Shown: positions 1 to 60,011 of the stretch, one piece after another
Numbering within the stretch: the stretch's first letter is position 1
Layout: each line of letters opens with the position of its first letter
Assembly: GCA_017621815.1 (NCBI GenBank)
Contig: JAGASK010000044.1
Coordinates: forward strand, 1-60,011
Reading direction: 5' to 3'
Source of the DNA: Lachnospiraceae bacterium
GTDB lineage: Bacteria; Bacillota; Clostridia; Lachnospirales; Lachnospiraceae
DNA: 60,011 nt
Position numbers and translations under genes: made by a program
The notes under the pieces: generated by a model
What the model saw: the letters and a program-made list of their open reading frames with translations, nothing else
What the model was told of the DNA's origin: nothing
Database searches by the model: none

Positions 1-50
1 GCAGAGGACTGAAAATCCTCGTGTCACTGGTTCGATTCCGGTTCTGGGCA
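1..50 (+). tRNA. tRNA-Phe (GAA), 5' end cut off by the window
   Basis: The anticodon stem GAGGA/TCCTC encloses the loop CTGAAAA, giving anticodon GAA. A T-arm with TTCGATT loop follows, then the 3' acceptor strand TCTGGGC and discriminator A at 50. The acceptor 5' strand and most of the D-arm lie outside the window. Confidence 0.9.
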
Positions 51-69
51 TTTTATAAATATTACTTAT

Positions 70-140
70 GCGGGTGTAGTTCAATGGTAGAACACCAGCC
101 TTCCAAGCTGGATACGTGGGTTCGATTCCCATCACCCGCT
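70..140 (+). tRNA. tRNA-Gly (TCC)
   Basis: The acceptor strands GCGGGTG and CACCCGC pair. The anticodon stem CCAGC/GCTGG holds the loop CTTCCAA, so the anticodon is TCC. Length is 71 nt without encoded CCA. It lies 19 bp after the tRNA-Phe, so the two are probably co-transcribed; a short T-run follows at 140-145. Confidence 0.95.
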
Positions 141-210
141 TTTTTCATGCACAAAAGCAGGAGAATCCAAGGAAGACTATTAACTTAAAACACACAGGAG
201 AATGAATCAT

Positions 211-1056
211 ATGAAAAATAAAAGAAAAACTATTTTATCAATTATATTAACCGCAGCATTACTGGTTTCCGTACCCGTTCAAACAGCTGCAGCCACAGAA
301 AATCAGCCCGGTAATATCGATTATTCCCTTGTCTTCGATGCAGATTATTATTATCAGACTTATCCTGATTTACAGCAGAGTATCGGCAATAATCCTGCCG
401 CTCTTTTAAATCATTTTATTAATTCGGGCATGAAGGAAGGCAGAAACGGCAATGCAGCTTTTCAGGTAAAGGCTTACATGTATTACAATCCCGACCTTAT
501 GGCTGTCTATGGAAATAATGATTTGAGTTCCTATTATACACACTATATTACCTGCGGAAAAGCAGAAAACAGAAAGACACTTTTTGACAAAGAGGATGCA
601 TTTCCTGAAAATACACTTGGAAAATTTACAACTCTCTATAACACCGCGGAAGACAGGGCAGTAAACGTTGAGTTGTCCGCTGCCAGAATTAACGGCATGA
701 TTATTGAGCCCGGCAATACTTTTTCTTATAGCAATTCTGTAGGAACCAGAAGCCTGGCAAACGGTTACGTGGTGGCCCCTTCCTTTGCCGGAGGACGCGT
801 GGTATCCAGCGTGGGCGGCGGCATCTGCCAAACCTCTTCTACTTTGTATGCCGCCATGGTTTTAGCCGGAATTCCTGCTACCCAGCATTATCTCCATTCT
901 CTTCCTGTGGATTATGTCCCCAGGGGGCTGGACGCTGCCATTGTTGAGGGCTATAAAGATTTAAAGTTTAAGAACAATTTTGATTATCCCGTTACTATTA
1001 ATGCTGTGGCTAAGGACGGAACCTTAACCATCAGCATTGTAAAGACCGAAATTTAA
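211..1056 (+). CDS. Secreted VanW-domain protein
   Basis: Exported protein of unknown biochemical role, probably acting at the cell wall. The N-terminus has a basic stretch and hydrophobic signal peptide ending near an AAA site (about residue 28). Residues 35-125 hold two copies of a short repeat with D-x-x-YY and a PDL motif, as in Lachnospiraceae surface proteins. The C-terminal half is a VanW domain: F-S-Y-S-N-S-V-G, then GGGICQTSSTLY, then HS-x-x-V-x-YVP-x-GLDA and KFKNN. An ATG at 202 sits only 1 nt after the AGGAG (196-200), so the in-frame ATG at 211 is preferred. VanW occurs in Enterococcus vanB and vanG clusters, but this gene is 9 kb from the van genes here and is probably a general cell-surface protein. 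Confidence 0.85.
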   Translation: MKNKRKTILSIILTAALLVSVPVQTAAATENQPGNIDYSLVFDADYYYQTYPDLQQSIGNNPAALLNHFINSGMKEGRNGNAAFQVKAYMYYNPDLMAVYGNNDLSSYYTHYITCGKAENRKTLFDKEDAFPENTLGKFTTLYNTAEDRAVNVELSAARINGMIIEPGNTFSYSNSVGTRSLANGYVVAPSFAGGRVVSSVGGGICQTSSTLYAAMVLAGIPATQHYLHSLPVDYVPRGLDAAIVEGYKDLKFKNNFDYPVTINAVAKDGTLTISIVKTEI

Positions 1057-1070
1057 CAACAACAATCTGA

Positions 1071-1340
1071 CTATTCTGTTGCTGCCACCCATTTCTCATA
1101 AGGACAGCTGTTTTTCCTTATGGCAGCCCGCATTTCCACAAAGCAGCCGCAGGCTTTGCACATACCGTCAGTAAGTAAATCACAATTTTTACAAATCATC
1201 AGCCGCTTTTCATAAAGCGGCTGATTTGTTTTTATGGTTTCATCCAGATTACTTATATAATCATACATATTTTGAAAATACTCTGCCTTATCCACCATAT
1301 CTTTCGTAAGGCATCGCTTACATACTCTGTAATTTTCCAA
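1071..1340 (-). CDS. Small Cys-rich (zinc-ribbon-like) protein
   Basis: Function unknown. The 89 residues carry metal-binding-type cysteines: CKRC near the start, CKNC, CKACGC and a final C-P-Y-E-K-W, consistent with a zinc ribbon. It resembles small Lachnospiraceae proteins (DUF6171-like, from memory and unverified). The start is TTG, supported by AGGGGAAA a few bases upstream. It begins 9 bp after the arabinofuranosidase stop, so it is probably the last gene of that operon. No signal peptide or membrane segment is seen. Confidence 0.7.
   Translation of the reverse strand: MENYRVCKRCLTKDMVDKAEYFQNMYDYISNLDETIKTNQPLYEKRLMICKNCDLLTDGMCKACGCFVEMRAAIRKNSCPYEKWVAATE
1199..1234 (+). terminator. 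Possible terminator of the vanW-domain gene, inside the opposing gene
   Basis: A perfect 11-bp stem (TCAGCCGCTTT / AAAGCGGCTGA, loop TCAT) is followed on the plus strand by TTTGTTTTTA. It lies within the coding part of the convergent gene at 1071-1340, about 140 bp past the vanW-domain stop. It fits a plus-strand rho-independent terminator but could be chance within coding sequence. Confidence 0.45.
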
Positions 1341-1349
1341 TGATTTCCC

Positions 1350-2858
1350 CTATCTGCTGATACGCAGGCTGATAACGCTGCATGCCGGAACGGTAAGATT
1401 CAATCCACGTTCCGAAATCTTATAATCAGCAAACACTTCTTCCTTTACCTTTTCCGGCTCGTCAAAGCTGTTAAAATCATTCATTTTTCCCTTTAAAATC
1501 ACTGCTTCCACTGTTCCGGGCTTAAGTTCGCTGAATGAAATCTCCACCTGCTCTTCCTGTGTAAGTGAAAGATTACTTAAAGTAACGGTAATTTTACCGT
1601 CCTTTCCTTCCGATACAGATTCGCTCAGGACAGGAACCTGATATTCTTTCTCCTCTCCTGCCAGTCCGTTATTTTCAAGGAAACTCTCAAGAAGCTCTCC
1701 ATCCTGATGATGCTTGTACATATGGAATACATAATAAGTAGGTGTAAGCAGCATCTTAACGCCTTCTGTCAGTACCACAGACTGAAGCACATTAACCATC
1801 TGTGCAATACATGCCATTTTTACACGGTCACAATGCTTGTTAAAAATGTTAAGGGAAAGTCCTGCTACCAATGCATCCCTCATAGTATTCTGCTGATACA
1901 AAAATCCCGGATTGGTTCCCGGTTCCACATCAAACCAGCATCCCCATTCATCTATCATCATGCCGATTTTCTTTTCCGGATCAAAAGTGTCCATAATAGT
2001 GCCATGACGCTTAATCAGATCTTCAATACGATTTGCCTTATAAAGAGTTTTATACCATTCCTTTTCACTGAAATCCGTAGCGCTTCCTTTATGGCTCCAT
2101 TCCTCACCGGGCACAGTATAATAATGAAGTGATAATCCATCCATAAAGCCTGAATTATTATGCGGAAAAGCAAAACAGGTTTTCAAAACCTTTTCTGTCC
2201 ATTCATAATCGGCGGAATTAGCACCGCAGCAAATTTTCTTTACAGGCGCATCATCATGATATTGACGGACATAGGTTTGATATCTTCTGTATTCATTGGC
2301 ATAATATTCTGGGGTCATATTGCCGCCGCAGCCCCAGTTCTCATTTCCTACGCCGAAATAATCAAGCTTCCAGGCTTCCTCATGCCCGTTGGCTTTACGC
2401 AAATCAGCCATAGGTGATATGCCGTCAAAGGTCATATATTCCACCCATTCAGACATCTCCTGTATGCTGCCGCTTCCCAGATTTCCGTTTACATAGGTTT
2501 TGCATCCAAGCTGCTTACACAGTTCAAAATACTCATGGGTACCGAAACTGTTGTCCTCAGTAACGCCGCCCCAATGTGTATTTACCATTTTCTTTCTGCT
2601 TTCCTTAGGTCCGATTCCGTCTTTCCAGTGATACTCATCCGCAAAACATCCTCCCGGCCAGCGCAGTACCGGCACTTGCATTTCCTTCAGTGCTTCCACC
2701 ACATCCTTACGGATTCCGTTTTCATTAGGCACCTCGGATTTTTCGCCTACATATAATCCTTCATAAATGCATCTTCCCAGATGCTCCGCAAAATGCCCGT
2801 AAATCTCAGGATTAATATGCCCTCTTTTTTTGCTTTCATTGATGTACAGCTTTGCCAT
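1350..2858 (-). CDS. abfA: Alpha-L-arabinofuranosidase, family GH51
   Basis: Retaining exo-enzyme that releases L-arabinofuranose from arabinoxylan or arabinan oligomers. The 502 residues match the family length. Diagnostic motifs are RWPGGCFADEYHW (66-78), GNENWGCGG with acid/base Glu173, and MIDEWGCWF with nucleophile Glu304; a beta-sandwich C-terminus follows. There is no signal peptide, so it acts in the cytosol on imported oligosaccharides. The ATG follows GAGGATGAGGAA. It lies 56 bp downstream of an ABC exporter gene with no terminator between them, so co-transcription is possible although the functional link is unclear. Confidence 0.95.
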   Translation of the reverse strand: MAKLYINESKKRGHINPEIYGHFAEHLGRCIYEGLYVGEKSEVPNENGIRKDVVEALKEMQVPVLRWPGGCFADEYHWKDGIGPKESRKKMVNTHWGGVTEDNSFGTHEYFELCKQLGCKTYVNGNLGSGSIQEMSEWVEYMTFDGISPMADLRKANGHEEAWKLDYFGVGNENWGCGGNMTPEYYANEYRRYQTYVRQYHDDAPVKKICCGANSADYEWTEKVLKTCFAFPHNNSGFMDGLSLHYYTVPGEEWSHKGSATDFSEKEWYKTLYKANRIEDLIKRHGTIMDTFDPEKKIGMMIDEWGCWFDVEPGTNPGFLYQQNTMRDALVAGLSLNIFNKHCDRVKMACIAQMVNVLQSVVLTEGVKMLLTPTYYVFHMYKHHQDGELLESFLENNGLAGEEKEYQVPVLSESVSEGKDGKITVTLSNLSLTQEEQVEISFSELKPGTVEAVILKGKMNDFNSFDEPEKVKEEVFADYKISERGLNLTVPACSVISLRISR

Positions 2859-2914
2859 TTCCTCATCCTCTCTTTTATGTAAATTTAATAACAGTCTTTT
2901 TACTTCCGGAAAAC

Positions 2915-4705
2915 TTATGCTTCTTTCAGGAAATCATACTGGGACATATACAGCTGATAATAATCTCCTTTTCTTTCCAGCAATTCCTCATGGGAACCTT
3001 TTTCACGAATGCCGCCATTATCAACATACATAATAATATCAGCATTCTTAATCGTGGACAATCTGTGTGCAATAATAAAAGAGGTTCTTCCGCAAAGCAG
3101 TCTGTTAAGTCCCTCCTGCAGCAGAATTTCCGTTTCCGTGTCAATGCTTGAAGTAGCTTCATCAAGAATCAATATTTTAGGGTCTGCCAATAGCGCCCTT
3201 GCAAAAGATATCAGCTGCCTCTGCCCTGCAGAAAGCCTGCTGCCCCTCTCATTTACCTGGGTATAATATCCGTTCTCCATTTCCATAATAAAATCATGGG
3301 CGCATACCGTTTTGGCTGCATTTATTACCTCTTCATCACTGACCGTTTTATTGCCGTACCTGATATTATCCATAATTGTACCGGAAAAAATAAAACTGTC
3401 CTGCATCATGACGCCCATCTGGCTGCGAAGGGAATGAATAGTGACATCCTCAATATTCACACCGTCGACCAGAATCCCGCCACTGTCTACATTATAAAAC
3501 CTGCTGATTAAATTAACAATAGTAGTCTTTCCTGCACCGGTAGGTCCTACAATCGCCACCGTCTGACCTTTCTCCACAGAGAAATTGATTTTCTTTAAAA
3601 TTTCCACACCGTCCTCATAGCTGAAGGTCACATTTCTGAATTCCACCCTTCCTTCTATAGCCGGCATATCCTTTGCCCCTGCTTTATCCTCTACCTGAAC
3701 CGGTTCATCTATTGTTTCAAAAATTCTTTCCAGATAAGAAATTGCCGTCAGCAGTGAATTATAAAAGGATGCCAGGGTATTAATGGGCTGCCAGAATCTG
3801 CTGATATAAGCTGTAAAAGCAACCAGAACACCTACCGTTATACCGCTGCCTGCACTGTCCATCCAGGAAATTCCGAGTACGTAAATAAACGAGGTTGTCA
3901 CAGCGCTTATAATATCCACGGCAGGTCCCATTACAAAATTAAACTTAACCGCCCTCATCCATGCCTGTCTGTAACCGTCGCTCAGTCTGTTGAAAATTCC
4001 GCTGTTTTCCTCTTCCCTTACAAAAGCCTGAGTAACACGAATTCCGTTAATACTTTCCGCAATATAGGCATTTAAATTCGACTGCTTATTACTTTGAATC
4101 TGCCATGCCCGCCTTTGTTTTTTCTTTAAAAATATTATCACTGCCGTCAGGATGGGCAGACCGCAAAGGCAAATCAGAGTCAGCCTGACATTAATGCTGA
4201 GCATAAAGAACATAATAAAAAACAGATTGCATAAATCCGTTACCGTATTGATAATGCCGTTGCTTAAAAGGTCACTTAAGTTATTTACATAATTAACAAC
4301 CCTGACCTGAATTTTCCCATGAGGTCTTTCATCGTAATAAGAAAAGGGCAGCTCCTGCAAATGATAAAAGATATCATACCGCAGGTCATGTACAATGTCC
4401 TGTCCCACCCTTGTCATCAGCTTAATCTTAATTCGAAGGCTGATGCTGGTATAAAGAGCAATGAGTATGGTAAACCCTGCATAAATCCAGATACTCCTTT
4501 TATCACCTTCCGGAATACATACATCCATAACAGCCATCACAAACCGGGGAATCAGCATACCCAGGGCTGAAGCCGTAAGCATCAGAAACAATACAACTGC
4601 CATCTGCTTTTTATAAGGCTTTAAATATCCTGCAAGGCGCTTAAGCTGTCCTACATCAAACTTATCTTCCAGAACTTCATCCACATCATACTTATTTCTG
4701 GCCAT
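2915..4705 (-). CDS. ABC exporter half-transporter (catalytically complete subunit)
   Basis: Six-helix transmembrane domain (about 30-310) followed by a nucleotide-binding domain. With the start used here (596 aa), the Walker A GPTGAGKT is near 387-394, the signature is LSAGQ near 491, Walker B LILDEATSSID has Glu516, and the H-loop AHRLST has His547. Upstream ATGs exist, but the ATG at 4705 follows AAGGAGGGGAAGGTT and gives a 14-bp overlap with the upstream subunit. The signature is LSAGQ rather than LSGGQ, as expected for the subunit completing the degenerate site of a heterodimer. Substrate unknown; probably drug or peptide efflux. Confidence 0.92.
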   Translation of the reverse strand: MARNKYDVDEVLEDKFDVGQLKRLAGYLKPYKKQMAVVLFLMLTASALGMLIPRFVMAVMDVCIPEGDKRSIWIYAGFTILIALYTSISLRIKIKLMTRVGQDIVHDLRYDIFYHLQELPFSYYDERPHGKIQVRVVNYVNNLSDLLSNGIINTVTDLCNLFFIMFFMLSINVRLTLICLCGLPILTAVIIFLKKKQRRAWQIQSNKQSNLNAYIAESINGIRVTQAFVREEENSGIFNRLSDGYRQAWMRAVKFNFVMGPAVDIISAVTTSFIYVLGISWMDSAGSGITVGVLVAFTAYISRFWQPINTLASFYNSLLTAISYLERIFETIDEPVQVEDKAGAKDMPAIEGRVEFRNVTFSYEDGVEILKKINFSVEKGQTVAIVGPTGAGKTTIVNLISRFYNVDSGGILVDGVNIEDVTIHSLRSQMGVMMQDSFIFSGTIMDNIRYGNKTVSDEEVINAAKTVCAHDFIMEMENGYYTQVNERGSRLSAGQRQLISFARALLADPKILILDEATSSIDTETEILLQEGLNRLLCGRTSFIIAHRLSTIKNADIIMYVDNGGIREKGSHEELLERKGDYYQLYMSQYDFLKEA

Positions 4706-6443
4706 AACCTTCCCCTCCTTTTTGGAAATCTCCGTACTGATGATAAAATGCGGAAGCATAATAACCGCCTGCCTCCACCAGCTGACTGTGCGTTCCGCTT
4801 TCTACAATTCGTCCTTTATCCATAACGAGAATGAAATCAGCATCCTTAATAGAAGATATTCTGTAGGCGATGATAAATATGGTGCAATTCTTCTCTATCT
4901 TTTTAAGCTGATTCTGAATATAGCTTTCCGTTTCCATATCCACTGCAGAAGTGGTATCATCCAGAATCAGAATGGAAGGATCCTTAAGCAGCGCCCTTGC
5001 CAGCGAAATTCTCTGCTTCTGGCCTCCTGAAAGCCCTACTCCCCGTTCACCCACAATCGTATCATAACCCTCCGGCATATTCTGAATAAATAAATTGGCA
5101 TCCGCCATTTTTGCAGCCTTCTTTACCTCTTCAAAGCTGCAATCAGGGCGTCCGTAGGCAATATTTCCCTCTATGGTATCTGAAAATAAAAATACATCCT
5201 GCATGGCAATTCCTATATTATCGCGTAAATCATACAAGTCCAGGTCCTTTACATTAATGCCGTCCACCTTTACCTCGCCCCGGCTGGCATCATAAAAACG
5301 GCACAGCAGATTCATAACAGTAGATTTTCCTGAACCGGTAGAACCTATAATACCCACAGTCTGCCCTGCTTTTACCTTAAAATTAATATCAGTTATGATA
5401 TCCGCATCATCTGCCTGATAAAAAACATGATTAAACTCCACATCCCCGTTAAAATGTTTTCTGACCACCGGCTGGCAGGGTTCTTTTATATCCGGCTCTA
5501 CGCTGTAGGTTTTATATATTTTTTCCGCAGAAGTGATAAACCTGTGAATATCATTAATCCACCAGCCCGCCATTCTTAAGGGAACTGTAAGCATCCACAG
5601 ATAGCCGTTAACAGTTACCATCTGACCCATAGTGATTTCACCGTCTATTACCATGTAGCCGCCGTACAGCATTAACACTACAGTAAGAATATTGGACAAA
5701 AATTCAAACACCGGAACATATTTCATCCAGATAGCGGATGCATTTAGTTCCGCTTCCCTGTAAGCATCATTTTCCTTATTGAATTTCTCTATTTCAAAAT
5801 CTTCCCTGGCAAACGCTTTAACCACTCGGTTGCCGCTGATATTTTCCTGCACAAAGGTATTTAAGGAGGAAAACTGCTGCCTGATTTTTCCGAAGGCAGG
5901 GCGCACCCTTTTCGATTGCCCGTAAGTGGTAAGCGCCGTAAAGGGAAGCACCACCAGCATACAGAGCGCCAGCTTTACATTCACCGTAAATATCATAATC
6001 AGCGCAAAAGACAAAAGCAGAATATTTTCATAAACCGCATAAATGACATAGGCAATAAAATGGCGGATAGCATCCATATCGCCTGTCTGCCTTGACATTA
6101 AATCCCCGGTTCTGTTTTTATTGTAAAAATTGAAATCCTCCTGAAGGAGCTTTTTATATACAGTATCTCTCATGCTGTAAAGCACGCCCTGAGAACAGAT
6201 TTCAAACATAACCTGGGACGAATAACGGAGAACCCCCTTAATGAGGGTTACTCCCAGAAGGCAGGCAATCATAACAGGAAGAAGGCTTCTTTGCCCCTTC
6301 CCGATAATATCATCCACAATAATTCCGGATATAAAAGGACTTACAATCGTGAGCATGGCAATCCCCGTGGTCATTAATAATCCTGCTGCCATTTTGCCCT
6401 TATACTTTTTCAAAAAAGAATACACCCATTTAACAGCTTTCAT
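4692..6443 (-). CDS. ABC exporter half-transporter (degenerate-site subunit)
   Basis: Partner of the downstream half-transporter; 583 aa. Residues 15-310 are the membrane domain. The nucleotide-binding domain has Walker A GSTGSGKS (367-374) and a canonical LSGGQ (471-475). However, Walker B reads LILDDTTSAVD (Asp496 in place of the catalytic Glu) and the H-loop is AYRISS (Tyr527 in place of His). This is the usual asymmetry of heterodimeric exporters of the BmrCD / TM287-288 type. It is the first gene of an operon running on through the partner to the GH51 gene. The ATG follows GAGGAGGACAACGGC. Confidence 0.93.
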   Translation of the reverse strand: MKAVKWVYSFLKKYKGKMAAGLLMTTGIAMLTIVSPFISGIIVDDIIGKGQRSLLPVMIACLLGVTLIKGVLRYSSQVMFEICSQGVLYSMRDTVYKKLLQEDFNFYNKNRTGDLMSRQTGDMDAIRHFIAYVIYAVYENILLLSFALIMIFTVNVKLALCMLVVLPFTALTTYGQSKRVRPAFGKIRQQFSSLNTFVQENISGNRVVKAFAREDFEIEKFNKENDAYREAELNASAIWMKYVPVFEFLSNILTVVLMLYGGYMVIDGEITMGQMVTVNGYLWMLTVPLRMAGWWINDIHRFITSAEKIYKTYSVEPDIKEPCQPVVRKHFNGDVEFNHVFYQADDADIITDINFKVKAGQTVGIIGSTGSGKSTVMNLLCRFYDASRGEVKVDGINVKDLDLYDLRDNIGIAMQDVFLFSDTIEGNIAYGRPDCSFEEVKKAAKMADANLFIQNMPEGYDTIVGERGVGLSGGQKQRISLARALLKDPSILILDDTTSAVDMETESYIQNQLKKIEKNCTIFIIAYRISSIKDADFILVMDKGRIVESGTHSQLVEAGGYYASAFYHQYGDFQKGGEGYGQK

Positions 6444-6517
6444 GCCGTTGTCCTCCTCAAAGCACAGTCTATACCCAATATATCTTTCATGCCATATTCT
6501 GCCTATAACATAATCAG

Positions 6518-6541
6518 CTAAAAATAGAAAAAATCTATTTT
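6518..6541. promoter_or_regulatory. AT-rich inverted repeat in the divergent region
   Basis: AAAATAGA and TCTATTTT form an 8-bp inverted repeat around an A-rich centre, between the ABC operon and the esterase gene. It could be an operator for either. No regulator is identified. Confidence 0.35.
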
Positions 6542-6545
6542 AATG

Positions 6546-6574
6546 TTGAAATAAATTTCAAAGGGAAATAAACT
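6546..6574 (+). promoter_or_regulatory. Esterase promoter with palindromic -35 region
   Basis: TTGAAA (6546-6551), a 17-bp spacer and TAAACT (6569-6574). The -35 is the left arm of the palindrome TTGAAA-TAAA-TTTCAA (6546-6561), so a repressor could bind over it. About 50 bp lie between the predicted start site and the ATG at 6632. Confidence 0.5.
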
Positions 6575-6631
6575 GATAAAAGGGCATAAAATTTAACCGG
6601 AGAATTCAGATTTTAATTGGAGGATAATGAA

Positions 6632-7759
6632 ATGACACCAAATAAAGACCTTAAAATGTATTCCTTAAAGGATTTAGAAAACTATAAAATACACGGCCGT
6701 ACTGATGAATCACAATATCCTCTTCCCCTATTTTTCAACGGCAGCGGTATTGAAGTAAATGTAACCGGTTCAGAGCTTTGGATTGACATTGATGTTGACT
6801 GCGAAATACATGAACCATGGATTTGGACCTCCATTAACGGCGCCTTTATGAGCCGCCAGATGCTGCTTCCCGGTGTACAATCCCTGTGCCTGTTTCGCGG
6901 AATGAGCCCTGATGCCGTTAAAAACGTGCGGTTTACAAGAGATTTGCAGGCTATGTCCGAGGATGATTTCTGTCATGTTTTAATCAGAGGATTTCAGACA
7001 GACGGCTCTTTTCTTCCGGTTTCAGATAAACCTTATAAACTGGAATTTATCGGTGACAGCATTACTTCAGGAGAAGGCACTTACGGTGCCAAAGAAGATA
7101 CAGACTGGCTTGCCATATATATGAGCAGCAGCCGCAACTATGCTGTTATGGTATCCGATGCCCTGAATGCCGAATACCGTTTAATTTCTCAGGGGGGCTG
7201 GGGCGTTCTCAGCAGCTGGGACAACAATCCTAACTGTAATATTCCTTCCATCTATGAAAAAATCTGCGGATTGGCAAAGGGCAGCTTTAACGAAAAGCTG
7301 GGGGCTGCAAAGCCCCATAATTTTAAGAGCTGGCAGCCGGATGCTGTCATTGTGAATCTGGGAACCAATGATGCCAGTGCTTTTAATCAGCCGGAATGGA
7401 GAAATCCAGAAACAGGCGAAACCTTTAAACAACACCTTAATCCCGACGGTACTTATAACCAGGAGGATTTGATGCGCTTTAAGCAGGCTGTCATCGATTT
7501 CCTTTCCATGCTCCGCAAAAATAATCCCGCTTCCCACATTGTCTGGACCTACGGCATGCTTGGGTATGATTTGACCCTTGCTATTACGGATGCCATGAAT
7601 ACCTATCAAACCCTGACAGGTGACACCAATACTGCCTTCCTGCAGCTGCCGAATACCACAGATGACACTGTAGGCGCTCATGCACATCCCGGAGTAAAAT
7701 CCCATGAGCGGGCAGCCAAAGTATTAACCGAATATCTGAAAAATATTTTAGGGGCGTGA
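6632..7759 (+). CDS. SGNH/GDSL esterase, CE2-like
   Basis: Likely carbohydrate O-acetyl esterase of two-domain CE2 layout: an N-terminal beta-rich domain (about 20-130) and an SGNH hydrolase domain (about 135-375). Catalytic blocks are F-I-GDSIT-SGEG with Ser144, V-N-L-GTND with Asn246, and AHAHPG with the catalytic His at 350 or 352. There is no signal peptide, so it would act on imported oligosaccharides. A TTG at 6617 is in frame, but GGAGG at 6619-6623 fits the ATG at 6632. It is monocistronic, with a strong terminator at its stop codon. Its neighbours suggest plant cell-wall use. The family is inferred from motifs. Confidence 0.82.
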   Translation: MTPNKDLKMYSLKDLENYKIHGRTDESQYPLPLFFNGSGIEVNVTGSELWIDIDVDCEIHEPWIWTSINGAFMSRQMLLPGVQSLCLFRGMSPDAVKNVRFTRDLQAMSEDDFCHVLIRGFQTDGSFLPVSDKPYKLEFIGDSITSGEGTYGAKEDTDWLAIYMSSSRNYAVMVSDALNAEYRLISQGGWGVLSSWDNNPNCNIPSIYEKICGLAKGSFNEKLGAAKPHNFKSWQPDAVIVNLGTNDASAFNQPEWRNPETGETFKQHLNPDGTYNQEDLMRFKQAVIDFLSMLRKNNPASHIVWTYGMLGYDLTLAITDAMNTYQTLTGDTNTAFLQLPNTTDDTVGAHAHPGVKSHERAAKVLTEYLKNILGA

Positions 7760-7777
7760 AACACGCCTCCTTTTTTT
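7753..7777 (+). terminator. Rho-independent terminator of the esterase gene
   Basis: GGCGTG-AAA-CACGCC followed by TCC and seven T. The stop codon TGA lies inside the stem. Confidence 0.9.
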
Positions 7778-7782
7778 GTTTC

Positions 7783-8757
7783 TTAGTTCTCTTTATACGC
7801 TTTGGAGAAAATAAATACAATAAACACTAAATTCATTAAAATTAAAAGAGGAATATCTATCCACCGGTATACCTGACCGCCGATATCTGTTGTCCCTGAC
7901 AATACGACTATCATATTATTATTGATATAATGCATAATAACAGGTACCCAGACATTTTCTGTTTTCATATATCCATATCCGAAAAATATCCCCATGCTGA
8001 TGCAGGTAACAATCTGTAAAATCACACTGATGAGCCATGTGTCCGGGCTGTAATAAAAAATGTTAATGGGCAGATGCCATAAGCCCCAAAGCACACCCAG
8101 AATTAACACGCCGCCCTTTAATCCGAAGCGCTTCTGCAAAAGAGGCTGGAAAAAATATCTCCATCCGTATTCTTCTCCGAAGAAAGCCGTAAAAGCAAGG
8201 AAAAAGCTGATAACAAGGCTGAACATCATAACATATGTCACAGGGTCTGTAAAAATAGATGTAAACATGGAAACCTGACCTTCCATCAGACATCCTATAA
8301 AAAATCTTAATAAATAAAGCCCGAAAAACAACAGCACATACAGCCAGGATTTCTTCCCGCAAAACCGCAGTCCAAATTCAGCCCTTACTTCCTTTTTTTC
8401 TATAAGGAGAAGTATCCAGCAGATAATTGTAAAAATGATTAAAGGAATCTGTCCCAACACTGTCCAGTCAGTCTGCGGCATAAAAACACTGATAACAGCA
8501 GTTAATATCATGGCAATGGTAGTAATCAAAAAACCTATGTAAAACTTTTTGGGAACCACGTCCTCCTTCTCCTTAGTTAGGAGAACCGCCAATATCACGC
8601 CCGCTGCCGGATAATACATCTGTGCATTGGAAAAGGGAGTTACATCATTTCCCCGATAATAGCTGATTCCCATTATAATTCCCATCAGTACCGGCAAACC
8701 AAAAGCCGTCAGTACAAAAATAATCAGCTGCTTTTTTTCAGTTTCATTCCATTTCAT
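7783..8757 (-). CDS. CPBP-family intramembrane metalloprotease (CAAX protease-like)
   Basis: Polytopic membrane protein (about 8 helices, 324 aa) with the Abi/CPBP motifs: GEEYGWR-YF (EExxxR), a later LWGLWHLP with its conserved His, and a C-terminal MHYINNN. Family members cleave or modify membrane substrates, or serve in bacteriocin immunity; the substrate here is unknown. An in-frame ATG at 8790 overlaps the upstream gene, but GGAGG fits the ATG at 8757, 1 bp after the upstream stop. It is third in a compact XRE / membrane protein / protease operon. Confidence 0.85.
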   Translation of the reverse strand: MKWNETEKKQLIIFVLTAFGLPVLMGIIMGISYYRGNDVTPFSNAQMYYPAAGVILAVLLTKEKEDVVPKKFYIGFLITTIAMILTAVISVFMPQTDWTVLGQIPLIIFTIICWILLLIEKKEVRAEFGLRFCGKKSWLYVLLFFGLYLLRFFIGCLMEGQVSMFTSIFTDPVTYVMMFSLVISFFLAFTAFFGEEYGWRYFFQPLLQKRFGLKGGVLILGVLWGLWHLPINIFYYSPDTWLISVILQIVTCISMGIFFGYGYMKTENVWVPVIMHYINNNMIVVLSGTTDIGGQVYRWIDIPLLILMNLVFIVFIFSKAYKEN

Positions 8758-8758
8758 T

Positions 8759-9259
8759 TCATAAATCCTCCTCATCATCTTCCTCTTCAAAATCCTGATT
8801 TGCCAAAGCAGCTTCCCGTTTTCTGGCTATTGTTCCCACTATCAGGAATCCTGCGAAGGTAATTATATACATAAGTACCATATAATATACAATAAAAAGT
8901 ATGATTCCTTTTAGGGAATTCCCGTTAGCCCTCAGCCCAAAAAGAATTCCAAAAGGCACTCCTGCCAGCACTGAAGCAATTAAACTGTACAACAGATAAG
9001 CTTTTATGCCGGGAACTTTTCTGGTATGAAAACTCCACACTCCTTTTCTGACACAGCCAATCAGCACTACCACGCTGGTTGACATAAAAACAATCCATTC
9101 TCCTGCTGCCCGTTTAACTCCGTCTTCCATGAACAGCCCCTGAATTATCAAGGCCGCAAACAGCATCCAGTACATAAACCAGAACCCGAAATGCTCTACT
9201 TTAAGTAAATCCATTTCCTGTCTTTCATCCACTCTTTTCTTAAACCATTTCACTTTCAT
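8759..9259 (-). CDS. Four-helix membrane protein of an XRE-CPBP operon
   Basis: The 166 residues have a basic, charged N-terminus with a DERQ motif, four hydrophobic segments (about 27-45, 57-70, 85-107, 120-145) and a very acidic C-terminal tail (E/D run). The layout resembles DUF6773-like proteins found next to XRE regulators in Clostridia (from memory). It lies 12 bp after the XRE gene and 1 bp before the protease gene. It may be a partner or substrate of the protease; this is inference from position. Confidence 0.7.
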   Translation of the reverse strand: MKVKWFKKRVDERQEMDLLKVEHFGFWFMYWMLFAALIIQGLFMEDGVKRAAGEWIVFMSTSVVVLIGCVRKGVWSFHTRKVPGIKAYLLYSLIASVLAGVPFGILFGLRANGNSLKGIILFIVYYMVLMYIITFAGFLIVGTIARKREAALANQDFEEEDDEEDL

Positions 9260-9271
9260 TCACAGCCTCCT

Positions 9272-9472
9272 TTATTCCTCTGCTTCCCAGAATAAATCAT
9301 CCAAAGTTTTGCCAAGCGCTCTGCATATGGAAATGCAAAGCTGCAAAGAAGGGTTAAATTTCCCTGCCTCAATCATGCTGATAGTCTGTCTGGTAGCCCC
9401 TACCAGCTCCGCCAGCTGTTCCTGTGACAAATCTTTTTCTATCCTTGCTATTTTCATTTTCTTATTTTTCAA
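9272..9472 (-). CDS. Small XRE-family transcriptional regulator
   Basis: About 66 aa, a single helix-turn-helix: KIARIEKDLSQEQLAE, then VGATRQTISMIEAGK, then PSLQLCISICRAL. Such minimal regulators usually repress their own operon. The open frame extends to 9538, but the predicted -10 box lies at 9530-9535, so translation must begin downstream. TTG at 9472 (protein starting M-KNKKMKIARIE) is the best choice, behind AAGGGAACGG. A 22-bp piece of this gene recurs at 10481-10502, see the scar features. Confidence 0.85.
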   Translation of the reverse strand: MKNKKMKIARIEKDLSQEQLAELVGATRQTISMIEAGKFNPSLQLCISICRALGKTLDDLFWEAEE

Positions 9473-9529
9473 ACCATCACCGTTCCCTTTTCTCTTTCCT
9501 TCATTATATGTTCTTCCTTCCACAGTGAT

Positions 9530-9558
9530 AATATACAATATATTTTAATAAATGTCAA
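9530..9558 (-). promoter_or_regulatory. Promoter of the XRE / membrane protein / CPBP operon
   Basis: Minus strand TTGACA (9558-9553), 17-bp spacer, TATATT (9535-9530) in very AT-rich sequence. Near-consensus sigma-A type. Confidence 0.8.
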
Positions 9559-9588
9559 TTATATTTTACATTTATTAAAATATATTTT

Positions 9589-9618
9589 TCATACTACTAT
9601 TCTTTCAAGTCTTGCGCC
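9589..9618 (-). pseudogene. Relic of the 3' end of a vanT/alr-like racemase gene
   Basis: Read on the minus strand this encodes G-A-R-L-E-R-I-V-V-stop, identical to the last nine residues and stop codon of the vanT at 10515. The two DNA copies differ at five of 30 positions, all synonymous third-codon positions, which argues for a true coding relic. Homology stops abruptly upstream of the Gly codon. Confidence 0.6.
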
Positions 9619-9639
9619 CTTGACAAACAACACATACAC

Positions 9640-9680
9640 AAAAAAGGCAGATGCAAACCCTTTACAGGTTCACAACTGCC
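9640..9680 (-). terminator. Rho-independent terminator after the 174-aa gene
   Basis: On the minus strand, GGCAG pairs with CTGCC and an inner AACC/GGTT step extends the stem; six T follow. It lies about 100 bp past the stop at 9777. Confidence 0.7.
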
Positions 9681-9776
9681 CTTGTGCCGTTATTATAAAA
9701 TTTTTACTCTTGACAACACTGCCGTATGCCTCTAAAATATGACTTACAAAGAGAAATGAGTTTTTCGACCGTACAG

Positions 9777-10301
9777 CTATTGCTCAAGCGGCTTGCTCGT
9801 TTCTTTTTTTGTTCTTAAAATATCATACAGATACAATTTCCCGTCTTTTGCATGACGCACCAGTATTCTTGCCTTAAAGACATTGTACCTTACCAGTTCG
9901 CCCGCATCATCATAAACAGGAATCGCAAAACGTGTATTATATCTATACCATCCGAATTTTGCATCTGTGTTATGCTTCTGTGCATAATTCTCCGCAAATG
10001 TTTTATTCGTAGCAATTTCAATCATTTCCTTAATAATTCCTGAAGAATTTGCCTTTGCATACATATTTGCACCCCTTAGTTCCTTTGTATCTTTGGAATG
10101 CGCAAACTCGTCCGGGAAATCTGCACCAATGTACACTACATCTGATGTTTCCGTAATTTCTGCACACTGACCGATATACTCTTTCAAACAATTTTCAACA
10201 ATGTTCCAGTCCACGCTCCTTCTTCCCTTGAAACGCAGGTCATTGATGACCACAATGCTTTCACCGTCAGCGTCTTTTATTATATCAACTTTCTTATCCA
10301 T
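9777..10301 (-). CDS. Orphan protein resembling a domain of large mobile-element proteins
   Basis: Function unknown; 174 aa, no signal peptide or membrane helices. The sequence (KGRRSVDW, VVYIGADFPDEF, AENYAQKHN, FGWYRYNTRFAIPVYD, VLVRH-like, LYLYDI, KKET) resembles, from memory, the C-terminal domain of large phage and conjugative-element polyvalent proteins, here as a free-standing gene. AAGGAG lies 9 nt before the ATG. It sits between two scar regions (9589-9618 and 10380-10514), which supports arrival with mobile DNA. The family call is unverified. Confidence 0.55.
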   Translation of the reverse strand: MDKKVDIIKDADGESIVVINDLRFKGRRSVDWNIVENCLKEYIGQCAEITETSDVVYIGADFPDEFAHSKDTKELRGANMYAKANSSGIIKEMIEIATNKTFAENYAQKHNTDAKFGWYRYNTRFAIPVYDDAGELVRYNVFKARILVRHAKDGKLYLYDILRTKKETSKPLEQ

Positions 10302-10379
10302 TGCAGCTGCTCCTTATCTAATCCAATTTATCAAAAAGTCCAACAGCTACATTGTATCATGCCAGCCTATATAATTCTA

Positions 10380-10480
10380 TTCCTTCCGCCGCTACGAAAT
10401 TATTTTATGCTCCAGCCACCTTTTACTGTAAAACCGCCAGGTAAAAATAACTCCTCTGATTCCCCAATCGGTGAACATTC
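10380..10480 (-). pseudogene. Truncated copy of the 3' end of the MATE gene
   Basis: About 101 bp aligning without gaps to 16437-16537, the last ~88 bp of the MATE gene, its stop and the following bases, with roughly 8 mismatches. Same orientation as the intact gene. It stops abruptly at the GAACATTC block, where XRE-like sequence begins. With the intact copy it forms a pair of direct repeats bracketing the van cluster. Confidence 0.85.
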
Positions 10481-10514
10481 AAAGTTTTGCCAAGAGCTCT
10501 GCTATTTTCATTTT
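10481..10514 (-). pseudogene. Fragment of an XRE regulator gene with internal deletion
   Basis: 10481-10502 matches 9303-9324 of the XRE gene with one mismatch in 22 (a synonymous change in the R-A-L-G-K-T-L frame). It then continues as 9449-9460 would, as if about 124 bp were removed between two GC dinucleotides. It abuts the vanT stop codon directly. The second half is AT-rich and could match by chance. Confidence 0.5.
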
Positions 10515-12641
10515 TCACACAACAATTCTTTCAAGTCTCGCACCCAAACGGCTTAAGATTTCATTCGTTATTGTTCCTGCCTGCTTTGCTATGTCGCAGA
10601 CAGAAATTTCCGCTTCTCCTGATTTCCCAATCAGAACTGCCTCATCTCCCGCTTTTACATCAGAAATCTCGCTTACATCCACTATAGTCTGGTCCATACA
10701 GATACGCCCGATAACAAAGGCTTTGCAGCCGTTTATTAAAACTGTCCCGATACCGCCTGACAGACTGCGGGGATATCCATCCCCATATCCAATGGTGACA
10801 ACGGCTATTTTCATATTATGTCCTGCAGTAAACCCAAGTCCATAACCTGCCGACTCCCCTGCATACAGATTTTTTACTGCAGCTATTCTTGCTTTTAGGG
10901 ATAATACCGGTTTTAACTCCTTCCATTCCTCCGTATCCTCTTCCGTGCTCAAAACGCCATAAAGGGCAATGCCTGCCCGGGCGTAATTCTCCGCAAGCTC
11001 AGGATAATTTAAAATACTGTAACTTGACTGCAGGTGAAGCTTCGGACATGAATATCCTCTTTTCTGCAGTTCATGAACAACCTTATAAAATTCCTCCGCC
11101 TGCAGATTTGTATATGCCTGCTCTTTTCTTCCGAAACTGTCAGCAGCGCAAAGATGGGTAAAAAGCCCGTCTATTTTCAGATTTTCCATATGATAAAATT
11201 TACAGATGAAATCAATATTTTCGCTTCTCTCACCCAGCCTGTGCATTCCGGTATCGATTCCGATATGCACATGCAGCCGTCTTCCGTACTCATTCAGCTG
11301 CACGCCATAAGCATAATCAATTACGGTCTGAGTTAAACGATAACGGTATAACAGAAAAAACTCTTCCGGATGAGTATATCCCAAAACCAGAATTTCACCT
11401 TTCACGCCCTTTTTGCGCAGCTTCACTCCTTCCAAAGCGCAGGCCACACAAAAGGCATCCACTCCTATCCGGGTCAGTTCCTTTGCAATCAAAACAGCTC
11501 CATGTCCATAAGCATCTGCTTTTACGGCAGGCATCAGCCTGCACCGCTTTGGCAGCTTCGAGCGCAGAAATGCAGCATTGTTCCTGAGGGCAGCCCGGTC
11601 AATTTCTATCCATGCCCTGCCTGTGGGATTTATCTTTCTCTTTCCTGATATGAAACAGGAAATTGCTGATGCCCATAAGCCTGACAGGAATGTTACCGTA
11701 AAATAATGCACCAGACTGTTATCAACAAAAAGCGCTGTCATATGAATCACCCTGGCTCCTCCCCGCACCGCAACGATTACAGCCGGATGGAGAATATACA
11801 TCCACATTGCAATATTCCGCAAAATACGGGAAGGCTTTTTATCCCATGAAAGCAGCAGCCTGTATAAGAATATCATGACAGGTATCAATGCCAAATACAT
11901 ACTGTCATGTCTCTGCAGTTTAAAGTAATGAAGTGTAAATGCCTCTGCTGTCATAGCCAGGAAAGAAACTGTCAATCCAAAAATCTGCCCCGGCTTTTTG
12001 CCAACATGATTTTTCCTGCCGGTCAGGGCGCCTGAAATAAGAAAAACAGGTGCAAAAAAGAAACCGTTTCTGGTATAGGAAAACAGCTGAAACATAAATT
12101 CATACATTACAGACAAAATAGGCACATCCTTTATCAGTCCATAATAACTGTCACCGAAAAGACCCACTGCATAGAGCGCTGCTGCTATTGCCATCATGCC
12201 TTTCCTTCCCATACATCTGCTCATCAGATATACAAACAGGACTCCCGTAATACATGCCGGAAAATACCACAGATGATAAAAGGTTCCATCGAACACTATC
12301 ATTCGTATAGCTGATATGATATTTAAGCTTTTATAATGCCCTGCATAAATTCCCACAGGAACATAAATCATCACCGCTAATCCGTAAACCAGCGCTGTTT
12401 TTCTGATATATTGAAACAGCCTTCCGGACGCCATATCATTGTCATACAAATAATCTGTCATTACAAACTGCCCTGTTACCATAAAAAAGAAAGGCACGGC
12501 TATCCGTGCCAAAATCCTGGTCAGGAAAAAATCTGCATTGCCGCTGAAGGATGCAAGAGGCGATGTATGAATGGCAATAACCAAAATAGCGGCAATCATT
12601 CTGAACCTGTCGAGACCTCCGTATTTTTTTCCTTCACTCAT
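10515..12641 (-). CDS. vanT: VanT: membrane-bound serine racemase
   Basis: Makes D-serine from L-serine for D-Ala-D-Ser synthesis. The 708 residues are two modules. Residues 10-335 form an acyltransferase-3-like membrane domain with about ten helices, thought to serve in serine uptake. Residues 340-708 form a PLP-dependent alanine-racemase-type domain: AVKADAYGHG with PLP Lys374, RAGIALYG, and ESAGYGLGF with the second catalytic Tyr600. This architecture and length match VanT of vanC and vanG clusters. Start: the open frame extends to 12743, but GGAGGGAAAAAG fits the ATG at 12641, which overlaps the vanXY stop by 8 bp. Serine rather than alanine specificity is inferred from context. Confidence 0.93.
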   Translation of the reverse strand: MSEGKKYGGLDRFRMIAAILVIAIHTSPLASFSGNADFFLTRILARIAVPFFFMVTGQFVMTDYLYDNDMASGRLFQYIRKTALVYGLAVMIYVPVGIYAGHYKSLNIISAIRMIVFDGTFYHLWYFPACITGVLFVYLMSRCMGRKGMMAIAAALYAVGLFGDSYYGLIKDVPILSVMYEFMFQLFSYTRNGFFFAPVFLISGALTGRKNHVGKKPGQIFGLTVSFLAMTAEAFTLHYFKLQRHDSMYLALIPVMIFLYRLLLSWDKKPSRILRNIAMWMYILHPAVIVAVRGGARVIHMTALFVDNSLVHYFTVTFLSGLWASAISCFISGKRKINPTGRAWIEIDRAALRNNAAFLRSKLPKRCRLMPAVKADAYGHGAVLIAKELTRIGVDAFCVACALEGVKLRKKGVKGEILVLGYTHPEEFFLLYRYRLTQTVIDYAYGVQLNEYGRRLHVHIGIDTGMHRLGERSENIDFICKFYHMENLKIDGLFTHLCAADSFGRKEQAYTNLQAEEFYKVVHELQKRGYSCPKLHLQSSYSILNYPELAENYARAGIALYGVLSTEEDTEEWKELKPVLSLKARIAAVKNLYAGESAGYGLGFTAGHNMKIAVVTIGYGDGYPRSLSGGIGTVLINGCKAFVIGRICMDQTIVDVSEISDVKAGDEAVLIGKSGEAEISVCDIAKQAGTITNEILSRLGARLERIVV

Positions 12642-13407
12642 CTTTTTCCCTCCACTGTGTAATAATAAAACCGTCTGTATTATTGCCTGAAATACAATAA
12701 GGCCGCTTTTCATCAATTCTGACTTCCGTACAGCCTTTTTCATTTGCTTTCAAATATGATACTTCTATTCCCCTGTTCCCGCTCACACTGCAATATGTCT
12801 TTATTCCATAAGGAAACTTCTTTATAAATAAGATATACTCTTCCAGCGTCAGTTCTTTTTCCGCCATAATACCGGCATGAGGAATTCCCACATAACGAAA
12901 ATGCCAGGGCTCATGCCCGATGCCTGTAACATCCTCTTTTCCGGAAGGATATCTTTCAATAAATCCATACTCAGAGGCTTTCTTACGGAAAACCTGACAA
13001 ATTCCGGTATAAGGGAACTCCGGACAGATAAAATCAATGGTTTCCTGCTTTAATCCCAAATCAATGGCAAGCCCCGTCTGATGTTCACTGTGCCCCGGCA
13101 GGGCAACAAACTTTTCCGTAAATTCCTTTCCGTTTTCTTTCGTAGAATCATCCCATATATCCTCCTGTTCCCTGTGAGAACGAAAGCCGCTGACAGCCGC
13201 TATACTGTCAAATCCATGTATTTCCTCCATAAGATTAAAGAGCAAAACTGCCGCTCTGCGCTGCAGTAAAACAGCAGGTTCTCCGCTCCACACCGGTATC
13301 AGGGAATTTTCTTCCGGCTCCTGATATCCGTATCTGCGGTTTACCAGAATCAGATTCCCGGTATGCATATCCTGTTCATTTAAAAATATCGTTTTCACAA
13401 GCCCCAT
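12634..13407 (-). CDS. vanXY: VanXY: D,D-dipeptidase/D,D-carboxypeptidase
   Basis: Zinc enzyme that removes D-Ala-D-Ala dipeptide and the terminal D-Ala of UDP-muramyl pentapeptide. The 257 residues hold the M15B zinc motifs SEHQTGLAIDL (107-117; His109 and Asp116) and HEPWHFRYVG (Glu166, His169). No signal peptide or transmembrane helix, as expected of the cytosolic VanXY rather than membrane VanY. The purine-rich GGAAAAGGAAAGG precedes the ATG at 13407; a GTG at 13398 (V4) behind AGGATGGGG is an alternative start. Twenty bp after vanG; overlaps vanT. Confidence 0.92.
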   Translation of the reverse strand: MGLVKTIFLNEQDMHTGNLILVNRRYGYQEPEENSLIPVWSGEPAVLLQRRAAVLLFNLMEEIHGFDSIAAVSGFRSHREQEDIWDDSTKENGKEFTEKFVALPGHSEHQTGLAIDLGLKQETIDFICPEFPYTGICQVFRKKASEYGFIERYPSGKEDVTGIGHEPWHFRYVGIPHAGIMAEKELTLEEYILFIKKFPYGIKTYCSVSGNRGIEVSYLKANEKGCTEVRIDEKRPYCISGNNTDGFIITQWREKDE

Positions 13408-13427
13408 CCTTTCCTTTTCCGTCAGCC

Positions 13428-14480
13428 TTATTGTCTCAACGCCAATTCAATAATTTTTTCCAGGACATTCTCAAAAGAATATCCGGCTGTCCTCATCATT
13501 CCGGGATAACGGCTGTGCTCCGTAAAGCCGGGAATTGTATTTACCTCATTAAATACAATTTCTCCCGCAGGTGTCAGAAACATGTCCACTCTGGCAAATC
13601 CCCGGCATCCTAATGCCTTATAGATTCTTTTTGCTGTTTCTTTTATTTCTTCTGCTGTTTCCCTGCTGATTCTTGCAGGTACATGAATAGCAGAGGATTT
13701 CAGAGTATATTTTTCCGTGAAGTCAAAAAATCCTCCTGAAAGCTCTATTTCATCCACTTCACCTGTAATCAGGGTTTCATTTCCCAGCACTGCGCAGCCT
13801 GCCTCAAAGCCTTCTATATTTTCCTCCACAATTACCTGATTATCATATTGGAATGCAATATTTACGGCCTCTTCCAGTTCTTCCTCCAAAAGCACCCTGC
13901 TGACCCCATATGAAGAGCCGGCTTTAACAGGTTTTACATAAAGGGGATAACCGATTTTCCCGGCAAAATCTTTCACTTCCTTCTTCTTTCCGTTCTTTTC
14001 AATCACCATAGCCATCGGAACCCGCACGCCTGCCGCAGCTGCCATTTTATGCGCCCTGTCCTTATCCATACAAAGAGCGGACGAAAGAGTACCGCATCCC
14101 ACAAGGGGTATTCCCGCCAATTCAACCAGCCCCTGCACTGTACCATCTTCACCGTTTCTTCCATGCAGCACCGGGAAAACAGCATCCACCTTAAACGCTT
14201 CAACTCCCGTTTCTTTTAACAGAAGAAGCTCATGACGCTTTCTGTCCGGCGAAAGCGCCGCAGGAACACAGTCCTTTTCATTCAGCCAGGTGTCATTTTT
14301 AATCTTTTCAATATCCCCGTTAAAATAAAACCAGTCACCATCCATTGAAATACCTGTCATCAGAGGAAAATATCTTTTCCTGTCCAGCGCTTTTATTACC
14401 GAATAAGCAGATTTAAGTGAAACGCCGTACTCAGAGGAACATCCTCCGAAAATAATTGCAATGTTATATTTCTTTTCCAT
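13428..14480 (-). CDS. vanG: VanG-type D-alanine--D-serine ligase
   Basis: ATP-grasp ligase making the D-Ala-D-Ser terminus of peptidoglycan precursors, which lowers vancomycin affinity. The 350 residues include IIFGGCSSEY-x-VSL (9-22), LHGRNGEDG (105-113), VKPVKAGSSYGV (182-193), the omega-loop EKYTL (256-260) and NEVNTIPGFTEHSRYP (311-326). In the omega loop, EKY is the D-Ala:D-Ser signature, whereas D-Ala:D-Lac ligases carry a different motif. First gene of the resistance operon; the ATG follows AAAGGACAG. Activity should depend on VanR, because a VanR-type operator and a hairpin lie upstream. Confidence 0.93.
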   Translation of the reverse strand: MEKKYNIAIIFGGCSSEYGVSLKSAYSVIKALDRKRYFPLMTGISMDGDWFYFNGDIEKIKNDTWLNEKDCVPAALSPDRKRHELLLLKETGVEAFKVDAVFPVLHGRNGEDGTVQGLVELAGIPLVGCGTLSSALCMDKDRAHKMAAAAGVRVPMAMVIEKNGKKKEVKDFAGKIGYPLYVKPVKAGSSYGVSRVLLEEELEEAVNIAFQYDNQVIVEENIEGFEAGCAVLGNETLITGEVDEIELSGGFFDFTEKYTLKSSAIHVPARISRETAEEIKETAKRIYKALGCRGFARVDMFLTPAGEIVFNEVNTIPGFTEHSRYPGMMRTAGYSFENVLEKIIELALRQ

Positions 14481-14511
14481 TTTTCTGTCCTTTCCCGGAA
14501 ATGTATTTCAT

Positions 14512-14560
14512 AAAAAAACACCCCGTCCCGATACTGAGATAGTATCAAAACGAAGTGTTT
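14512..14560 (-). terminator. Strong hairpin terminator/attenuator in the vanG leader
   Basis: On the minus strand a 20-bp uninterrupted stem (with G-U pairs; outer arm AAACAC/GTGTTT, inner arm GATACT/AGTATC, loop ATCTC) is followed by a run of T at 14515-14512. It ends 31 bp before the vanG ATG. It can end the vanRS transcript, and lies downstream of the predicted VanR-controlled promoter. Confidence 0.85.
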
Positions 14561-14587
14561 CTTTCTTTCGTTTTTTGTTTTTAAAAA

Positions 14588-14616
14588 CTTATAATTTCAT
14601 CATGAATTTCTTACGA
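14588..14616 (-). promoter_or_regulatory. VanR-type operator and vanG promoter
   Basis: TCGTAAGAAATT (14616-14605) matches the published VanR box consensus TCGTANGAAATT exactly and overlaps the vanS stop codon. A second half-match ending in GAAATT (14604-14593) is placed 12 bp on, about one helical turn. TATAAG (14593-14588) is a candidate -10 with no good -35, typical of an activator-dependent promoter. Confidence 0.75.
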
Positions 14617-15732
14617 TTTTATGACATTTACAGGAAGCTGCAGGGTAAAAATAATGCTTTCATTTTCACTTTCCGCCTTAATACTGCCGCCGTGCAGTTC
14701 TGCAATTTCCCTGGCAATGGCAAGCCCCAGTCCTGCACCTCCGGTTGCGGAACTGCGTGAAGAATCAAGGCGGAAAAACTGTTCAAAAATATGCTCCAGC
14801 TTTTCAGGCGGAATCGTTTTTCCACAATTACGAATGCAGATTTGAACATTATCCCCAAATTTCTTCATGGTAAGAGCTATTTCTGTCTGCTCATAGCTGT
14901 AATTTACCGCATTCCGAATCAGATTATCAAAAACCCTTTCCAATTTATCCGCATCACAGACAATCCAGACCTCCGGCGCAATATCTGTCTGAAAAGACAG
15001 GCCTTTCTCCGCCAGAACGGGCTGAAACTCAAAAACAATCTGCTCCAGCATCCGGCTTAAATTTATTCTTTCCGTTTCTAAAATAAGAGTGGTAAGATTA
15101 AACCGCGTTATATCAAAAAACTCATTAATCAGCTCCTCAAGCCGTTCTGCTTTCTCAAGCGCAATTCCCGTATACCTCGCCCGCATTTCAGCAGAAATCT
15201 GAGGTTCATCATGAAGCAGCGTCAAATACCCGATAACGCTTGTCAGCGGCGTTTTTAAATCATGGGCAAGATAAACGATTAAATCGTTCTTCCTCTGCTC
15301 AGCTTCCCTGGCAATCATGGCATTTCGCAAGGCCTGTTCCCTTACCAGATTCAACTCATCCTCCACGGTCTCCATGGCGTCCGGCAGCTCTACAGGCGTT
15401 TCCGAGGGATTGGCAAGCTGTTCTGCCGCATTAATTACCTCATTCAGATATTTGATGGGTTTTTCAAAATAATACCAGGTAACTGCGCTCCAGCCTATTA
15501 CGAGCACAATACTTCCGCAAATTTCAATATTATACTCTATGCCCTTAAGAACACGATATAGCAATTCATTTCCCTGCCATACAAACTGTCTGCAGACTCT
15601 CACTACAATCACTGCAAACAATGCCAGCATAACGAAAAAGACAAGCAGCGAAATGATATACTGCATCATAAGCCGTCCGGTTATTGTGCTTTTGTATTTG
15701 TTTCTTTTTCTATTCTTCCTGTTATTATTCAA
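14611..15732 (-). CDS. vanS: VanS sensor histidine kinase
   Basis: Membrane sensor that phosphorylates VanR when the cell wall is challenged. The 373 residues have two transmembrane segments (about 24-46 and 71-88) with only a short loop outside, a HAMP-like linker, the H-box AHDLKTPLTSVIGY with His157, the N-box NLIRNAVNYS, and the G-boxes, GGAGLGLAIAREI being the last. The small external loop is typical of VanS types sensing in or near the membrane. The start is TTG at 15732, overlapping the vanR stop (TTGA), behind GGAGTGGGG. Its own stop codon is part of the vanG operator. Confidence 0.9.
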   Translation of the reverse strand: MNNNRKNRKRNKYKSTITGRLMMQYIISLLVFFVMLALFAVIVVRVCRQFVWQGNELLYRVLKGIEYNIEICGSIVLVIGWSAVTWYYFEKPIKYLNEVINAAEQLANPSETPVELPDAMETVEDELNLVREQALRNAMIAREAEQRKNDLIVYLAHDLKTPLTSVIGYLTLLHDEPQISAEMRARYTGIALEKAERLEELINEFFDITRFNLTTLILETERINLSRMLEQIVFEFQPVLAEKGLSFQTDIAPEVWIVCDADKLERVFDNLIRNAVNYSYEQTEIALTMKKFGDNVQICIRNCGKTIPPEKLEHIFEQFFRLDSSRSSATGGAGLGLAIAREIAELHGGSIKAESENESIIFTLQLPVNVIKS

Positions 15733-16420
15733 TGGTATACCCCACTCCCCAAACCGTTTTTATATACCTGGGCCTGCGCGCAGGCTCCTGCATTTTTTCA
15801 CGAAGCCTCGCTATATGCGCCATCACCGTATTGTTATTATCCAGATATTTTTCACCCCAGACAGCTTCAAAAAGTTCTTCCGAAGAAACTACAATTCCTT
15901 TTCGCTCACATAAATACCACAATATGTCAAATTCCATAGGCGTCAGTGTCAATTCCTTTTCGTTCAGCCTGCACTTATGGCTGCTTCTGGAAATCTGCAG
16001 CCCCCGGATATCTATTTCCTCCGGCTCTTTCATCGCCTGCATGGAAGTGTTATATCTTGTATATCTGCGCAGCTGGGTCTTTACCCGGGCTGTCAGTTCA
16101 AGGGGATTAAAGGGCTTGGTAATATAATCATCTGCCCCAAGTGTCAGACCTGTAATTTTATCCATATCTTCCACCCTGGCCGTCAGCATGATAATGGGGA
16201 AAAGATACTTTTCCCTTATTTTCTGGCAAAGGGTAAAGCCGTCCATATCCGGCAGCATAACATCCAAAATGGCAAGACTTACGGTTTCTTTCTCTACACA
16301 GTTTAAAGCTTCTTCCGCATTATAAAACTTAAATACCTGATAACCTTCATTTTTCAGGTACACCTCCACCAGATCGGCTATTGCGCATTCATCATCAACG
16401 ATTAATATCTTTTCACTCAC
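15725..16420 (-). CDS. vanR: VanR response regulator (OmpR family)
   Basis: DNA-binding activator of the resistance genes. The 231 residues comprise a receiver domain with DD at 9-10, phospho-acceptor Asp53 in ILDVMLPDMDG and Lys102 in TKPFNPLEL, and a winged helix (about 130-228). The start is GTG at 16420, supported by GGAGGAAAAAGT. Only 29 bp separate it from the MATE stop codon, with no terminator, so read-through from the degV-ABC-MATE operon is possible; any dedicated promoter would lie inside the MATE gene. Confidence 0.92.
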   Translation of the reverse strand: MSEKILIVDDECAIADLVEVYLKNEGYQVFKFYNAEEALNCVEKETVSLAILDVMLPDMDGFTLCQKIREKYLFPIIMLTARVEDMDKITGLTLGADDYITKPFNPLELTARVKTQLRRYTRYNTSMQAMKEPEEIDIRGLQISRSSHKCRLNEKELTLTPMEFDILWYLCERKGIVVSSEELFEAVWGEKYLDNNNTVMAHIARLREKMQEPARRPRYIKTVWGVGYTIE

Positions 16421-16436
16421 ACTTTTTCCTCCGTCT

Positions 16437-16537
16437 TTTCCTTTCGCCGTTACGAGATCACTTTATGCTCCAGCCACCTTTTACTGTAAAACCGCCAGGT
16501 AAAAATAGCCCCTCTGATTCCCCAATCGGTAAACATT
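16437..16537 (-). repeat. Direct repeat (intact copy) at the MATE gene end
   Basis: Matches 10380-10480 at about 92% by eye. The two copies lie in the same orientation 6,057 bp apart and enclose all five van genes. Confidence 0.85.
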
Positions 16538-17838
16538 CCTATCCACACCGCCATAGGTCCGAAACCAAAGGCTTTTACTAAAAAGATACAGAGACTTACC
16601 CTGCAAAGCCACATGGTTGCAGTAGATACCAGCATGGAAAACCTTACATCTCCTGCTGCCCTCATTCCATATGCAGGTATAAAGGAAAGCACCCAGAACA
16701 AAGGTTTAAAAATCGTAATCCATCCCACCATTCTGATACAAAGCGCCGCACTTTCCGGCTCCATGGCGCCGATTACAGTAACCGGCCTTACCAGGGCATA
16801 GACAAGCAGGCAGTTCAGAATCATACAGATTTCACTCAGCAAAGTAAGTTTTTTCACATAATATATTGCTTCTTCTTTTTCCCCCGCACCGATGCATTGT
16901 CCAACTACCGTCATCAGCCCGATTCCGATTCCAACAGCTGCCACACCGTTTAAATTTTCCATAATATTTGTCATAGCCTGAGCTGCAATCGCCACCGTTC
17001 CCATAGTGGAAACCGTAGACTGAATTGCCAGCTTGCCAAACTGAAACATACTGTTTTCCACACCGGAAGGCACCCCAATAGACAATACTTTAAAAATCAG
17101 CTGCTTATCCGGGCGAATCTTTAAATATTGGTTCACACAAATCATTTGTCCGGGCTTCCTTAAATACAGAAGCACCACCACTGCACAAAAGATTCTGGAA
17201 ATCAGAGTGGCAATTGCAACCCCTGCCACACCCAGGTGGAAAACCCAGATAAAAACCGCATTCCCGCCTATATTAATGAAATTGGAAATAACGGATATCA
17301 CCATAGGGCGTCTGGAATTTCCCTGAGCCCTGTAAATGGCTGCACCGCCATTATATAAAGCAATAAAGGGAAAAGACAATGCGGTGTAAAAAAAGTAGGT
17401 TACTGCCGCTTCCATAACATCCGTTTCCACCTTACCAAACACAAGCTTAAGAATTCCCTTGTTTCCGATTAAACAGATTATGGCAATTATTGTGGATATT
17501 GTAAAAATAACAAGCAGCACCTGCCTTGCTGAGTTGTTTGCCTGCTCTTCATTCTTTTTGCCTATATACTGGGAGCAGAGGATACATCCCCCTGCCGCCA
17601 ATGCTGCAAAAGCCTGAATAAACAATATATTAATGGAATCCACAAGGGAAACAGCCGACATGGCAGCAGGTCCTACATTGCTTACCATAATAGTATCCAC
17701 TGTTCCCATCAGAGAATTTAAAATCTGTTCTATCATAAGCGGAATCAGCAATGCCACGATTTCGGCATTGCTGAATATATGCTTATCCTTTAATTGTTTT
17801 TTATCCTGTCTGATGCGCTTTACTTTCTGCATTATCAT
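16450..17838 (-). CDS. MATE-family efflux transporter
   Basis: Cation-coupled multidrug exporter; 462 aa with about 12 transmembrane segments in two related halves (MIEQILNSLMGTVDTIMVSNVG near 35-56 and SIGVPSGVENSMFQFGKLA near 250-268). It starts 8 bp after the ABC subunit stop, behind GCGGGG, so it is the last gene of the degV-ABC-ABC operon. The substrate cannot be read from sequence. Its last ~88 bp recur as a fragment at 10380-10480, beyond the van cluster. Confidence 0.92.
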   Translation of the reverse strand: MIMQKVKRIRQDKKQLKDKHIFSNAEIVALLIPLMIEQILNSLMGTVDTIMVSNVGPAAMSAVSLVDSINILFIQAFAALAAGGCILCSQYIGKKNEEQANNSARQVLLVIFTISTIIAIICLIGNKGILKLVFGKVETDVMEAAVTYFFYTALSFPFIALYNGGAAIYRAQGNSRRPMVISVISNFINIGGNAVFIWVFHLGVAGVAIATLISRIFCAVVVLLYLRKPGQMICVNQYLKIRPDKQLIFKVLSIGVPSGVENSMFQFGKLAIQSTVSTMGTVAIAAQAMTNIMENLNGVAAVGIGIGLMTVVGQCIGAGEKEEAIYYVKKLTLLSEICMILNCLLVYALVRPVTVIGAMEPESAALCIRMVGWITIFKPLFWVLSFIPAYGMRAAGDVRFSMLVSTATMWLCRVSLCIFLVKAFGFGPMAVWIGMFTDWGIRGAIFTWRFYSKRWLEHKVIS

Positions 17839-17846
17839 AAACCCCG

Positions 17847-19652
17847 CTATGCAATGGCAAACTGGCTTTGATACAGATTCGCATAAAATCCTTTTTTGGC
17901 AAGCAGCTCCTCATGGCTGCCCTGCTCGATAATATGCCCATCCTTCATTACCAGAATTACATCTGCATTCTGAATCGTAGAAAGCCTGTGTGCTACTATA
18001 AAACTGGTTCTGCCCTCCATCATGGCTGCAAATGCTTTCTGTATTTTAATTTCCGTTCTTGTATCTATGGAAGAAGTAGCTTCGTCCAAAATCAGCATAG
18101 GCGGAAGGGAAAGCATAACCCTGGTAATACATAAAAGCTGCTTCTGCCCACCTGAAAGGCTTCCTCCGTCCTCTCCGATTACAGTATCGTACCCATCAGG
18201 CAGTCTCTTGATAAAGCTGTGGGCATGGGAAGCCTTTGCCGCCGATATAATTTCCTCTTCTGTGGCATCCGGTTTTCCCACCACAATATTGTCCCTGATG
18301 GTACCTTTTTTCAGCCAGGTATCCTGCAGAACCATGCCATAAGAGGTTCGCAGGGACTTTCTTGTGATATCCTGAATATTATTATCATCTACGGAAATAC
18401 TACCGCCGTCCACATCATAAAAACGCATGAGCAGATTGATAATAGTAGTCTTACCGCAGCCTGTAGGCCCTACGATAGCAATTCTCTGCCCCGGCTTAAC
18501 ATGGAGGTTTAAACCTTCTATCAGCTTCTTGTCCGGCACATAAGAAAAGCTTACATTCTCCAGATCCACTCTGCCTTCCACGTTCTGAAGCGCTACGGCA
18601 TCAACGCCATCCGGCACCTGAGGCTCTTCCTCAATCAATTCAAAAATTCTTGCCGCACAGGCAAGGGCATTCTGAAGTTCCGTAATAACGCCCGAAATTT
18701 CATTGAAGGGTTTGGTATACTGATTGGCATAAGAAAGGAAGCAGGTCAGCTGTCCTACCGTAAGCCCTCCCCTTAAAACTGCCAATGCCCCTGTCAGTCC
18801 CACGCCGGTATAAACAAGGCTGTTTACAAAACGAGTACAGGGATTCGTCAGGGAAGAAAAGAAAATCGCGCGCAAAGAGCATTTTTCCAACCTGGCATTA
18901 ATTTCATCAAATTTCTCCAGGGTTTCAACCTCTCTGTTAAAGGCCTGTACTACCTTTTGATTTCCTATCATCTCATTAATTAAAGCCGTCTGCTCTCCTC
19001 TTGTCTCCGACTGCAGCTTAAACATACTGAAGGTTTTCTTTGCAATAAAGCTGGCAACAAATAAAGATACAGGAGTAATTACCACAACCACCACGGTAAT
19101 TCCCACATTTACGGAAAGCATAAAGCCAAGGGTCCCCAAAATGGTAATTACACCGGTAAACAACTGGGTAAAGCCTATTAAAAGACCATCCGCAAACTGG
19201 TCTACATCCGCTACCACGCGGCTTACAATATCACCGTGTGAATGAGCATCCAGATATTTTAAAGGCAGCTCTTCAAGTCTTCTGAAGGCTTTCTTTCTGA
19301 TATCCTGAATAATACTGTATACAATTTTATTATTGCAGATATTCATAATCCACTGAGTCAGCGCCGTTAAAAGAATTACCACCGCCATTTTTATTAATAC
19401 ATCGAAAATTCCCGCCCAGATTCTTACAGAATCCATGTCTATCTTACCCGACCCGCCTGTTTCTGAAGGTGCAAAGAAAAGGGTAAGCATATCCACCGCA
19501 TTTCCTGTTAAAATGGGAAGATATAAAGTAAGCGCTACCGAAACAGCCGCCATGACGACAGTAAGTATCAGTAAAAAGCTGTAAGGCTTAATATATTTTA
19601 AAACCTTCATAAGGGTTTCTTTTTGTTTTATGCTCTTTTTATCGCCCTTCAT
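17847..19652 (-). CDS. ABC exporter half-transporter (complete-site subunit)
   Basis: 601 aa: transmembrane domain (about 25-335) and nucleotide-binding domain with GPTGCGKT, signature LSGGQKQ, Walker B MLILDEATSSID and H-loop VAHRLSTI. All catalytic residues are present, complementing the degenerate partner upstream. Its ATG overlaps the partner's stop (ATGA). It belongs to the degV-ABC-ABC-MATE operon, which groups two independent export systems. Substrate unknown. Confidence 0.93.
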   Translation of the reverse strand: MKGDKKSIKQKETLMKVLKYIKPYSFLLILTVVMAAVSVALTLYLPILTGNAVDMLTLFFAPSETGGSGKIDMDSVRIWAGIFDVLIKMAVVILLTALTQWIMNICNNKIVYSIIQDIRKKAFRRLEELPLKYLDAHSHGDIVSRVVADVDQFADGLLIGFTQLFTGVITILGTLGFMLSVNVGITVVVVVITPVSLFVASFIAKKTFSMFKLQSETRGEQTALINEMIGNQKVVQAFNREVETLEKFDEINARLEKCSLRAIFFSSLTNPCTRFVNSLVYTGVGLTGALAVLRGGLTVGQLTCFLSYANQYTKPFNEISGVITELQNALACAARIFELIEEEPQVPDGVDAVALQNVEGRVDLENVSFSYVPDKKLIEGLNLHVKPGQRIAIVGPTGCGKTTIINLLMRFYDVDGGSISVDDNNIQDITRKSLRTSYGMVLQDTWLKKGTIRDNIVVGKPDATEEEIISAAKASHAHSFIKRLPDGYDTVIGEDGGSLSGGQKQLLCITRVMLSLPPMLILDEATSSIDTRTEIKIQKAFAAMMEGRTSFIVAHRLSTIQNADVILVMKDGHIIEQGSHEELLAKKGFYANLYQSQFAIA

Positions 19653-21427
19653 GCGTTTATATCCTCCTTTTTCCCGCTTTCGCCAGTGCGCTCAAACTGG
19701 CTGTAATAAATTTCCTGATATACCTGACAATCCTTCAGCAGTTCATCATGTGTTCCCATTCCTGCCACATTACCGTCATCCAGAACAATAATGGTGTCCG
19801 CATGCATCAGGGAGGATGCCCTCTGGGAAACAATAAAGACCGTTGTTTCTCCCGGCATTTGCTTAAGCGATTTTCTGAGGGCTGCATCCGTAGCATAATC
19901 AAGAGCCGAAGCGCTGTCATCCAAAATCAGAATTTCCGGTTTTTTCACAAGGGCTCTGGCAATGGAAAGCCTTTGCTTCTGTCCTCCGGAAAGGTTACGT
20001 CCTTCCTGTTCAATCATTTCATCCAGACGTTTCTTTTTCTGAAGAACAAATTCCTCCGCCTGCGCAGTCCTTAAAGCTTCCCACAACTCTTCCTCAGACG
20101 CATTCTCATTTCCCCAAAGCAGATTTTCCCTGATAGTCCCCTTAAACAATACCGCTTTCTGCATAACAACGCCGATTTTATCCCGAAGCTGCGTAAGGTC
20201 ATATTCTCTTACATCCTTACCGTCTACCTTTACACTGCCCTTCTCCACATCATAAAACCGGGGAATCAGATTAACCAGGGAAGATTTGCCGGAGCCGGTA
20301 CCTCCGATAACGCCAATGGTATCGCCCTGCTTTGCTTTAAAATGGATATCCGTAAGGGCTTCCTCTCCCCCTTTATAATAACGCAGGCTTACATGATCAA
20401 ATTCAACTGTTCCCGTTTCACCGGAATTATTCTTCTCATTTACTGCGCCGGCTTGCTGCTCCATTCCTGCAGGAATTTCAAATATGCCCTGAATCCTGTT
20501 ACCGCAGGCTACTGCCTTGGTAACCGTAATAATCAGATTGGCAAGCTTTACCAGTTCAACCAGAATCTGAGACATATAATTCACCAGAGCCACTACCTGT
20601 CCCTGTGTCAAAATGCCGGCTTCCACACGGACACCTCCCACATAAATAAGGGCAATCAGCCCTGCATTTACCACAATATAAGTAAGAGGGTTCATCAGTG
20701 CGGAAATTCTTGCCGCAACCATCTGCATATGCCGTAAATTATCAGTTTCTTCATCAAATTTCCGAATTTCAGTTTCTTCTTCTCCAAAAGCACGGATTAC
20801 CCTTACACCGGTCAGATTTTCTCTGGTAATGCCAAGCACCCTGTCAAGGGCTCCCTGCACCTTTTTAAACAGAGGAATGCTGATTAACATAATGCCGAAT
20901 ACTATCACCGACAAAACAGGAATAACCACTACAAACACAAGGGCTCCCTTTACATCCACCGTAAATGCCATGATCATGGCTCCGAATACAATAAAAGGAG
21001 AACGCAAAAACAGACGCAGCACCAGATTAACACCTGACTGCACCTGATTAATATCACTGGTCATTCTTGTAATTAATGTGGAAGTACCTTCCTTATCCAT
21101 CTGGGAAAAGGACAGCTTCTCTATGTGCTCAAACAACCCATGCCGCAGTTTGGTGGCAAAACCTACCGCCGCCTTAGCCGCAAAGAACTGTGCCGTTACC
21201 GAGCAGGTCAGCCCGATTAATCCCAGAGCTGCCATAATTAAACACATTTTTACAATATAGCCCTTATCGCCATCAGCAATTCCCACGTCAATCATGGATG
21301 CCACAACAAGGGGCACAGTAAGCTCAAAAGAAGCCTCCAGTAATTTAAACAGAGGCCCCAATACACTTTCTTTTTTGTAGTCTTTTAAGTAAATAAGTAA
21401 TTTCTTCATTTCCTGCACCCGACTCAA
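19649..21427 (-). CDS. ABC exporter half-transporter (degenerate-site subunit)
   Basis: 592 aa, the same fold as its partner. Walker A GGTGSGKSS and signature LSGGQKQR are canonical. Walker B reads LILDDSASALD (Asp for the catalytic Glu) and the H-loop is VSQRASSL (Gln for His), so this subunit forms the non-hydrolysing site of a heterodimer. Start uncertain: TTG at 21427, 4 bp after the degV stop, or ATG at 21409, which has only a poorly spaced AGGA. Confidence 0.92.
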   Translation of the reverse strand: MSRVQEMKKLLIYLKDYKKESVLGPLFKLLEASFELTVPLVVASMIDVGIADGDKGYIVKMCLIMAALGLIGLTCSVTAQFFAAKAAVGFATKLRHGLFEHIEKLSFSQMDKEGTSTLITRMTSDINQVQSGVNLVLRLFLRSPFIVFGAMIMAFTVDVKGALVFVVVIPVLSVIVFGIMLISIPLFKKVQGALDRVLGITRENLTGVRVIRAFGEEETEIRKFDEETDNLRHMQMVAARISALMNPLTYIVVNAGLIALIYVGGVRVEAGILTQGQVVALVNYMSQILVELVKLANLIITVTKAVACGNRIQGIFEIPAGMEQQAGAVNEKNNSGETGTVEFDHVSLRYYKGGEEALTDIHFKAKQGDTIGVIGGTGSGKSSLVNLIPRFYDVEKGSVKVDGKDVREYDLTQLRDKIGVVMQKAVLFKGTIRENLLWGNENASEEELWEALRTAQAEEFVLQKKKRLDEMIEQEGRNLSGGQKQRLSIARALVKKPEILILDDSASALDYATDAALRKSLKQMPGETTVFIVSQRASSLMHADTIIVLDDGNVAGMGTHDELLKDCQVYQEIYYSQFERTGESGKKEDINA

Positions 21428-21431
21428 AATA

Positions 21432-22316
21432 TTAATTCAAGTATTCATCATATTTATCATTTGTTTCATTCAAAAAGGTAATGCCCAGAATGCCGGGACC
21501 CGTATGGGCACCGATTGCACAGCCGATTCTTCCCTCTAATAATCCTTTAACATGATATCTTTCCTTCAGCTGCTCCTTGATATATTCAGCAGACTCCTTA
21601 TCCCTTCCGTAGACTACACCGACAACCTGATTCTCCAGATTTTTGCCTTTTTCACCCACCATATCAAGAATACGCTTCTGGGCCTTCTTCCATCCTCTGA
21701 CCTTTTCAACAGCGCTTAAGGAACCCTTCTCATCCACAATAATAATGGGCTTAATATCAAGTACTGTTCCTGCCAGGAAAGAAGTTCTGCTGAGACGTCC
21801 GCCTTTAAATAAATATTCAAGTTCCATTACCGTAACCGCATGTTCCATATGCTCACAGAAGAAATGTGCCGCCTCTATAATAAGCTCTTTCGGCGCACCG
21901 TTCCTTTGCATGCGCAAAAGCTTAGCCACTACCAGTCCATATCCTACAGATGCACATTTGGAATCAATAATAGTCAACTTAAAATCAGGATATTCTTCAA
22001 GAACCTCTTCATAGGCAAGATTAGCAGCATTAAAGGTTCCGGCAATTCCTGTGGAAAAGCAAATATAAAGCACTTCATCCCCCCGTTTGGCATAAGGCAG
22101 AAAATGCTCATGGAACATATACTGATTAATGTGATATGTTTTTATTTCCTTACCGGAAGCCTGAATTTCATAAAACTCATCAGGGAAAATAGTTTTTCCG
22201 TCAAAATAATCTGTGCCCTCGATTGTTACCGGTGTCGGCATTACATAAAGATTATACTCTTTAATAATGCTCTCCGGAATATCAGAGGCTGAATCTGTAA
22301 TAATGCAAAAAGCCAT
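21432..22316 (-). CDS. DegV-family fatty-acid-binding protein
   Basis: 294 aa. DegV/FakB proteins hold a fatty acid for phosphorylation by the FakA kinase. Visible blocks are TDSASDIP (7-14), the STGIAGTFNAA fatty-acid carboxylate site, FKGGRLSR, and the C-terminal GCAIGAHTGPG. It is the first gene of the exporter operon; no fakA gene is in view. Start ATG 22316 behind GAAGGAGAATAA. Confidence 0.92.
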   Translation of the reverse strand: MAFCIITDSASDIPESIIKEYNLYVMPTPVTIEGTDYFDGKTIFPDEFYEIQASGKEIKTYHINQYMFHEHFLPYAKRGDEVLYICFSTGIAGTFNAANLAYEEVLEEYPDFKLTIIDSKCASVGYGLVVAKLLRMQRNGAPKELIIEAAHFFCEHMEHAVTVMELEYLFKGGRLSRTSFLAGTVLDIKPIIIVDEKGSLSAVEKVRGWKKAQKRILDMVGEKGKNLENQVVGVVYGRDKESAEYIKEQLKERYHVKGLLEGRIGCAIGAHTGPGILGITFLNETNDKYDEYLN

Positions 22317-22479
22317 ATTTATTCTCCTTCAATTGAATATTCAAAAACAAAAATCCACTTATACTATACTACATTTACCGGAATTATGCATCTTAAAAAT
22401 TTCTGATGTTTTCCATGCATAAAACGACACAAAAACGAATTTTTTTTCATAAAATAAAGAAAAACATCAGGAACCTGAC

Positions 22480-22977
22480 ATGCACGAACTTCAAATTACA
22501 CCCAGAATTTCTTTTAACCAGCTTCTTACTTATGAGCGCCCGCAGGCCGCTGCCTGGATTACCGGAAATTCCTCCCATCCCTCTTTAAGCGGGCTTGTAA
22601 AATTCTATCAGACTAATTACGGAGGCGTACTGGTGGAGGCGGAAATTTTCGGTCTTCCCAACATAGCTACGGAAGGCTCTTCCGATTTTTATGCCATGCA
22701 CATTCACGAATTCGGCAACTGCAGCAACAATTTTGACCAGACAGGAATGCATTATAACCCCACCATGCAGGAACATCCCAATCATGCAGGGGATATGCCT
22801 CCTCTTCTGGGCAATCAGGGATATGCCTTCAGTGTTTTTTATGATAAACGCTTCACCATACAGGATATTATAGGAAAATCCGTTATCATTCATTCCGGCC
22901 ATGATGACTTTACAACCCAGCCCTCCGGAAACTCCGGTGAAAAAATCGGCTGCGGAGAAATCAGGCGCGCCATATAA
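22480..22977 (+). CDS. Cu/Zn superoxide dismutase-like (SodC superfamily) protein, cytosolic
   Basis: 165 aa. All metal ligands of the family are seen: His74 and His76 (HIHEFG), bridging His91 (GMHYNP), His99, His102 and Asp105 (EHPNHAGD), and His138 (VIIHSGHDD). The disulphide cysteines are Cys81 and Cys158. The active-site Arg of classical enzymes is Lys155 here (SGEKIGCGE). There is no signal peptide, unlike most bacterial SodC. Superoxide dismutation is therefore likely but not certain. CAGGA lies 7 bp before the ATG. Monocistronic. Confidence 0.85.
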   Translation: MHELQITPRISFNQLLTYERPQAAAWITGNSSHPSLSGLVKFYQTNYGGVLVEAEIFGLPNIATEGSSDFYAMHIHEFGNCSNNFDQTGMHYNPTMQEHPNHAGDMPPLLGNQGYAFSVFYDKRFTIQDIIGKSVIIHSGHDDFTTQPSGNSGEKIGCGEIRRAI

Positions 22978-23018
22978 ACTATTTTGCACTGCGGACTTTC
23001 TATTGTCATGAACAAAGC

Positions 23019-23062
23019 GCAGGCTTAATCCATTTTTCAATGTACTAAACCTGCGCATTTTC
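23019..23062 (+). terminator. Weak terminator after the SodC-like gene
   Basis: GCGCAGG and CCTGCGC (7-bp stem, long loop) are followed by ATTTTC. It lies in the gap before the convergent carbonic anhydrase gene. Confidence 0.45.
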
Positions 23063-23086
23063 ATCCCGGAAAAAATACACCGAACC

Positions 23087-23557
23087 TCATACTCCGAACT
23101 CTTTTTCCGCATAATGCAGCGCATTTTTTGTTATACTTTCCTTTTCTTCTTCTGTCAGCTGCCGGATTATCTTTCCCGGACTTCCTATAACCATACTTCC
23201 TTCGGGTATTACTTTATTCTGTGTTATCAGCGCTCCCGCACCTATAATGCAGTTATCTTCAATCACGGCTCCGTTTAAAACAATGGCACCCATTCCAATC
23301 AGACAATTATTTCCAATGCTGCAGCCATGCACAATCGCACCATGTCCGATAGTTACATAATCGCCTATCTTCACCTCATGCCCCTCATCCAGATGTACCG
23401 TGCAGTTATCCTGAATATTACTGTATTTTCCTATGGAGATACTTCCGTCATCCCCGCGGACTACCGCATGATACCAGATACTGCTTTTTTCTCCCATGGA
23501 GACATCGCCATATACAACTGCGCCCTGCGCAATCCTGGCTGTTTCGTCTATTTTCAT
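23087..23557 (-). CDS. Gamma-carbonic anhydrase-like hexapeptide-repeat protein
   Basis: 156 aa left-handed beta-helix with repeated I-G-x-x hexapeptides. Metal-binding His are in TVHLDEG and in IGHGAIVHG, as in YrdA/PaaY/gamma-CA proteins; residues IGSPGK near the end are typical. Carbonic anhydrase activity varies in this family. Third gene of an operon with the XRE-methyltransferase and thioesterase genes, 12 bp after the latter. Confidence 0.9.
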   Translation of the reverse strand: MKIDETARIAQGAVVYGDVSMGEKSSIWYHAVVRGDDGSISIGKYSNIQDNCTVHLDEGHEVKIGDYVTIGHGAIVHGCSIGNNCLIGMGAIVLNGAVIEDNCIIGAGALITQNKVIPEGSMVIGSPGKIIRQLTEEEKESITKNALHYAEKEFGV

Positions 23558-23569
23558 CCATACTCCTTC

Positions 23570-24004
23570 TTAAGCTTCCTGCACCAGGCTGTGCTCCGTT
23601 ACAAAAAATGTAAATTCACCGCTGTCTAAAATATTCTCTTTATCATCCTTCAATTTCACATCAAATACTGCCAGATGTTTTCCCATGCGGAGCTTGGTTG
23701 CCTCACAGTAAACATATTCTGTTCTGTCTGCCGGCAAAAGAAAGTTCATGTTTCCCGATACGGTCGTAACATAATGCCCGCCCATACATGCCGCCATACC
23801 TGCCACAATATCGGCAAGAGAATACAAACTGCCGCCATGAAGCATTCCATAGGGGTTTGTCAATTCTTTTTTATACTTCATGCGTGCAAGGCTGTAACCC
23901 TCTTTAAGCTTAAGCAGCTCTATCCCCAGAAACTGCATATAGGAATTCTCCTTTAGCATCTTTCTCATAACCCGCTCCCGCTGAAGAAAAATATCTTCTT
24001 CCAT
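23570..24004 (-). CDS. PaaI-family hotdog thioesterase
   Basis: 144 aa hotdog fold with the conserved block NPYGMLHGGSLYSLADIVAG, which carries the HGG active-site motif. Hydrolyses acyl- or aryl-CoA thioesters; substrate unknown. Five bp after the XRE-methyltransferase gene, so translationally linked to it. Confidence 0.9.
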   Translation of the reverse strand: MEEDIFLQRERVMRKMLKENSYMQFLGIELLKLKEGYSLARMKYKKELTNPYGMLHGGSLYSLADIVAGMAACMGGHYVTTVSGNMNFLLPADRTEYVYCEATKLRMGKHLAVFDVKLKDDKENILDSGEFTFFVTEHSLVQEA

Positions 24005-24009
24005 TTTAT

Positions 24010-24861
24010 CTAATCCTCTTTATCATGTTCTTCTTTGCGCAAAGGCTCTTTTCTTGCTATCATAACATCCATACAATGTTTATGTAAGACTCCGCCGCTG
24101 TTGCAGTCAAAAATCTTTTCTTCCATAAATTCAAATTTCCAGTCATGATAATATCCGAATAATTCTCCTGTTTTCCAGGCATATTCTGTGTCTTCCCAAT
24201 CCGGAGGCAATGCAAGAAACGGTTTTTCCACAAATACGTTTAAAACATGAATGCCTCCCCGGGCGGTGTGCTCTTTCATATTATCAATAACATCCTGTCT
24301 TCTGACTTCAGGAAGATATTGCAATGCTCCGCTGGAATATATAATGTCAAACTCATTTTCCAGTCTGTAATCCAGCATGTCCGCTTTGAAGAAATCCACA
24401 GAAACATTGCTTATTTCTGCCAAATGCTTCCCTTTTTCTATTCCGGCTTCCGATATGTCATATGCCGAAACCAAGTAGCCGTTTTTAGCAAAAAAGACCG
24501 CTACCTGTCCTTCCCCGCAGCCTATATCAAGAAGCCTCAGCGGCCTTATGGGCGGCATCTGTCTCAAAACCTCATAACATTTATCCCATACCTGATTTCC
24601 CCAATAATATTCCTCACCAAAATATTTTTGATTATAATGGGTAGTATTCAGTTTCTTTGACTGATATCCCAGAAGAGCGTCAATATCAACCTTAAAAATA
24701 TCTGCAATAACGGGCAAAAGCTCAATATCAGGATATGCCTGCTTATTTTCCCACTTTGACACTGCCTGAAAACTGATACCCAGTTTTTCAGCCAGCTGCT
24801 CCTGAGTCATTCTGGCAGCTTTTCTTAAATTATATAAATTTTCGGCAAAATTAGTGTTCAT
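24010..24861 (-). CDS. XRE helix-turn-helix fused to SAM-dependent methyltransferase
   Basis: 283 aa. Residues 4-65 are a Cro/CI-type HTH (LRKAARMTQEQLAEKLGISF, then VSKWENKQAYPD). Residues 105-215 form a class I methyltransferase: LLDIGCGEGQ (glycine-rich SAM loop, about 112-118), AYDIS with the acidic ribose-binding residue, and IIYSSGALQYL. The start at 24885 is bypassed: AAAGGAGG fits the ATG at 24861. A sensor that reads SAM or a small substrate is possible. Target unknown. First gene of the operon. Confidence 0.88.
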   Translation of the reverse strand: MNTNFAENLYNLRKAARMTQEQLAEKLGISFQAVSKWENKQAYPDIELLPVIADIFKVDIDALLGYQSKKLNTTHYNQKYFGEEYYWGNQVWDKCYEVLRQMPPIRPLRLLDIGCGEGQVAVFFAKNGYLVSAYDISEAGIEKGKHLAEISNVSVDFFKADMLDYRLENEFDIIYSSGALQYLPEVRRQDVIDNMKEHTARGGIHVLNVFVEKPFLALPPDWEDTEYAWKTGELFGYYHDWKFEFMEEKIFDCNSGGVLHKHCMDVMIARKEPLRKEEHDKED

Positions 24862-24971
24862 TTCTTTATCCTCCTTTTGCCTCAAGTATATACTCTGTCT
24901 TGCGGATTTTTAATAACTGCAATGTTGAGTTATGGCACTTATTCTACCTTTAGTTGAAATTTCTGCCTTCA

Positions 24972-25835
24972 TCAAACTTCAACCATCTCATATTCCCTGC
25001 TGCCATAGCCAAGAGCTGCTGCCGCTTCAATAGTATGCACACCGTTTCTTGATTCGATTCTCTCAAGCAGGTGGTCTCTGCCCGGGTCATCCGATGCATA
25101 CACCAGGTCAAGACATGCCTGATCAATAGCAACCGGATCAAGGGAAACAAGAATTCCAATGTCCTTCATACAGGGGTCTTCGGCAACCGCGCAGCAGTCA
25201 CAGTCAACCGACATATTTTTCATTACATTCACATAAACCAGATTTCCTTTAAAATACTCTATCACAGACATTGCCGCATCCGCCATGGATTCCAGGAAGG
25301 AATCGTGGTCTGCTGTCCATATTTTTTCAGGCTCTCCCGCTCCGTGAATATAAGCTTTTCCAAAAGAAGAAGCAACACCGATGGACAACTGCTTAATGGC
25401 TCCGCCATAACCTCCCATGGGATGACCCTTAAAGTGGGAAAGCACCAGCATGGAATCATAATTTACAATATCCTTACCCACATAATTTTTCTGGATTCTT
25501 TTTCCCTTCGGAACAGAAAGCTCTAAGTCCGGTCCTTCCCCATCCAGCAAATCCACAGTAAAATATTTGCTCCATCCATGCTTCTCCAATGTCTTTAAAT
25601 GCTTTTCCGTTGTATTGCGTGAACCCTCATAAGCGGTATTGCACTCCACAACAGTACCCTTCACATATTCAATCACAGGCTTCCAGAAATCCGGCTTTAA
25701 AAAGTTCTGGTTGCCTTCTTCCCCGGAATGCAGCTTAACGGCAACCTTTCCCTGCAATTCTTTTCCCGCAAGCTTATACATTTCCACCACTTTCTCAGGT
25801 GTTATTTCTTTTGAAAAAAATACTTTTTCTGCCAT
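24972..25835 (-). CDS. DUF362-domain protein
   Basis: 287 aa. The DUF362 pattern is clear: VAVKLHSGEEGN, then VVECNTAYEGSR, then SHFKGHPMGGYGGAIKQLSIG, with paired cysteines in CDCCAVAEDPCMKDIGILVSLDPVAIDQA. Members are often linked to Fe-S ferredoxin domains; none is fused here. Function unknown. Probably its own transcript. Confidence 0.85.
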   Translation of the reverse strand: MAEKVFFSKEITPEKVVEMYKLAGKELQGKVAVKLHSGEEGNQNFLKPDFWKPVIEYVKGTVVECNTAYEGSRNTTEKHLKTLEKHGWSKYFTVDLLDGEGPDLELSVPKGKRIQKNYVGKDIVNYDSMLVLSHFKGHPMGGYGGAIKQLSIGVASSFGKAYIHGAGEPEKIWTADHDSFLESMADAAMSVIEYFKGNLVYVNVMKNMSVDCDCCAVAEDPCMKDIGILVSLDPVAIDQACLDLVYASDDPGRDHLLERIESRNGVHTIEAAAALGYGSREYEMVEV

Positions 25836-25878
25836 TTTCTTTCTCCTTCCTTACTAACTATGCTTATCTTTTCTGCTT

Positions 25879-27084
25879 TTAATCAAGATTATCACACAGA
25901 CTGATAACAAGCACATCATCCGCCGACGGATTTTTTACGAAATAATTTGTAGTTTCCACCCGGCGGTAAATGCCGTCATCTCCCATTTGTCTTGTTACCA
26001 GACGCACAAACTTATCTCCACTTTTATATGCTTCCATCTGATTCGCAATACTGAATGTTTCCAAAAACCTCTCCCTGTCCTCAGGATGCATGGTAGAAGC
26101 CCCATGAGCAATCAACTCTTCAAATATTCCTGTTGAAGGACAGGAAGTGGAAGAGAAATTTTCATAAGCCATCATATAAAAACTGTTTCTTGTCAGATTT
26201 GAAAAAATAACCAGCGGATACTTAATAAATACGGCATCAAGCAGCAGCTGCGTAGCACTTGAAGGAGCCTGGGTCAAAAGAATATCTTCTGTTTCAGCAG
26301 CTTCCGTCTGTGTCCTGCAGGCATCCAGAAACTTATTGGGAGGCAGCGGCCTTGCAAACAGAAATCCCTGGATTTTTTTACAGCTGCATGTTCTTAGAAA
26401 TCCAAGCTGTTCCCTGGTTTCAACCCCTTCAGCTACCGTAGTCAGTTTCAGCCGGTGGGCAAAATTGAAAATACTCTCCAGAACAATGCGTTCTTTTTCA
26501 TCTTCACAATTTCTGCTTATCAGGGATTTATCAATTTTCAGGGTATCCACTTCCACATCCTTGACAAAGCTTAAAGAAGATACTCCGCTTCCAAAATCAT
26601 CAATTGCCAAACGAAAACCCGCTTCTCTGACGCTTCTAACCAGCTTTTCAATTTTATCAGACTGTTCCACAAAAGCTGATTCTGTTATTTCTACTTCTAT
26701 CCATTTATGTAAAACATCATATTTATCTGCAATACTGCACAGCTTCTCTGTAAAATTGTCTTCATAAACCATATGCATTCTGGAAAAATTCACAGCTATG
26801 GGTACCTGGCAAATGTCTTCTTTTTCCTGCTTTTTAAGAAACATACATACTTCCTCCAGCATGTACCAGTCAACAGCAAGAATGGAATCATCTTTTTCAA
26901 GCTCAGGAATAAAGTTTACAGGCAATATCACCGTTCCGTCCGGTTTAATCCACCTTACCAGGGCTTCCGCACTGACCAGTCTGTTTGTAATCGCATCGAA
27001 CTGGGGCTGGTAATAAGCCCCCAGTTCATGATTTTCCATTGCTTCTTTTATTTCTGTTAACAATTCCGTTTTTTCGTTCCCCAT
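25879..27084 (-). CDS. EAL-domain cyclic-di-GMP phosphodiesterase
   Basis: 401 aa. Residues 12-255 are an EAL domain with the catalytic set intact: AEALVRW (Glu40), VNFSRMH (Asn), EITES (Glu), AIDDFGSG (Asp-Asp), KIDKS (Lys), AEGVE (Glu) and QGFLFARPLP (Gln). Residues 270-400 are a separate, unassigned domain (possibly PAS-like) rather than a GGDEF. No membrane segment. It degrades c-di-GMP in the cytosol; the C-terminal part may sense a signal. It starts 41 bp after the SDR stop. Confidence 0.9.
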   Translation of the reverse strand: MGNEKTELLTEIKEAMENHELGAYYQPQFDAITNRLVSAEALVRWIKPDGTVILPVNFIPELEKDDSILAVDWYMLEEVCMFLKKQEKEDICQVPIAVNFSRMHMVYEDNFTEKLCSIADKYDVLHKWIEVEITESAFVEQSDKIEKLVRSVREAGFRLAIDDFGSGVSSLSFVKDVEVDTLKIDKSLISRNCEDEKERIVLESIFNFAHRLKLTTVAEGVETREQLGFLRTCSCKKIQGFLFARPLPPNKFLDACRTQTEAAETEDILLTQAPSSATQLLLDAVFIKYPLVIFSNLTRNSFYMMAYENFSSTSCPSTGIFEELIAHGASTMHPEDRERFLETFSIANQMEAYKSGDKFVRLVTRQMGDDGIYRRVETTNYFVKNPSADDVLVISLCDNLD

Positions 27085-27125
27085 ATGTTACTTTGTCCTT
27101 TCTTCATTTGGACGCCGCCGATTTT

Positions 27126-27875
27126 TTAACTTCTTGCTGCACCGTCAACAGACAAAATCACGCCTGTGACATAGCTTGCCAAATCACTTGCAAGATAAAG
27201 GAATGCATTGGCAACATCCTCAGGCTCACCTACACGTCCAAGAGGAATGGTTGCAATTAAAGGCTTAATTAATTCATCCGGCAGCGCTGCAACCATATCG
27301 GTTCTGGTGATTCCGGGTGCAACTGCATTGACACGAATATTATCCTTTCCCAGCTCTCTTGCCAGGGATTTCGTAAGTCCGTTTACTGCAAATTTGGAAG
27401 CAGGATATGCTGCCCCGGAAGGCTGTCCGTAAATGCTGACCATAGAGCTGGTATTTAAAATGACACCGCCGCCCTGCTCCTTCATCACTTTTGCCGCAGC
27501 CTGTGCGCAGTTAAATACAGCATTCACATTCAGTTCCATGGTTTTCGCAAAATCTTCAGGCTTATATTCATACAGGCTTTCTCTTGCGGAAACACCTGCA
27601 TTATTAACCATAATATCAAGCTTTCCAAATGTTTCTTTTACAATAGCTATTGCCTTAGTAATCTCTTCCGTACTTTGCAGATCAGGACATAGTCCGATTA
27701 CCTTATAGTCCGGATTTTCAGCCTTCAGCTTTTCCAAAGCCTTATCAACCGTTTCCTGCCTGGAGCCGCATAAAGCAACCGAAGCTCCGTTTTCCAGATA
27801 TTTCTTAACAATCGCATAACCGATCCCTCTTGTTCCCCCTGTTACCATAGCAACCTTATCCTTTAATAATTCCAT
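27126..27875 (-). CDS. Short-chain dehydrogenase/reductase
   Basis: 250 aa classical SDR: NAD(P)-binding TGGTRGIG (12-19), NNAG near 91-94, catalytic Ser near 143, and YPASK with Tyr157 and Lys161. The C-terminus ends SVDGA. Sequence style lies between FabG-type reductases and clostridial BaiA-type hydroxysteroid dehydrogenases; substrate open. Start moved from 27896 to ATG 27875, after AAAGGAGGTATAAAAGT. It has its own promoter downstream of a terminator, so it is probably not in the galactan transcript. Confidence 0.9.
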   Translation of the reverse strand: MELLKDKVAMVTGGTRGIGYAIVKKYLENGASVALCGSRQETVDKALEKLKAENPDYKVIGLCPDLQSTEEITKAIAIVKETFGKLDIMVNNAGVSARESLYEYKPEDFAKTMELNVNAVFNCAQAAAKVMKEQGGGVILNTSSMVSIYGQPSGAAYPASKFAVNGLTKSLARELGKDNIRVNAVAPGITRTDMVAALPDELIKPLIATIPLGRVGEPEDVANAFLYLASDLASYVTGVILSVDGAARS

Positions 27876-27922
27876 ACTTTTATACCTCCTTTGCAAAACC
27901 TGAATTTATTGATATATATAAT

Positions 27923-27951
27923 AATATACCCACTCTGCCCCATAAAAACAA
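27923..27951 (-). promoter_or_regulatory. SDR promoter
   Basis: Minus strand TTGTTT (27951-27946), 17-bp spacer, TATATT (27928-27923). Between the galactan terminator and the SDR start. Confidence 0.6.
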
Positions 27952-27965
27952 TAAATACATCCTTT

Positions 27966-28012
27966 TTTTCACATAAAAAAAGAGAAATACAGCACTTCGC
28001 CATATCTCTCTT
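27966..28012 (-). terminator. Terminator of the galactan operon
   Basis: On the minus strand an imperfect stem AAGAGAGATA ... TATTTCTCTT is followed by seven T. It begins about 12 bp past the GH53 stop. Confidence 0.7.
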
Positions 28013-28023
28013 AAAACTCGGGA

Positions 28024-29070
28024 TTACAGTACATTAATCATTTCCGGTATAAACGGAACCAGAATTTCCAAATCTTTTCCGTCTGCAAATGCAGACATTG
28101 CTTTTGTATACCGTATCGTTTTACTGTCAATAGCTTTTGCCGCTCCAAGCGGATAATGATCAGGAACTAAATCCGCTCCTACTTCAGGCTCCCAATAGAA
28201 AACGCCCACACCCTTATTTCCAGGAACAAGCTTTACCGCACGAATTGAATTAATCAGCAATTCATACAATTTTTCTTCCTCATTTTCCAAACCGCCGACT
28301 TCAGCAATCATAACAGGTTTCTGATATCTCTCCGCATAAGTGGATAAGAAAGTGGCAGGAATATCTGACTCAATTCCATACCGGCCCCAGAAAGGATAAT
28401 GGGAAAATCCCAAAATATCTGTTTTTCCCCCATATTTAAAGAAACTGTCCAGAAAAGGGATTATCCAGTCGGCCATTTGCATTCCTGCCGTATGCGTAAT
28501 AACCTTACTGTCAGGAAAAATCTCCTTAACAGCATCATATCCGGCATTCAGCAGTTTTACCAGATCATCCGGATGCTCCTTAAAGCTTCCCAGAGGAAAT
28601 AATATTCCCCTGTTAATTTCGTTGCCAACCTCCACCCATTCCGGTTCGATATTATTTTCTTTCAGCAGCGTGAGAACTTCTTTTGTATGTTCAGAGACCT
28701 TTTTAATCAAACCATTAATGTCTTCATTGCGCCATGCTTCCGGAGTATCCTGATACTGCGGATCAGCAAAATGGTCACTGTAATGGAATACAATCATAAT
28801 GCGCAGTCCTTTTGCCGCAGCTCTTTTTGCCGCTTCAAGAACACCTTTTGCATCACAATAACCAAGATAGCAACGGGTATTTTCATCCTTCTGCCATTCG
28901 GCAGTCTCCGGCGGATTAACAAAAACCCGAAGCCTCACAGAGTCCGCTCCCATCTTTATCAATTCCTCTAACGGCTCTGTGGGATTTCCATTGCAGTCTT
29001 CCCAATGAATTCCCTTATCCTCCAATTGCTTCAGCCATCCAATATCGACTCCATATGCTATATTTCCCAT
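28024..29070 (-). CDS. Arabinogalactan endo-beta-1,4-galactanase, family GH53
   Basis: 348 aa (beta/alpha)8 enzyme cleaving beta-1,4-galactan of type I arabinogalactan. GH53 motifs: GADSVRLRVFVNP (41-53), IMIVFHYSDHFADP, WVEVGNEINRG with acid/base Glu151, and MIAEVGG with nucleophile Glu257. There is no signal peptide, so it acts on imported oligomers. Its ATG shares one base with the LacI stop (TGATG), so translation is coupled. Last gene of the transporter operon. Confidence 0.95.
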   Translation of the reverse strand: MGNIAYGVDIGWLKQLEDKGIHWEDCNGNPTEPLEELIKMGADSVRLRVFVNPPETAEWQKDENTRCYLGYCDAKGVLEAAKRAAAKGLRIMIVFHYSDHFADPQYQDTPEAWRNEDINGLIKKVSEHTKEVLTLLKENNIEPEWVEVGNEINRGILFPLGSFKEHPDDLVKLLNAGYDAVKEIFPDSKVITHTAGMQMADWIIPFLDSFFKYGGKTDILGFSHYPFWGRYGIESDIPATFLSTYAERYQKPVMIAEVGGLENEEEKLYELLINSIRAVKLVPGNKGVGVFYWEPEVGADLVPDHYPLGAAKAIDSKTIRYTKAMSAFADGKDLEILVPFIPEMINVL

Positions 29071-30065
29071 CAGTTCCAGCTCCTTATATTCATATAACTT
29101 AGTGTAGATTTTCTAAGCGAAATTTCATATTCAACAGAATTTCTTATTTCATAATGCTTTCCCGACAAACAGTTCAATAACTGAATACACAGCTGTGAGC
29201 CCCACTGCTTTGTTTTTACTGTTATTGAGGTAATTGCCGGTGAAAAACAGCATAAATTCATGCTGTCATACAAAGATACCACAGCGATTTCTTCCGGCAC
29301 CCGATATCCCGCCGCCTGTACTCTTGACATAATCTGAGTGCATATTGCATCATCGCCGCATACAATACAATCTACCTTACCTTTATTAATATTGTTTATT
29401 AAACTGTCGATCTGTTCCGTATCATAAATAACACAGTCTGCTTCATTTCCTGTTATATGACCTTGAATACCACTTAAAAATCCGTCCCTTCTGGCTCTGT
29501 TCACACGATATCCCAGTTTTGAAATAACCAGACCGAATTTTCTATATCCCAAACTATACAGCAGCATCCCCATTTCCCTGGATGCCCCTTCATTATCAAC
29601 ATCTGCCTGTATGACATTTTCATATTCGCAGCTTCCCGCAATGGCTACCGGTATATTTCTCTGAATCAAATAATCCAGTATCTGATCTTTTACAAGACTC
29701 CGCATCAAAATGACACCATCTATATTTTCCTTTTCAACCAAAGATTCAATTCCGGTAAGTTCATTTTCTGTTCCGGTCGTAATCAGTACTTCCCAGCCCT
29801 GTGATTCCGCAGCTTCACTGATTCCCAGAAGAATTTCATAGAAATACTGAGTCGTCACTGCATATGCATCCGATGGTATAATAACTGCTATTTTTCTGCT
29901 GCCTGTACCTCTGCATGATTCATCATCAAAGACAACTCCATTTTGCCTTGCATACGCACGGATTCTCTCCCGTGTCTTCTCACCTATTCTTCCTTTTCCG
30001 GAAAGCGCCCTGGAAACTGTGCTTTTTGAAACGCCCAATTCACAGGCAATCTGTTTTAATGTCAT
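29070..30065 (-). CDS. LacI/GalR-family transcriptional regulator
   Basis: 331 aa. The N-terminal HTH (LKQIACELGVSKSTVSRALSGKG, about 3-25) is followed by a periplasmic-binding-protein-like effector domain (60-320). Located between the binding protein and GH53 genes on the same strand, it probably controls this operon in response to galacto-oligosaccharides (inference). Sixty bp separate it from the binding-protein gene. Confidence 0.93.
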   Translation of the reverse strand: MTLKQIACELGVSKSTVSRALSGKGRIGEKTRERIRAYARQNGVVFDDESCRGTGSRKIAVIIPSDAYAVTTQYFYEILLGISEAAESQGWEVLITTGTENELTGIESLVEKENIDGVILMRSLVKDQILDYLIQRNIPVAIAGSCEYENVIQADVDNEGASREMGMLLYSLGYRKFGLVISKLGYRVNRARRDGFLSGIQGHITGNEADCVIYDTEQIDSLINNINKGKVDCIVCGDDAICTQIMSRVQAAGYRVPEEIAVVSLYDSMNLCCFSPAITSITVKTKQWGSQLCIQLLNCLSGKHYEIRNSVEYEISLRKSTLSYMNIRSWN

Positions 30066-30125
30066 ACTTTCTTTTCCTTATTTTGCAGGAGGCCGCATGG
30101 AAAACAGCCTCCTGCGAATTACCTT

Positions 30126-31784
30126 TTATCTTGTTGCTGCCCAGGCATCATACTGCGCGCCAAATTCATCAATTACCTGTGAAAGACCTGCCGCCTCGCA
30201 TTTTTCAAGCATTTCATCAAGTGTAGCATCCACATCATCCACAAGTCCTAATTCCAACATGGGAACATACTCATTTAAAACAGAATTTACTGCAGATTTA
30301 TATGATGCAACATTCACATCATCAAATACAAATGTAATAGTGGGATTCATCGTTACTCTTTCTTCCCATGCATCTGTAATCAGGCTTTCTCTTTCAGGAA
30401 CACCTGCTTCACCTAAGTCACCATTCTTAATTGCCCATGATGCTGAAACAACTAACGCCGGGAAGTTTACTGCATTTTCCAATTCGGTATAATGATTTTC
30501 TTCATCAATAGAATAATGCTCACCTTCAATACCAAGTAGAAGTAATTTGTTCAAATAAGTATCATTCTTGATAAGGTCAAGCACCATCGCTGCTCTTTCC
30601 GGATTCTTGGAACCTGCCGGAATTGCCATATCATTGTTAGAATAAGCCTCTGCTCCAACTAAATGGTCTGTGGTCAGATCATATGCCATACATTCAACAC
30701 CTTCTGTGCCCTCTGCCTGCTCCATATAAGTAAATACGGAACCGTTCCATGCAATGGAAGCACCCTGCAGGTTTCCGAAAGCATCGTCGTCTGTTACTGT
30801 ATTGGTTAATGCGCTCCTGCTCCAGCAGCCTGCATCAGCCATTTCCTTCATATCCTTTGCATAATTCCGGAACTCCTCAGTTGCATAAACAAGCTGAATA
30901 TCATCCTTGCCCGGTAAGCTTCCATTATATTTGTAAATCATATCAAAATAATCACTGTCAAGTGCAAGGAAGGTATCAAACTGCTGACGATATACATCCC
31001 ACAATTCGTTATTGTCCACTGAAGCCGCCAAAGCATAAATACCGCTTACAGGTGTTTCTTTTTCCGCAACTGTTAACATATAATTCTTATAATCTTCCCA
31101 GTTACTAAGAGAGTCGATACCATATTTATCCGCAATATCCTGTCTGATTGCAACAATTTTTCCCATGGGCTGTGCATAATTGGAAGGAACAGCTATTGTC
31201 TTTCCTGATATTGTAGTTTCATCCCAGCTTTCAGGCGCCTGATATTTTGTTGTAAGAGGCATATATGTACTTCTGAAATCCTCTGTCAGTTCATAAAATG
31301 AGCCTTTAGCCGCCTCTGTATACATATAGCACCAGGGAGCTGTAAATATCAAATCTACATCAGTTCCGGCAAGAACCAGAGAATACATGGTCTGATAATC
31401 CGACCAGCTCATAAATGTAGTTGCAATAGATGTATTAAACGGCTCCAAATACTCGTTAATCAAATCCTGTACCCGGTTCCAGTCATTCGGCGTATCGCCG
31501 ATTAAATACATATTTACAGTATAAGGCTTGCTTAAATCCGTAGATGAATAAAATTCAGGGCTTCCGGCAATCGTACCTTCTCCTATTGCTGCCGGAAGGC
31601 TGTCCAGTGCGGCATTTGATGATGCTGCACCTTCTGTACTGCCGCTTTCCGCATTCGAAGCGCTGTCCTGGCTTTCTGTCTTGGATGAAGCAGAACCGCC
31701 GTTATCGCTGCCGCCTCCGCAGCCTGTAAGCAATGAGCCAATCATACATACGCTTAAAAGCATTGCTATAAGTTTCTTTTTCAT
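30126..31784 (-). CDS. Extracellular sugar-binding lipoprotein of the ABC importer
   Basis: 552 aa lipoprotein: signal peptide with lipobox LLTGC (Cys22), then a Ser/Gly/Asn-rich linker to about residue 60, then a binding domain of the large family 1-like type (LplA/YtcQ). It captures oligosaccharides for the two permeases encoded upstream. Linked galactanase and LacI genes suggest galactan or arabinogalactan fragments. No ATPase gene is nearby, so a shared MsmX-like ATPase is likely. Start behind AAAGGAGGATTAC. Confidence 0.92.
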   Translation of the reverse strand: MKKKLIAMLLSVCMIGSLLTGCGGGSDNGGSASSKTESQDSASNAESGSTEGAASSNAALDSLPAAIGEGTIAGSPEFYSSTDLSKPYTVNMYLIGDTPNDWNRVQDLINEYLEPFNTSIATTFMSWSDYQTMYSLVLAGTDVDLIFTAPWCYMYTEAAKGSFYELTEDFRSTYMPLTTKYQAPESWDETTISGKTIAVPSNYAQPMGKIVAIRQDIADKYGIDSLSNWEDYKNYMLTVAEKETPVSGIYALAASVDNNELWDVYRQQFDTFLALDSDYFDMIYKYNGSLPGKDDIQLVYATEEFRNYAKDMKEMADAGCWSRSALTNTVTDDDAFGNLQGASIAWNGSVFTYMEQAEGTEGVECMAYDLTTDHLVGAEAYSNNDMAIPAGSKNPERAAMVLDLIKNDTYLNKLLLLGIEGEHYSIDEENHYTELENAVNFPALVVSASWAIKNGDLGEAGVPERESLITDAWEERVTMNPTITFVFDDVNVASYKSAVNSVLNEYVPMLELGLVDDVDATLDEMLEKCEAAGLSQVIDEFGAQYDAWAATR

Positions 31785-31830
31785 TGTAATCCTCCTTTAA
31801 ATGAATATAAGTTTTTTGTTTATCGTAACA

Positions 31831-32739
31831 TCAGCCCTTTACTGCGCCGATGGTAAGACCTTTTACAAAATATTTCTGAACGAAAGGATAAAGTAAAACA
31901 ATGGGTCCGGTAGCAATTACCGTCATTGCCATCTTCATACCCTCTAAGGGAATTGAAGGAAGCGCCATACCGGATTTCTCCGCAACGATTCTCATTGCTT
32001 CCGCACTGCCTATCATTCTCTGTAAGTAATATTGAAGCGTAAACATATTTTCATTTGTTATGTAGAGCATACAGTTATACCAGTCATTCCAGTATGCAAG
32101 GGCTGAGAACAGACCCAGGGTAGCCAGAAGAGGCTTGCAAAGCGGAAGTATCAGTCTGACAAATATGACCATATCATTGGCACCGTCTATCTTTGCTGAT
32201 TCTGTAATCGCTGCAGGAATTCCCAGCATAAAAGACTTTGCAATTATCATATTCCAGACGGAAAACAACAAAGGAAGAATAATTCCCATATAGGAGTTTT
32301 TAAATCCAAGATACCGCACACAAAGCATATACCAGGGAACAAGACCTCCGTTAAACAAAGTTGTAAAAAAGAAGAAAAAGGAAAATTTATTTCTCCATGG
32401 AAAATCCTGTCTGGAAAGAACATATCCCGTCATTGTAGCCAGCAGAACCGCTAATATTGTTCCCACCACCGTAACACCGATGGTTGTACCATATGCCATT
32501 AAAATTGATACCGGATTTTTAAGACATAACAGGTAGCTCTGGATATCAAATGATGTCGGAAATAACGGATAGCCATTCCTAATCAGTGAACTTTCCGATG
32601 TAAAAGAAGCCACAATTATTAAGTAAAAGGGAATTACACAAACAAGCGCGAAAATTCCAACCAGCGTACACCCGACAATATTGACCGCAAGTTCATCTTT
32701 ACTCATATGCTTTTTATTTACCACAACTGATGATGCCAT
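31831..32739 (-). CDS. ABC sugar permease, second subunit (YtcP/CarB-like)
   Basis: 302 aa, six transmembrane helices. The ATPase-contact EAA loop is ESAKIDGANDMVIFVRLILP (about 191-210), as in MalG-type subunits. Sits 16 bp after the other permease gene and 46 bp before the binding-protein gene. Confidence 0.93.
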   Translation of the reverse strand: MASSVVVNKKHMSKDELAVNIVGCTLVGIFALVCVIPFYLIIVASFTSESSLIRNGYPLFPTSFDIQSYLLCLKNPVSILMAYGTTIGVTVVGTILAVLLATMTGYVLSRQDFPWRNKFSFFFFFTTLFNGGLVPWYMLCVRYLGFKNSYMGIILPLLFSVWNMIIAKSFMLGIPAAITESAKIDGANDMVIFVRLILPLCKPLLATLGLFSALAYWNDWYNCMLYITNENMFTLQYYLQRMIGSAEAMRIVAEKSGMALPSIPLEGMKMAMTVIATGPIVLLYPFVQKYFVKGLTIGAVKG

Positions 32740-32755
32740 ACTCGCAACCTCCTTA

Positions 32756-33688
32756 TTAATACAAAGCGTAGTCCGGATTAACTTTCTTTACTAAACCATT
32801 GCAGACCATAATGGTAATAAAGCAAAGTACCGACTGATACAATCCCGCGGCAGCGGATACGCCGATATTACCGTCTGTAATCAGGAGCCTGAATACATAC
32901 GTATCAATGACATCTGTTACAGGTGTTAAAATAGCGCTGCTCTTAACTGTCTGATAGAACAAGCCAAAATCTCCTCTGAAGATATTTCCAATGGCAAGGA
33001 GAACCATAACCATCATTGTGGGAATAAGCGAAGGAATTGTAATATATCTGATTTTCTGCCAGGCATTCGCCCCATCAATGGAAGCTGCCTCAAACATTTC
33101 CTGATCCATTCCCGTAATTGCTGCCAGATACACAACAGAACCGTAACCTGTAGATTTCCAGAGCTTCAAAAATATAAGTACTATAGGCCAGGCTTTTGCG
33201 GTATTATATAAATCAAAAGGCTGTGCCCCCAGCATGGTCAGAATATGATTAAACACACCTTTTTCATAATTAAAGATGTTATACATAATTGCCCCCGCAA
33301 CTACCCAGCTTATAAAGTAAGGCAGAAACATTAAAGATTGTGATATCTTCTTAAATTTCCTGCTGACAATTTCATTCAGAAGGATTGCTCCTCCCATTTC
33401 AAATACAACCCCCAGTGCAATAAATGCAATATTATAGAGCAGCGTATTGCGCGTTACCATTCCAAGTTTTCCTGAAATCAGAAGCGCTTTAAAATTCGCC
33501 AGTCCGTTCCATGGTGAATTGTAAATTCCGCCGGCATACTGATAATTCTTAAATGCCAGTACTATTCCTGTCATTGGAATATACGAAAAAATAATTACAT
33601 ATAACGTTGCCGGTAATAACATTAACAGCAGCATCCAATGCTTTTTTACTGTTTTGAAAAAGCTGTTCTTTTTTGCAACCTGTTGCAT
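32756..33688 (-). CDS. ABC sugar permease, first subunit (LplB-like)
   Basis: 310 aa, six helices; EAA loop EAASIDGANAWQKIRYITIP (about 198-217). First gene of the galactan operon, divergent from the AraC regulator across 125 bp. The start follows GGAGGGAAATATA. Confidence 0.93.
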   Translation of the reverse strand: MQQVAKKNSFFKTVKKHWMLLLMLLPATLYVIIFSYIPMTGIVLAFKNYQYAGGIYNSPWNGLANFKALLISGKLGMVTRNTLLYNIAFIALGVVFEMGGAILLNEIVSRKFKKISQSLMFLPYFISWVVAGAIMYNIFNYEKGVFNHILTMLGAQPFDLYNTAKAWPIVLIFLKLWKSTGYGSVVYLAAITGMDQEMFEAASIDGANAWQKIRYITIPSLIPTMMVMVLLAIGNIFRGDFGLFYQTVKSSAILTPVTDVIDTYVFRLLITDGNIGVSAAAGLYQSVLCFITIMVCNGLVKKVNPDYALY

Positions 33689-33732
33689 TATATTTCCCTC
33701 CCTGAAAATGTTTTTTGCTATATTTTGATTTT

Positions 33733-33780
33733 TACATTTTTATAAAATGCTTTCAATGGCGGTATCAGACATGATATAAT
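33733..33780 (+). promoter_or_regulatory. Promoter of the AraC regulator and shared divergent region
   Basis: TTCAAT (33752-33757), 17-bp spacer, TATAAT (33775-33780), reading toward the AraC gene. Just upstream, ACATTTT-TAT-AAAATGC (33733-33749) is a near-perfect inverted repeat that may be an operator for the divergent galactan operon. Confidence 0.55.
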
Positions 33781-33813
33781 ATATTTTGTATCAAATATGG
33801 GAGTGGATTTTTT

Positions 33814-34980
33814 ATGAGCAATTTTGTTGCACAAAAACAGGATATGAATAAATATCAAAGAGAAGCCGAGGCTCTGAAGGAAAAGCTGAACTCATTAAAT
33901 GCGGAGTCTCTGGCTATTAATTATTTAAATGAAAATAATGTTAACGGCATATTATATTGTATCAATGCGCCGTTCCAGATTACCTATGAATACTGCAGCG
34001 GAGGAAATGATGATGACTATCTGAATATCCTCCAGCTCCATGAAGGCGGCAGCCTGTACTATCAGAAATCGGTATACCTCCAGAACAAACTTGACTTTGC
34101 CCAGTACCCTCCCCACTATCATGATTACTATGAGTTTATGATTGTACTCGAGAGCACCGTAACGCAGCAAATTGAGGGAACAAATTACTCTTATCCTGCG
34201 GGTACCTGCTGCCTCATTAACAGAAACCTGTCCCATAAAGAATATTATTATCCCCATGCCCGTGTTCTTTATCTGGGCTTTTCAATCAGCCTGCTGAAAG
34301 AACTTTTTGACCATGCAAGGAAATCGCCTATGATACAGGAGCAAAGCATCTTTCAAACAGATATGTACCGGTTTATTGCCAATGACCTGGAAAAACCCGC
34401 CCAGCGCGCTTACCTGGATTTTATTCCCTTATATCAAAACGAAAACGGTCCCACAAAGCTGAAAGAACTGACAGAAAAAATTATTCATAACCTTATGTTT
34501 CCGGATTTTGGTTCATCCTATGCCATATTAGGACTGCTGTGTGAAATCCTGTGTTATATATCTTCTCCGCTTAACTACCATTGCACTTTGGCAGAAATAA
34601 GCCAGAGTAATGATTACTTGATTTTTGAAAGAATCCACCATTTACTGACGGACAATGACGGACGCCTGTCACGGCAGGAGATTGCCCAGAAAATCAATTA
34701 CAGCGGTGATTACATTAACAGAATTGTCAATAAGTATACCGGCATGTCCCTGCATGACTATGGTATGAATTTATGCATAAAAAGAGCCGCAAAGCTAATT
34801 GCATCTACCGAGCATTCCATCTCTGATATCGCAATCAGCCTGGGCTTTACAAACAGAACCTATTTTTATAAAATCTTTTCTAAAAAATATGGGGTTACTC
34901 CAAAAGAATACCGTAAACAGATTAAGAATGAATCAAAAGATTTATTTTTGAATGAAATAACAGAAAACAGACACCGATAA
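33814..34980 (+). CDS. AraC-family transcriptional regulator
   Basis: 388 aa. A cupin-like sensing domain lies at about 85-165 (PPHYHDYYEFMIVLE, then YPAGTCCLINRNLSHKEY). The C-terminal 100 residues carry two HTH motifs: LSRQEIAQKINYSGDYINRI and SISDIAISLGFTNRTYFYKI followed by YGVTPKEYRKQ. Divergent from the galactan importer operon, which it probably activates. The ATG follows GGGAGTGGA. Confidence 0.93.
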   Translation: MSNFVAQKQDMNKYQREAEALKEKLNSLNAESLAINYLNENNVNGILYCINAPFQITYEYCSGGNDDDYLNILQLHEGGSLYYQKSVYLQNKLDFAQYPPHYHDYYEFMIVLESTVTQQIEGTNYSYPAGTCCLINRNLSHKEYYYPHARVLYLGFSISLLKELFDHARKSPMIQEQSIFQTDMYRFIANDLEKPAQRAYLDFIPLYQNENGPTKLKELTEKIIHNLMFPDFGSSYAILGLLCEILCYISSPLNYHCTLAEISQSNDYLIFERIHHLLTDNDGRLSRQEIAQKINYSGDYINRIVNKYTGMSLHDYGMNLCIKRAAKLIASTEHSISDIAISLGFTNRTYFYKIFSKKYGVTPKEYRKQIKNESKDLFLNEITENRHR

Positions 34981-35006
34981 TTTTCAAATGTCACAAATTT
35001 CCTTTT

Positions 35007-35219
35007 CTATTCGTTATCTTTTGTAAATTTAACAATATCGTCTAAGGTACAATCCTCACCAAGTATCTCCCATAATCGATACAAAGTCTCGATTGTAACA
35101 TTCCTGTTGTGCCTTAAATTAGACATTAAATGACTGGAAATATTATAGTGATTAACAAGTTGATATGTTGTTATTCCACGTTTTTCCATTGTTTTAAATA
35201 GTGGGTCAAATGAATACAT
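35007..35219 (-). CDS. Small Cro/CI-type helix-turn-helix protein
   Basis: 70 aa, a single HTH of the HTH_26 kind (TTYQLVNHYNISSHLMSNLRHNRN, then TIETLYRLWEILG). Probably binds the 18-bp repeats in the region in front of it, controlling itself and the divergent small gene. Such minimal regulators occur in mobile elements and toxin-antitoxin loci. The ATG follows AAGGGAAAGC. Confidence 0.75.
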   Translation of the reverse strand: MYSFDPLFKTMEKRGITTYQLVNHYNISSHLMSNLRHNRNVTIETLYRLWEILGEDCTLDDIVKFTKDNE

Positions 35220-35264
35220 TTCAAGCTTTCCCTTCCTTCTATTTCATTATGCCCACAATTCCTC

Positions 35265-35330
35265 AAAATGAACATATTGCATATTTTAAACGCATTGTAT
35301 AAAATGAATACGTTGTACAATATGAACGCA
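35265..35330. repeat. Three 18-bp iteron-like direct repeats in the divergent promoter
   Basis: Three head-to-tail 18-bp units, consensus AAYRYRTTGYAYAWWWTR, at 35271-35288, 35289-35306 and 35307-35324; a partial fourth begins at 35325 (AACGCA), and an ATG-ending partial unit precedes the first. They cover a candidate promoter for the plus-strand gene (TTGCAT 35277-35282, 16-bp spacer, TATAAA 35299-35304), as an operator array would. Confidence 0.75.
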
Positions 35331-35346
35331 AGAAAGGGAATATAGA

Positions 35347-35364
35347 ATGTATGGTGAAAAATAA
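35347..35364 (+). CDS. Possible five-codon leader peptide (MYGEK)
   Basis: ATG TAT GGT GAA AAA TAA. The only good ribosome site in front of the 67-aa gene (AGAAAGGGA, 35330-35338) is spaced for this ATG. The TAA shares its last A with the next ATG (TAATG), so the 67-aa protein may be made by coupled re-initiation. Confidence 0.4.
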   Translation: MYGEK

Positions 35365-35567
35365 TGGCGTTTGGATTTTATAATATAACCATAATACTAA
35401 ATGACGAACAGGAAAAACGTTTGAATAAACTGGAAGAAAAGTTTAAGCAAATTAATGGATGGGATAAGCAGGATATTCTCCAGTTCGGTATGAGTGCTAT
35501 GACAAAAAACGTGGATATTTCTCTCCTGTTTATGGAGATGAAGGCAGAACAATTAGACCAGAAATAG
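35364..35567 (+). CDS. Small hypothetical protein, possibly ribbon-helix-helix
   Basis: 67 aa, not recognised. A short beta-like start (NITIILNDEQEKRL) followed by helices recalls ribbon-helix-helix proteins, but the match is weak. Divergent from a small HTH gene across the iteron array, so a self-regulated pair or toxin-antitoxin-like module is possible. It has no strong ribosome site of its own and depends on the upstream mini-ORF or on the ATG at 35347. Confidence 0.5.
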   Translation: MAFGFYNITIILNDEQEKRLNKLEEKFKQINGWDKQDILQFGMSAMTKNVDISLLFMEMKAEQLDQK

Positions 35568-35601
35568 TAACAGTTCTATTAAGAGCTTATTGTCATGAAT
35601 T

Positions 35602-35642
35602 AAAAAATGCCTGAAACACTGCATTTATCAGCATCTCAGGCA
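35602..35642 (-). terminator. Terminator of the tRNA-Tyr/tRNA-Leu unit
   Basis: On the minus strand TGCCTGA pairs with TCAGGCA (inner part imperfect) and six T follow, starting about 10 bp after the tRNA-Leu 3' end. Confidence 0.75.
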
Positions 35643-35652
35643 CTTTCAAAAC

Positions 35653-35738
35653 TGCCGGCGACCGGAATCGAACCGGTACGGGAGGTTAGTCCCGCAGGAT
35701 TTTAAGTCCTGTGCGTCTGCCAGTTCCGCCACGCCGGC
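35653..35738 (-). tRNA. tRNA-Leu (TAA)
   Basis: On the minus strand the acceptor GCCGGCG pairs with CGCCGGC, discriminator A. The anticodon stem CAGGA/TCCTG holds CTTAAAA, anticodon TAA. A long variable arm (CGGGACTAACCTCCCG) marks class II. 86 nt. Confidence 0.95.
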
Positions 35739-35746
35739 ACATTTTT

Positions 35747-35899
35747 GATTTGCCAAAGGCAAATCTCTTTAGTGCGTATTACCGACCGTGTGCAAACTCA
35801 AGAACTTCGTTCTTTCGTTCACGGTGTATCCGCCTATGCAGGGATATATATGAACATACTGTTAAGCAAGCTTCCCATTATGTTCATATATATCCCTGC
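35747..35899. repeat. Three consecutive hairpins between two tRNA genes
   Basis: (a) 35747-35765, GATTTGCC-AAA-GGCAAATC, perfect 8-bp stem. (b) 35785-35825, imperfect stem with ACCGTG/CACGGT outside and AAGAAC/GTTCTT inside. (c) 35838-35858 and 35879-35899, a perfect 21-bp inverted repeat around a 20-nt loop. All lie in the tRNA-Tyr to tRNA-Leu spacer; none has a T-run typical of a terminator. Confidence 0.85.
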
Positions 35900-35924
35900 G
35901 CACACGTCCATTGCAACACGCAAA

Positions 35925-36006
35925 TGGATGGAGGTGGATTCGAACCACCGAAGCAATTTGCAGCAGATTTACAGTCTGTCCCCTTTGGCCACTCGGGAAT
36001 CCATCC
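35925..36006 (-). tRNA. tRNA-Tyr (GTA)
   Basis: On the minus strand the acceptor GGATGGA pairs with TCCATCC, discriminator A. The anticodon loop CTGTAAA gives GTA; a variable arm marks class II. 82 nt. Transcribed toward tRNA-Leu. Confidence 0.93.
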
Positions 36007-36064
36007 ATACAGCAATCAGAGAATAAACCCTCCAATCCTGACAATATAAAAATATATCATAACA

Positions 36065-38203
36065 CTATCTAAAAAGCAAGAAATTTTTTGGTGCCTTCTT
36101 CTCATGGCGAAGCACTATGGCAGAGGTGGGCGGAAGTTTCAGACTGATCTTTCCTCCTGCTATCGGATAATCCTCTTCGTCAGTGGTAAAGCCGCCCGCA
36201 TGTGTCAGCATAAGGCGCTTCATGGTAACACCTTCCCTTGGAATTCCCAAATGCCACACAGAAATTTCCTTTGTCACCTCATAATCATTGTTATTAACAA
36301 CAACAACAGTCTGTCCGTTTTTATTAAACCGGCCATAACCGATAATATTATATTCACCAATCAAATATTTCAAAGACCCTGTCAGGATTTCGGGATTTTC
36401 CTTGTGAATGCGAATCATTTCCTTATGGAACTGAATCATTTCCATGTCCTCATGCCCCCAGGGATATGTTCTTCTGTTATCCGGATCCGTAAAGCCGCAT
36501 ACCCCTGCCTCATCACCATAATAAATGGTAGGAGCTCCCGGCCAGGTCATCTGCATAGTTACTGCCTCACGCATTACAGCTTTATTAACACCCTCATTGG
36601 CTGCATGAGGTCCCAATGTATTGGTACGTCCCACCCTCTTATTGGTTCTGGTGAGGAAACGTGAATGGTCATGATTTGAAAGCTCATTCATGGCAATCTG
36701 CAGAGAAGGAGTTGTAAAGTTTGCCATGTGATGTCTCATGGCGCCCATAAAATTATCGGCATTTCCGTACATATCCCCTCTGTAATCATCACTGTGCTTC
36801 TGCATACCCGTTAAAAACCATGTAACAGGCTCCATGAATGCATCATAATTCATTACGGTATCCCATTCTTTGCCATTCAGCCATTCTCTGGGACTTCCAT
36901 AATGTTCGGCAAGCACGATGGCATCAGGATTGGCTTCCCTTACAGCCTTTCGAAATTCCTGCCAAAAATAATGATTGAATTCGGGACTGTGCCCCAAATC
37001 AGCAGCTACATCCAGTCTCCATCCATCCGCATTGTAAGGAGGGGATACCCATTTAGCCGCAATATGCATTACATAATCAAACAGCTCCTTTGATTTTTCA
37101 TAATTCAGTTTAGGCAGTGTATCATGCCCCCACCAACCGTCATAGCTTCCGTTGTAAGGCCACGCATGTTCATTATAAAAATGGAAGTAATCGTGATAAG
37201 GGCTTTCTTTGGTTATATGGGCTCCTTTTTCATAGCCTTCTGCATTTTCATAAATCCGTTCCCTGTCCATCCATTTATTGAAAGAACCGCAGTGATTAAA
37301 CACACCGTCTAAAATAACTCTCATGCCTCTTCTGTGCGCTTCTTCAACTACTCTGGCAAAAAGAGCATTGCTGGCATCCAGATTAACTTTATTGGTAACT
37401 CTGTCAATATATCTGGTAGCAAATCTGTTTTCCCTCTGATCATGCCTGAGCAGTTCTCCTTCGTCACTGACAATCTTTCCGAAATGCGGGTCAATATAAT
37501 CATAATCCTGTATATCATATTTATGATTGGAAGGCGAAACAAATAAAGGATTAAAATAAATAACATCAATACCTAAATCCTGCAGATAATCCATCTTATC
37601 GAGAACTCCCTGCAAATCACCGCCGTAAAATTCCCGGACGCCCATCGTTGCCGGATACTTATTCCAGTCATCTACATGAACTGTCTTATCCCCGATATAC
37701 TCATACTCATCGGATAACACATCATTGGAAGTATCTCCGTTATAAAATCTGTCCACATAAATCTGGTACATTACGGCGCCTTTTGCCCAGGCAGGTGTTT
37801 TAAACCCCGGAATAATCCGGAAATTATATGCGGGTATAGCCTCCTTTGCCACTCCCCTGGTATCATAAATACATGAAATCTTGCCTGCTTCTACTTCAAA
37901 ATAATAAGAAAACTCCACATTTTCAAGCTCTACTTCACATGCGAAATAATCAAAGTACTCGTCACTGCTTTCCTTCATCATTAACATCCTGTTTCCGTTA
38001 TTTACCAGAAATACCCTGTCAATATTGTTAATTGCAGCACGGAACCTTATTGTAGCCGGAGAATACGGATTCGGCTCTGCCGGAGAAAGATAATCCTCCG
38101 TAGTATCGCTGAATAAAGCCTTTCGGTTAAAAACAGGCCTCATTCCAGCTATATACTGTCTGTCATATTCTGCCTTCTTTATACGGTTAATATCCATAAA
38201 CAT
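36065..38203 (-). CDS. GH13 alpha-glycosidase (neopullulanase/cyclomaltodextrinase-like)
   Basis: 712 aa. An N-terminal beta domain (about 45-130, CBM34-like) precedes a (beta/alpha)8 domain. Conserved regions: VILDGVFNHCG (296-306), DGWRLDVAADLG with nucleophile Asp398, VLAEHYG with acid/base Glu433, and LSNHDHSRF with Asp512. No signal peptide, so intracellular malto-oligosaccharide or cyclodextrin breakdown is likely. AAGGGGTC lies 10 nt before the ATG; a second ATG at 38197 is also possible. Confidence 0.92.
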   Translation of the reverse strand: MFMDINRIKKAEYDRQYIAGMRPVFNRKALFSDTTEDYLSPAEPNPYSPATIRFRAAINNIDRVFLVNNGNRMLMMKESSDEYFDYFACEVELENVEFSYYFEVEAGKISCIYDTRGVAKEAIPAYNFRIIPGFKTPAWAKGAVMYQIYVDRFYNGDTSNDVLSDEYEYIGDKTVHVDDWNKYPATMGVREFYGGDLQGVLDKMDYLQDLGIDVIYFNPLFVSPSNHKYDIQDYDYIDPHFGKIVSDEGELLRHDQRENRFATRYIDRVTNKVNLDASNALFARVVEEAHRRGMRVILDGVFNHCGSFNKWMDRERIYENAEGYEKGAHITKESPYHDYFHFYNEHAWPYNGSYDGWWGHDTLPKLNYEKSKELFDYVMHIAAKWVSPPYNADGWRLDVAADLGHSPEFNHYFWQEFRKAVREANPDAIVLAEHYGSPREWLNGKEWDTVMNYDAFMEPVTWFLTGMQKHSDDYRGDMYGNADNFMGAMRHHMANFTTPSLQIAMNELSNHDHSRFLTRTNKRVGRTNTLGPHAANEGVNKAVMREAVTMQMTWPGAPTIYYGDEAGVCGFTDPDNRRTYPWGHEDMEMIQFHKEMIRIHKENPEILTGSLKYLIGEYNIIGYGRFNKNGQTVVVVNNNDYEVTKEISVWHLGIPREGVTMKRLMLTHAGGFTTDEEDYPIAGGKISLKLPPTSAIVLRHEKKAPKNFLLFR

Positions 38204-38242
38204 AAAATACTGACCCCTTTTCGAAAATTTACGAATATATTT

Positions 38243-38271
38243 ATTTTATACTATACAATACACATAATCAA
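38243..38271 (-). promoter_or_regulatory. GH13 gene promoter
   Basis: Minus strand TTGATT (38271-38266), 17-bp spacer, TAAAAT (38248-38243), about 45 bp before the ATG. Confidence 0.55.
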
Positions 38272-38340
38272 GAATCATTATTCACACTTATTAAACTATT
38301 GCAACAATTACACCCCTTGGCCAACTTATTTCTGCACAGT

Positions 38341-38370
38341 AAAAAGAACAGTACGAGTACTGTTCTTTTT
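38341..38370. terminator. Perfect bidirectional terminator
   Basis: Two 14-bp arms (AAAAAGAACAGTAC and its complement) around a GA loop; each strand ends in five T. It probably ends the hup-to-ftsH transcription block. Confidence 0.9.
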
Positions 38371-38561
38371 AGAGAAGGTATTTCTTTCTTATGGGGTATA
38401 GCAAAAAACTATATAATGTATTGGGGGGGTTACAAGTAGTATAATAGCATAGCCCACATTTTGCGTAAATACTTACAATTCACAAATATTACAATTTCCT
38501 GCATTCATTTTTGTGCATTTTTACCAAATTATCAAACCTGCTTACCCGTCCCTGCATCCTT

Positions 38562-40400
38562 CTATTGCTGGAAAAAGCTTTCGGGTGAATTATCCTTTGT
38601 TTCAAACAATGCTTCAAATTCTGCCCTTCCTATCTTTTCCTTTTCAAGCAAAAGCTCCGCACACTTATGAAGTACATCCGTGTGCTCCAAAATTATTGCT
38701 TTTGCTTTCTTATAGCAATCATCAATAATTTCCTTAACTTCCTTATCAATTTCTCCGGATACCAACTCACTGTGATTCTTGGCATGAGCCAAATCTCTTC
38801 CGATAAATACCTCGTCATCATCACTGTTATAATTAATTACACCAATATTTTCTGACATTCCGTATTTTGTAACCATATCTCTGGCTGCATTCGTTGCCTT
38901 CTTTATATCACTGGAAGCACCTGTTGTAATATCATCAAAGATAATTTCTTCTGCAATCCGGCCTCCCAGGGATACCATAATATCCTGCAGCATCTTGCCC
39001 TTGGTAATGAACATCTCATCCTTCTCCGGCAGCGGCATTGTATAACCGGCTGCACCAAGACCCGTAGGAATAATAGAAACGGTATATACAGGTCCCACAT
39101 CAGGAAGTACATGGAATAAAATCGCATGGCCTGCTTCATGATAAGCAGTTATCTTCTTTTCCTTATCGGTAATAATCCGGCTCTTCTTCTCCGCACCGAT
39201 ACCTACTTTAATAAATGCTTTTTTAATATCTTCCTGTATCACAAAGCTTCTGTTATCCTTTGCCGCTATAATGGAAGACTCATTTAAAAGATTTTCCAAA
39301 TCTGCGCCAGTAAAGCCTGCGGTAGTCTGGGCAATCTGCTTCAAATCAACGTCTTCTGCAAGAGGCTTATTTCTGGCATGTACCTTAAGAATATCCTCCC
39401 TGCCGCCCACATCAGGCCGGTTCACGCTGATTTTTCTGTCAAAACGACCCGGACGCAAAATAGCCGGATCCAGAATATCAACACGGTTTGTGGCTGCAAG
39501 TACAATAATTCCTTCGTTCACACCGAAACCATCCATTTCAACCAGCAGCTGATTTAAGGTCTGTTCCCTTTCATCATGTCCTCCGCCCATACCGGTTCCG
39601 CGCCGTCTTGCCACAGCATCAATCTCATCAATAAATACAATACAGGGAGCGTGCTTCTTAGCCTCTTCAAATAAATCCCTGACACGGGAAGCACCCACAC
39701 CTACAAACATTTCAACAAAGTCAGAACCGGAAATACTGAAAAACGGCACGCCTGCTTCCCCTGCAATGGCTTTGGCAAGCAGTGTCTTACCGGTACCCGG
39801 TGCACCTTCCAAAAGAACACCTTTGGGAATTCTGGCGCCAACTCTGGTAAACTTGGCAGGCTCCTTTAAGAATTCCACGATTTCTTCCAGCTCTTCCTTT
39901 TCTTCCTTAAGCCCTGCCACATCCTTTAATGTGATTTTACCGTCACCCATGGAAAGTCTTGCACGGCTTTTACCGAAATTCATCATTTTACTGTTGCCGC
40001 CGGCGCTTTGATTGTTCATCATAACGAAAAAGAATACCATTACGATAACTGCCAGCAGCACCGGGAATACGCTGGTCAGAAACCAGTTTTCTTCCTTCAC
40101 TTTTTCTACCTGGGGATTTAATTCGTAGGAGTCAAGCAGCTCTTCAATTTCCCTTACATCCGTTACATACAGGGTTTTATGCTGTCCATCCGAGAGGACT
40201 ACCTCCACTTCGCCGGTAGGCGTTTCCCTGTTTGGCAAAATACTGGCAGCAACCACTTCTCCGGCCTCAAGATTCTCTACCAGTTCCCCCCTGGTATATT
40301 CACTTTGTCTGACATTCAGCATACTGGTCCACACTACCAAAAGCAGCAGCCCCAGGATGAGAATAAAATACATACTAAAACCACGGTTTTTCATATTCAA
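38562..40400 (-). CDS. ftsH: ATP-dependent zinc metalloprotease FtsH
   Basis: Membrane-anchored AAA+ protease for quality control. 612 aa: transmembrane helices at about 9-27 and 108-127, an external domain between them, AAA domain with Walker A GAPGTGKT (199-206), Walker B VFIDEID and second region of homology, and protease domain with zinc motif HEAGH (421-425). Start is TTG at 40400 or ATG at 40394, behind GAGGTAG. Last gene of the tilS-hpt-ftsH group, as is usual in Firmicutes. Confidence 0.97.
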
Positions 40401-40411
40401 TCTAATCTACC

Positions 40412-40936
40412 TCATTCAAATTCAATAATACCGATATACGGAAGATTCCTGTATCTCTGGTCATAATCAAGACCATATCCTACGACAAACTCATCCGGAA
40501 TCTGAAAACCTGTATAATCCACATTTACATCCACCACTCTTCTTTCCGGTTTATCAAGCAGTGTACATAAACGAAGACTTGCGGGATCCCTGTCCTTTAA
40601 CATATCCATCAGATAACTTAAAGTTCTTCCGGAATCTACGATATCCTCAACAACAAGAACATCCTTGCCCTTAATGGATTCATCCAAATCCTTTACAATT
40701 TTTACTACGCCGCTTGATTTTGTTTCGCTGCCATAACTGGATACCGACATAAAATCAAGAGAAACCGGTACTGTAATCCTTTTTGCAAGCTCACACATAA
40801 AAAAACTGCCGCCCTTTAAAACACAAATAAGATGTACCTGTCTGCCGGCATAATCCTTACTGATTTGCTCTCCGATTGCCTGAATCCTTTCGTCTACTTC
40901 CTGCTCTGTTAATAAAACCCTTACTTTCTCAGCCAC
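40412..40936 (-). CDS. hpt: Hypoxanthine phosphoribosyltransferase
   Basis: Purine salvage: hypoxanthine or guanine plus PRPP to IMP or GMP. 174 aa with the PRPP-binding motif VLVVEDIVDSGRTL (about 94-107) and the flexible-loop block SYGSETKSSG. Between tilS and ftsH. Confidence 0.96.
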   Translation of the reverse strand: MAEKVRVLLTEQEVDERIQAIGEQISKDYAGRQVHLICVLKGGSFFMCELAKRITVPVSLDFMSVSSYGSETKSSGVVKIVKDLDESIKGKDVLVVEDIVDSGRTLSYLMDMLKDRDPASLRLCTLLDKPERRVVDVNVDYTGFQIPDEFVVGYGLDYDQRYRNLPYIGIIEFE

Positions 40937-40996
40937 TTCTATGACTCCTTTCTTCCTTAAGTAACTCTTGCAGCTGCCTTAACTTTGCACCCGCAG

Positions 40997-42421
40997 CTAT
41001 AAATTCTTCTCATTTACTTTTACCTGTAAAATATTTAAGGTTGTCTCCGACACCTTGTAATATTCACTGATTCTGTATCCGGGAACCCACATGATGTGGG
41101 AACCGTCCGCCAGTACGTAAAAAGAATCGCGTTCTGCCTTTGGAATCTTTTCATTAACAAAATAATCCTGAAGGGATTTATGTCCCATTCTTTCATTTAC
41201 CGTAAGAAAATCACCTTTTCTTCTGACCCTGAAAGCGATAGACTTTGTTATTTTATCATAATCAAACCATTTCGTATATGTTTTTTTAGGAATATTTTCA
41301 CATTTTTCACATGAAAACACTGTAATTTCCGCCATTCCAAGCCCCGGAACAAACAAGCTGCCGGGTATGGGAACCGGATATTCCCGCCCTGCATCCTCAC
41401 CGGAAGTATTCCCCGGGCTTTTCCTTATTTTCCCCTTATCAATCATTCCCACATCATATTTTTTATAAACCGTAATTCCATAAGGAAGGTGGATTTCCTT
41501 ACAGCCATCTGACACAAATAACTTTCTGATACTGTTGATATGATTGGAAGTAATATCTTTTCTTCCCTGTGCAATTTCCTCCAGACAGGACAACAAGATT
41601 CTTCCCTGTAAGTAAGAATCTTCTTTCTTAAATTCCGGAAGTGCAATTATAATTACATCTTTTTCCTGCCTGTTATCAGATACCACACATCTTTTTTTTG
41701 CTATATCGGTCTGCCTTACAATAAATTCCTCTGCCTCAAGCAGGTTATCTCCGGCCTGGTTCATATGTGCAATAACCCCGCTGCAGACATTCTCTTCAGC
41801 ATAAGGCAGAATATGGTGTCTGATACGGTTTCTGGTATAAATATCCTGATGATTGGTGCTGTCGGTCTGATAACTTATGTGCTGCCCCTTCAGCCAGCCT
41901 TCTATTTCCCTTCTTTCCAGACACAAAAGAGGACGGATAACATTTCCGCTCACCGGTTTAATGCCGCTGGCTCCCGTAAGACCCGTTCCCCTGAAAAAAT
42001 GAAACAGCATTGTTTCCGCACGATCATTGCTGTTGTGAGCAACGGCAATCTTCCCCCTGTCTCCTGCATTCTCCTTTAAAAGGGCTTCCCTAAACGCCTG
42101 ATACCTGACTTTTCTTCCGGCTTCCTCCTCCGACAATCCGTATTCTCCGGCATAATCCTTTACATTTATTTCCGTAAGATAAAAAGGCAGATTATTTTCT
42201 TCACAAAGCTTTTTTACATAATCTGCATCCCTGCCGGCATCCTCCCGGATTCCATGATTTACATGCACCACAGCCAGCCGGAAAGGAATTTTTTCCCTTA
42301 GCCGGAGCAGCACAAAAAGGAGGCAGACAGAATCTGCGCCCCCTGAAACTCCTGCAGCTATAGTATCGCTTTCTTCTATCATTCGATACTTTTGCACATA
42401 ATCAAATACCTTTGCAATCAT
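40997..42421 (-). CDS. tilS: tRNA(Ile)-lysidine synthase
   Basis: Modifies C34 of tRNA-Ile(CAU) to lysidine with ATP and lysine. 474 aa with the PP-loop SGGADS (26-31), HVNHGIREDAGRDADYV, AHNSNDRAETMLF, and a C-terminal TilS domain (FRVRRKGDFLTVNE). Follows the spoIIE-like gene after 38 bp. Confidence 0.96.
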   Translation of the reverse strand: MIAKVFDYVQKYRMIEESDTIAAGVSGGADSVCLLFVLLRLREKIPFRLAVVHVNHGIREDAGRDADYVKKLCEENNLPFYLTEINVKDYAGEYGLSEEEAGRKVRYQAFREALLKENAGDRGKIAVAHNSNDRAETMLFHFFRGTGLTGASGIKPVSGNVIRPLLCLERREIEGWLKGQHISYQTDSTNHQDIYTRNRIRHHILPYAEENVCSGVIAHMNQAGDNLLEAEEFIVRQTDIAKKRCVVSDNRQEKDVIIIALPEFKKEDSYLQGRILLSCLEEIAQGRKDITSNHINSIRKLFVSDGCKEIHLPYGITVYKKYDVGMIDKGKIRKSPGNTSGEDAGREYPVPIPGSLFVPGLGMAEITVFSCEKCENIPKKTYTKWFDYDKITKSIAFRVRRKGDFLTVNERMGHKSLQDYFVNEKIPKAERDSFYVLADGSHIMWVPGYRISEYYKVSETTLNILQVKVNEKNL

Positions 42422-42459
42422 ATAATTACTATAGCTGAATTAAGTACAAAAATAAAGAC

Positions 42460-43668
42460 TTAATCCTCCTCTTTTTTCCAAATTCCGATTACAAGTACTG
42501 TCATATCATCCCTGATGCGGCCTCTGCACTGATGGATGCAGAAGTTTAAAATAGAATTTGCCATTTCCCCCGGATTTTCAAGATTACTGCTGCCGATTAT
42601 CTCCGAAAGCATATCCTCCCCGATTCCCTGAGAAAGGGCATCCGGAATCCCGTCGGAAATCATTACAATATAATCTCCGTCCATTAAATTTCTTCCCACA
42701 ATTTCCATATCCGGCTTTTGAAAAATACCCATGGGAAGATTACCTGAAGATATCCTGTCAACAAGATGCTGTCTTTTAATATAAGAACATGCACTTCCTA
42801 CCTTTACAAACCGGCATTCCCCGCTGTATAAATCAATACTGCACAAATCCAGGGTGGACATATTGGAATTTTCTCCTCCGGATATCAAGGAACTGTTAAT
42901 CATCTGAATGGCTGTTTCTATTTGAAATCCCGCCTCCAAAAACTTCTGCATTAACTCCACCACCTTGGTGCTGTCAGCGCAGGCCTTGTCTCCGGAACCC
43001 ATGCCGTCCGATAAAACCGCTGTCTGGTTTCCCGCACCTGTTTCAAAAAAAGCATAATTGTCTCCCGATATCTTCTCCGTTTCCTTAACAGCTTTGGCAA
43101 CTCCGGTAAGTACGTGGTATTTTGCTTCCTCAACATAATAAAAGGTTTTCCATTCATCTCCCACAAAAAACGGATTATCTCCTGAGCCTACAAGCCTGAT
43201 ATTTAAAAGCACCGAGAGCAAATCGCCTATTTCTTCCGCCGAAAGCGTATTTTTCTTACGGTTTTTCATGGAAATGGACACTTCCATTTTCCCGGATTCG
43301 TTTTCAATCAGATAAAGATTTTTTATCTGGATATCCACTTCCTTTAACGCATGGGCGATCTGCCTGAAGCGCCTTTCACTCATAGGCTCACAATGCCTTG
43401 CTTCCTCAGCCACATTTGTCATTATCTGCGCCATTTCCTGCAGATGCTCTGCCATCAGGCTTTTGTTTTCAAGCAGCTTTCGCTGCCATATGTATTCATT
43501 TCTGTCCTCCCTGGGAATTTCTTCTCCGCTGTCCTTTTCACTTTCCGTTTCTTTAAAAGTATCTGCAAGTTCTCTGATGGAATCGGCATAAGTCAGCAGC
43601 TTGCGCCTTCCATATTCGGGTAATATACTGTCAAAGGAATCTCTTCCGTTTTCAATATTTTTTTTCAT
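42460..43668 (-). CDS. SpoIIE-like PP2C phosphatase lacking the membrane domain
   Basis: 402 aa. In sporulating Firmicutes SpoIIE dephosphorylates SpoIIAA to release sigma-F. This copy keeps the region II-like segment and the PP2C domain (VLSDGMGSGDKAC, VMISDGIPDA, DDMTVLVIGIW). It lacks the roughly ten N-terminal membrane helices; the classical protein is over 800 aa. Its position before tilS, hpt and ftsH is the canonical spoIIE locus. There is no open frame for the missing part in the 235 bp upstream, so it is a soluble variant rather than a recent truncation. Confidence 0.88.
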   Translation of the reverse strand: MKKNIENGRDSFDSILPEYGRRKLLTYADSIRELADTFKETESEKDSGEEIPREDRNEYIWQRKLLENKSLMAEHLQEMAQIMTNVAEEARHCEPMSERRFRQIAHALKEVDIQIKNLYLIENESGKMEVSISMKNRKKNTLSAEEIGDLLSVLLNIRLVGSGDNPFFVGDEWKTFYYVEEAKYHVLTGVAKAVKETEKISGDNYAFFETGAGNQTAVLSDGMGSGDKACADSTKVVELMQKFLEAGFQIETAIQMINSSLISGGENSNMSTLDLCSIDLYSGECRFVKVGSACSYIKRQHLVDRISSGNLPMGIFQKPDMEIVGRNLMDGDYIVMISDGIPDALSQGIGEDMLSEIIGSSNLENPGEMANSILNFCIHQCRGRIRDDMTVLVIGIWKKEED

Positions 43669-43718
43669 GTCTGCTCATTCCCTTCTCACATTTCCCTGCA
43701 TCATCCGACATAACATCC

Positions 43719-43787
43719 ATTATATCTTTACAACTGCGAATCTACGGGTATCAATCATATCAAAAAGAATGAGCAGTATTTGTCGAA
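43719..43787 (-). promoter_or_regulatory. Candidate spoIIE-like promoter with Spo0A box
   Basis: TATAAT on the minus strand (43724-43719) with a poor -35. TTTGTCGAA (43779-43787, plus strand) matches the Spo0A box core TGTCGAA about 55 bp upstream. Bacillus spoIIE is Spo0A-activated, which makes the match meaningful. Confidence 0.5.
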
Positions 43788-43874
43788 AATAAAGCCCCAA
43801 AAACCGTAATGCATCAACAGAAATCGCACCAAAAGCCTGTTAAATACAGATGCTTCCGGCAAATCTTTTTATAT

Positions 43875-43903
43875 AAAAACAGGCATGATTAACATCATGC
43901 CTG
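43875..43903 (-). terminator. Terminator after divIC
   Basis: On the minus strand CAGGCATGAT-GTTA-ATCATGCCTG (10-bp perfect stem) followed by five T, starting right after the stop codon. It separates the hup-divIC group from the spoIIE-like gene. Confidence 0.92.
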
Positions 43904-44212
43904 CTAACGATTCTCATCCTTAAAAATAATTTCACCTTCATTTACAAGACCCAGCTTATCTTTGGCTACATCTTCAATATATTTCTTAGTCTGTGTATAT
44001 TTCTCATATTCATCTATTTCTTCAGAACGTTCCTGCTCCGCCTCTATCTGCTCCTGAAGCATTTGCTCCTTCTGTGCATAATAAGCCTGCTTTTCTCTCA
44101 GCTCTGCACTTTTAACAGCAACCACTATCATAAGCATAATTACTACCAAAGAGACCAGAAACATACCAAATCTGTTCTGCCGTTTTTTGCGGTAAGCTGC
44201 TTTTCTTGCCAT
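43904..44212 (-). CDS. divIC: Septum formation initiator (FtsB/DivIC family)
   Basis: 102 aa bitopic protein: basic N-terminus, one helix (about 15-35), a Glu/Gln-rich coiled coil (36-75) and a C-terminal LGLVNEGEIIFK. Helps assemble the division septum with FtsL/DivIB. Follows yabQ after 21 bp. Confidence 0.88.
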   Translation of the reverse strand: MARKAAYRKKRQNRFGMFLVSLVVIMLMIVVAVKSAELREKQAYYAQKEQMLQEQIEAEQERSEEIDEYEKYTQTKKYIEDVAKDKLGLVNEGEIIFKDENR

Positions 44213-44233
44213 GGTCTGCTCCTTTATTGCTTA

Positions 44234-44728
44234 TCAATGTTTACATAATATTATATTAAGTACTTTTTTATACCCAGTCAACTTCTTTTTAAGATATTTC
44301 GTAATTTTACTGCTTTTCCCCCTGATGACTCTGCTTCCCTTTCCTGCCTTTTTTATCAGAAAGCCAAGGGGCTTTAATATAATACACAAAGCCTTATATA
44401 TAATATGAAATATCCATGCAAGGATTCCGGAAACAGCATTAATGATAAGCGGACTTAAGGTTTTTTTGTATACAATCATGCCAAGCCCTGCGCCCACTAC
44501 GGCAAACCACCTCAGTATACCGTTATTTTCCTCATAAAGCACATAAAATACACTGACTGCACAGGCAATCCAAAAAATGAAATCCTCCAGGGAAACTAAA
44601 AACATATTATGCTTTATCAGCCTGCGCAGAATCAGAAAGCCGTCATAAACAAGGGTTATAATTACCCCAAGCAGAAAAGAATACAGCAAAAATAATACTT
44701 CATCAATAATATTCTGATTCATAGGCAC
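44234..44728 (-). CDS. yabQ: Spore cortex biosynthesis protein YabQ
   Basis: 164 aa with about four membrane helices in the first 110 residues and a basic C-terminal tail. The N-terminal pattern (LYSFLLGVIITLVYDGFLILRRLI) is YabQ-like. Its ATG is immediately next to the yabP stop, matching the yabP-yabQ-divIC order. Membrane protein of the sporulating cell needed for cortex formation. Confidence 0.88.
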   Translation of the reverse strand: MPMNQNIIDEVLFLLYSFLLGVIITLVYDGFLILRRLIKHNMFLVSLEDFIFWIACAVSVFYVLYEENNGILRWFAVVGAGLGMIVYKKTLSPLIINAVSGILAWIFHIIYKALCIILKPLGFLIKKAGKGSRVIRGKSSKITKYLKKKLTGYKKVLNIILCKH

Positions 44729-45019
44729 CTACTTAAACAGTCTGGTTAACAACGATTCTCCTTTGCCTCCCATTCCTGCCTGCTCGGAATAAGTAAAGCT
44801 GTCAACTTTTCCTTCGATATCCACCTCTCCCTTATCTAAAGTGAGTCTGTTGACATGAAGCTCGCTCCCTTTAATCATCAGCATACCCTGGTCGGTTTCC
44901 AGAATAATTTCATTGACATCAAAAGAAAGAACATCAATTACACCTGTTAAATTACATGTCCTTCTATTTGATAAGGCTATTTTATGAGCACGTTTATTTA
45001 TACTGTTTAAGTCTTCCAT
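44729..45019 (-). CDS. yabP: Sporulation protein YabP
   Basis: 96 aa. YabP motifs: RTCNLTGVIDVLSFDVNEI, then ETDQGMLMIKGSELHVNRL, then KGEVDIEGKVDS. The open frame extends to 45049, but GGGAGAGATAAT fits the ATG at 45019. Expressed in the mother cell in Bacillus (sigma-E). Confidence 0.92.
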   Translation of the reverse strand: MEDLNSINKRAHKIALSNRRTCNLTGVIDVLSFDVNEIILETDQGMLMIKGSELHVNRLTLDKGEVDIEGKVDSFTYSEQAGMGGKGESLLTRLFK

Positions 45020-45079
45020 ATTATCTCTCCCATATAATCTTCTATACAAAAATTATATTAAGAGATTTGCTGTTATATT

Positions 45080-45319
45080 CTATAAATATCGGAATAATTC
45101 TTTAGCCTCTTCTTTTTTTACCGTTTCCTGCACAGTAAGAACTTCAACCTTAACATCCTTATTTCCAAATGCAATGGTAATGATGTCCCCTGCTTTTACT
45201 TCTGCTGAAGCCTTTGCAGGCCGGTCATTAATCATAACCCTTCCGGCATCACATGCTTCATTTGCCACAGTTCTTCTTTTAATCAGTCTTGAAACCTTTA
45301 AATATTTATCTAATCTCAT
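45080..45319 (-). CDS. rqcP: RNA-binding S4-domain protein RqcP/YabO
   Basis: 79 aa S4 RNA-binding fold: RLDKYLKVSRLIKRRTVANEA, then GRVMINDRPAKAS. RqcP assists ribosome-associated quality control with RqcH. ATG at 45319 preferred over 45331 because of GGAGAG upstream. Between hup and yabP, its usual place. Confidence 0.93.
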   Translation of the reverse strand: MRLDKYLKVSRLIKRRTVANEACDAGRVMINDRPAKASAEVKAGDIITIAFGNKDVKVEVLTVQETVKKEEAKELFRYL

Positions 45320-45362
45320 AACACTCTCCATAAGCGGTATTCAATAATTTTCTATTATCATG

Positions 45363-45390
45363 AAAAAAGGACCCGCCACACAGCAGGTCC
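45363..45390 (-). terminator. Terminator after hup
   Basis: On the minus strand GGACCTGC pairs with GCGGGTCC (one G-U) around a TGTGTG loop; six T follow. Confidence 0.9.
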
Positions 45391-45412
45391 AAACACAATT
45401 TAATTTATGCTC

Positions 45413-45688
45413 TTATGCATTCAGCATGTCCTTTAAAGCCTTACCAGCTTTGAACTTAGGAGCCTTGGATGCAGCAATAGGCATAACCTCGCCTGTCTGA
45501 GGATTTCTTCCCTCTCTGGCTGCTCTCTTGGATACTTCAAAAATACCAAATCCAACTAACTGAACCTTTCCATCCTTCTTTAATTCTTCTGCTACTACAT
45601 CTGTAAAAGCCTTTAAAGCCTTTTCTGCGTCTTTCTTAGATAATTCAGCCTGATCAGCAATAGCTGCTACTAATTCTGTTTTGTTCAT
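45413..45688 (-). CDS. hup: DNA-binding protein HU
   Basis: 91 aa histone-like protein: MNKTELVAAIADQA start, GFGIFEVSKRAAREGRNPQTG beta arm, and KFKAGKALKDMLNA end. Abundant nucleoid protein. GAGGAGGAG precedes the ATG. Confidence 0.97.
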   Translation of the reverse strand: MNKTELVAAIADQAELSKKDAEKALKAFTDVVAEELKKDGKVQLVGFGIFEVSKRAAREGRNPQTGEVMPIAASKAPKFKAGKALKDMLNA

Positions 45689-45758
45689 TTCGAACTCCTC
45701 CTCTTGATATGAGTGATATAATATTATTTAGATGTCTCTTGTGAAACGCCTATATTTA

Positions 45759-45787
45759 TATATATCGTTTTTGGCTATATTTGTCAA
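45759..45787 (-). promoter_or_regulatory. hup promoter
   Basis: Minus strand TTGACA (45787-45782), 17-bp spacer, TATATA (45764-45759); about 70 bp before the ATG. Confidence 0.8.
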
Positions 45788-45823
45788 GGCAATTTTGCCT
45801 TTTTATGCGGATTTCCAAGGTTT

Positions 45824-47287
45824 TTAGTTATTTCCGCTGACTGTTATATCATTCCCGCTGACTATTACATTATTTCCGCTGACTGTTGTCTTATTTCCGC
45901 TGACTGTTGTTTTATTTCTGCTGTCAGTGGTTTCCTTCTTCACATTTGTTACTGAATTACCGCTGACTGTTTGCGCTTTTTCCGCATCGGCAGGTTCTAA
46001 ATCAGGGAATGAATATGTTACATCCTTTCCGTCATCTTCTATTACTATATTATAACTTTTTGTAACATAACCTATCCTTCTTAAAGTAATCGTATGCTCT
46101 CCGCTTACTTTGTCATAAGTAACAGGCGATATGCCCATATAACGGTTATCCTGATATACCTCAACATCCTCAGGCGCTTTGATCGTAATCGTACAATTTG
46201 TATTCGTTTCTGCTTCTGAAATCTCATTTCCGGATACGGTGGCATTCCCGGAAGCCTCTTCTGACGCTTCGCCCAGGGTCAACCTTACAGTAGTAGTTTC
46301 CTCTTTTACTTCAAAATATTCCGATACCGTATCATATCCCGATAAACTTGCAGTTACCTGATGCAGCCCAAGGGGAAGAAGAATCCCGTAAGAGATATCA
46401 ACGTTCACTCCATCCACCTGCACATTAGCATTTTCCGGCGTAATGGAAAATACTACCTTGCCGTTTGTGACAGGCGGCATTTCTATATCTCCTAAATCAA
46501 GAATCGTTTCCTGATTCCTGATAATATTTACCTCTCTGGTCTCATTAATTCCATTTGCAGTAAGCCGTACCACATAACTACCTTCCGGTACTGTTAACAA
46601 CATTCCCTCTGAAATCTGCTGTATTACACTTTGTCCGACTTCCACCCAGCCGCCAACCAAAGCTTCGTCATTAATCAAATTAAGATATCCATGACCTGTT
46701 TCCACTATTATGCTGACAATATCATGGCCTTCCCCTTTGACCGTCAATGTATCCTGACTTAAAATTTCATCCAGAATAATCTCGTCTTCTCCGGAAAAAG
46801 CCTTGGCATACCGGCTTATTCCATAAACATCATTGCCTATCTGTAAAGTGCTATTGCCCACATCAAGATAATATTTATTGATGCCATCATAGCTCCACAC
46901 ACCCGGAGTCTGCTCAATGCTTCCTGCTTTTTCAAGATTGCTGTTATATGCTATGGAAATTACTTCTCCCGGCATAAGCTGAGCTATGGTAAGGGCACTG
47001 CCGAATCTGTCCTGCACCATGGTAGTCCCATCATAGCTTAAGGTCTTTTCTTCTCCCCCATTTGTAAGGTAAACAGTAAAAGTTCCCTCCTCCTGATTTA
47101 TGCCCTTTAATACCCCCTGTGCCTGAGATGTGTAAATATCCACCTCTTCCTCTTCAGCCAGATTATCATATGCACTTTCAAAGGCGGCTTCCTGCGCCAG
47201 ACCTATGGTTCCGCATCCTGTAAGCACTAAACAGATTAAAACTACACAGGCTTTCAATATATTATCTTTTTTCAGATTATTTTTCAT
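45824..47287 (-). CDS. PEGA-domain lipoprotein with C-terminal VSGN repeats
   Basis: 487 aa, function unknown. The N-terminal signal ends in lipobox LTGC (Cys25). Two PEGA-like beta domains are visible near 275-345 (NVQVDGVNVDISYG, LPLGLHQVTASLSGY) and 370-430 (DVEVYQDNRYMGISP, GEHTITLRRIGY). The tail after residue 435 is Asn/Ser/Thr-rich with six VSGN motifs, the last four (T-T-V-S-G-N-K type) arranged as 7-residue units. The repeats are visible as a 21-bp DNA period at 45827-45915. Possibly wall-binding. No operon partner is clear. Confidence 0.8.
   Translation of the reverse strand: MKNNLKKDNILKACVVLICLVLTGCGTIGLAQEAAFESAYDNLAEEEEVDIYTSQAQGVLKGINQEEGTFTVYLTNGGEEKTLSYDGTTMVQDRFGSALTIAQLMPGEVISIAYNSNLEKAGSIEQTPGVWSYDGINKYYLDVGNSTLQIGNDVYGISRYAKAFSGEDEIILDEILSQDTLTVKGEGHDIVSIIVETGHGYLNLINDEALVGGWVEVGQSVIQQISEGMLLTVPEGSYVVRLTANGINETREVNIIRNQETILDLGDIEMPPVTNGKVVFSITPENANVQVDGVNVDISYGILLPLGLHQVTASLSGYDTVSEYFEVKEETTTVRLTLGEASEEASGNATVSGNEISEAETNTNCTITIKAPEDVEVYQDNRYMGISPVTYDKVSGEHTITLRRIGYVTKSYNIVIEDDGKDVTYSFPDLEPADAEKAQTVSGNSVTNVKKETTDSRNKTTVSGNKTTVSGNNVIVSGNDITVSGNN
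45827..45915 (-). repeat. 21-bp coding repeats (VSGN heptads)
   Basis: At least four tandem units based on TTTCCGCTGACTGTTGT, each encoding x-x-V-S-G-N-x, inside the lipoprotein gene. Such short repeats can expand or contract by slippage. Confidence 0.75.
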
Positions 47288-47333
47288 TATGTATTTTCCC
47301 TTCGATTCCCCGGTTCGCTTCGCTCCCCAAATC

Positions 47334-47380
47334 CCTTTAAATACCTCCGCTCAAGCAAGCTTGGCGGATGCCTTTAAAGG
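47334..47380. repeat. Inverted repeat upstream of the PEGA lipoprotein gene
   Basis: CCTTTAAA/TTTAAAGG outside, TCCGC/GCGGA and CAAG/CTTG inside; no T-run on the minus strand. Possible leader structure or part of the cotS-like gene's 3' end. Confidence 0.55.
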
Positions 47381-47394
47381 TACTTGGCTCTGCC

Positions 47395-48402
47395 CTATAC
47401 GGACATTATATCATACTTCTGCTTAAATGCTTGTAAAAATTCTGTTTTTTGCTGTTCCTGGAGGTGGATTTTTTCAAGTTTTTCCATGTTCTTGCCGGGA
47501 ATCCATGCTTTGCCGGAATTGTAGTAAAAATTTACTATCTTCCAGAATTTTTCCGGATATGATAAACGATAATACAGCTCGGTATAGTTTTCTTTTTTAA
47601 GGTCATTTTCCTTTTCATATGCGCTGAGAAGTTCAAAACCGATGGTCTTTGACCAGTCGCTTTTTTCCAGAAGCTTTCTCATGAACAGGTAAATGTCCCT
47701 TACCGGACTGTCTATCATACATTTCTCAAAGTTAATGATGTACAGCTCATTTCCCGCAAAAATCAGGTTATGATGCTGAAAATCACCATGGCAGACTATA
47801 TTGGCACCTTCCTTTTTCATTCCCTCCGCATATCGCTGATAATCCGCTGCTATGTGTAATGCAAGTTGAAAAAAATAATCATAACACTGCATAAGATAAA
47901 TTTCAAAGTCTGTTTTCTGCCCTTTTTCTTTTAGAAATTTCTTTACTCTGCGAAGTTCCCTGTTATGCTTTTCAAATTCCTGGCTTACCGTATAGCCGCC
48001 TGGTGCCGCCGGCAGTGTTTCATCTGCCTCCGATGCCTTATGCAGCTTTGCCAGCGCCCTCATGGCAAGAGCACACTCCTCCATATCCCGGACATTGCAT
48101 TCTCTGCCTTCAAAATATGTCTTTAATATATAACAGGTTCCATCCGTATCAACGGTAAGAAGTTCTCCTTCTTTATTCTTTATTATTTCTTCTATATTTA
48201 AAAACCCTCTGCCCTGAATCATGCGGAGCACTGCATCCTGAAAGACGCTTTTTTCCTTATGCCCCGTAAATTCTTTCAAAATCAGGGTTCCCTGATTAGT
48301 TTCACACAAAGCGCAGCCCCGCCCTTTCCAGGTACGAAGCACTTCAATATCATAATTTTCAAGCAAACTGACATATCTGTCATTCACAGTCATTACCCCC
48401 AA
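47395..48402 (-). CDS. CotS-family spore coat kinase-like protein
   Basis: 335 aa of the aminoglycoside-phosphotransferase-like fold seen in CotS/CotI spore coat proteins. A Brenner-type HGDFQHHN lies near residues 200-207, but the metal-binding motif DFD is replaced by YIINFEKC, so catalysis may be weak or lost. Fits the other sporulation genes in the window. It lies upstream of the lipoprotein and follows cca after 41 bp. Confidence 0.82.
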   Translation of the reverse strand: MGVMTVNDRYVSLLENYDIEVLRTWKGRGCALCETNQGTLILKEFTGHKEKSVFQDAVLRMIQGRGFLNIEEIIKNKEGELLTVDTDGTCYILKTYFEGRECNVRDMEECALAMRALAKLHKASEADETLPAAPGGYTVSQEFEKHNRELRRVKKFLKEKGQKTDFEIYLMQCYDYFFQLALHIAADYQRYAEGMKKEGANIVCHGDFQHHNLIFAGNELYIINFEKCMIDSPVRDIYLFMRKLLEKSDWSKTIGFELLSAYEKENDLKKENYTELYYRLSYPEKFWKIVNFYYNSGKAWIPGKNMEKLEKIHLQEQQKTEFLQAFKQKYDIMSV

Positions 48403-48443
48403 TGTAAGTCATATCCTATCTTATGAGGGTATTTTAAAAAGTA

Positions 48444-49802
48444 TTACTTCCCTTTTGCCTGACTTTCCTTATTTTTTAACAGTTCCTGCACCTTTTGAAG
48501 CAAAATCTCCCTGTCATTCAAAGCAGGGTCTTCCACTACCAGGTTAAGCAGCTTTGAAAGCATTTCGCCCAGCTCCTTTCCCGGCTTCATGCCTGCATCC
48601 CGGATTAAATCCCTTCCGTTTACAGACAGCGTTTTCAGGGATACACACTGCTCCTTATCAAGAATCTCCTGATAAACCTTGTGAACCTCTCTGAGGTTCT
48701 CTTCTTTTTCCTCCCGCAGGTAAGTGCTTTGCGCCAATGTATCTGCCTCCTTTACTTCCAAAAGAAGGGGAAATACATCTTCGCCTATTTTCATAATGGC
48801 TCTTCTTACACTTTTAGCCCTGGGCTCTATATACTGGTCATGATACTTAACCAGTTTTTTTACCATGTATATAGTATCATTATCAAATTTCAGCCTGTGC
48901 AGAATATTTCCTGCGATTTCTTCCGATACGGCAGGATGTCCGTGAAAATGGTAAATTCCTTCCTCGTCTATTGTCAGACAGGAAGGCTTCCCCATATCGT
49001 GAAACAGCATGGCAAGCCGGAGCACTTTATCAGCACGGACTGCCTTCATCGCTTCTAACGTATGCACTCCCACACTGTAGCAGTGATGAGGATTTATCTG
49101 CTGCGTCTTCATGCAGATATCAAATTCAGGAAGAATTACTGCGGTAATTCCGGTTTCGTATGCAATTTTCAGATAATCAGGGTGCGGTGAAACCACCAAT
49201 TTAATAAGCTCTGTTTGAATCCGCTCCGCACTGATTTTTCTTAAATTAGGAGCAAGCACAGTAATAGCTTTCGCAGTTTCCTCTTCTATCCGATACCCCA
49301 GCTGTGCCGAAAACCGAACTGCACGCATAATACGCAGGGCATCCTCCGAAAATCTCTCCAAAGGACTTCCCACGCACCGGATAACCTGTCTGTTAATATC
49401 TTCTATTCCGCCAAAGACATCAATAAGTCCGTCCTTTTCATTATATGCCATGGCATTAATAGTAAAATCACGGCGTTTCAAATCCTCCACCAGATTAGAA
49501 GTAAATATTACTTCCTTGGGATGCCGGCCATCTTCATATTCCCCGTCAATCCGGTAAGTTGTTACCTCAAAACCTTCCTTATCCAGCATTACCGTTACCG
49601 TCCCGTGCTTGATTCCCGTATCCACGGTCCGCCGGAAAAGCTCCTTTACCTGAAGGGGTGACGCGGAAGTGGTAATATCCCAGTCATCGGGCACCCTGCC
49701 CAAAATGGAATCACGAATACAGCCGCCTACTGTATATGCTTCGTAGCCGGCCGCCATAATGGTGTCTATGATATATTTTACTTTTTCAGGTAATTGTATC
49801 AT
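48444..49802 (-). CDS. cca: CCA tRNA nucleotidyltransferase
   Basis: Adds or repairs the 3' CCA of tRNAs. 452 aa class II enzyme: YTVGGCIRDSILGRVPDDWDIT nucleotidyl-transfer motif (about 19-40), RRDFTINAMAYN, and an HD domain (MLFHDMGKP) with HGHPAVSEEIA. Several tRNAs in this window do not encode CCA, in keeping with a need for this enzyme. Confidence 0.96.
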   Translation of the reverse strand: MIQLPEKVKYIIDTIMAAGYEAYTVGGCIRDSILGRVPDDWDITTSASPLQVKELFRRTVDTGIKHGTVTVMLDKEGFEVTTYRIDGEYEDGRHPKEVIFTSNLVEDLKRRDFTINAMAYNEKDGLIDVFGGIEDINRQVIRCVGSPLERFSEDALRIMRAVRFSAQLGYRIEEETAKAITVLAPNLRKISAERIQTELIKLVVSPHPDYLKIAYETGITAVILPEFDICMKTQQINPHHCYSVGVHTLEAMKAVRADKVLRLAMLFHDMGKPSCLTIDEEGIYHFHGHPAVSEEIAGNILHRLKFDNDTIYMVKKLVKYHDQYIEPRAKSVRRAIMKIGEDVFPLLLEVKEADTLAQSTYLREEKEENLREVHKVYQEILDKEQCVSLKTLSVNGRDLIRDAGMKPGKELGEMLSKLLNLVVEDPALNDREILLQKVQELLKNKESQAKGK

Positions 49803-49836
49803 AATTGTATTCGCATCCGTAATTTTCTTTTATTTT

Positions 49837-51267
49837 TTAATATGCTCTTCCCCAGTATACCATTTTTTTCGCAGGTTTTCCACAATACGCGCATGTATCG
49901 GACAAACATTCCTGATGAAAAGGCATACATCTGCTGGAAACTCCCATCTTTTCCTTAATTTCTTCTTCGCATGCTCTTTCACCGCACCACATAGCTTTTA
50001 CAAAGCCTGATTTCTCGGCAAAAACATTCTCAAACTCTTCTTTATTTGTTGCCACATAAGTATGTTCTTCCAAATGCTTTTTCGCCTTTGCAAGCATATC
50101 ATCCTGAATTTTTTCAAGAAGCTCTGCCACAGTTTCTTCCAGCTTATCTAAAGACGTTTCAATCTTTTCTCCGTTGTCGCGGCGGCAAATCACACACTTG
50201 CCGGCTTCGATATCCTTAGGTCCGATTTCCACACGCATGGGAATTCCGCGCATTTCCTGTTCGGAAAATTTCCATCCGGGGCTCTTATCGGAATCATCCA
50301 CCTTTACACGGAAATTGCTTAATTTATCACGCAGCTCATAAGCCTTGTCAAGCACTCCTTCCTTCTTCTGCTGAATGGGAATAATCATCACCTGGGTAGG
50401 TGCAATCTTAGGAGGCAGAACCAGGCCGGAATCATCACCGTGCACCATGATAATCGCACCGATAATTCTGGTAGACATACCCCATGAGGTCTGATGAACA
50501 TATTTTAATTTATTGTCCTTATCCGTAAACTGGATGCCGAAGGCCCTGGCAAACCCGTCGCCGAAATTATGGCTTGTACCTGACTGAAGAGCCTTACCGT
50601 CATGCATCAATGCCTCAATGGTATAGGTAGCTTCTGCTCCCGCAAATTTTTCCTTTTCCGTTTTACGTCCCTTTACAACGGGAATTGCCAGCACTTCTTC
50701 ACAAAAATCAGCATAAACATTCAGCATCTGCTCTGTTCTTTCTTCTGCTTCCTGAGCTGTAGCATGGGCTGTATGTCCTTCCTGCCATAAAAATTCTCTG
50801 GAGCGCAGGAAAGGTCTTGTTTCTTTTTCCCAGCGCACTACACTGCACCACTGATTATAAACCTTGGGTAAATCCCTGTAAGACTGAATATCTCCCTTAT
50901 AAAAATCGCAAAACAGTGTTTCAGAGGTAGGCCTTACGCACATTCTCTCCTGCAGGGGATTTAAACCGCCATGAGTAACCCATGCAACTTCAGGCGCAAA
51001 GCCTTCTACATGATCCTTTTCCTTTTCAAGCAGGCTTTCAGGAATAAACATGGGCATATACACATTTTCCACCCCTGTTGCCTTGAATCTTGCATCCAGT
51101 TCCTTTTGGATATTCTCCCAGATAGCATAACCTGCAGGCTTAATTACCATACATCCTTTTACATTGGAATAATCAATTAATTCCGCTTTTTTTACCACAT
51201 CCGTATACCACTGCGCAAAGTCTTCATTCATGGATGTGATTGCTTCTACCAGTTTCTTGTCAGCCAT
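49837..51267 (-). CDS. proS: Prolyl-tRNA synthetase, archaeal/eukaryote-type (ProS type 3)
   Basis: 476 aa class II enzyme. Motifs: [32 protein letters not shown], the [14 protein letters not shown] block, [14 protein letters not shown], and anticodon-binding domain, ending in the C-terminal [18 protein letters not shown] Zn-type domain. No YbaK editing insert, as expected for type 3. The open frame reaches 51348, but that part lies inside the T-box terminator, so ATG 51267 (or 51273) behind AAAGGAG is right. Confidence 0.95.
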
Positions 51268-51297
51268 TTTCATTCTCCTTTGCTCTTTAATATTCAA

Positions 51298-51600
51298 AAG
51301 GGTGGCACGCCTTCCACCCCACAAGGGACCGGAATCCGGCGGTACCACCCTAATTAATGCATCACATAACCTTTCTGTTACGTATAAACATTCTCTTTAA
51401 CAACCGTTATCGCCGGTACTACGCTGTATTTAAACGCCCGTTCAGCATATTCATACAGAGCTCCGAGGCAGGTTCCAAATATTCCGCTTAAAAATCTTAC
51501 AGCTCTTTTGCAGGCGCTTTATCATATATCAAAACTGCCTGTCAAAGGATTTTCTCTCTGGAAGGTTCCTATCTGTACTAATCCTCTTCTTCGCTATGTT
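51298..51600 (-). promoter_or_regulatory. T-box leader of proS
   Basis: Minus strand: AGGGTGGTACCG (51351-51340) is the T-box sequence, and GGGTGG/CCACCC plus TTTT (51319-51297) is the terminator. An AGTAC and an AGAGAG element lie in the stem I region (51575-51550). A candidate proline specifier CCT sits in GGAACCTGCC near 51470. Uncharged tRNA-Pro should stabilise the antiterminator. Confidence 0.9.
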
Positions 51601-51648
51601 TATGTTATTCTTATATTTTGCTCTTCCGTTTACACGGACTGTATCATG

Positions 51649-51677
51649 ATTGTAGGTAAAATTTCGCAATTTGTCAA
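51649..51677 (-). promoter_or_regulatory. proS promoter
   Basis: Minus strand TTGACA (51677-51672), 17-bp spacer, TACAAT (51654-51649). It starts just after the upstream polymerase gene's stop and drives the T-box leader. Confidence 0.8.
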
Positions 51678-51687
51678 GCTTGCAGCA

Positions 51688-53241
51688 CTATTCTTTTATC
51701 CGTCTCCTTACCGCTTCACCCATTCCCAATAAAATAAACAAAAAGGGAAGATTTAATATCTGGGCAAAGCTTATCATATTGTGGGCGAAATAGCAAATAA
51801 TGCATGTAACAAAAACATATAAAGCCGGGTTCTCTTTTCCTTTTTTCATACATCCTTTCACAAAAGATACGAAAATACCTATATAAAAGCTTACACCCAA
51901 AACTCCCGTATTCAGAAGCGCTGTAAACAACTCATTATGAACATTGGTCAGCCTGCTGCTTCCGAAACTGCTTCTGAGCCCTTCCGCTACCTCCGGAAGA
52001 GAATATGCATATTGGGAAAAACAATCCGGGCCAACCCCAATCAGTTTATGTAAGAAAGGCATTTCCTTAAATGTCTGAAAACCTGCAAGAATGGCGGCTC
52101 CCCTGCCGTTTCCCCAGTTCTCATCCAGATAGAACAATTCTCTGAATACGGCTTTATCCTCAGGCAGCGGAATTCCCCGCCCGGTAAATAATATTGCCGT
52201 TATTATCCATGCCAGTATTAAAGCTGAAATCAAAAGCAGTAGGGCTGTTCTGATTTTTCTTATACTATTTCCATCCGGCTCTTTTATTTTCCATTTCTTT
52301 ATCGCCAAAAGAAGTATTATTCCACCGAAAGCTATCCACAAGGTAAAGGAAGAATCCGTGCAATATCCACATAAATTATTCAAATCATAATTGTAAGCCC
52401 CGGGCAGAATGTGCCGCAGCAGCCTTACAAGCTGTGCCGATGCCCCCCATAAAACCAATAAATAAAGCCAATTTACAATCCATTCCCGTTTTTCCGGAGA
52501 AATCCACAAAAGCATAAAAAATAAAGCGCCGAACCAAAGGAAAATACTGCTGCTTCCCTGAGCAAAACCGCTCATAAAAGCAATGACAGCATAAAGCCCT
52601 GAAAGTCCTTTCTTTACTGCTGTTATTTCATTTCCAAACACAAATAATCCAATACCAACCGGCGCCACTACAGACAGGAAACCACAGTACCAGTTAATAT
52701 TTCCCAGGGTGGAAATGAAATCCGGCTGCGTAACTTCAAACTTAATGGGATAAACAGAAAAACGATTGCAGATTCCCAGCAAAAAAACAAGCGCTGAAGA
52801 AACCATCAATGCATAAAACACTTTTCTGTCTCCATCCCACATCCGTGAAATAAAAAAATACAGACAGCATAAAAGAATTAAAAGAACAAAACCTATGTAC
52901 CAGCCTTCCGTTCCCCAAAAGGCTTCTTCCCTGTATTCCGTAAATACAAAGGACATAAACACTGATGTTGCATAAAGCAGCACAAACAAATCTGTGGATG
53001 AAACCTTGTCCCAATCAATCAAATATGCTTCCCTTCCAGAATCTTTTCTGAAAAATTTCTCCAATAAAAGAAGAAATCCGCAGACACTCATAATTCCGAC
53101 AGAGGCAAAGGATACAAGAAGGAAAAATTCATTTTTAGCCTCTCCAATATCCAGATAGCCGCTGCGCAAATAAAAAGGATAAACGCAGAATATAATCAGC
53201 AGATATGCAGTTGTAAAAAGATTTGCCGCCTTTTTTATCAT
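51688..53241 (-). CDS. O-antigen ligase/polymerase (Wzy-like) membrane protein
   Basis: 517 aa with at least ten membrane helices. The large external loop near 390-450 ends in LTNVHNELFTALLNTGVLGV, the Wzy_C signature of O-antigen ligases and polymerases. In a Gram-positive cell this implies polymerising or transferring a surface glycan. Its ATG overlaps the AI-2E gene's stop. Confidence 0.85.
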   Translation of the reverse strand: MIKKAANLFTTAYLLIIFCVYPFYLRSGYLDIGEAKNEFFLLVSFASVGIMSVCGFLLLLEKFFRKDSGREAYLIDWDKVSSTDLFVLLYATSVFMSFVFTEYREEAFWGTEGWYIGFVLLILLCCLYFFISRMWDGDRKVFYALMVSSALVFLLGICNRFSVYPIKFEVTQPDFISTLGNINWYCGFLSVVAPVGIGLFVFGNEITAVKKGLSGLYAVIAFMSGFAQGSSSIFLWFGALFFMLLWISPEKREWIVNWLYLLVLWGASAQLVRLLRHILPGAYNYDLNNLCGYCTDSSFTLWIAFGGIILLLAIKKWKIKEPDGNSIRKIRTALLLLISALILAWIITAILFTGRGIPLPEDKAVFRELFYLDENWGNGRGAAILAGFQTFKEMPFLHKLIGVGPDCFSQYAYSLPEVAEGLRSSFGSSRLTNVHNELFTALLNTGVLGVSFYIGIFVSFVKGCMKKGKENPALYVFVTCIICYFAHNMISFAQILNLPFLFILLGMGEAVRRRIKE

Positions 53242-54287
53242 GATGCTTCCTTATCCGTAAAAAGATACTTACAGGTTTCGCAGATAACCACCAGTCCGAT
53301 GGGTCCCTTAATAATACCAAATATACCAAACAATTTTATTCCTGCAAATACCGAAAATAAAATTCCAACCGGCCAGATTCCCACCTTGCTTCCGATTAAT
53401 TTCGGCTCCAGAAATTCCCGCAGCAGCGCACATACGGCATATAAGCACAATATTGCTGCTGCCTGCCAGTAATTTTCCGAAATCAACTGAAAAAAAGCCA
53501 GCGGCATGAGCATGATACCCGTTCCGATAAAGGGCAGCATATCCATAAATCCCGTAATAATGCCGTATACAATTCCTCCTCTTATTCCGGTAATCCACAA
53601 GGTCAGGGCGCATACTGAGCTGATAATCAAAAGTATTGTTATCTGTGCTTTCAAATAAGTCTTCAAGTAAAGAATAACCTTTCTTATAACCTCCAAAATA
53701 CCTTTAAAATCTTTATTTCCCTTAATCATTTCCATGATTTTTTCATAATCCTTCAGAATTAAAAAAACCGCTATCACCATAATAACAAAAAAACCGGCAA
53801 AGGCTGCCACACTTTTAACATACAAGACAGATTTATCCATAATTGCCGGGAGTATTTTAACTTCCATATTTTCAATAAAAATATTTACCTGTTCAAGTAC
53901 ATAGTTTTCCACTGCATTTCCGTCTATTCCAAAACTGCTTTCCATAAAATCACAGCAGGTGCCAAGAAGCCCGTTCAGTTCTTCTTCATAAAAAGAAATC
54001 TGACCTGCTATCTCGCCTCCCTTACGGAAAAGTAAACTGCCAACAAGCCATACTAAAAGTAAAACCATTACCAGCGCCAGAATAAGCACAATGCCTGCCA
54101 TAATAGATTTCCTGATTTTTCCGGAGGTTTTTTCTGTAAGCCTGCTTAATAATCCCGCCAATAAAAAAGCCAGAATAAAAGGAGAAAAGACAGGGCTTAA
54201 AAATTTCATAAACAGATAAACACCTGCAATTACCAGTGCGATAGTCACATATTTTCTTTGGTTTTTTGTCAAAAAGATTTTATCCAT
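53238..54287 (-). CDS. AI-2E family transporter (PerM-like)
   Basis: 349 aa, about seven helices, with the family pattern FLIPFLL-like blocks, then GIVYGIITGFMDMLPFIGTGI and EPKLIGSKVGIWPVGILFSV-x-AG-x-KLFGIFGIIKGP. Members export signal molecules or protect against salt; the role here is open. Precedes the Wzy-like gene with a 4-bp overlap. Confidence 0.9.
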   Translation of the reverse strand: MDKIFLTKNQRKYVTIALVIAGVYLFMKFLSPVFSPFILAFLLAGLLSRLTEKTSGKIRKSIMAGIVLILALVMVLLLVWLVGSLLFRKGGEIAGQISFYEEELNGLLGTCCDFMESSFGIDGNAVENYVLEQVNIFIENMEVKILPAIMDKSVLYVKSVAAFAGFFVIMVIAVFLILKDYEKIMEMIKGNKDFKGILEVIRKVILYLKTYLKAQITILLIISSVCALTLWITGIRGGIVYGIITGFMDMLPFIGTGIMLMPLAFFQLISENYWQAAAILCLYAVCALLREFLEPKLIGSKVGIWPVGILFSVFAGIKLFGIFGIIKGPIGLVVICETCKYLFTDKEAS

Positions 54288-54369
54288 AAAAAATCACCCA
54301 TCCAGCCCGTTTTTGATTATTTTCTAAAGCTAGTATGGGTAATTTTTTTCAGAATATAATATACACTTT

Positions 54370-55095
54370 TTAAATTTTTGTGGTAAAAAAGGGAAGAAAA
54401 ATTTCCTCTTCCGGCTGTCTTATAAAGCTTAAATCTTTTCCCGTTTCAGGATGCTTAAATTGAAGCTTATAGGCACATAATGCCACATTTTTCAAACCTA
54501 TTTCCCGGCTGAGCTGCTTATCCTCCTGCGTCCCGTACTTACTGTCTCCAAGCAGCGGCATACCTGCATTTGCCATCTGAACACGGATTTGGTGATGCCT
54601 GCCTGTAAACAGCTCAATTTCCATTAAAGAAGCTTCCTGCAAGACCTCCAGAATCATTAATGTTTTTATCAGTTTATAATCAAGTACCGCCTTTTTTGCT
54701 TCCGGAAAGTCTTGTTTCACGACCATGGACATATTTGTTTTTCTGTCCTTGTATAAATAATCCTCAAGTCTGCATTTTTCTTTTTCCGGTCGGCCGTAAA
54801 TAACGGAATAATAATACTTATGGAAGGTACCATCTGTTATCTGACTGCTTAAAGAGGCTGCCGCCTGCCTTGTCTTGGCAAAAACCAGAATTCCCGCAAC
54901 CGGCTGGTCCAGCCTGTGAATAAGCCCTAAATACGGTTCTCCCTTACCTTTATTCTCCGGTTTACCTGACAAATAATTTTTTAATTCACTGACCATGTCC
55001 TGCTGCCCAAGCCTTGCCGTCTGAGTGGCAATTCCCGCCGGCTTATAGGCAACTATAATTGATTTATCTTCAAAAACAATGTTCTTTTGCATCAA
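54370..55095 (-). CDS. RluA-family pseudouridine synthase
   Basis: 241 aa. Catalytic motif HRLDQPVAG with Asp63, KTRQAA, and a later GRHHQIRVQMA. It lacks an N-terminal S4 domain. Modifies rRNA or tRNA; target not assignable. Confidence 0.93.
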   Translation of the reverse strand: MMQKNIVFEDKSIIVAYKPAGIATQTARLGQQDMVSELKNYLSGKPENKGKGEPYLGLIHRLDQPVAGILVFAKTRQAAASLSSQITDGTFHKYYYSVIYGRPEKEKCRLEDYLYKDRKTNMSMVVKQDFPEAKKAVLDYKLIKTLMILEVLQEASLMEIELFTGRHHQIRVQMANAGMPLLGDSKYGTQEDKQLSREIGLKNVALCAYKLQFKHPETGKDLSFIRQPEEEIFLPFFTTKI

Positions 55096-55131
55096 AAAGT
55101 CCCTGACTTCCTAATTTTCTATTGTCATGTA

Positions 55132-56547
55132 TTATAACAGATACCGGAAGGGATATACAATAACCCTCAGTACGGCATAAAAGCATTTTTTCCCAAAGCT
55201 CATTTCTATTTCCGAATAATTCTTTCCATAGGTTTCTGTTCCATCAGGCAGCACATGTTTGCTTTGCTCCATCTGCTCCTTCGTCCTTTCACGAAGATAC
55301 TCATTGAGAGCCGGGCTTTCTATTACCAGCATCATTTCCGTATCCAGATAGGTACTTCTGATATCCAGGTTATAAGAACCCACTATGCTGATATTATCAT
55401 CTATGAGAATAGTTTTCGTATGCAGGGACTGGTCGCTGAAAACTTCATGTACTTCCGCACCTGTATCAAGAATTTCATTTTTTTGATTCAGATAATCAGT
55501 ACATCCCCATGGGTTAGCGCCGTTTTCCACTGCATTTGTAACTATCTGAAGTCTTGTCCCATTACCGCAAAGTCCGGCTATTTCTTCATACATATCTTTA
55601 CTGCAGATAATGTAGGGCGTCTGAATAATCACGTCTTTCCCCTGCCGCATATATTGATAAAGAGAATACCACAGCTCCGGCGCTTTATTTTGGGGTTCCA
55701 TAGAATTCATACACAGACTTATGCTTTCCGCTTCCATGGTAGCTTCTTCCCAGTCAGTTTTCTCAAATGCCTGCGGATACATCTGCTGTACATCCTCGTA
55801 ATGGTCTCTTAAATACCCGACAGCAGCCTGCACCTTTTTGGAATTGCCGCTGCCCATAATTTCATGGCTGCAGGGCAAATCCCATATGGAATCAAAATAT
55901 TTCCTTAATTGTATTAAAGAAGAATTTTCTTCCGGCTTTGCATGATATACCAGAATATCTCTGTCAATATTATACTTGTCCCTGTAATTGCCGAGAAATA
56001 AATCATTGGTATTCCTGCCGCCTAAAATATAAATCCTGTTATCCGCAATAAGGTATTTATCGTGCATACGGTAATTAATCTTCCACGGACTCATCAGATT
56101 GACGGGATTGTAAAATTTTGCCTCCACATTTGGGAGCGAAACCAGGGCCTTAAAATAACTGCTATTACTTAATTTCAGCATGCCGTTTATCCCATCAATA
56201 AACAGTCTTATATGTACGCCGCGGTCAGCTGCCCTTGCTAACGCAGACATCATATCAAGACCGCTGTTATCATTGCCAAAGTCAAAAGTCGATAAAATAA
56301 TTTCATCTTCTGCCGCTTCAATAGTACGCAGCCGCCATATAAGCGCTTCTTCATTGTCATCAATACAAAGAATGCGTTCCTTTTTTGTCAAATCCTCTGC
56401 AGATAAATCTGCGGAAAAAGAAGCCTTGTATTCATTTCCCACCTTCTTCTGAAATAAAGGAGGCAGGAGACATCCAAGAAGTACAAAAATTAAAAAAAGA
56501 ATAATTACCGTAAAAATGACTTTTCTAACTGACAGCTGTAATTTCAT
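55132..56547 (-). CDS. Phospholipase D-like / cardiolipin synthase-like protein
   Basis: 471 aa, an N-terminal membrane anchor (about 8-32) then two HKD motifs: HDKYLIAD (His162, Lys164, Asp169) with following GGRN, and HTKTILID (His376, Lys378, Asp383) with SYNLD. A phosphatidyl transferase or phospholipase role at the membrane is likely; it lacks the usual two N-terminal helices of Cls. It follows the response regulator by 2 bp, so it shares that operon. Confidence 0.88.
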   Translation of the reverse strand: MKLQLSVRKVIFTVIILFLIFVLLGCLLPPLFQKKVGNEYKASFSADLSAEDLTKKERILCIDDNEEALIWRLRTIEAAEDEIILSTFDFGNDNSGLDMMSALARAADRGVHIRLFIDGINGMLKLSNSSYFKALVSLPNVEAKFYNPVNLMSPWKINYRMHDKYLIADNRIYILGGRNTNDLFLGNYRDKYNIDRDILVYHAKPEENSSLIQLRKYFDSIWDLPCSHEIMGSGNSKKVQAAVGYLRDHYEDVQQMYPQAFEKTDWEEATMEAESISLCMNSMEPQNKAPELWYSLYQYMRQGKDVIIQTPYIICSKDMYEEIAGLCGNGTRLQIVTNAVENGANPWGCTDYLNQKNEILDTGAEVHEVFSDQSLHTKTILIDDNISIVGSYNLDIRSTYLDTEMMLVIESPALNEYLRERTKEQMEQSKHVLPDGTETYGKNYSEIEMSFGKKCFYAVLRVIVYPFRYLL

Positions 56548-56549
56548 TT

Positions 56550-57239
56550 TTAAACCTTAAACCTGTATCCCACACCCCAAATTGTTTCGATATACTGGGG
56601 CTTGGCGGAATCAAATTCTATTTTCTCGCGAATTTTCTTGATGTGGACTGTTACCGTTGCGATATCTCCGATAGAATCCATGTCCCAAATTTCCCTGAAC
56701 AGCTCCTCTTTGGTATACACGTGATTGGGATGCTCTGCCAGGAAAGTAAGCAAATCAAATTCTTTACCCGTAAAAGCCTTCTCCACACCGTCAACCGTAA
56801 CTCTTCTGGCAGTTTTATCAATGCGTATTCCCCTGATTTCTATCACATCATTGTTCTTCTGATTGGAGCCTACCAGCCTGTCATACCTTGCCATATGGGC
56901 TTTTACCCTCGCTACCAGCTCACTGGGACTGAAAGGCTTAGTCATGTAATCGTCCGCTCCCAGTCCAAGACCTCTGATTTTATCTATATCATCCTTTTTA
57001 GCGGAAACCATTATAATGGGTATATTCTTTTCCTCTCTGATGTGCCTGCAGATTTCAAATCCATCCATACCGGGCAGCATCAAATCCAGCACTATCAAAT
57101 CGAATTCCTCTGAAAGTGCAGCCTGAAGTCCCTCATCACCTGTATTTCTGATGCTTACTTCAAAACCGCTGAGTTCCAGATAATCCTTCTCCAAATCCGC
57201 AATAGCTTCTTCGTCTTCAATAATTAATATTTTACTCAT
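56550..57239 (-). CDS. OmpR-family response regulator
   Basis: 229 aa: receiver domain with Asp52 in LDLMLPGMDG and Lys in TKPFSPSEL, followed by a winged-helix domain ending in WGVGYRFKV. Pairs with the kinase encoded 21 bp upstream and probably controls the phospholipase-like gene next door. Confidence 0.95.
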   Translation of the reverse strand: MSKILIIEDEEAIADLEKDYLELSGFEVSIRNTGDEGLQAALSEEFDLIVLDLMLPGMDGFEICRHIREEKNIPIIMVSAKKDDIDKIRGLGLGADDYMTKPFSPSELVARVKAHMARYDRLVGSNQKNNDVIEIRGIRIDKTARRVTVDGVEKAFTGKEFDLLTFLAEHPNHVYTKEELFREIWDMDSIGDIATVTVHIKKIREKIEFDSAKPQYIETIWGVGYRFKV

Positions 57240-57260
57240 TCCCTTTCCTCCTGTTTATCT

Positions 57261-58742
57261 CTAATCCTGCATCTCCTGATATTTTCTGATTACAAAATGC
57301 ATGCAGGTTCCTTCTCCTTCTTTACTGGTTGCCCAGATGTAACCGCCATGATCTTCCACTATCTTTTTCACAATAGAAAGCCCTATGCCGCTGCCTCCCT
57401 GGGCTGAATTGCGGGAAGCATCCGTTCTGAAAAATCTTTCGAATATATTAGGAAGATCTCTTGCGGCAATGCCTTTTCCGTTGTCTTCTATCTCCACCCT
57501 GATGGAATCAATCTCATCCAGAATCCGGATATCAATTTCACCTTGCTGCTTATCCATATATTTTACACTGTTGCTGATGATATTATTTATCACACGCTTC
57601 AGCTGTTCCGGGTCTGCAATTATCACAGTATCCTGGGATACCAGATTGGAATAATTCAATTCAATATTCTTGGACTCCAAATCCAGTCCTACCTCTTCAA
57701 TGCAGTCCCCGAAATATTCCGCCACGTTTATCCTGTGAAAATGATAGGGTATTCTGTTGGAATCGATTCCCGAATATACAGTCAGCTCGTTTATCAGCCT
57801 GTCCATATCATTTGCCTTATTATAAATGGTTTTTATGTACTTATCCATCTTTTCCGGCGTATCGGCAACACCGTCCATTATGCCTTCCACATATCCTTTA
57901 ATTGCGGTAATGGGTGTCTTTAAATCATGGGAAATATTGCTTACAAGCTCTTTGTTCTGCTTCTCTGCCAGTATTTTTTCATCGGTGGATTCCTTAAGGC
58001 GAAGCCGCATATCTTCATAATTCCGGTACAGATCTCCGATTTCACCGTCATTTTTATCAGGAAGCATATATTCCAGATTGCCTTCCGCAATATTCTGCAT
58101 GGCTATATTCAGCTGATTAATAGGTTCAAAAACACCTTTGCTAATCCACTTTGTCAAAAAGATACTGGTAATAATAAGTATCACCATAATGGAAATAGCC
58201 ATATCCACAAATAATTCCCTGGAAACAATGGGATTTGCTTTTGTTATAACAAAAAAACTGCCCTCACTGCCGTCCATGAAGTAAAAATCCATCTGGCGGA
58301 CAAACTTATTCATATCATCATAATAAATGCTTTGAGCCATTTCCGGGTTGATATTTTCTTCATCAAATTCCGGAAGCTTGTCAAAAATCTGGGCGGAAGC
58401 CAGCTGGTTTCCTGTATAATATAATTCATCATTCTTCCTGACAAGAATATAGGAAGACTTGCCTGATATTTTATCATTGATAGCTGACAGCACTCCTATG
58501 TCTTCCAAAAGAGACGGATTCTCATCCAGCTTACCCTTCACTTCATAAAAAATTTCATCGGACATGACCCTGGAAGCCTGGGTGGGGTCAATCAATACAT
58601 TGTAATCGCTGTTCCTGAAACCATATTCTTCCTGCTGCCTGGACAAATATGTCCCAATGCCCAAAAATGCCGTTATTGCCAGTGCAAGCGGCAGTAAAAT
58701 AATCGTTAAAAATGTTACCAAAAGCCTTGTTTTAAATTTCAT
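57261..58742 (-). CDS. Sensor histidine kinase with extracellular domain and HAMP
   Basis: 493 aa. Helices at about 9-31 and 181-199 flank an external sensor domain (about 150 residues). A HAMP segment follows (FEPINQLNIAMQNIAEGNLEY), then H-box SNISHDLKTPITAIKGYV with His272, N-box NNIISNSVKYM, and G-boxes GIAARDLPNIFERFF and GGSGIGLSIVKKI. Partner of the adjacent response regulator. Signal unknown. Confidence 0.94.
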   Translation of the reverse strand: MKFKTRLLVTFLTIILLPLALAITAFLGIGTYLSRQQEEYGFRNSDYNVLIDPTQASRVMSDEIFYEVKGKLDENPSLLEDIGVLSAINDKISGKSSYILVRKNDELYYTGNQLASAQIFDKLPEFDEENINPEMAQSIYYDDMNKFVRQMDFYFMDGSEGSFFVITKANPIVSRELFVDMAISIMVILIITSIFLTKWISKGVFEPINQLNIAMQNIAEGNLEYMLPDKNDGEIGDLYRNYEDMRLRLKESTDEKILAEKQNKELVSNISHDLKTPITAIKGYVEGIMDGVADTPEKMDKYIKTIYNKANDMDRLINELTVYSGIDSNRIPYHFHRINVAEYFGDCIEEVGLDLESKNIELNYSNLVSQDTVIIADPEQLKRVINNIISNSVKYMDKQQGEIDIRILDEIDSIRVEIEDNGKGIAARDLPNIFERFFRTDASRNSAQGGSGIGLSIVKKIVEDHGGYIWATSKEGEGTCMHFVIRKYQEMQD

Positions 58743-58851
58743 AGTTTATACCAGTTTCAAAAAATTAATATCTTAATGGAAAGTATACCATATTATGTAC
58801 AAAAAAAATTATAAAAGAAAAACATAATATCTAAAAAATTTATAAAGTATA

Positions 58852-58901
58852 TTGACTTATTATTTTGTCTTGATATAATAATATCAGTAATTGTTACTAC
58901 T
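58852..58901 (+). promoter_or_regulatory. perR promoter with two palindromes
   Basis: TTGACT (58852-58857), 16-bp spacer, TATAAT (58874-58879). TGATAT-AATA-ATATCA (58871-58886) overlies the -10, and AGTAA-TTG-TTACT (58887-58899) follows. A Fur/PerR-type operator for self-control is plausible. Confidence 0.65.
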
Positions 58902-58921
58902 TTTAGAAGAAAGGACTTGCT

Positions 58922-59335
58922 ATGAATTTAAAGCACAGTAAGCAGCGGGATTCTATTAAAGAATTTCTGAAAGGCAGAAAAGACCATCCTACAGCGGCTG
59001 TTGTATATGAAAATGTCCGGAAGACCATTCCCAACATCAGTCTCGGCACTGTTTACCGAAACCTCACCCTGTTAGCGGACATTGGGGAAATATCAAGAAT
59101 TCATGTAGGTGACGGTGTGGATCATTTTGATGCCGACATTTCACCCCATTACCACTTTATTTGCAGGGAATGCGGAAATGTTATGGATATGGATATGGAC
59201 AAGATGGATCTGGAAAAAGCTGCCGGCAGAAATTTCTGCGGTGAGATAGAATACCATACCATTTGCTTTTACGGCAAGTGTGAAAAATGCTGTGAAGCTT
59301 CTATTCAGAAAAAACATAATGTTACATTATGTTAA
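58922..59335 (+). CDS. perR: Fur-family regulator, PerR-like
   Basis: 137 aa. N-terminal winged helix (HSKQRDSIKEFLKGRKDHPTA, then SLGTVYRNLTLLADIGEI), metal-site residues in DHFDADISPHYHFIC, and two CxxC pairs (CREC, CEKC) for structural zinc. The lack of a His-rich tail and its place before rubrerythrin fit PerR rather than Fur or Zur. It senses peroxide through its bound metal. Confidence 0.88.
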   Translation: MNLKHSKQRDSIKEFLKGRKDHPTAAVVYENVRKTIPNISLGTVYRNLTLLADIGEISRIHVGDGVDHFDADISPHYHFICRECGNVMDMDMDKMDLEKAAGRNFCGEIEYHTICFYGKCEKCCEASIQKKHNVTLC

Positions 59336-59378
59336 AATAACAATTAAATAAATTTTATAAGAAAAGGAGATTAAGATC

Positions 59379-59918
59379 ATGAAATTCGTATGTCAGGTTT
59401 GTGGTTATGTTTATGAAGGAGATGCAGCACCGGAAAAATGCCCCGTTTGTAATGCTCCCGCAGAAAAGTTTACAGCTCAGAGCGCTGATAAGACATGGGC
59501 AGCAGAGCATGTTGTAGGCGTAGCTCAGGGTGTATCTGAAGATATCCTTGAAGATTTAAGAGCAAACTTCAACGGAGAATGTACAGAAGTTGGTATGTAC
59601 CTCGCTATGGCAAGAGTAGCTCACAGAGAAGGTTATCCTGAAATCGGTTTATATTGGGAAAAGGCTGCATGGGAAGAAGCAGAACATGCTGCTAAATTTG
59701 CAGAATTGTTAGGTGAAGTTGTAACAGATTCCACCAAGAAGAACCTTGAAATGAGAGTAGATGCTGAAAACGGCGCTACAGCAGGTAAGTTCGACCTCGC
59801 TAAAAGAGCTAAGGCTGCTAACCTTGATGCTATCCATGACACAGTTCATGAAATGGCCCGCGATGAAGCTAGACATGGTAAGGCTTTCGAGGGATTGCTT
59901 GCTAGATACTTTGGTTAA
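59379..59918 (+). CDS. Reverse rubrerythrin
   Basis: 179 aa peroxidase for anaerobes. Unusually for rubrerythrin the rubredoxin domain is first ([20 protein letters not shown], residues 5-24), followed by a diiron ferritin-like domain with ExxH motifs ([10 protein letters not shown] and [10 protein letters not shown]). This is the reverse order known in Clostridia. A smooth, biased codon use suggests high expression. It starts 43 bp after perR and is probably controlled by it. Confidence 0.93.
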
Positions 59919-59924
59919 TCAATA

Positions 59925-60002
59925 AAACCGCATAAAATAAGCATTTGCAGAGGGTAGGCGTAAAACCTATCCTCTTCTTTTTTTGCCTATTTTATGCGGT
60001 TT
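59925..60002 (+). terminator. Nested terminator structure after rubrerythrin
   Basis: An inner GC-rich hairpin (AGAGGGTAGG ... CCTATCCTCT) is followed by TTCTTTTTTT. It is enclosed by a perfect 15-bp outer inverted repeat, 59925-59939 with 59988-60002. Confidence 0.85.
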
Positions 60003-60011
60003 CCTACACCC

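Follow-up and report, generated by a model that had tools for sequence, protein, structure and literature searches.

How did a predicted vancomycin-resistance cluster come to lie between two copies of the end of an efflux gene? This question is raised by a stretch of 60,011 nucleotides from a Lachnospiraceae bacterium (contig JAGASK010000044.1; hereafter the window), in which a van cluster is flanked by direct repeats made from the 3' end of a MATE gene. An earlier note on this DNA had read the repeats as the mark of the cluster's gain.

The van cluster and the repeats at its borders

Five van genes stand on the reverse strand of the window in the order of vanG-type D-Ala-D-Ser operons, vanR-S-G-XY-T. 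The regulator vanR (15725-16420; NCBIfam NF033117, 402.8 bits, cut-off 350), the kinase vanS (14611-15732; NF033091, 408.6 bits, cut-off 400), the D-Ala-D-Ser ligase vanG (13428-14480; NF000091, 561 bits, cut-off 495) and the catalytic part of the live copy of the membrane serine racemase vanT (10515-12743; NF033131, 550.5 bits, cut-off 460) all score above their NCBIfam cut-offs. Unlike in vanG-type operons, VanXY and the full-length VanT model fall below the curated cut-offs: VanXY (12634-13407) reaches 260.8 bits against 500 with its best model, NF000149 (vanXY_G), and 216.7 against 250 with NF000380, and the full-length VanT model NF033132 reaches 620.6 against 900. Because VanXY lies below its curated cut-offs, the predicted vancomycin-resistance cluster is labelled vanG-type by its ligase and gene order only. 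Genes for vanY, vanW and vanU occur in other vanG operons, whereas the present run lacks a separate vanY or vanW gene, and its gaps are hardly large enough for vanU. A further difference from vanG-type operons is that the cluster follows an ABC-ABC-MATE gene run, in which 8 nt separate the stop of the second ABC gene, ABC601, from the start of MATE and 29 nt separate the MATE stop from the start of vanR.

The MATE efflux gene (live copy 16450-17838, reverse strand; Pfam MatE, 2e-44), which has orthologs in relatives, is the source of both repeats, and these lie on the same strand. The live repeat copy (16434-16538) consists of the 3' end of the gene and 16 nt of the MATE-vanR spacer, and the second copy (10376-10480) is an orphan MATE 3' end, comprising the last 89 nt of the gene including the stop and up to 16 nt of the spacer. 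In self-comparison the two copies align without gaps and in the same orientation at an offset of 6058, with 96 of 105 positions identical (9 mismatches, E = 6e-31) and a longest common identical run of 46 nt. The repeat described in the earlier note is therefore real, its count of about 8 mismatches within 10380-10480 is exact, and the five van genes that it placed between the copies (vanT, vanXY, vanG, vanS and vanR) were found there; only its spacing of 6,057 bp departs from the measured offset.

The orphan tail had also been called a slightly decayed copy, which describes it in part. The sequences of three outgroup genomes of the same genus (G027, G024 and G018) were compared with both copies by eye. 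At four codons (TTT, GTG, ATC and TAA) the live gene agrees with at least one outgroup and the orphan tail does not, and at one alanine/valine codon the orphan tail agrees with all three outgroups and the live gene differs. Judged by these sequences, four codons against one, the orphan tail appears to be the more changed of the two copies, yet decay of the present-day gene would not by itself account for it: its frame and stop are kept, five of its seven coding differences from the live gene fall at third positions (1, 1 and 5 at codon positions 1, 2 and 3), and one codon is outgroup-like.

Scraps of a second copy of the locus

The right flank of the locus is an intact HTH_3 regulator gene (9275-9484, reverse strand; Pfam HTH_3, 8e-17), which has orthologs at the same locus in relatives. 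A palindrome with 25-nt arms (9537-9586; 92% in self-comparison) overlaps a promoter-like TTGACA/TATATT and is the probable operator-promoter of the HTH gene, and relatives carry sequence similar to the palindrome region upstream of their HTH gene. Adjoining the MATE tail copy, at 10476-10545, is a shortened version of 9298-9619: positions 10476-10500 match the end of the HTH gene, 10500-10510 match its start, and 10510-10545 match 9584-9619. For 10481-10545 the chained alignment reaches a score of 79.0, whereas 3000 dinucleotide shuffles give at most 40.8 and 2894 other places in the window at most 32.8.

Two remnants emerge from this comparison, both on the reverse strand, and both were absent from the earlier note. 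The first (10476-10510, aligned to 9298-9322 and 9446-9456) is an HTH-gene remnant whose end is joined to its start by two internal deletions at short shared words (TGC and a T-rich word), the second of which has taken out the palindrome that adjoins the promoter of HTH. It meets the MATE tail copy at 10476-10480 in an overlap of CATTC, which reads CATCC in the live HTH gene. The second (9584-9619) is the remnant of another vanT 3' end, 36 nt at 86% identity compared with 105 nt at 91% for the MATE tail; it encodes the same peptide as the live gene (GARLERIVV and the stop), and all five differences are synonymous (0, 0 and 5 at codon positions 1, 2 and 3). Among degraded van genes sought within 9485-10515, only the vanT end, together with the MATE end, was recognised, and the remaining rows were chance-like.

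The place that a second van operon would occupy, flanked by the orphan MATE tail and the vanT remnant, is taken by a dispersed unit with one 174-aa gene (about 9640-10381, ends approximate; ORF 9777-10301, reverse strand). Homologous stretches recur elsewhere in genomes of the same genus, at 82-89% identity in G031, G010 and G009 and partially in G004 and G019, and whole or partial relatives of the 174-aa protein occupy 38 places in 19 of 37 genus genomes, the window genome counted. The protein has no match in Pfam at E 0.01, NCBIfam at 0.001 or PADLOC at 1, and its two PHROGs matches (E 0.06 and 0.18) are of unknown function. A 'BECR' label was dropped, as the structural model (pLDDT 77.7) has no PDB match at E <=0.001.

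In gene direction, the locus thus reads MATE, vanR-S-G-XY-T, HTH-gene remnant and MATE tail copy, followed by the dispersed 174-aa gene unit, the vanT tail remnant, the palindrome with the promoter and the intact HTH gene. The three scraps of a second locus copy, namely the MATE tail, the HTH remnant and the vanT tail, share one orientation and order. The same AAAAT follows both vanT ends, suggesting that both probably derive from one common van-HTH junction, and the vanT remnant and HTH remnant together indicate that the repeat arose when vanRSGXYT was already in place between MATE and HTH.

The scraps differ from the live genes by 9-14% overall, a figure for which duplicates within one genome offer no dated reference. 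Third positions account for 10 of the 12 coding differences in the MATE and vanT scraps (P = 5e-4 for an expectation of 1/3, and 8e-3 for one of 0.45, a rough value chosen for one live and one dead copy), in tests that are post hoc and small (39 coding codons in short scraps) and in which the bias may be inflated, since BLAST finds conserved ends more easily; with the HTH scrap added, the count is 11 of 13. Because the differences are mostly at third positions, the copies look as though they diverged while both were functional. Third-position divergence between the two versions is about 26% (10 of 39 codons), and that between the window genome and other genomes of the genus is 42-60% (ABC601, ABC592 and DegV). 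The former value is higher than we would expect within a species, and it falls short of that between the species compared.

The locus in the genus and the family

The locus was compared across 37 genomes of the genus, one per species and including the window genome. Its layout in the genus is DegV-ABC592-ABC601-variable part-HTH-DUF6773, with ABC601 and HTH found together in 12 of 18 locus stretches (G027, G033, G003, G030, G029, G004, G017, G022, G014, G019, G034 and G006). Among these 12, MATE lies in between only in G027 and van genes in none; in G024 and G018, MATE follows ABC601 and is succeeded by other sequence. MATE and the ABC genes are resident genes of the locus in relatives. G027 carries ABC601-MATE-HTH without van genes, its sole VanT-like match being 37% identical, and so provides, within the same genus, the van-free relative with a single uninterrupted MATE end that the earlier note had proposed to look for (L079). 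Its sister in the ABC601 tree, G006 (100/99), retains of MATE, between ABC601 and HTH, only the 5' end, which runs directly into sequence from beyond the stop of the gene, and MATE was therefore lost there by deletion.

A different arrangement is found in G008, where vanR begins 14 nt past the ABC601 stop and is followed by vanS, vanG, vanXY, vanT and other genes. Neither MATE nor HTH was found on the 20 kb examined, and there is no MATE-tail fragment beside the van cluster. In the ABC601 tree the window genome has G008 as its sister (92/90), and the part of the ABC592 tree that holds both is not resolved. The earlier note had named a conserved van layout lacking any MATE fragment across distant genera as evidence against its model; the layout of G008 agrees with this in part, being a case from within the genus and not from a distant one.

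The joint at 10376-10545 was absent from the other 36 genus genomes at E 0.001, in DNA searches of a kind that miss distant versions. Of 397 family genomes sampled, the 396 others likewise lack it at that threshold, nine of them matching in part only. VanR matches at E 1e-108 occur in 33 of 397 family genomes and MATE matches at E 1e-160 in 45, the window genome being included in both counts. Among 29 of 33 VanR places, those in other genomes with a locus (flanks up to 1.5 kb), none has ABC601 or MATE beside vanR. ABC601 is nearby in only one of 29 other MATE loci examined with flanks of up to 1.5 kb, and ABC601-MATE is therefore no family-wide pair. Wider flanks were compared for 60 van loci (56 distinct, four entered twice, some cut by contig ends); ABC601 stands beside van only in G008 (L102, L203), and none of the 60 has MATE at >=40% identity or a DNA match to the MATE tail or HTH. 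Of 80 van loci, 50 entered this comparison, and the 30 omitted (L223-L252) were weaker matches except L225 (60%), whose contig entered as L104. On these surveys we rejected the idea that the family shares a MATE-van or ABC-van layout.

Origin of the arrangement

The explanation that we regard as probable, on balance, is that two diverged alleles of one MATE-vanRSGXYT-HTH locus, A and B, have been joined head to tail. Allele A would consist of the live MATE gene and the van cluster, followed by the reduced remnant of HTH, and allele B of the MATE tail, the 174-aa unit in place of vanR-vanT, the last vanT codons, and the intact promoter and HTH gene. We infer an order of events in which vanRSGXYT would have come to lie between MATE and HTH in an ancestor, lineages A and B would have separated and diverged with both versions functional, and the 174-aa unit would have replaced nearly the whole van operon in B. 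DNA of lineage A would then have entered B, with homologous recombination on the ABC/MATE side and, on the other side, the incoming HTH end joined to the MATE gene of the resident allele at a microhomology of about 5 bp, so that the resident MATE tail would remain downstream as the second repeat. The same product could be formed by a circle carrying MATE tail-van-HTH through a single crossover within the MATE end.

The orphan MATE 3' end downstream of the van segment is what would be expected of a scar of homology-facilitated illegitimate recombination, and the type of mechanism is already known. Kirchberger et al. 2017 proposed such recombination, without showing it directly, for T6SS effector-immunity modules of Vibrio cholerae (PMC5361080). 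There, as here, one side would be anchored by homology and the other joined illegitimately, and the 3' end of the displaced resident gene can stay downstream of the incoming module (PMC5361080). Unlike in the V. cholerae model, the incoming module here would be a regulated, predicted drug-resistance operon, and both alleles would come from the same van locus, the resident one lacking van genes. Effects of divergence on transformation in B. subtilis are described in a further paper (PMC6382021). The titles and abstract openings of literature on vanG in Lachnospiraceae or Parablautia, or on vanG tandem duplication, contain nothing on this arrangement.

The main rival is a tandem duplication within one genome, in which MATE tail-van-HTH end would have been duplicated through the CATTC/CATCC microhomology; this we consider unlikely, though worth serious weight. 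The border at 10476-10480 fits it equally well: as at tandem duplication scars formed at microhomology, the joint of HTH end and MATE tail is head to tail with few shared bases, the copies have the same orientation with a novel joint, and two copies of one unit explain every scrap, the second copy surviving as scraps only. Both copies would need to have been functional for long, the second then losing van to the 174-aa unit and the first most of HTH, a course that we likewise hold to be unlikely. Long tandem repeats normally collapse or become homogenised, yet these scraps remain 9-14% apart, mostly at third positions, unlike typical scars of this kind and suggestive of separate functional histories, and a quickly silenced second copy should differ at all codon positions. 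Of the two MATE tails the orphan has changed more, as a duplicate left to decay would have, and the same sequence results from an old tandem duplication whose copies were both retained for long; both observations count against two alleles.

The earlier note's own model, in which the repeat is the mark of a first gain of van through homologous or tandem recombination at the 3' end of MATE, is improbable. The direct MATE-tail repeats on which it was built flank exactly the van cluster, G027 has a MATE-HTH allele that lacks van and contains one MATE end only, and no mobile element is seen in 9.2-17.9 kb; the repeat does not mark the first gain, however, given that the vanT and HTH remnants place van between MATE and HTH already, and the G008 cluster stands at the same operon end with neither MATE nor a fragment of it.

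An origin as part of a composite transposon, ICE or island, the rest of which was lost or lies outside the segment examined, is very improbable and was rejected. Van clusters are often mobile, and a dispersed single-gene unit adjoins this one. No transposase or integrase match was found in 9.2-17.9 kb among ORFs of 90 aa or more searched with family profiles, and the 19 inverted-repeat pairs of 7-20 kb include none that matches one border to the other, so that the earlier note's statement that transposase, integrase and inverted ends are lacking holds for 9.2-17.9 kb. No single place in any of 72,556 plasmid records contains 80% of 9201-17200 (coverage by the best one listed is 15%), the best of 50,697 phage records covers 11% of the same interval, and G008 shows the same chromosomal operon context. 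The repeat flanking the cluster has the look of a scar left by recombination, not of mobile-element ends.

Least probable of all is an assembly or binning artefact uniting two strains' versions of the locus: the genome, in 52 contigs and 91.6% complete, is probably a MAG and the two halves are diverged alleles, but the longest identical run is 46 bases between the MATE tails and only about 5 at the HTH-MATE joint, too short for usual assembly k-mers, a 5-bp overlap making a chimera unlikely, and the HTH remnant has internal deletions of its own.

The joining of two alleles would need no transposase to explain the arrangement, which is most simply created or undone through recombination at the MATE end. 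In principle, the repeats permit RecA-dependent loss of the cluster, giving back the van-free allele B. The two-allele reading predicts an empty allele of the form MATE-174-aa unit-vanT tail-HTH; no genome with allele A or B alone, and no second strain, was found among the genus and family genomes searched. We propose more tentatively, as a possible course, that the vanG cluster was lost and then regained without a mobile element, its operon having been replaced by the 174-aa unit and returned from a sister lineage. If so, the cluster would be a transposase-free unit able to leave and re-enter where an efflux gene ends, through ordinary recombination. If the two-allele reading is right, a predicted glycopeptide-resistance operon moves between related lineages of gut commensals by plain chromosomal recombination, the transfer leaves readable scraps of the previous allele, and searches for transposases only would overlook such a route.

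Variability and deletion downstream of ABC601

The extra open reading frames between the ABC gene ABC601 and the HTH_3 regulator gene (HTH) differ among genomes of the genus, encoding 305, 417 and 321 aa in the stretches L083, L084 and L092, and this gap therefore looks like a variable spot. A comparison of two sister genomes, G006 (L095) and G027 (L079), reveals that the MATE gene is gone from G006 and that a 5' scar remains, indicating that the operon end carrying MATE is deletion-prone.

The 174-aa gene unit and the HTH gene palindrome

The gene for the 174-aa protein lies on the minus strand of the window at 9777-10301, within a unit spanning about 9640-10381. The unit is dispersed across the genus. 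Relatives of the protein, whole or partial, occur in 38 places in 19 of the 37 genomes, and one of them (L112, 7523-8275) is preceded by an N-terminal stretch that appears HTH-like. Upstream of HTH, a palindrome with 25-nt arms (window 9537-9586) overlaps promoter-like sequence and, given that similar sequences are present upstream of HTH in relatives, is a probable autoregulatory operator of that gene.

Possible co-transcription of the van genes with upstream genes

In G008 (L102 4722-10975), the VanT match contains one internal TGA and one internal TAG. The vanR start there lies 14 nt past the ABC601 stop, suggesting that the operon of the ABC genes may drive van reading. In the window (15725-17846), the spacers are only 8 nt between ABC601 and MATE and 29 nt between MATE and vanR, and so vanR and vanS may be co-transcribed with the two ABC genes and MATE.
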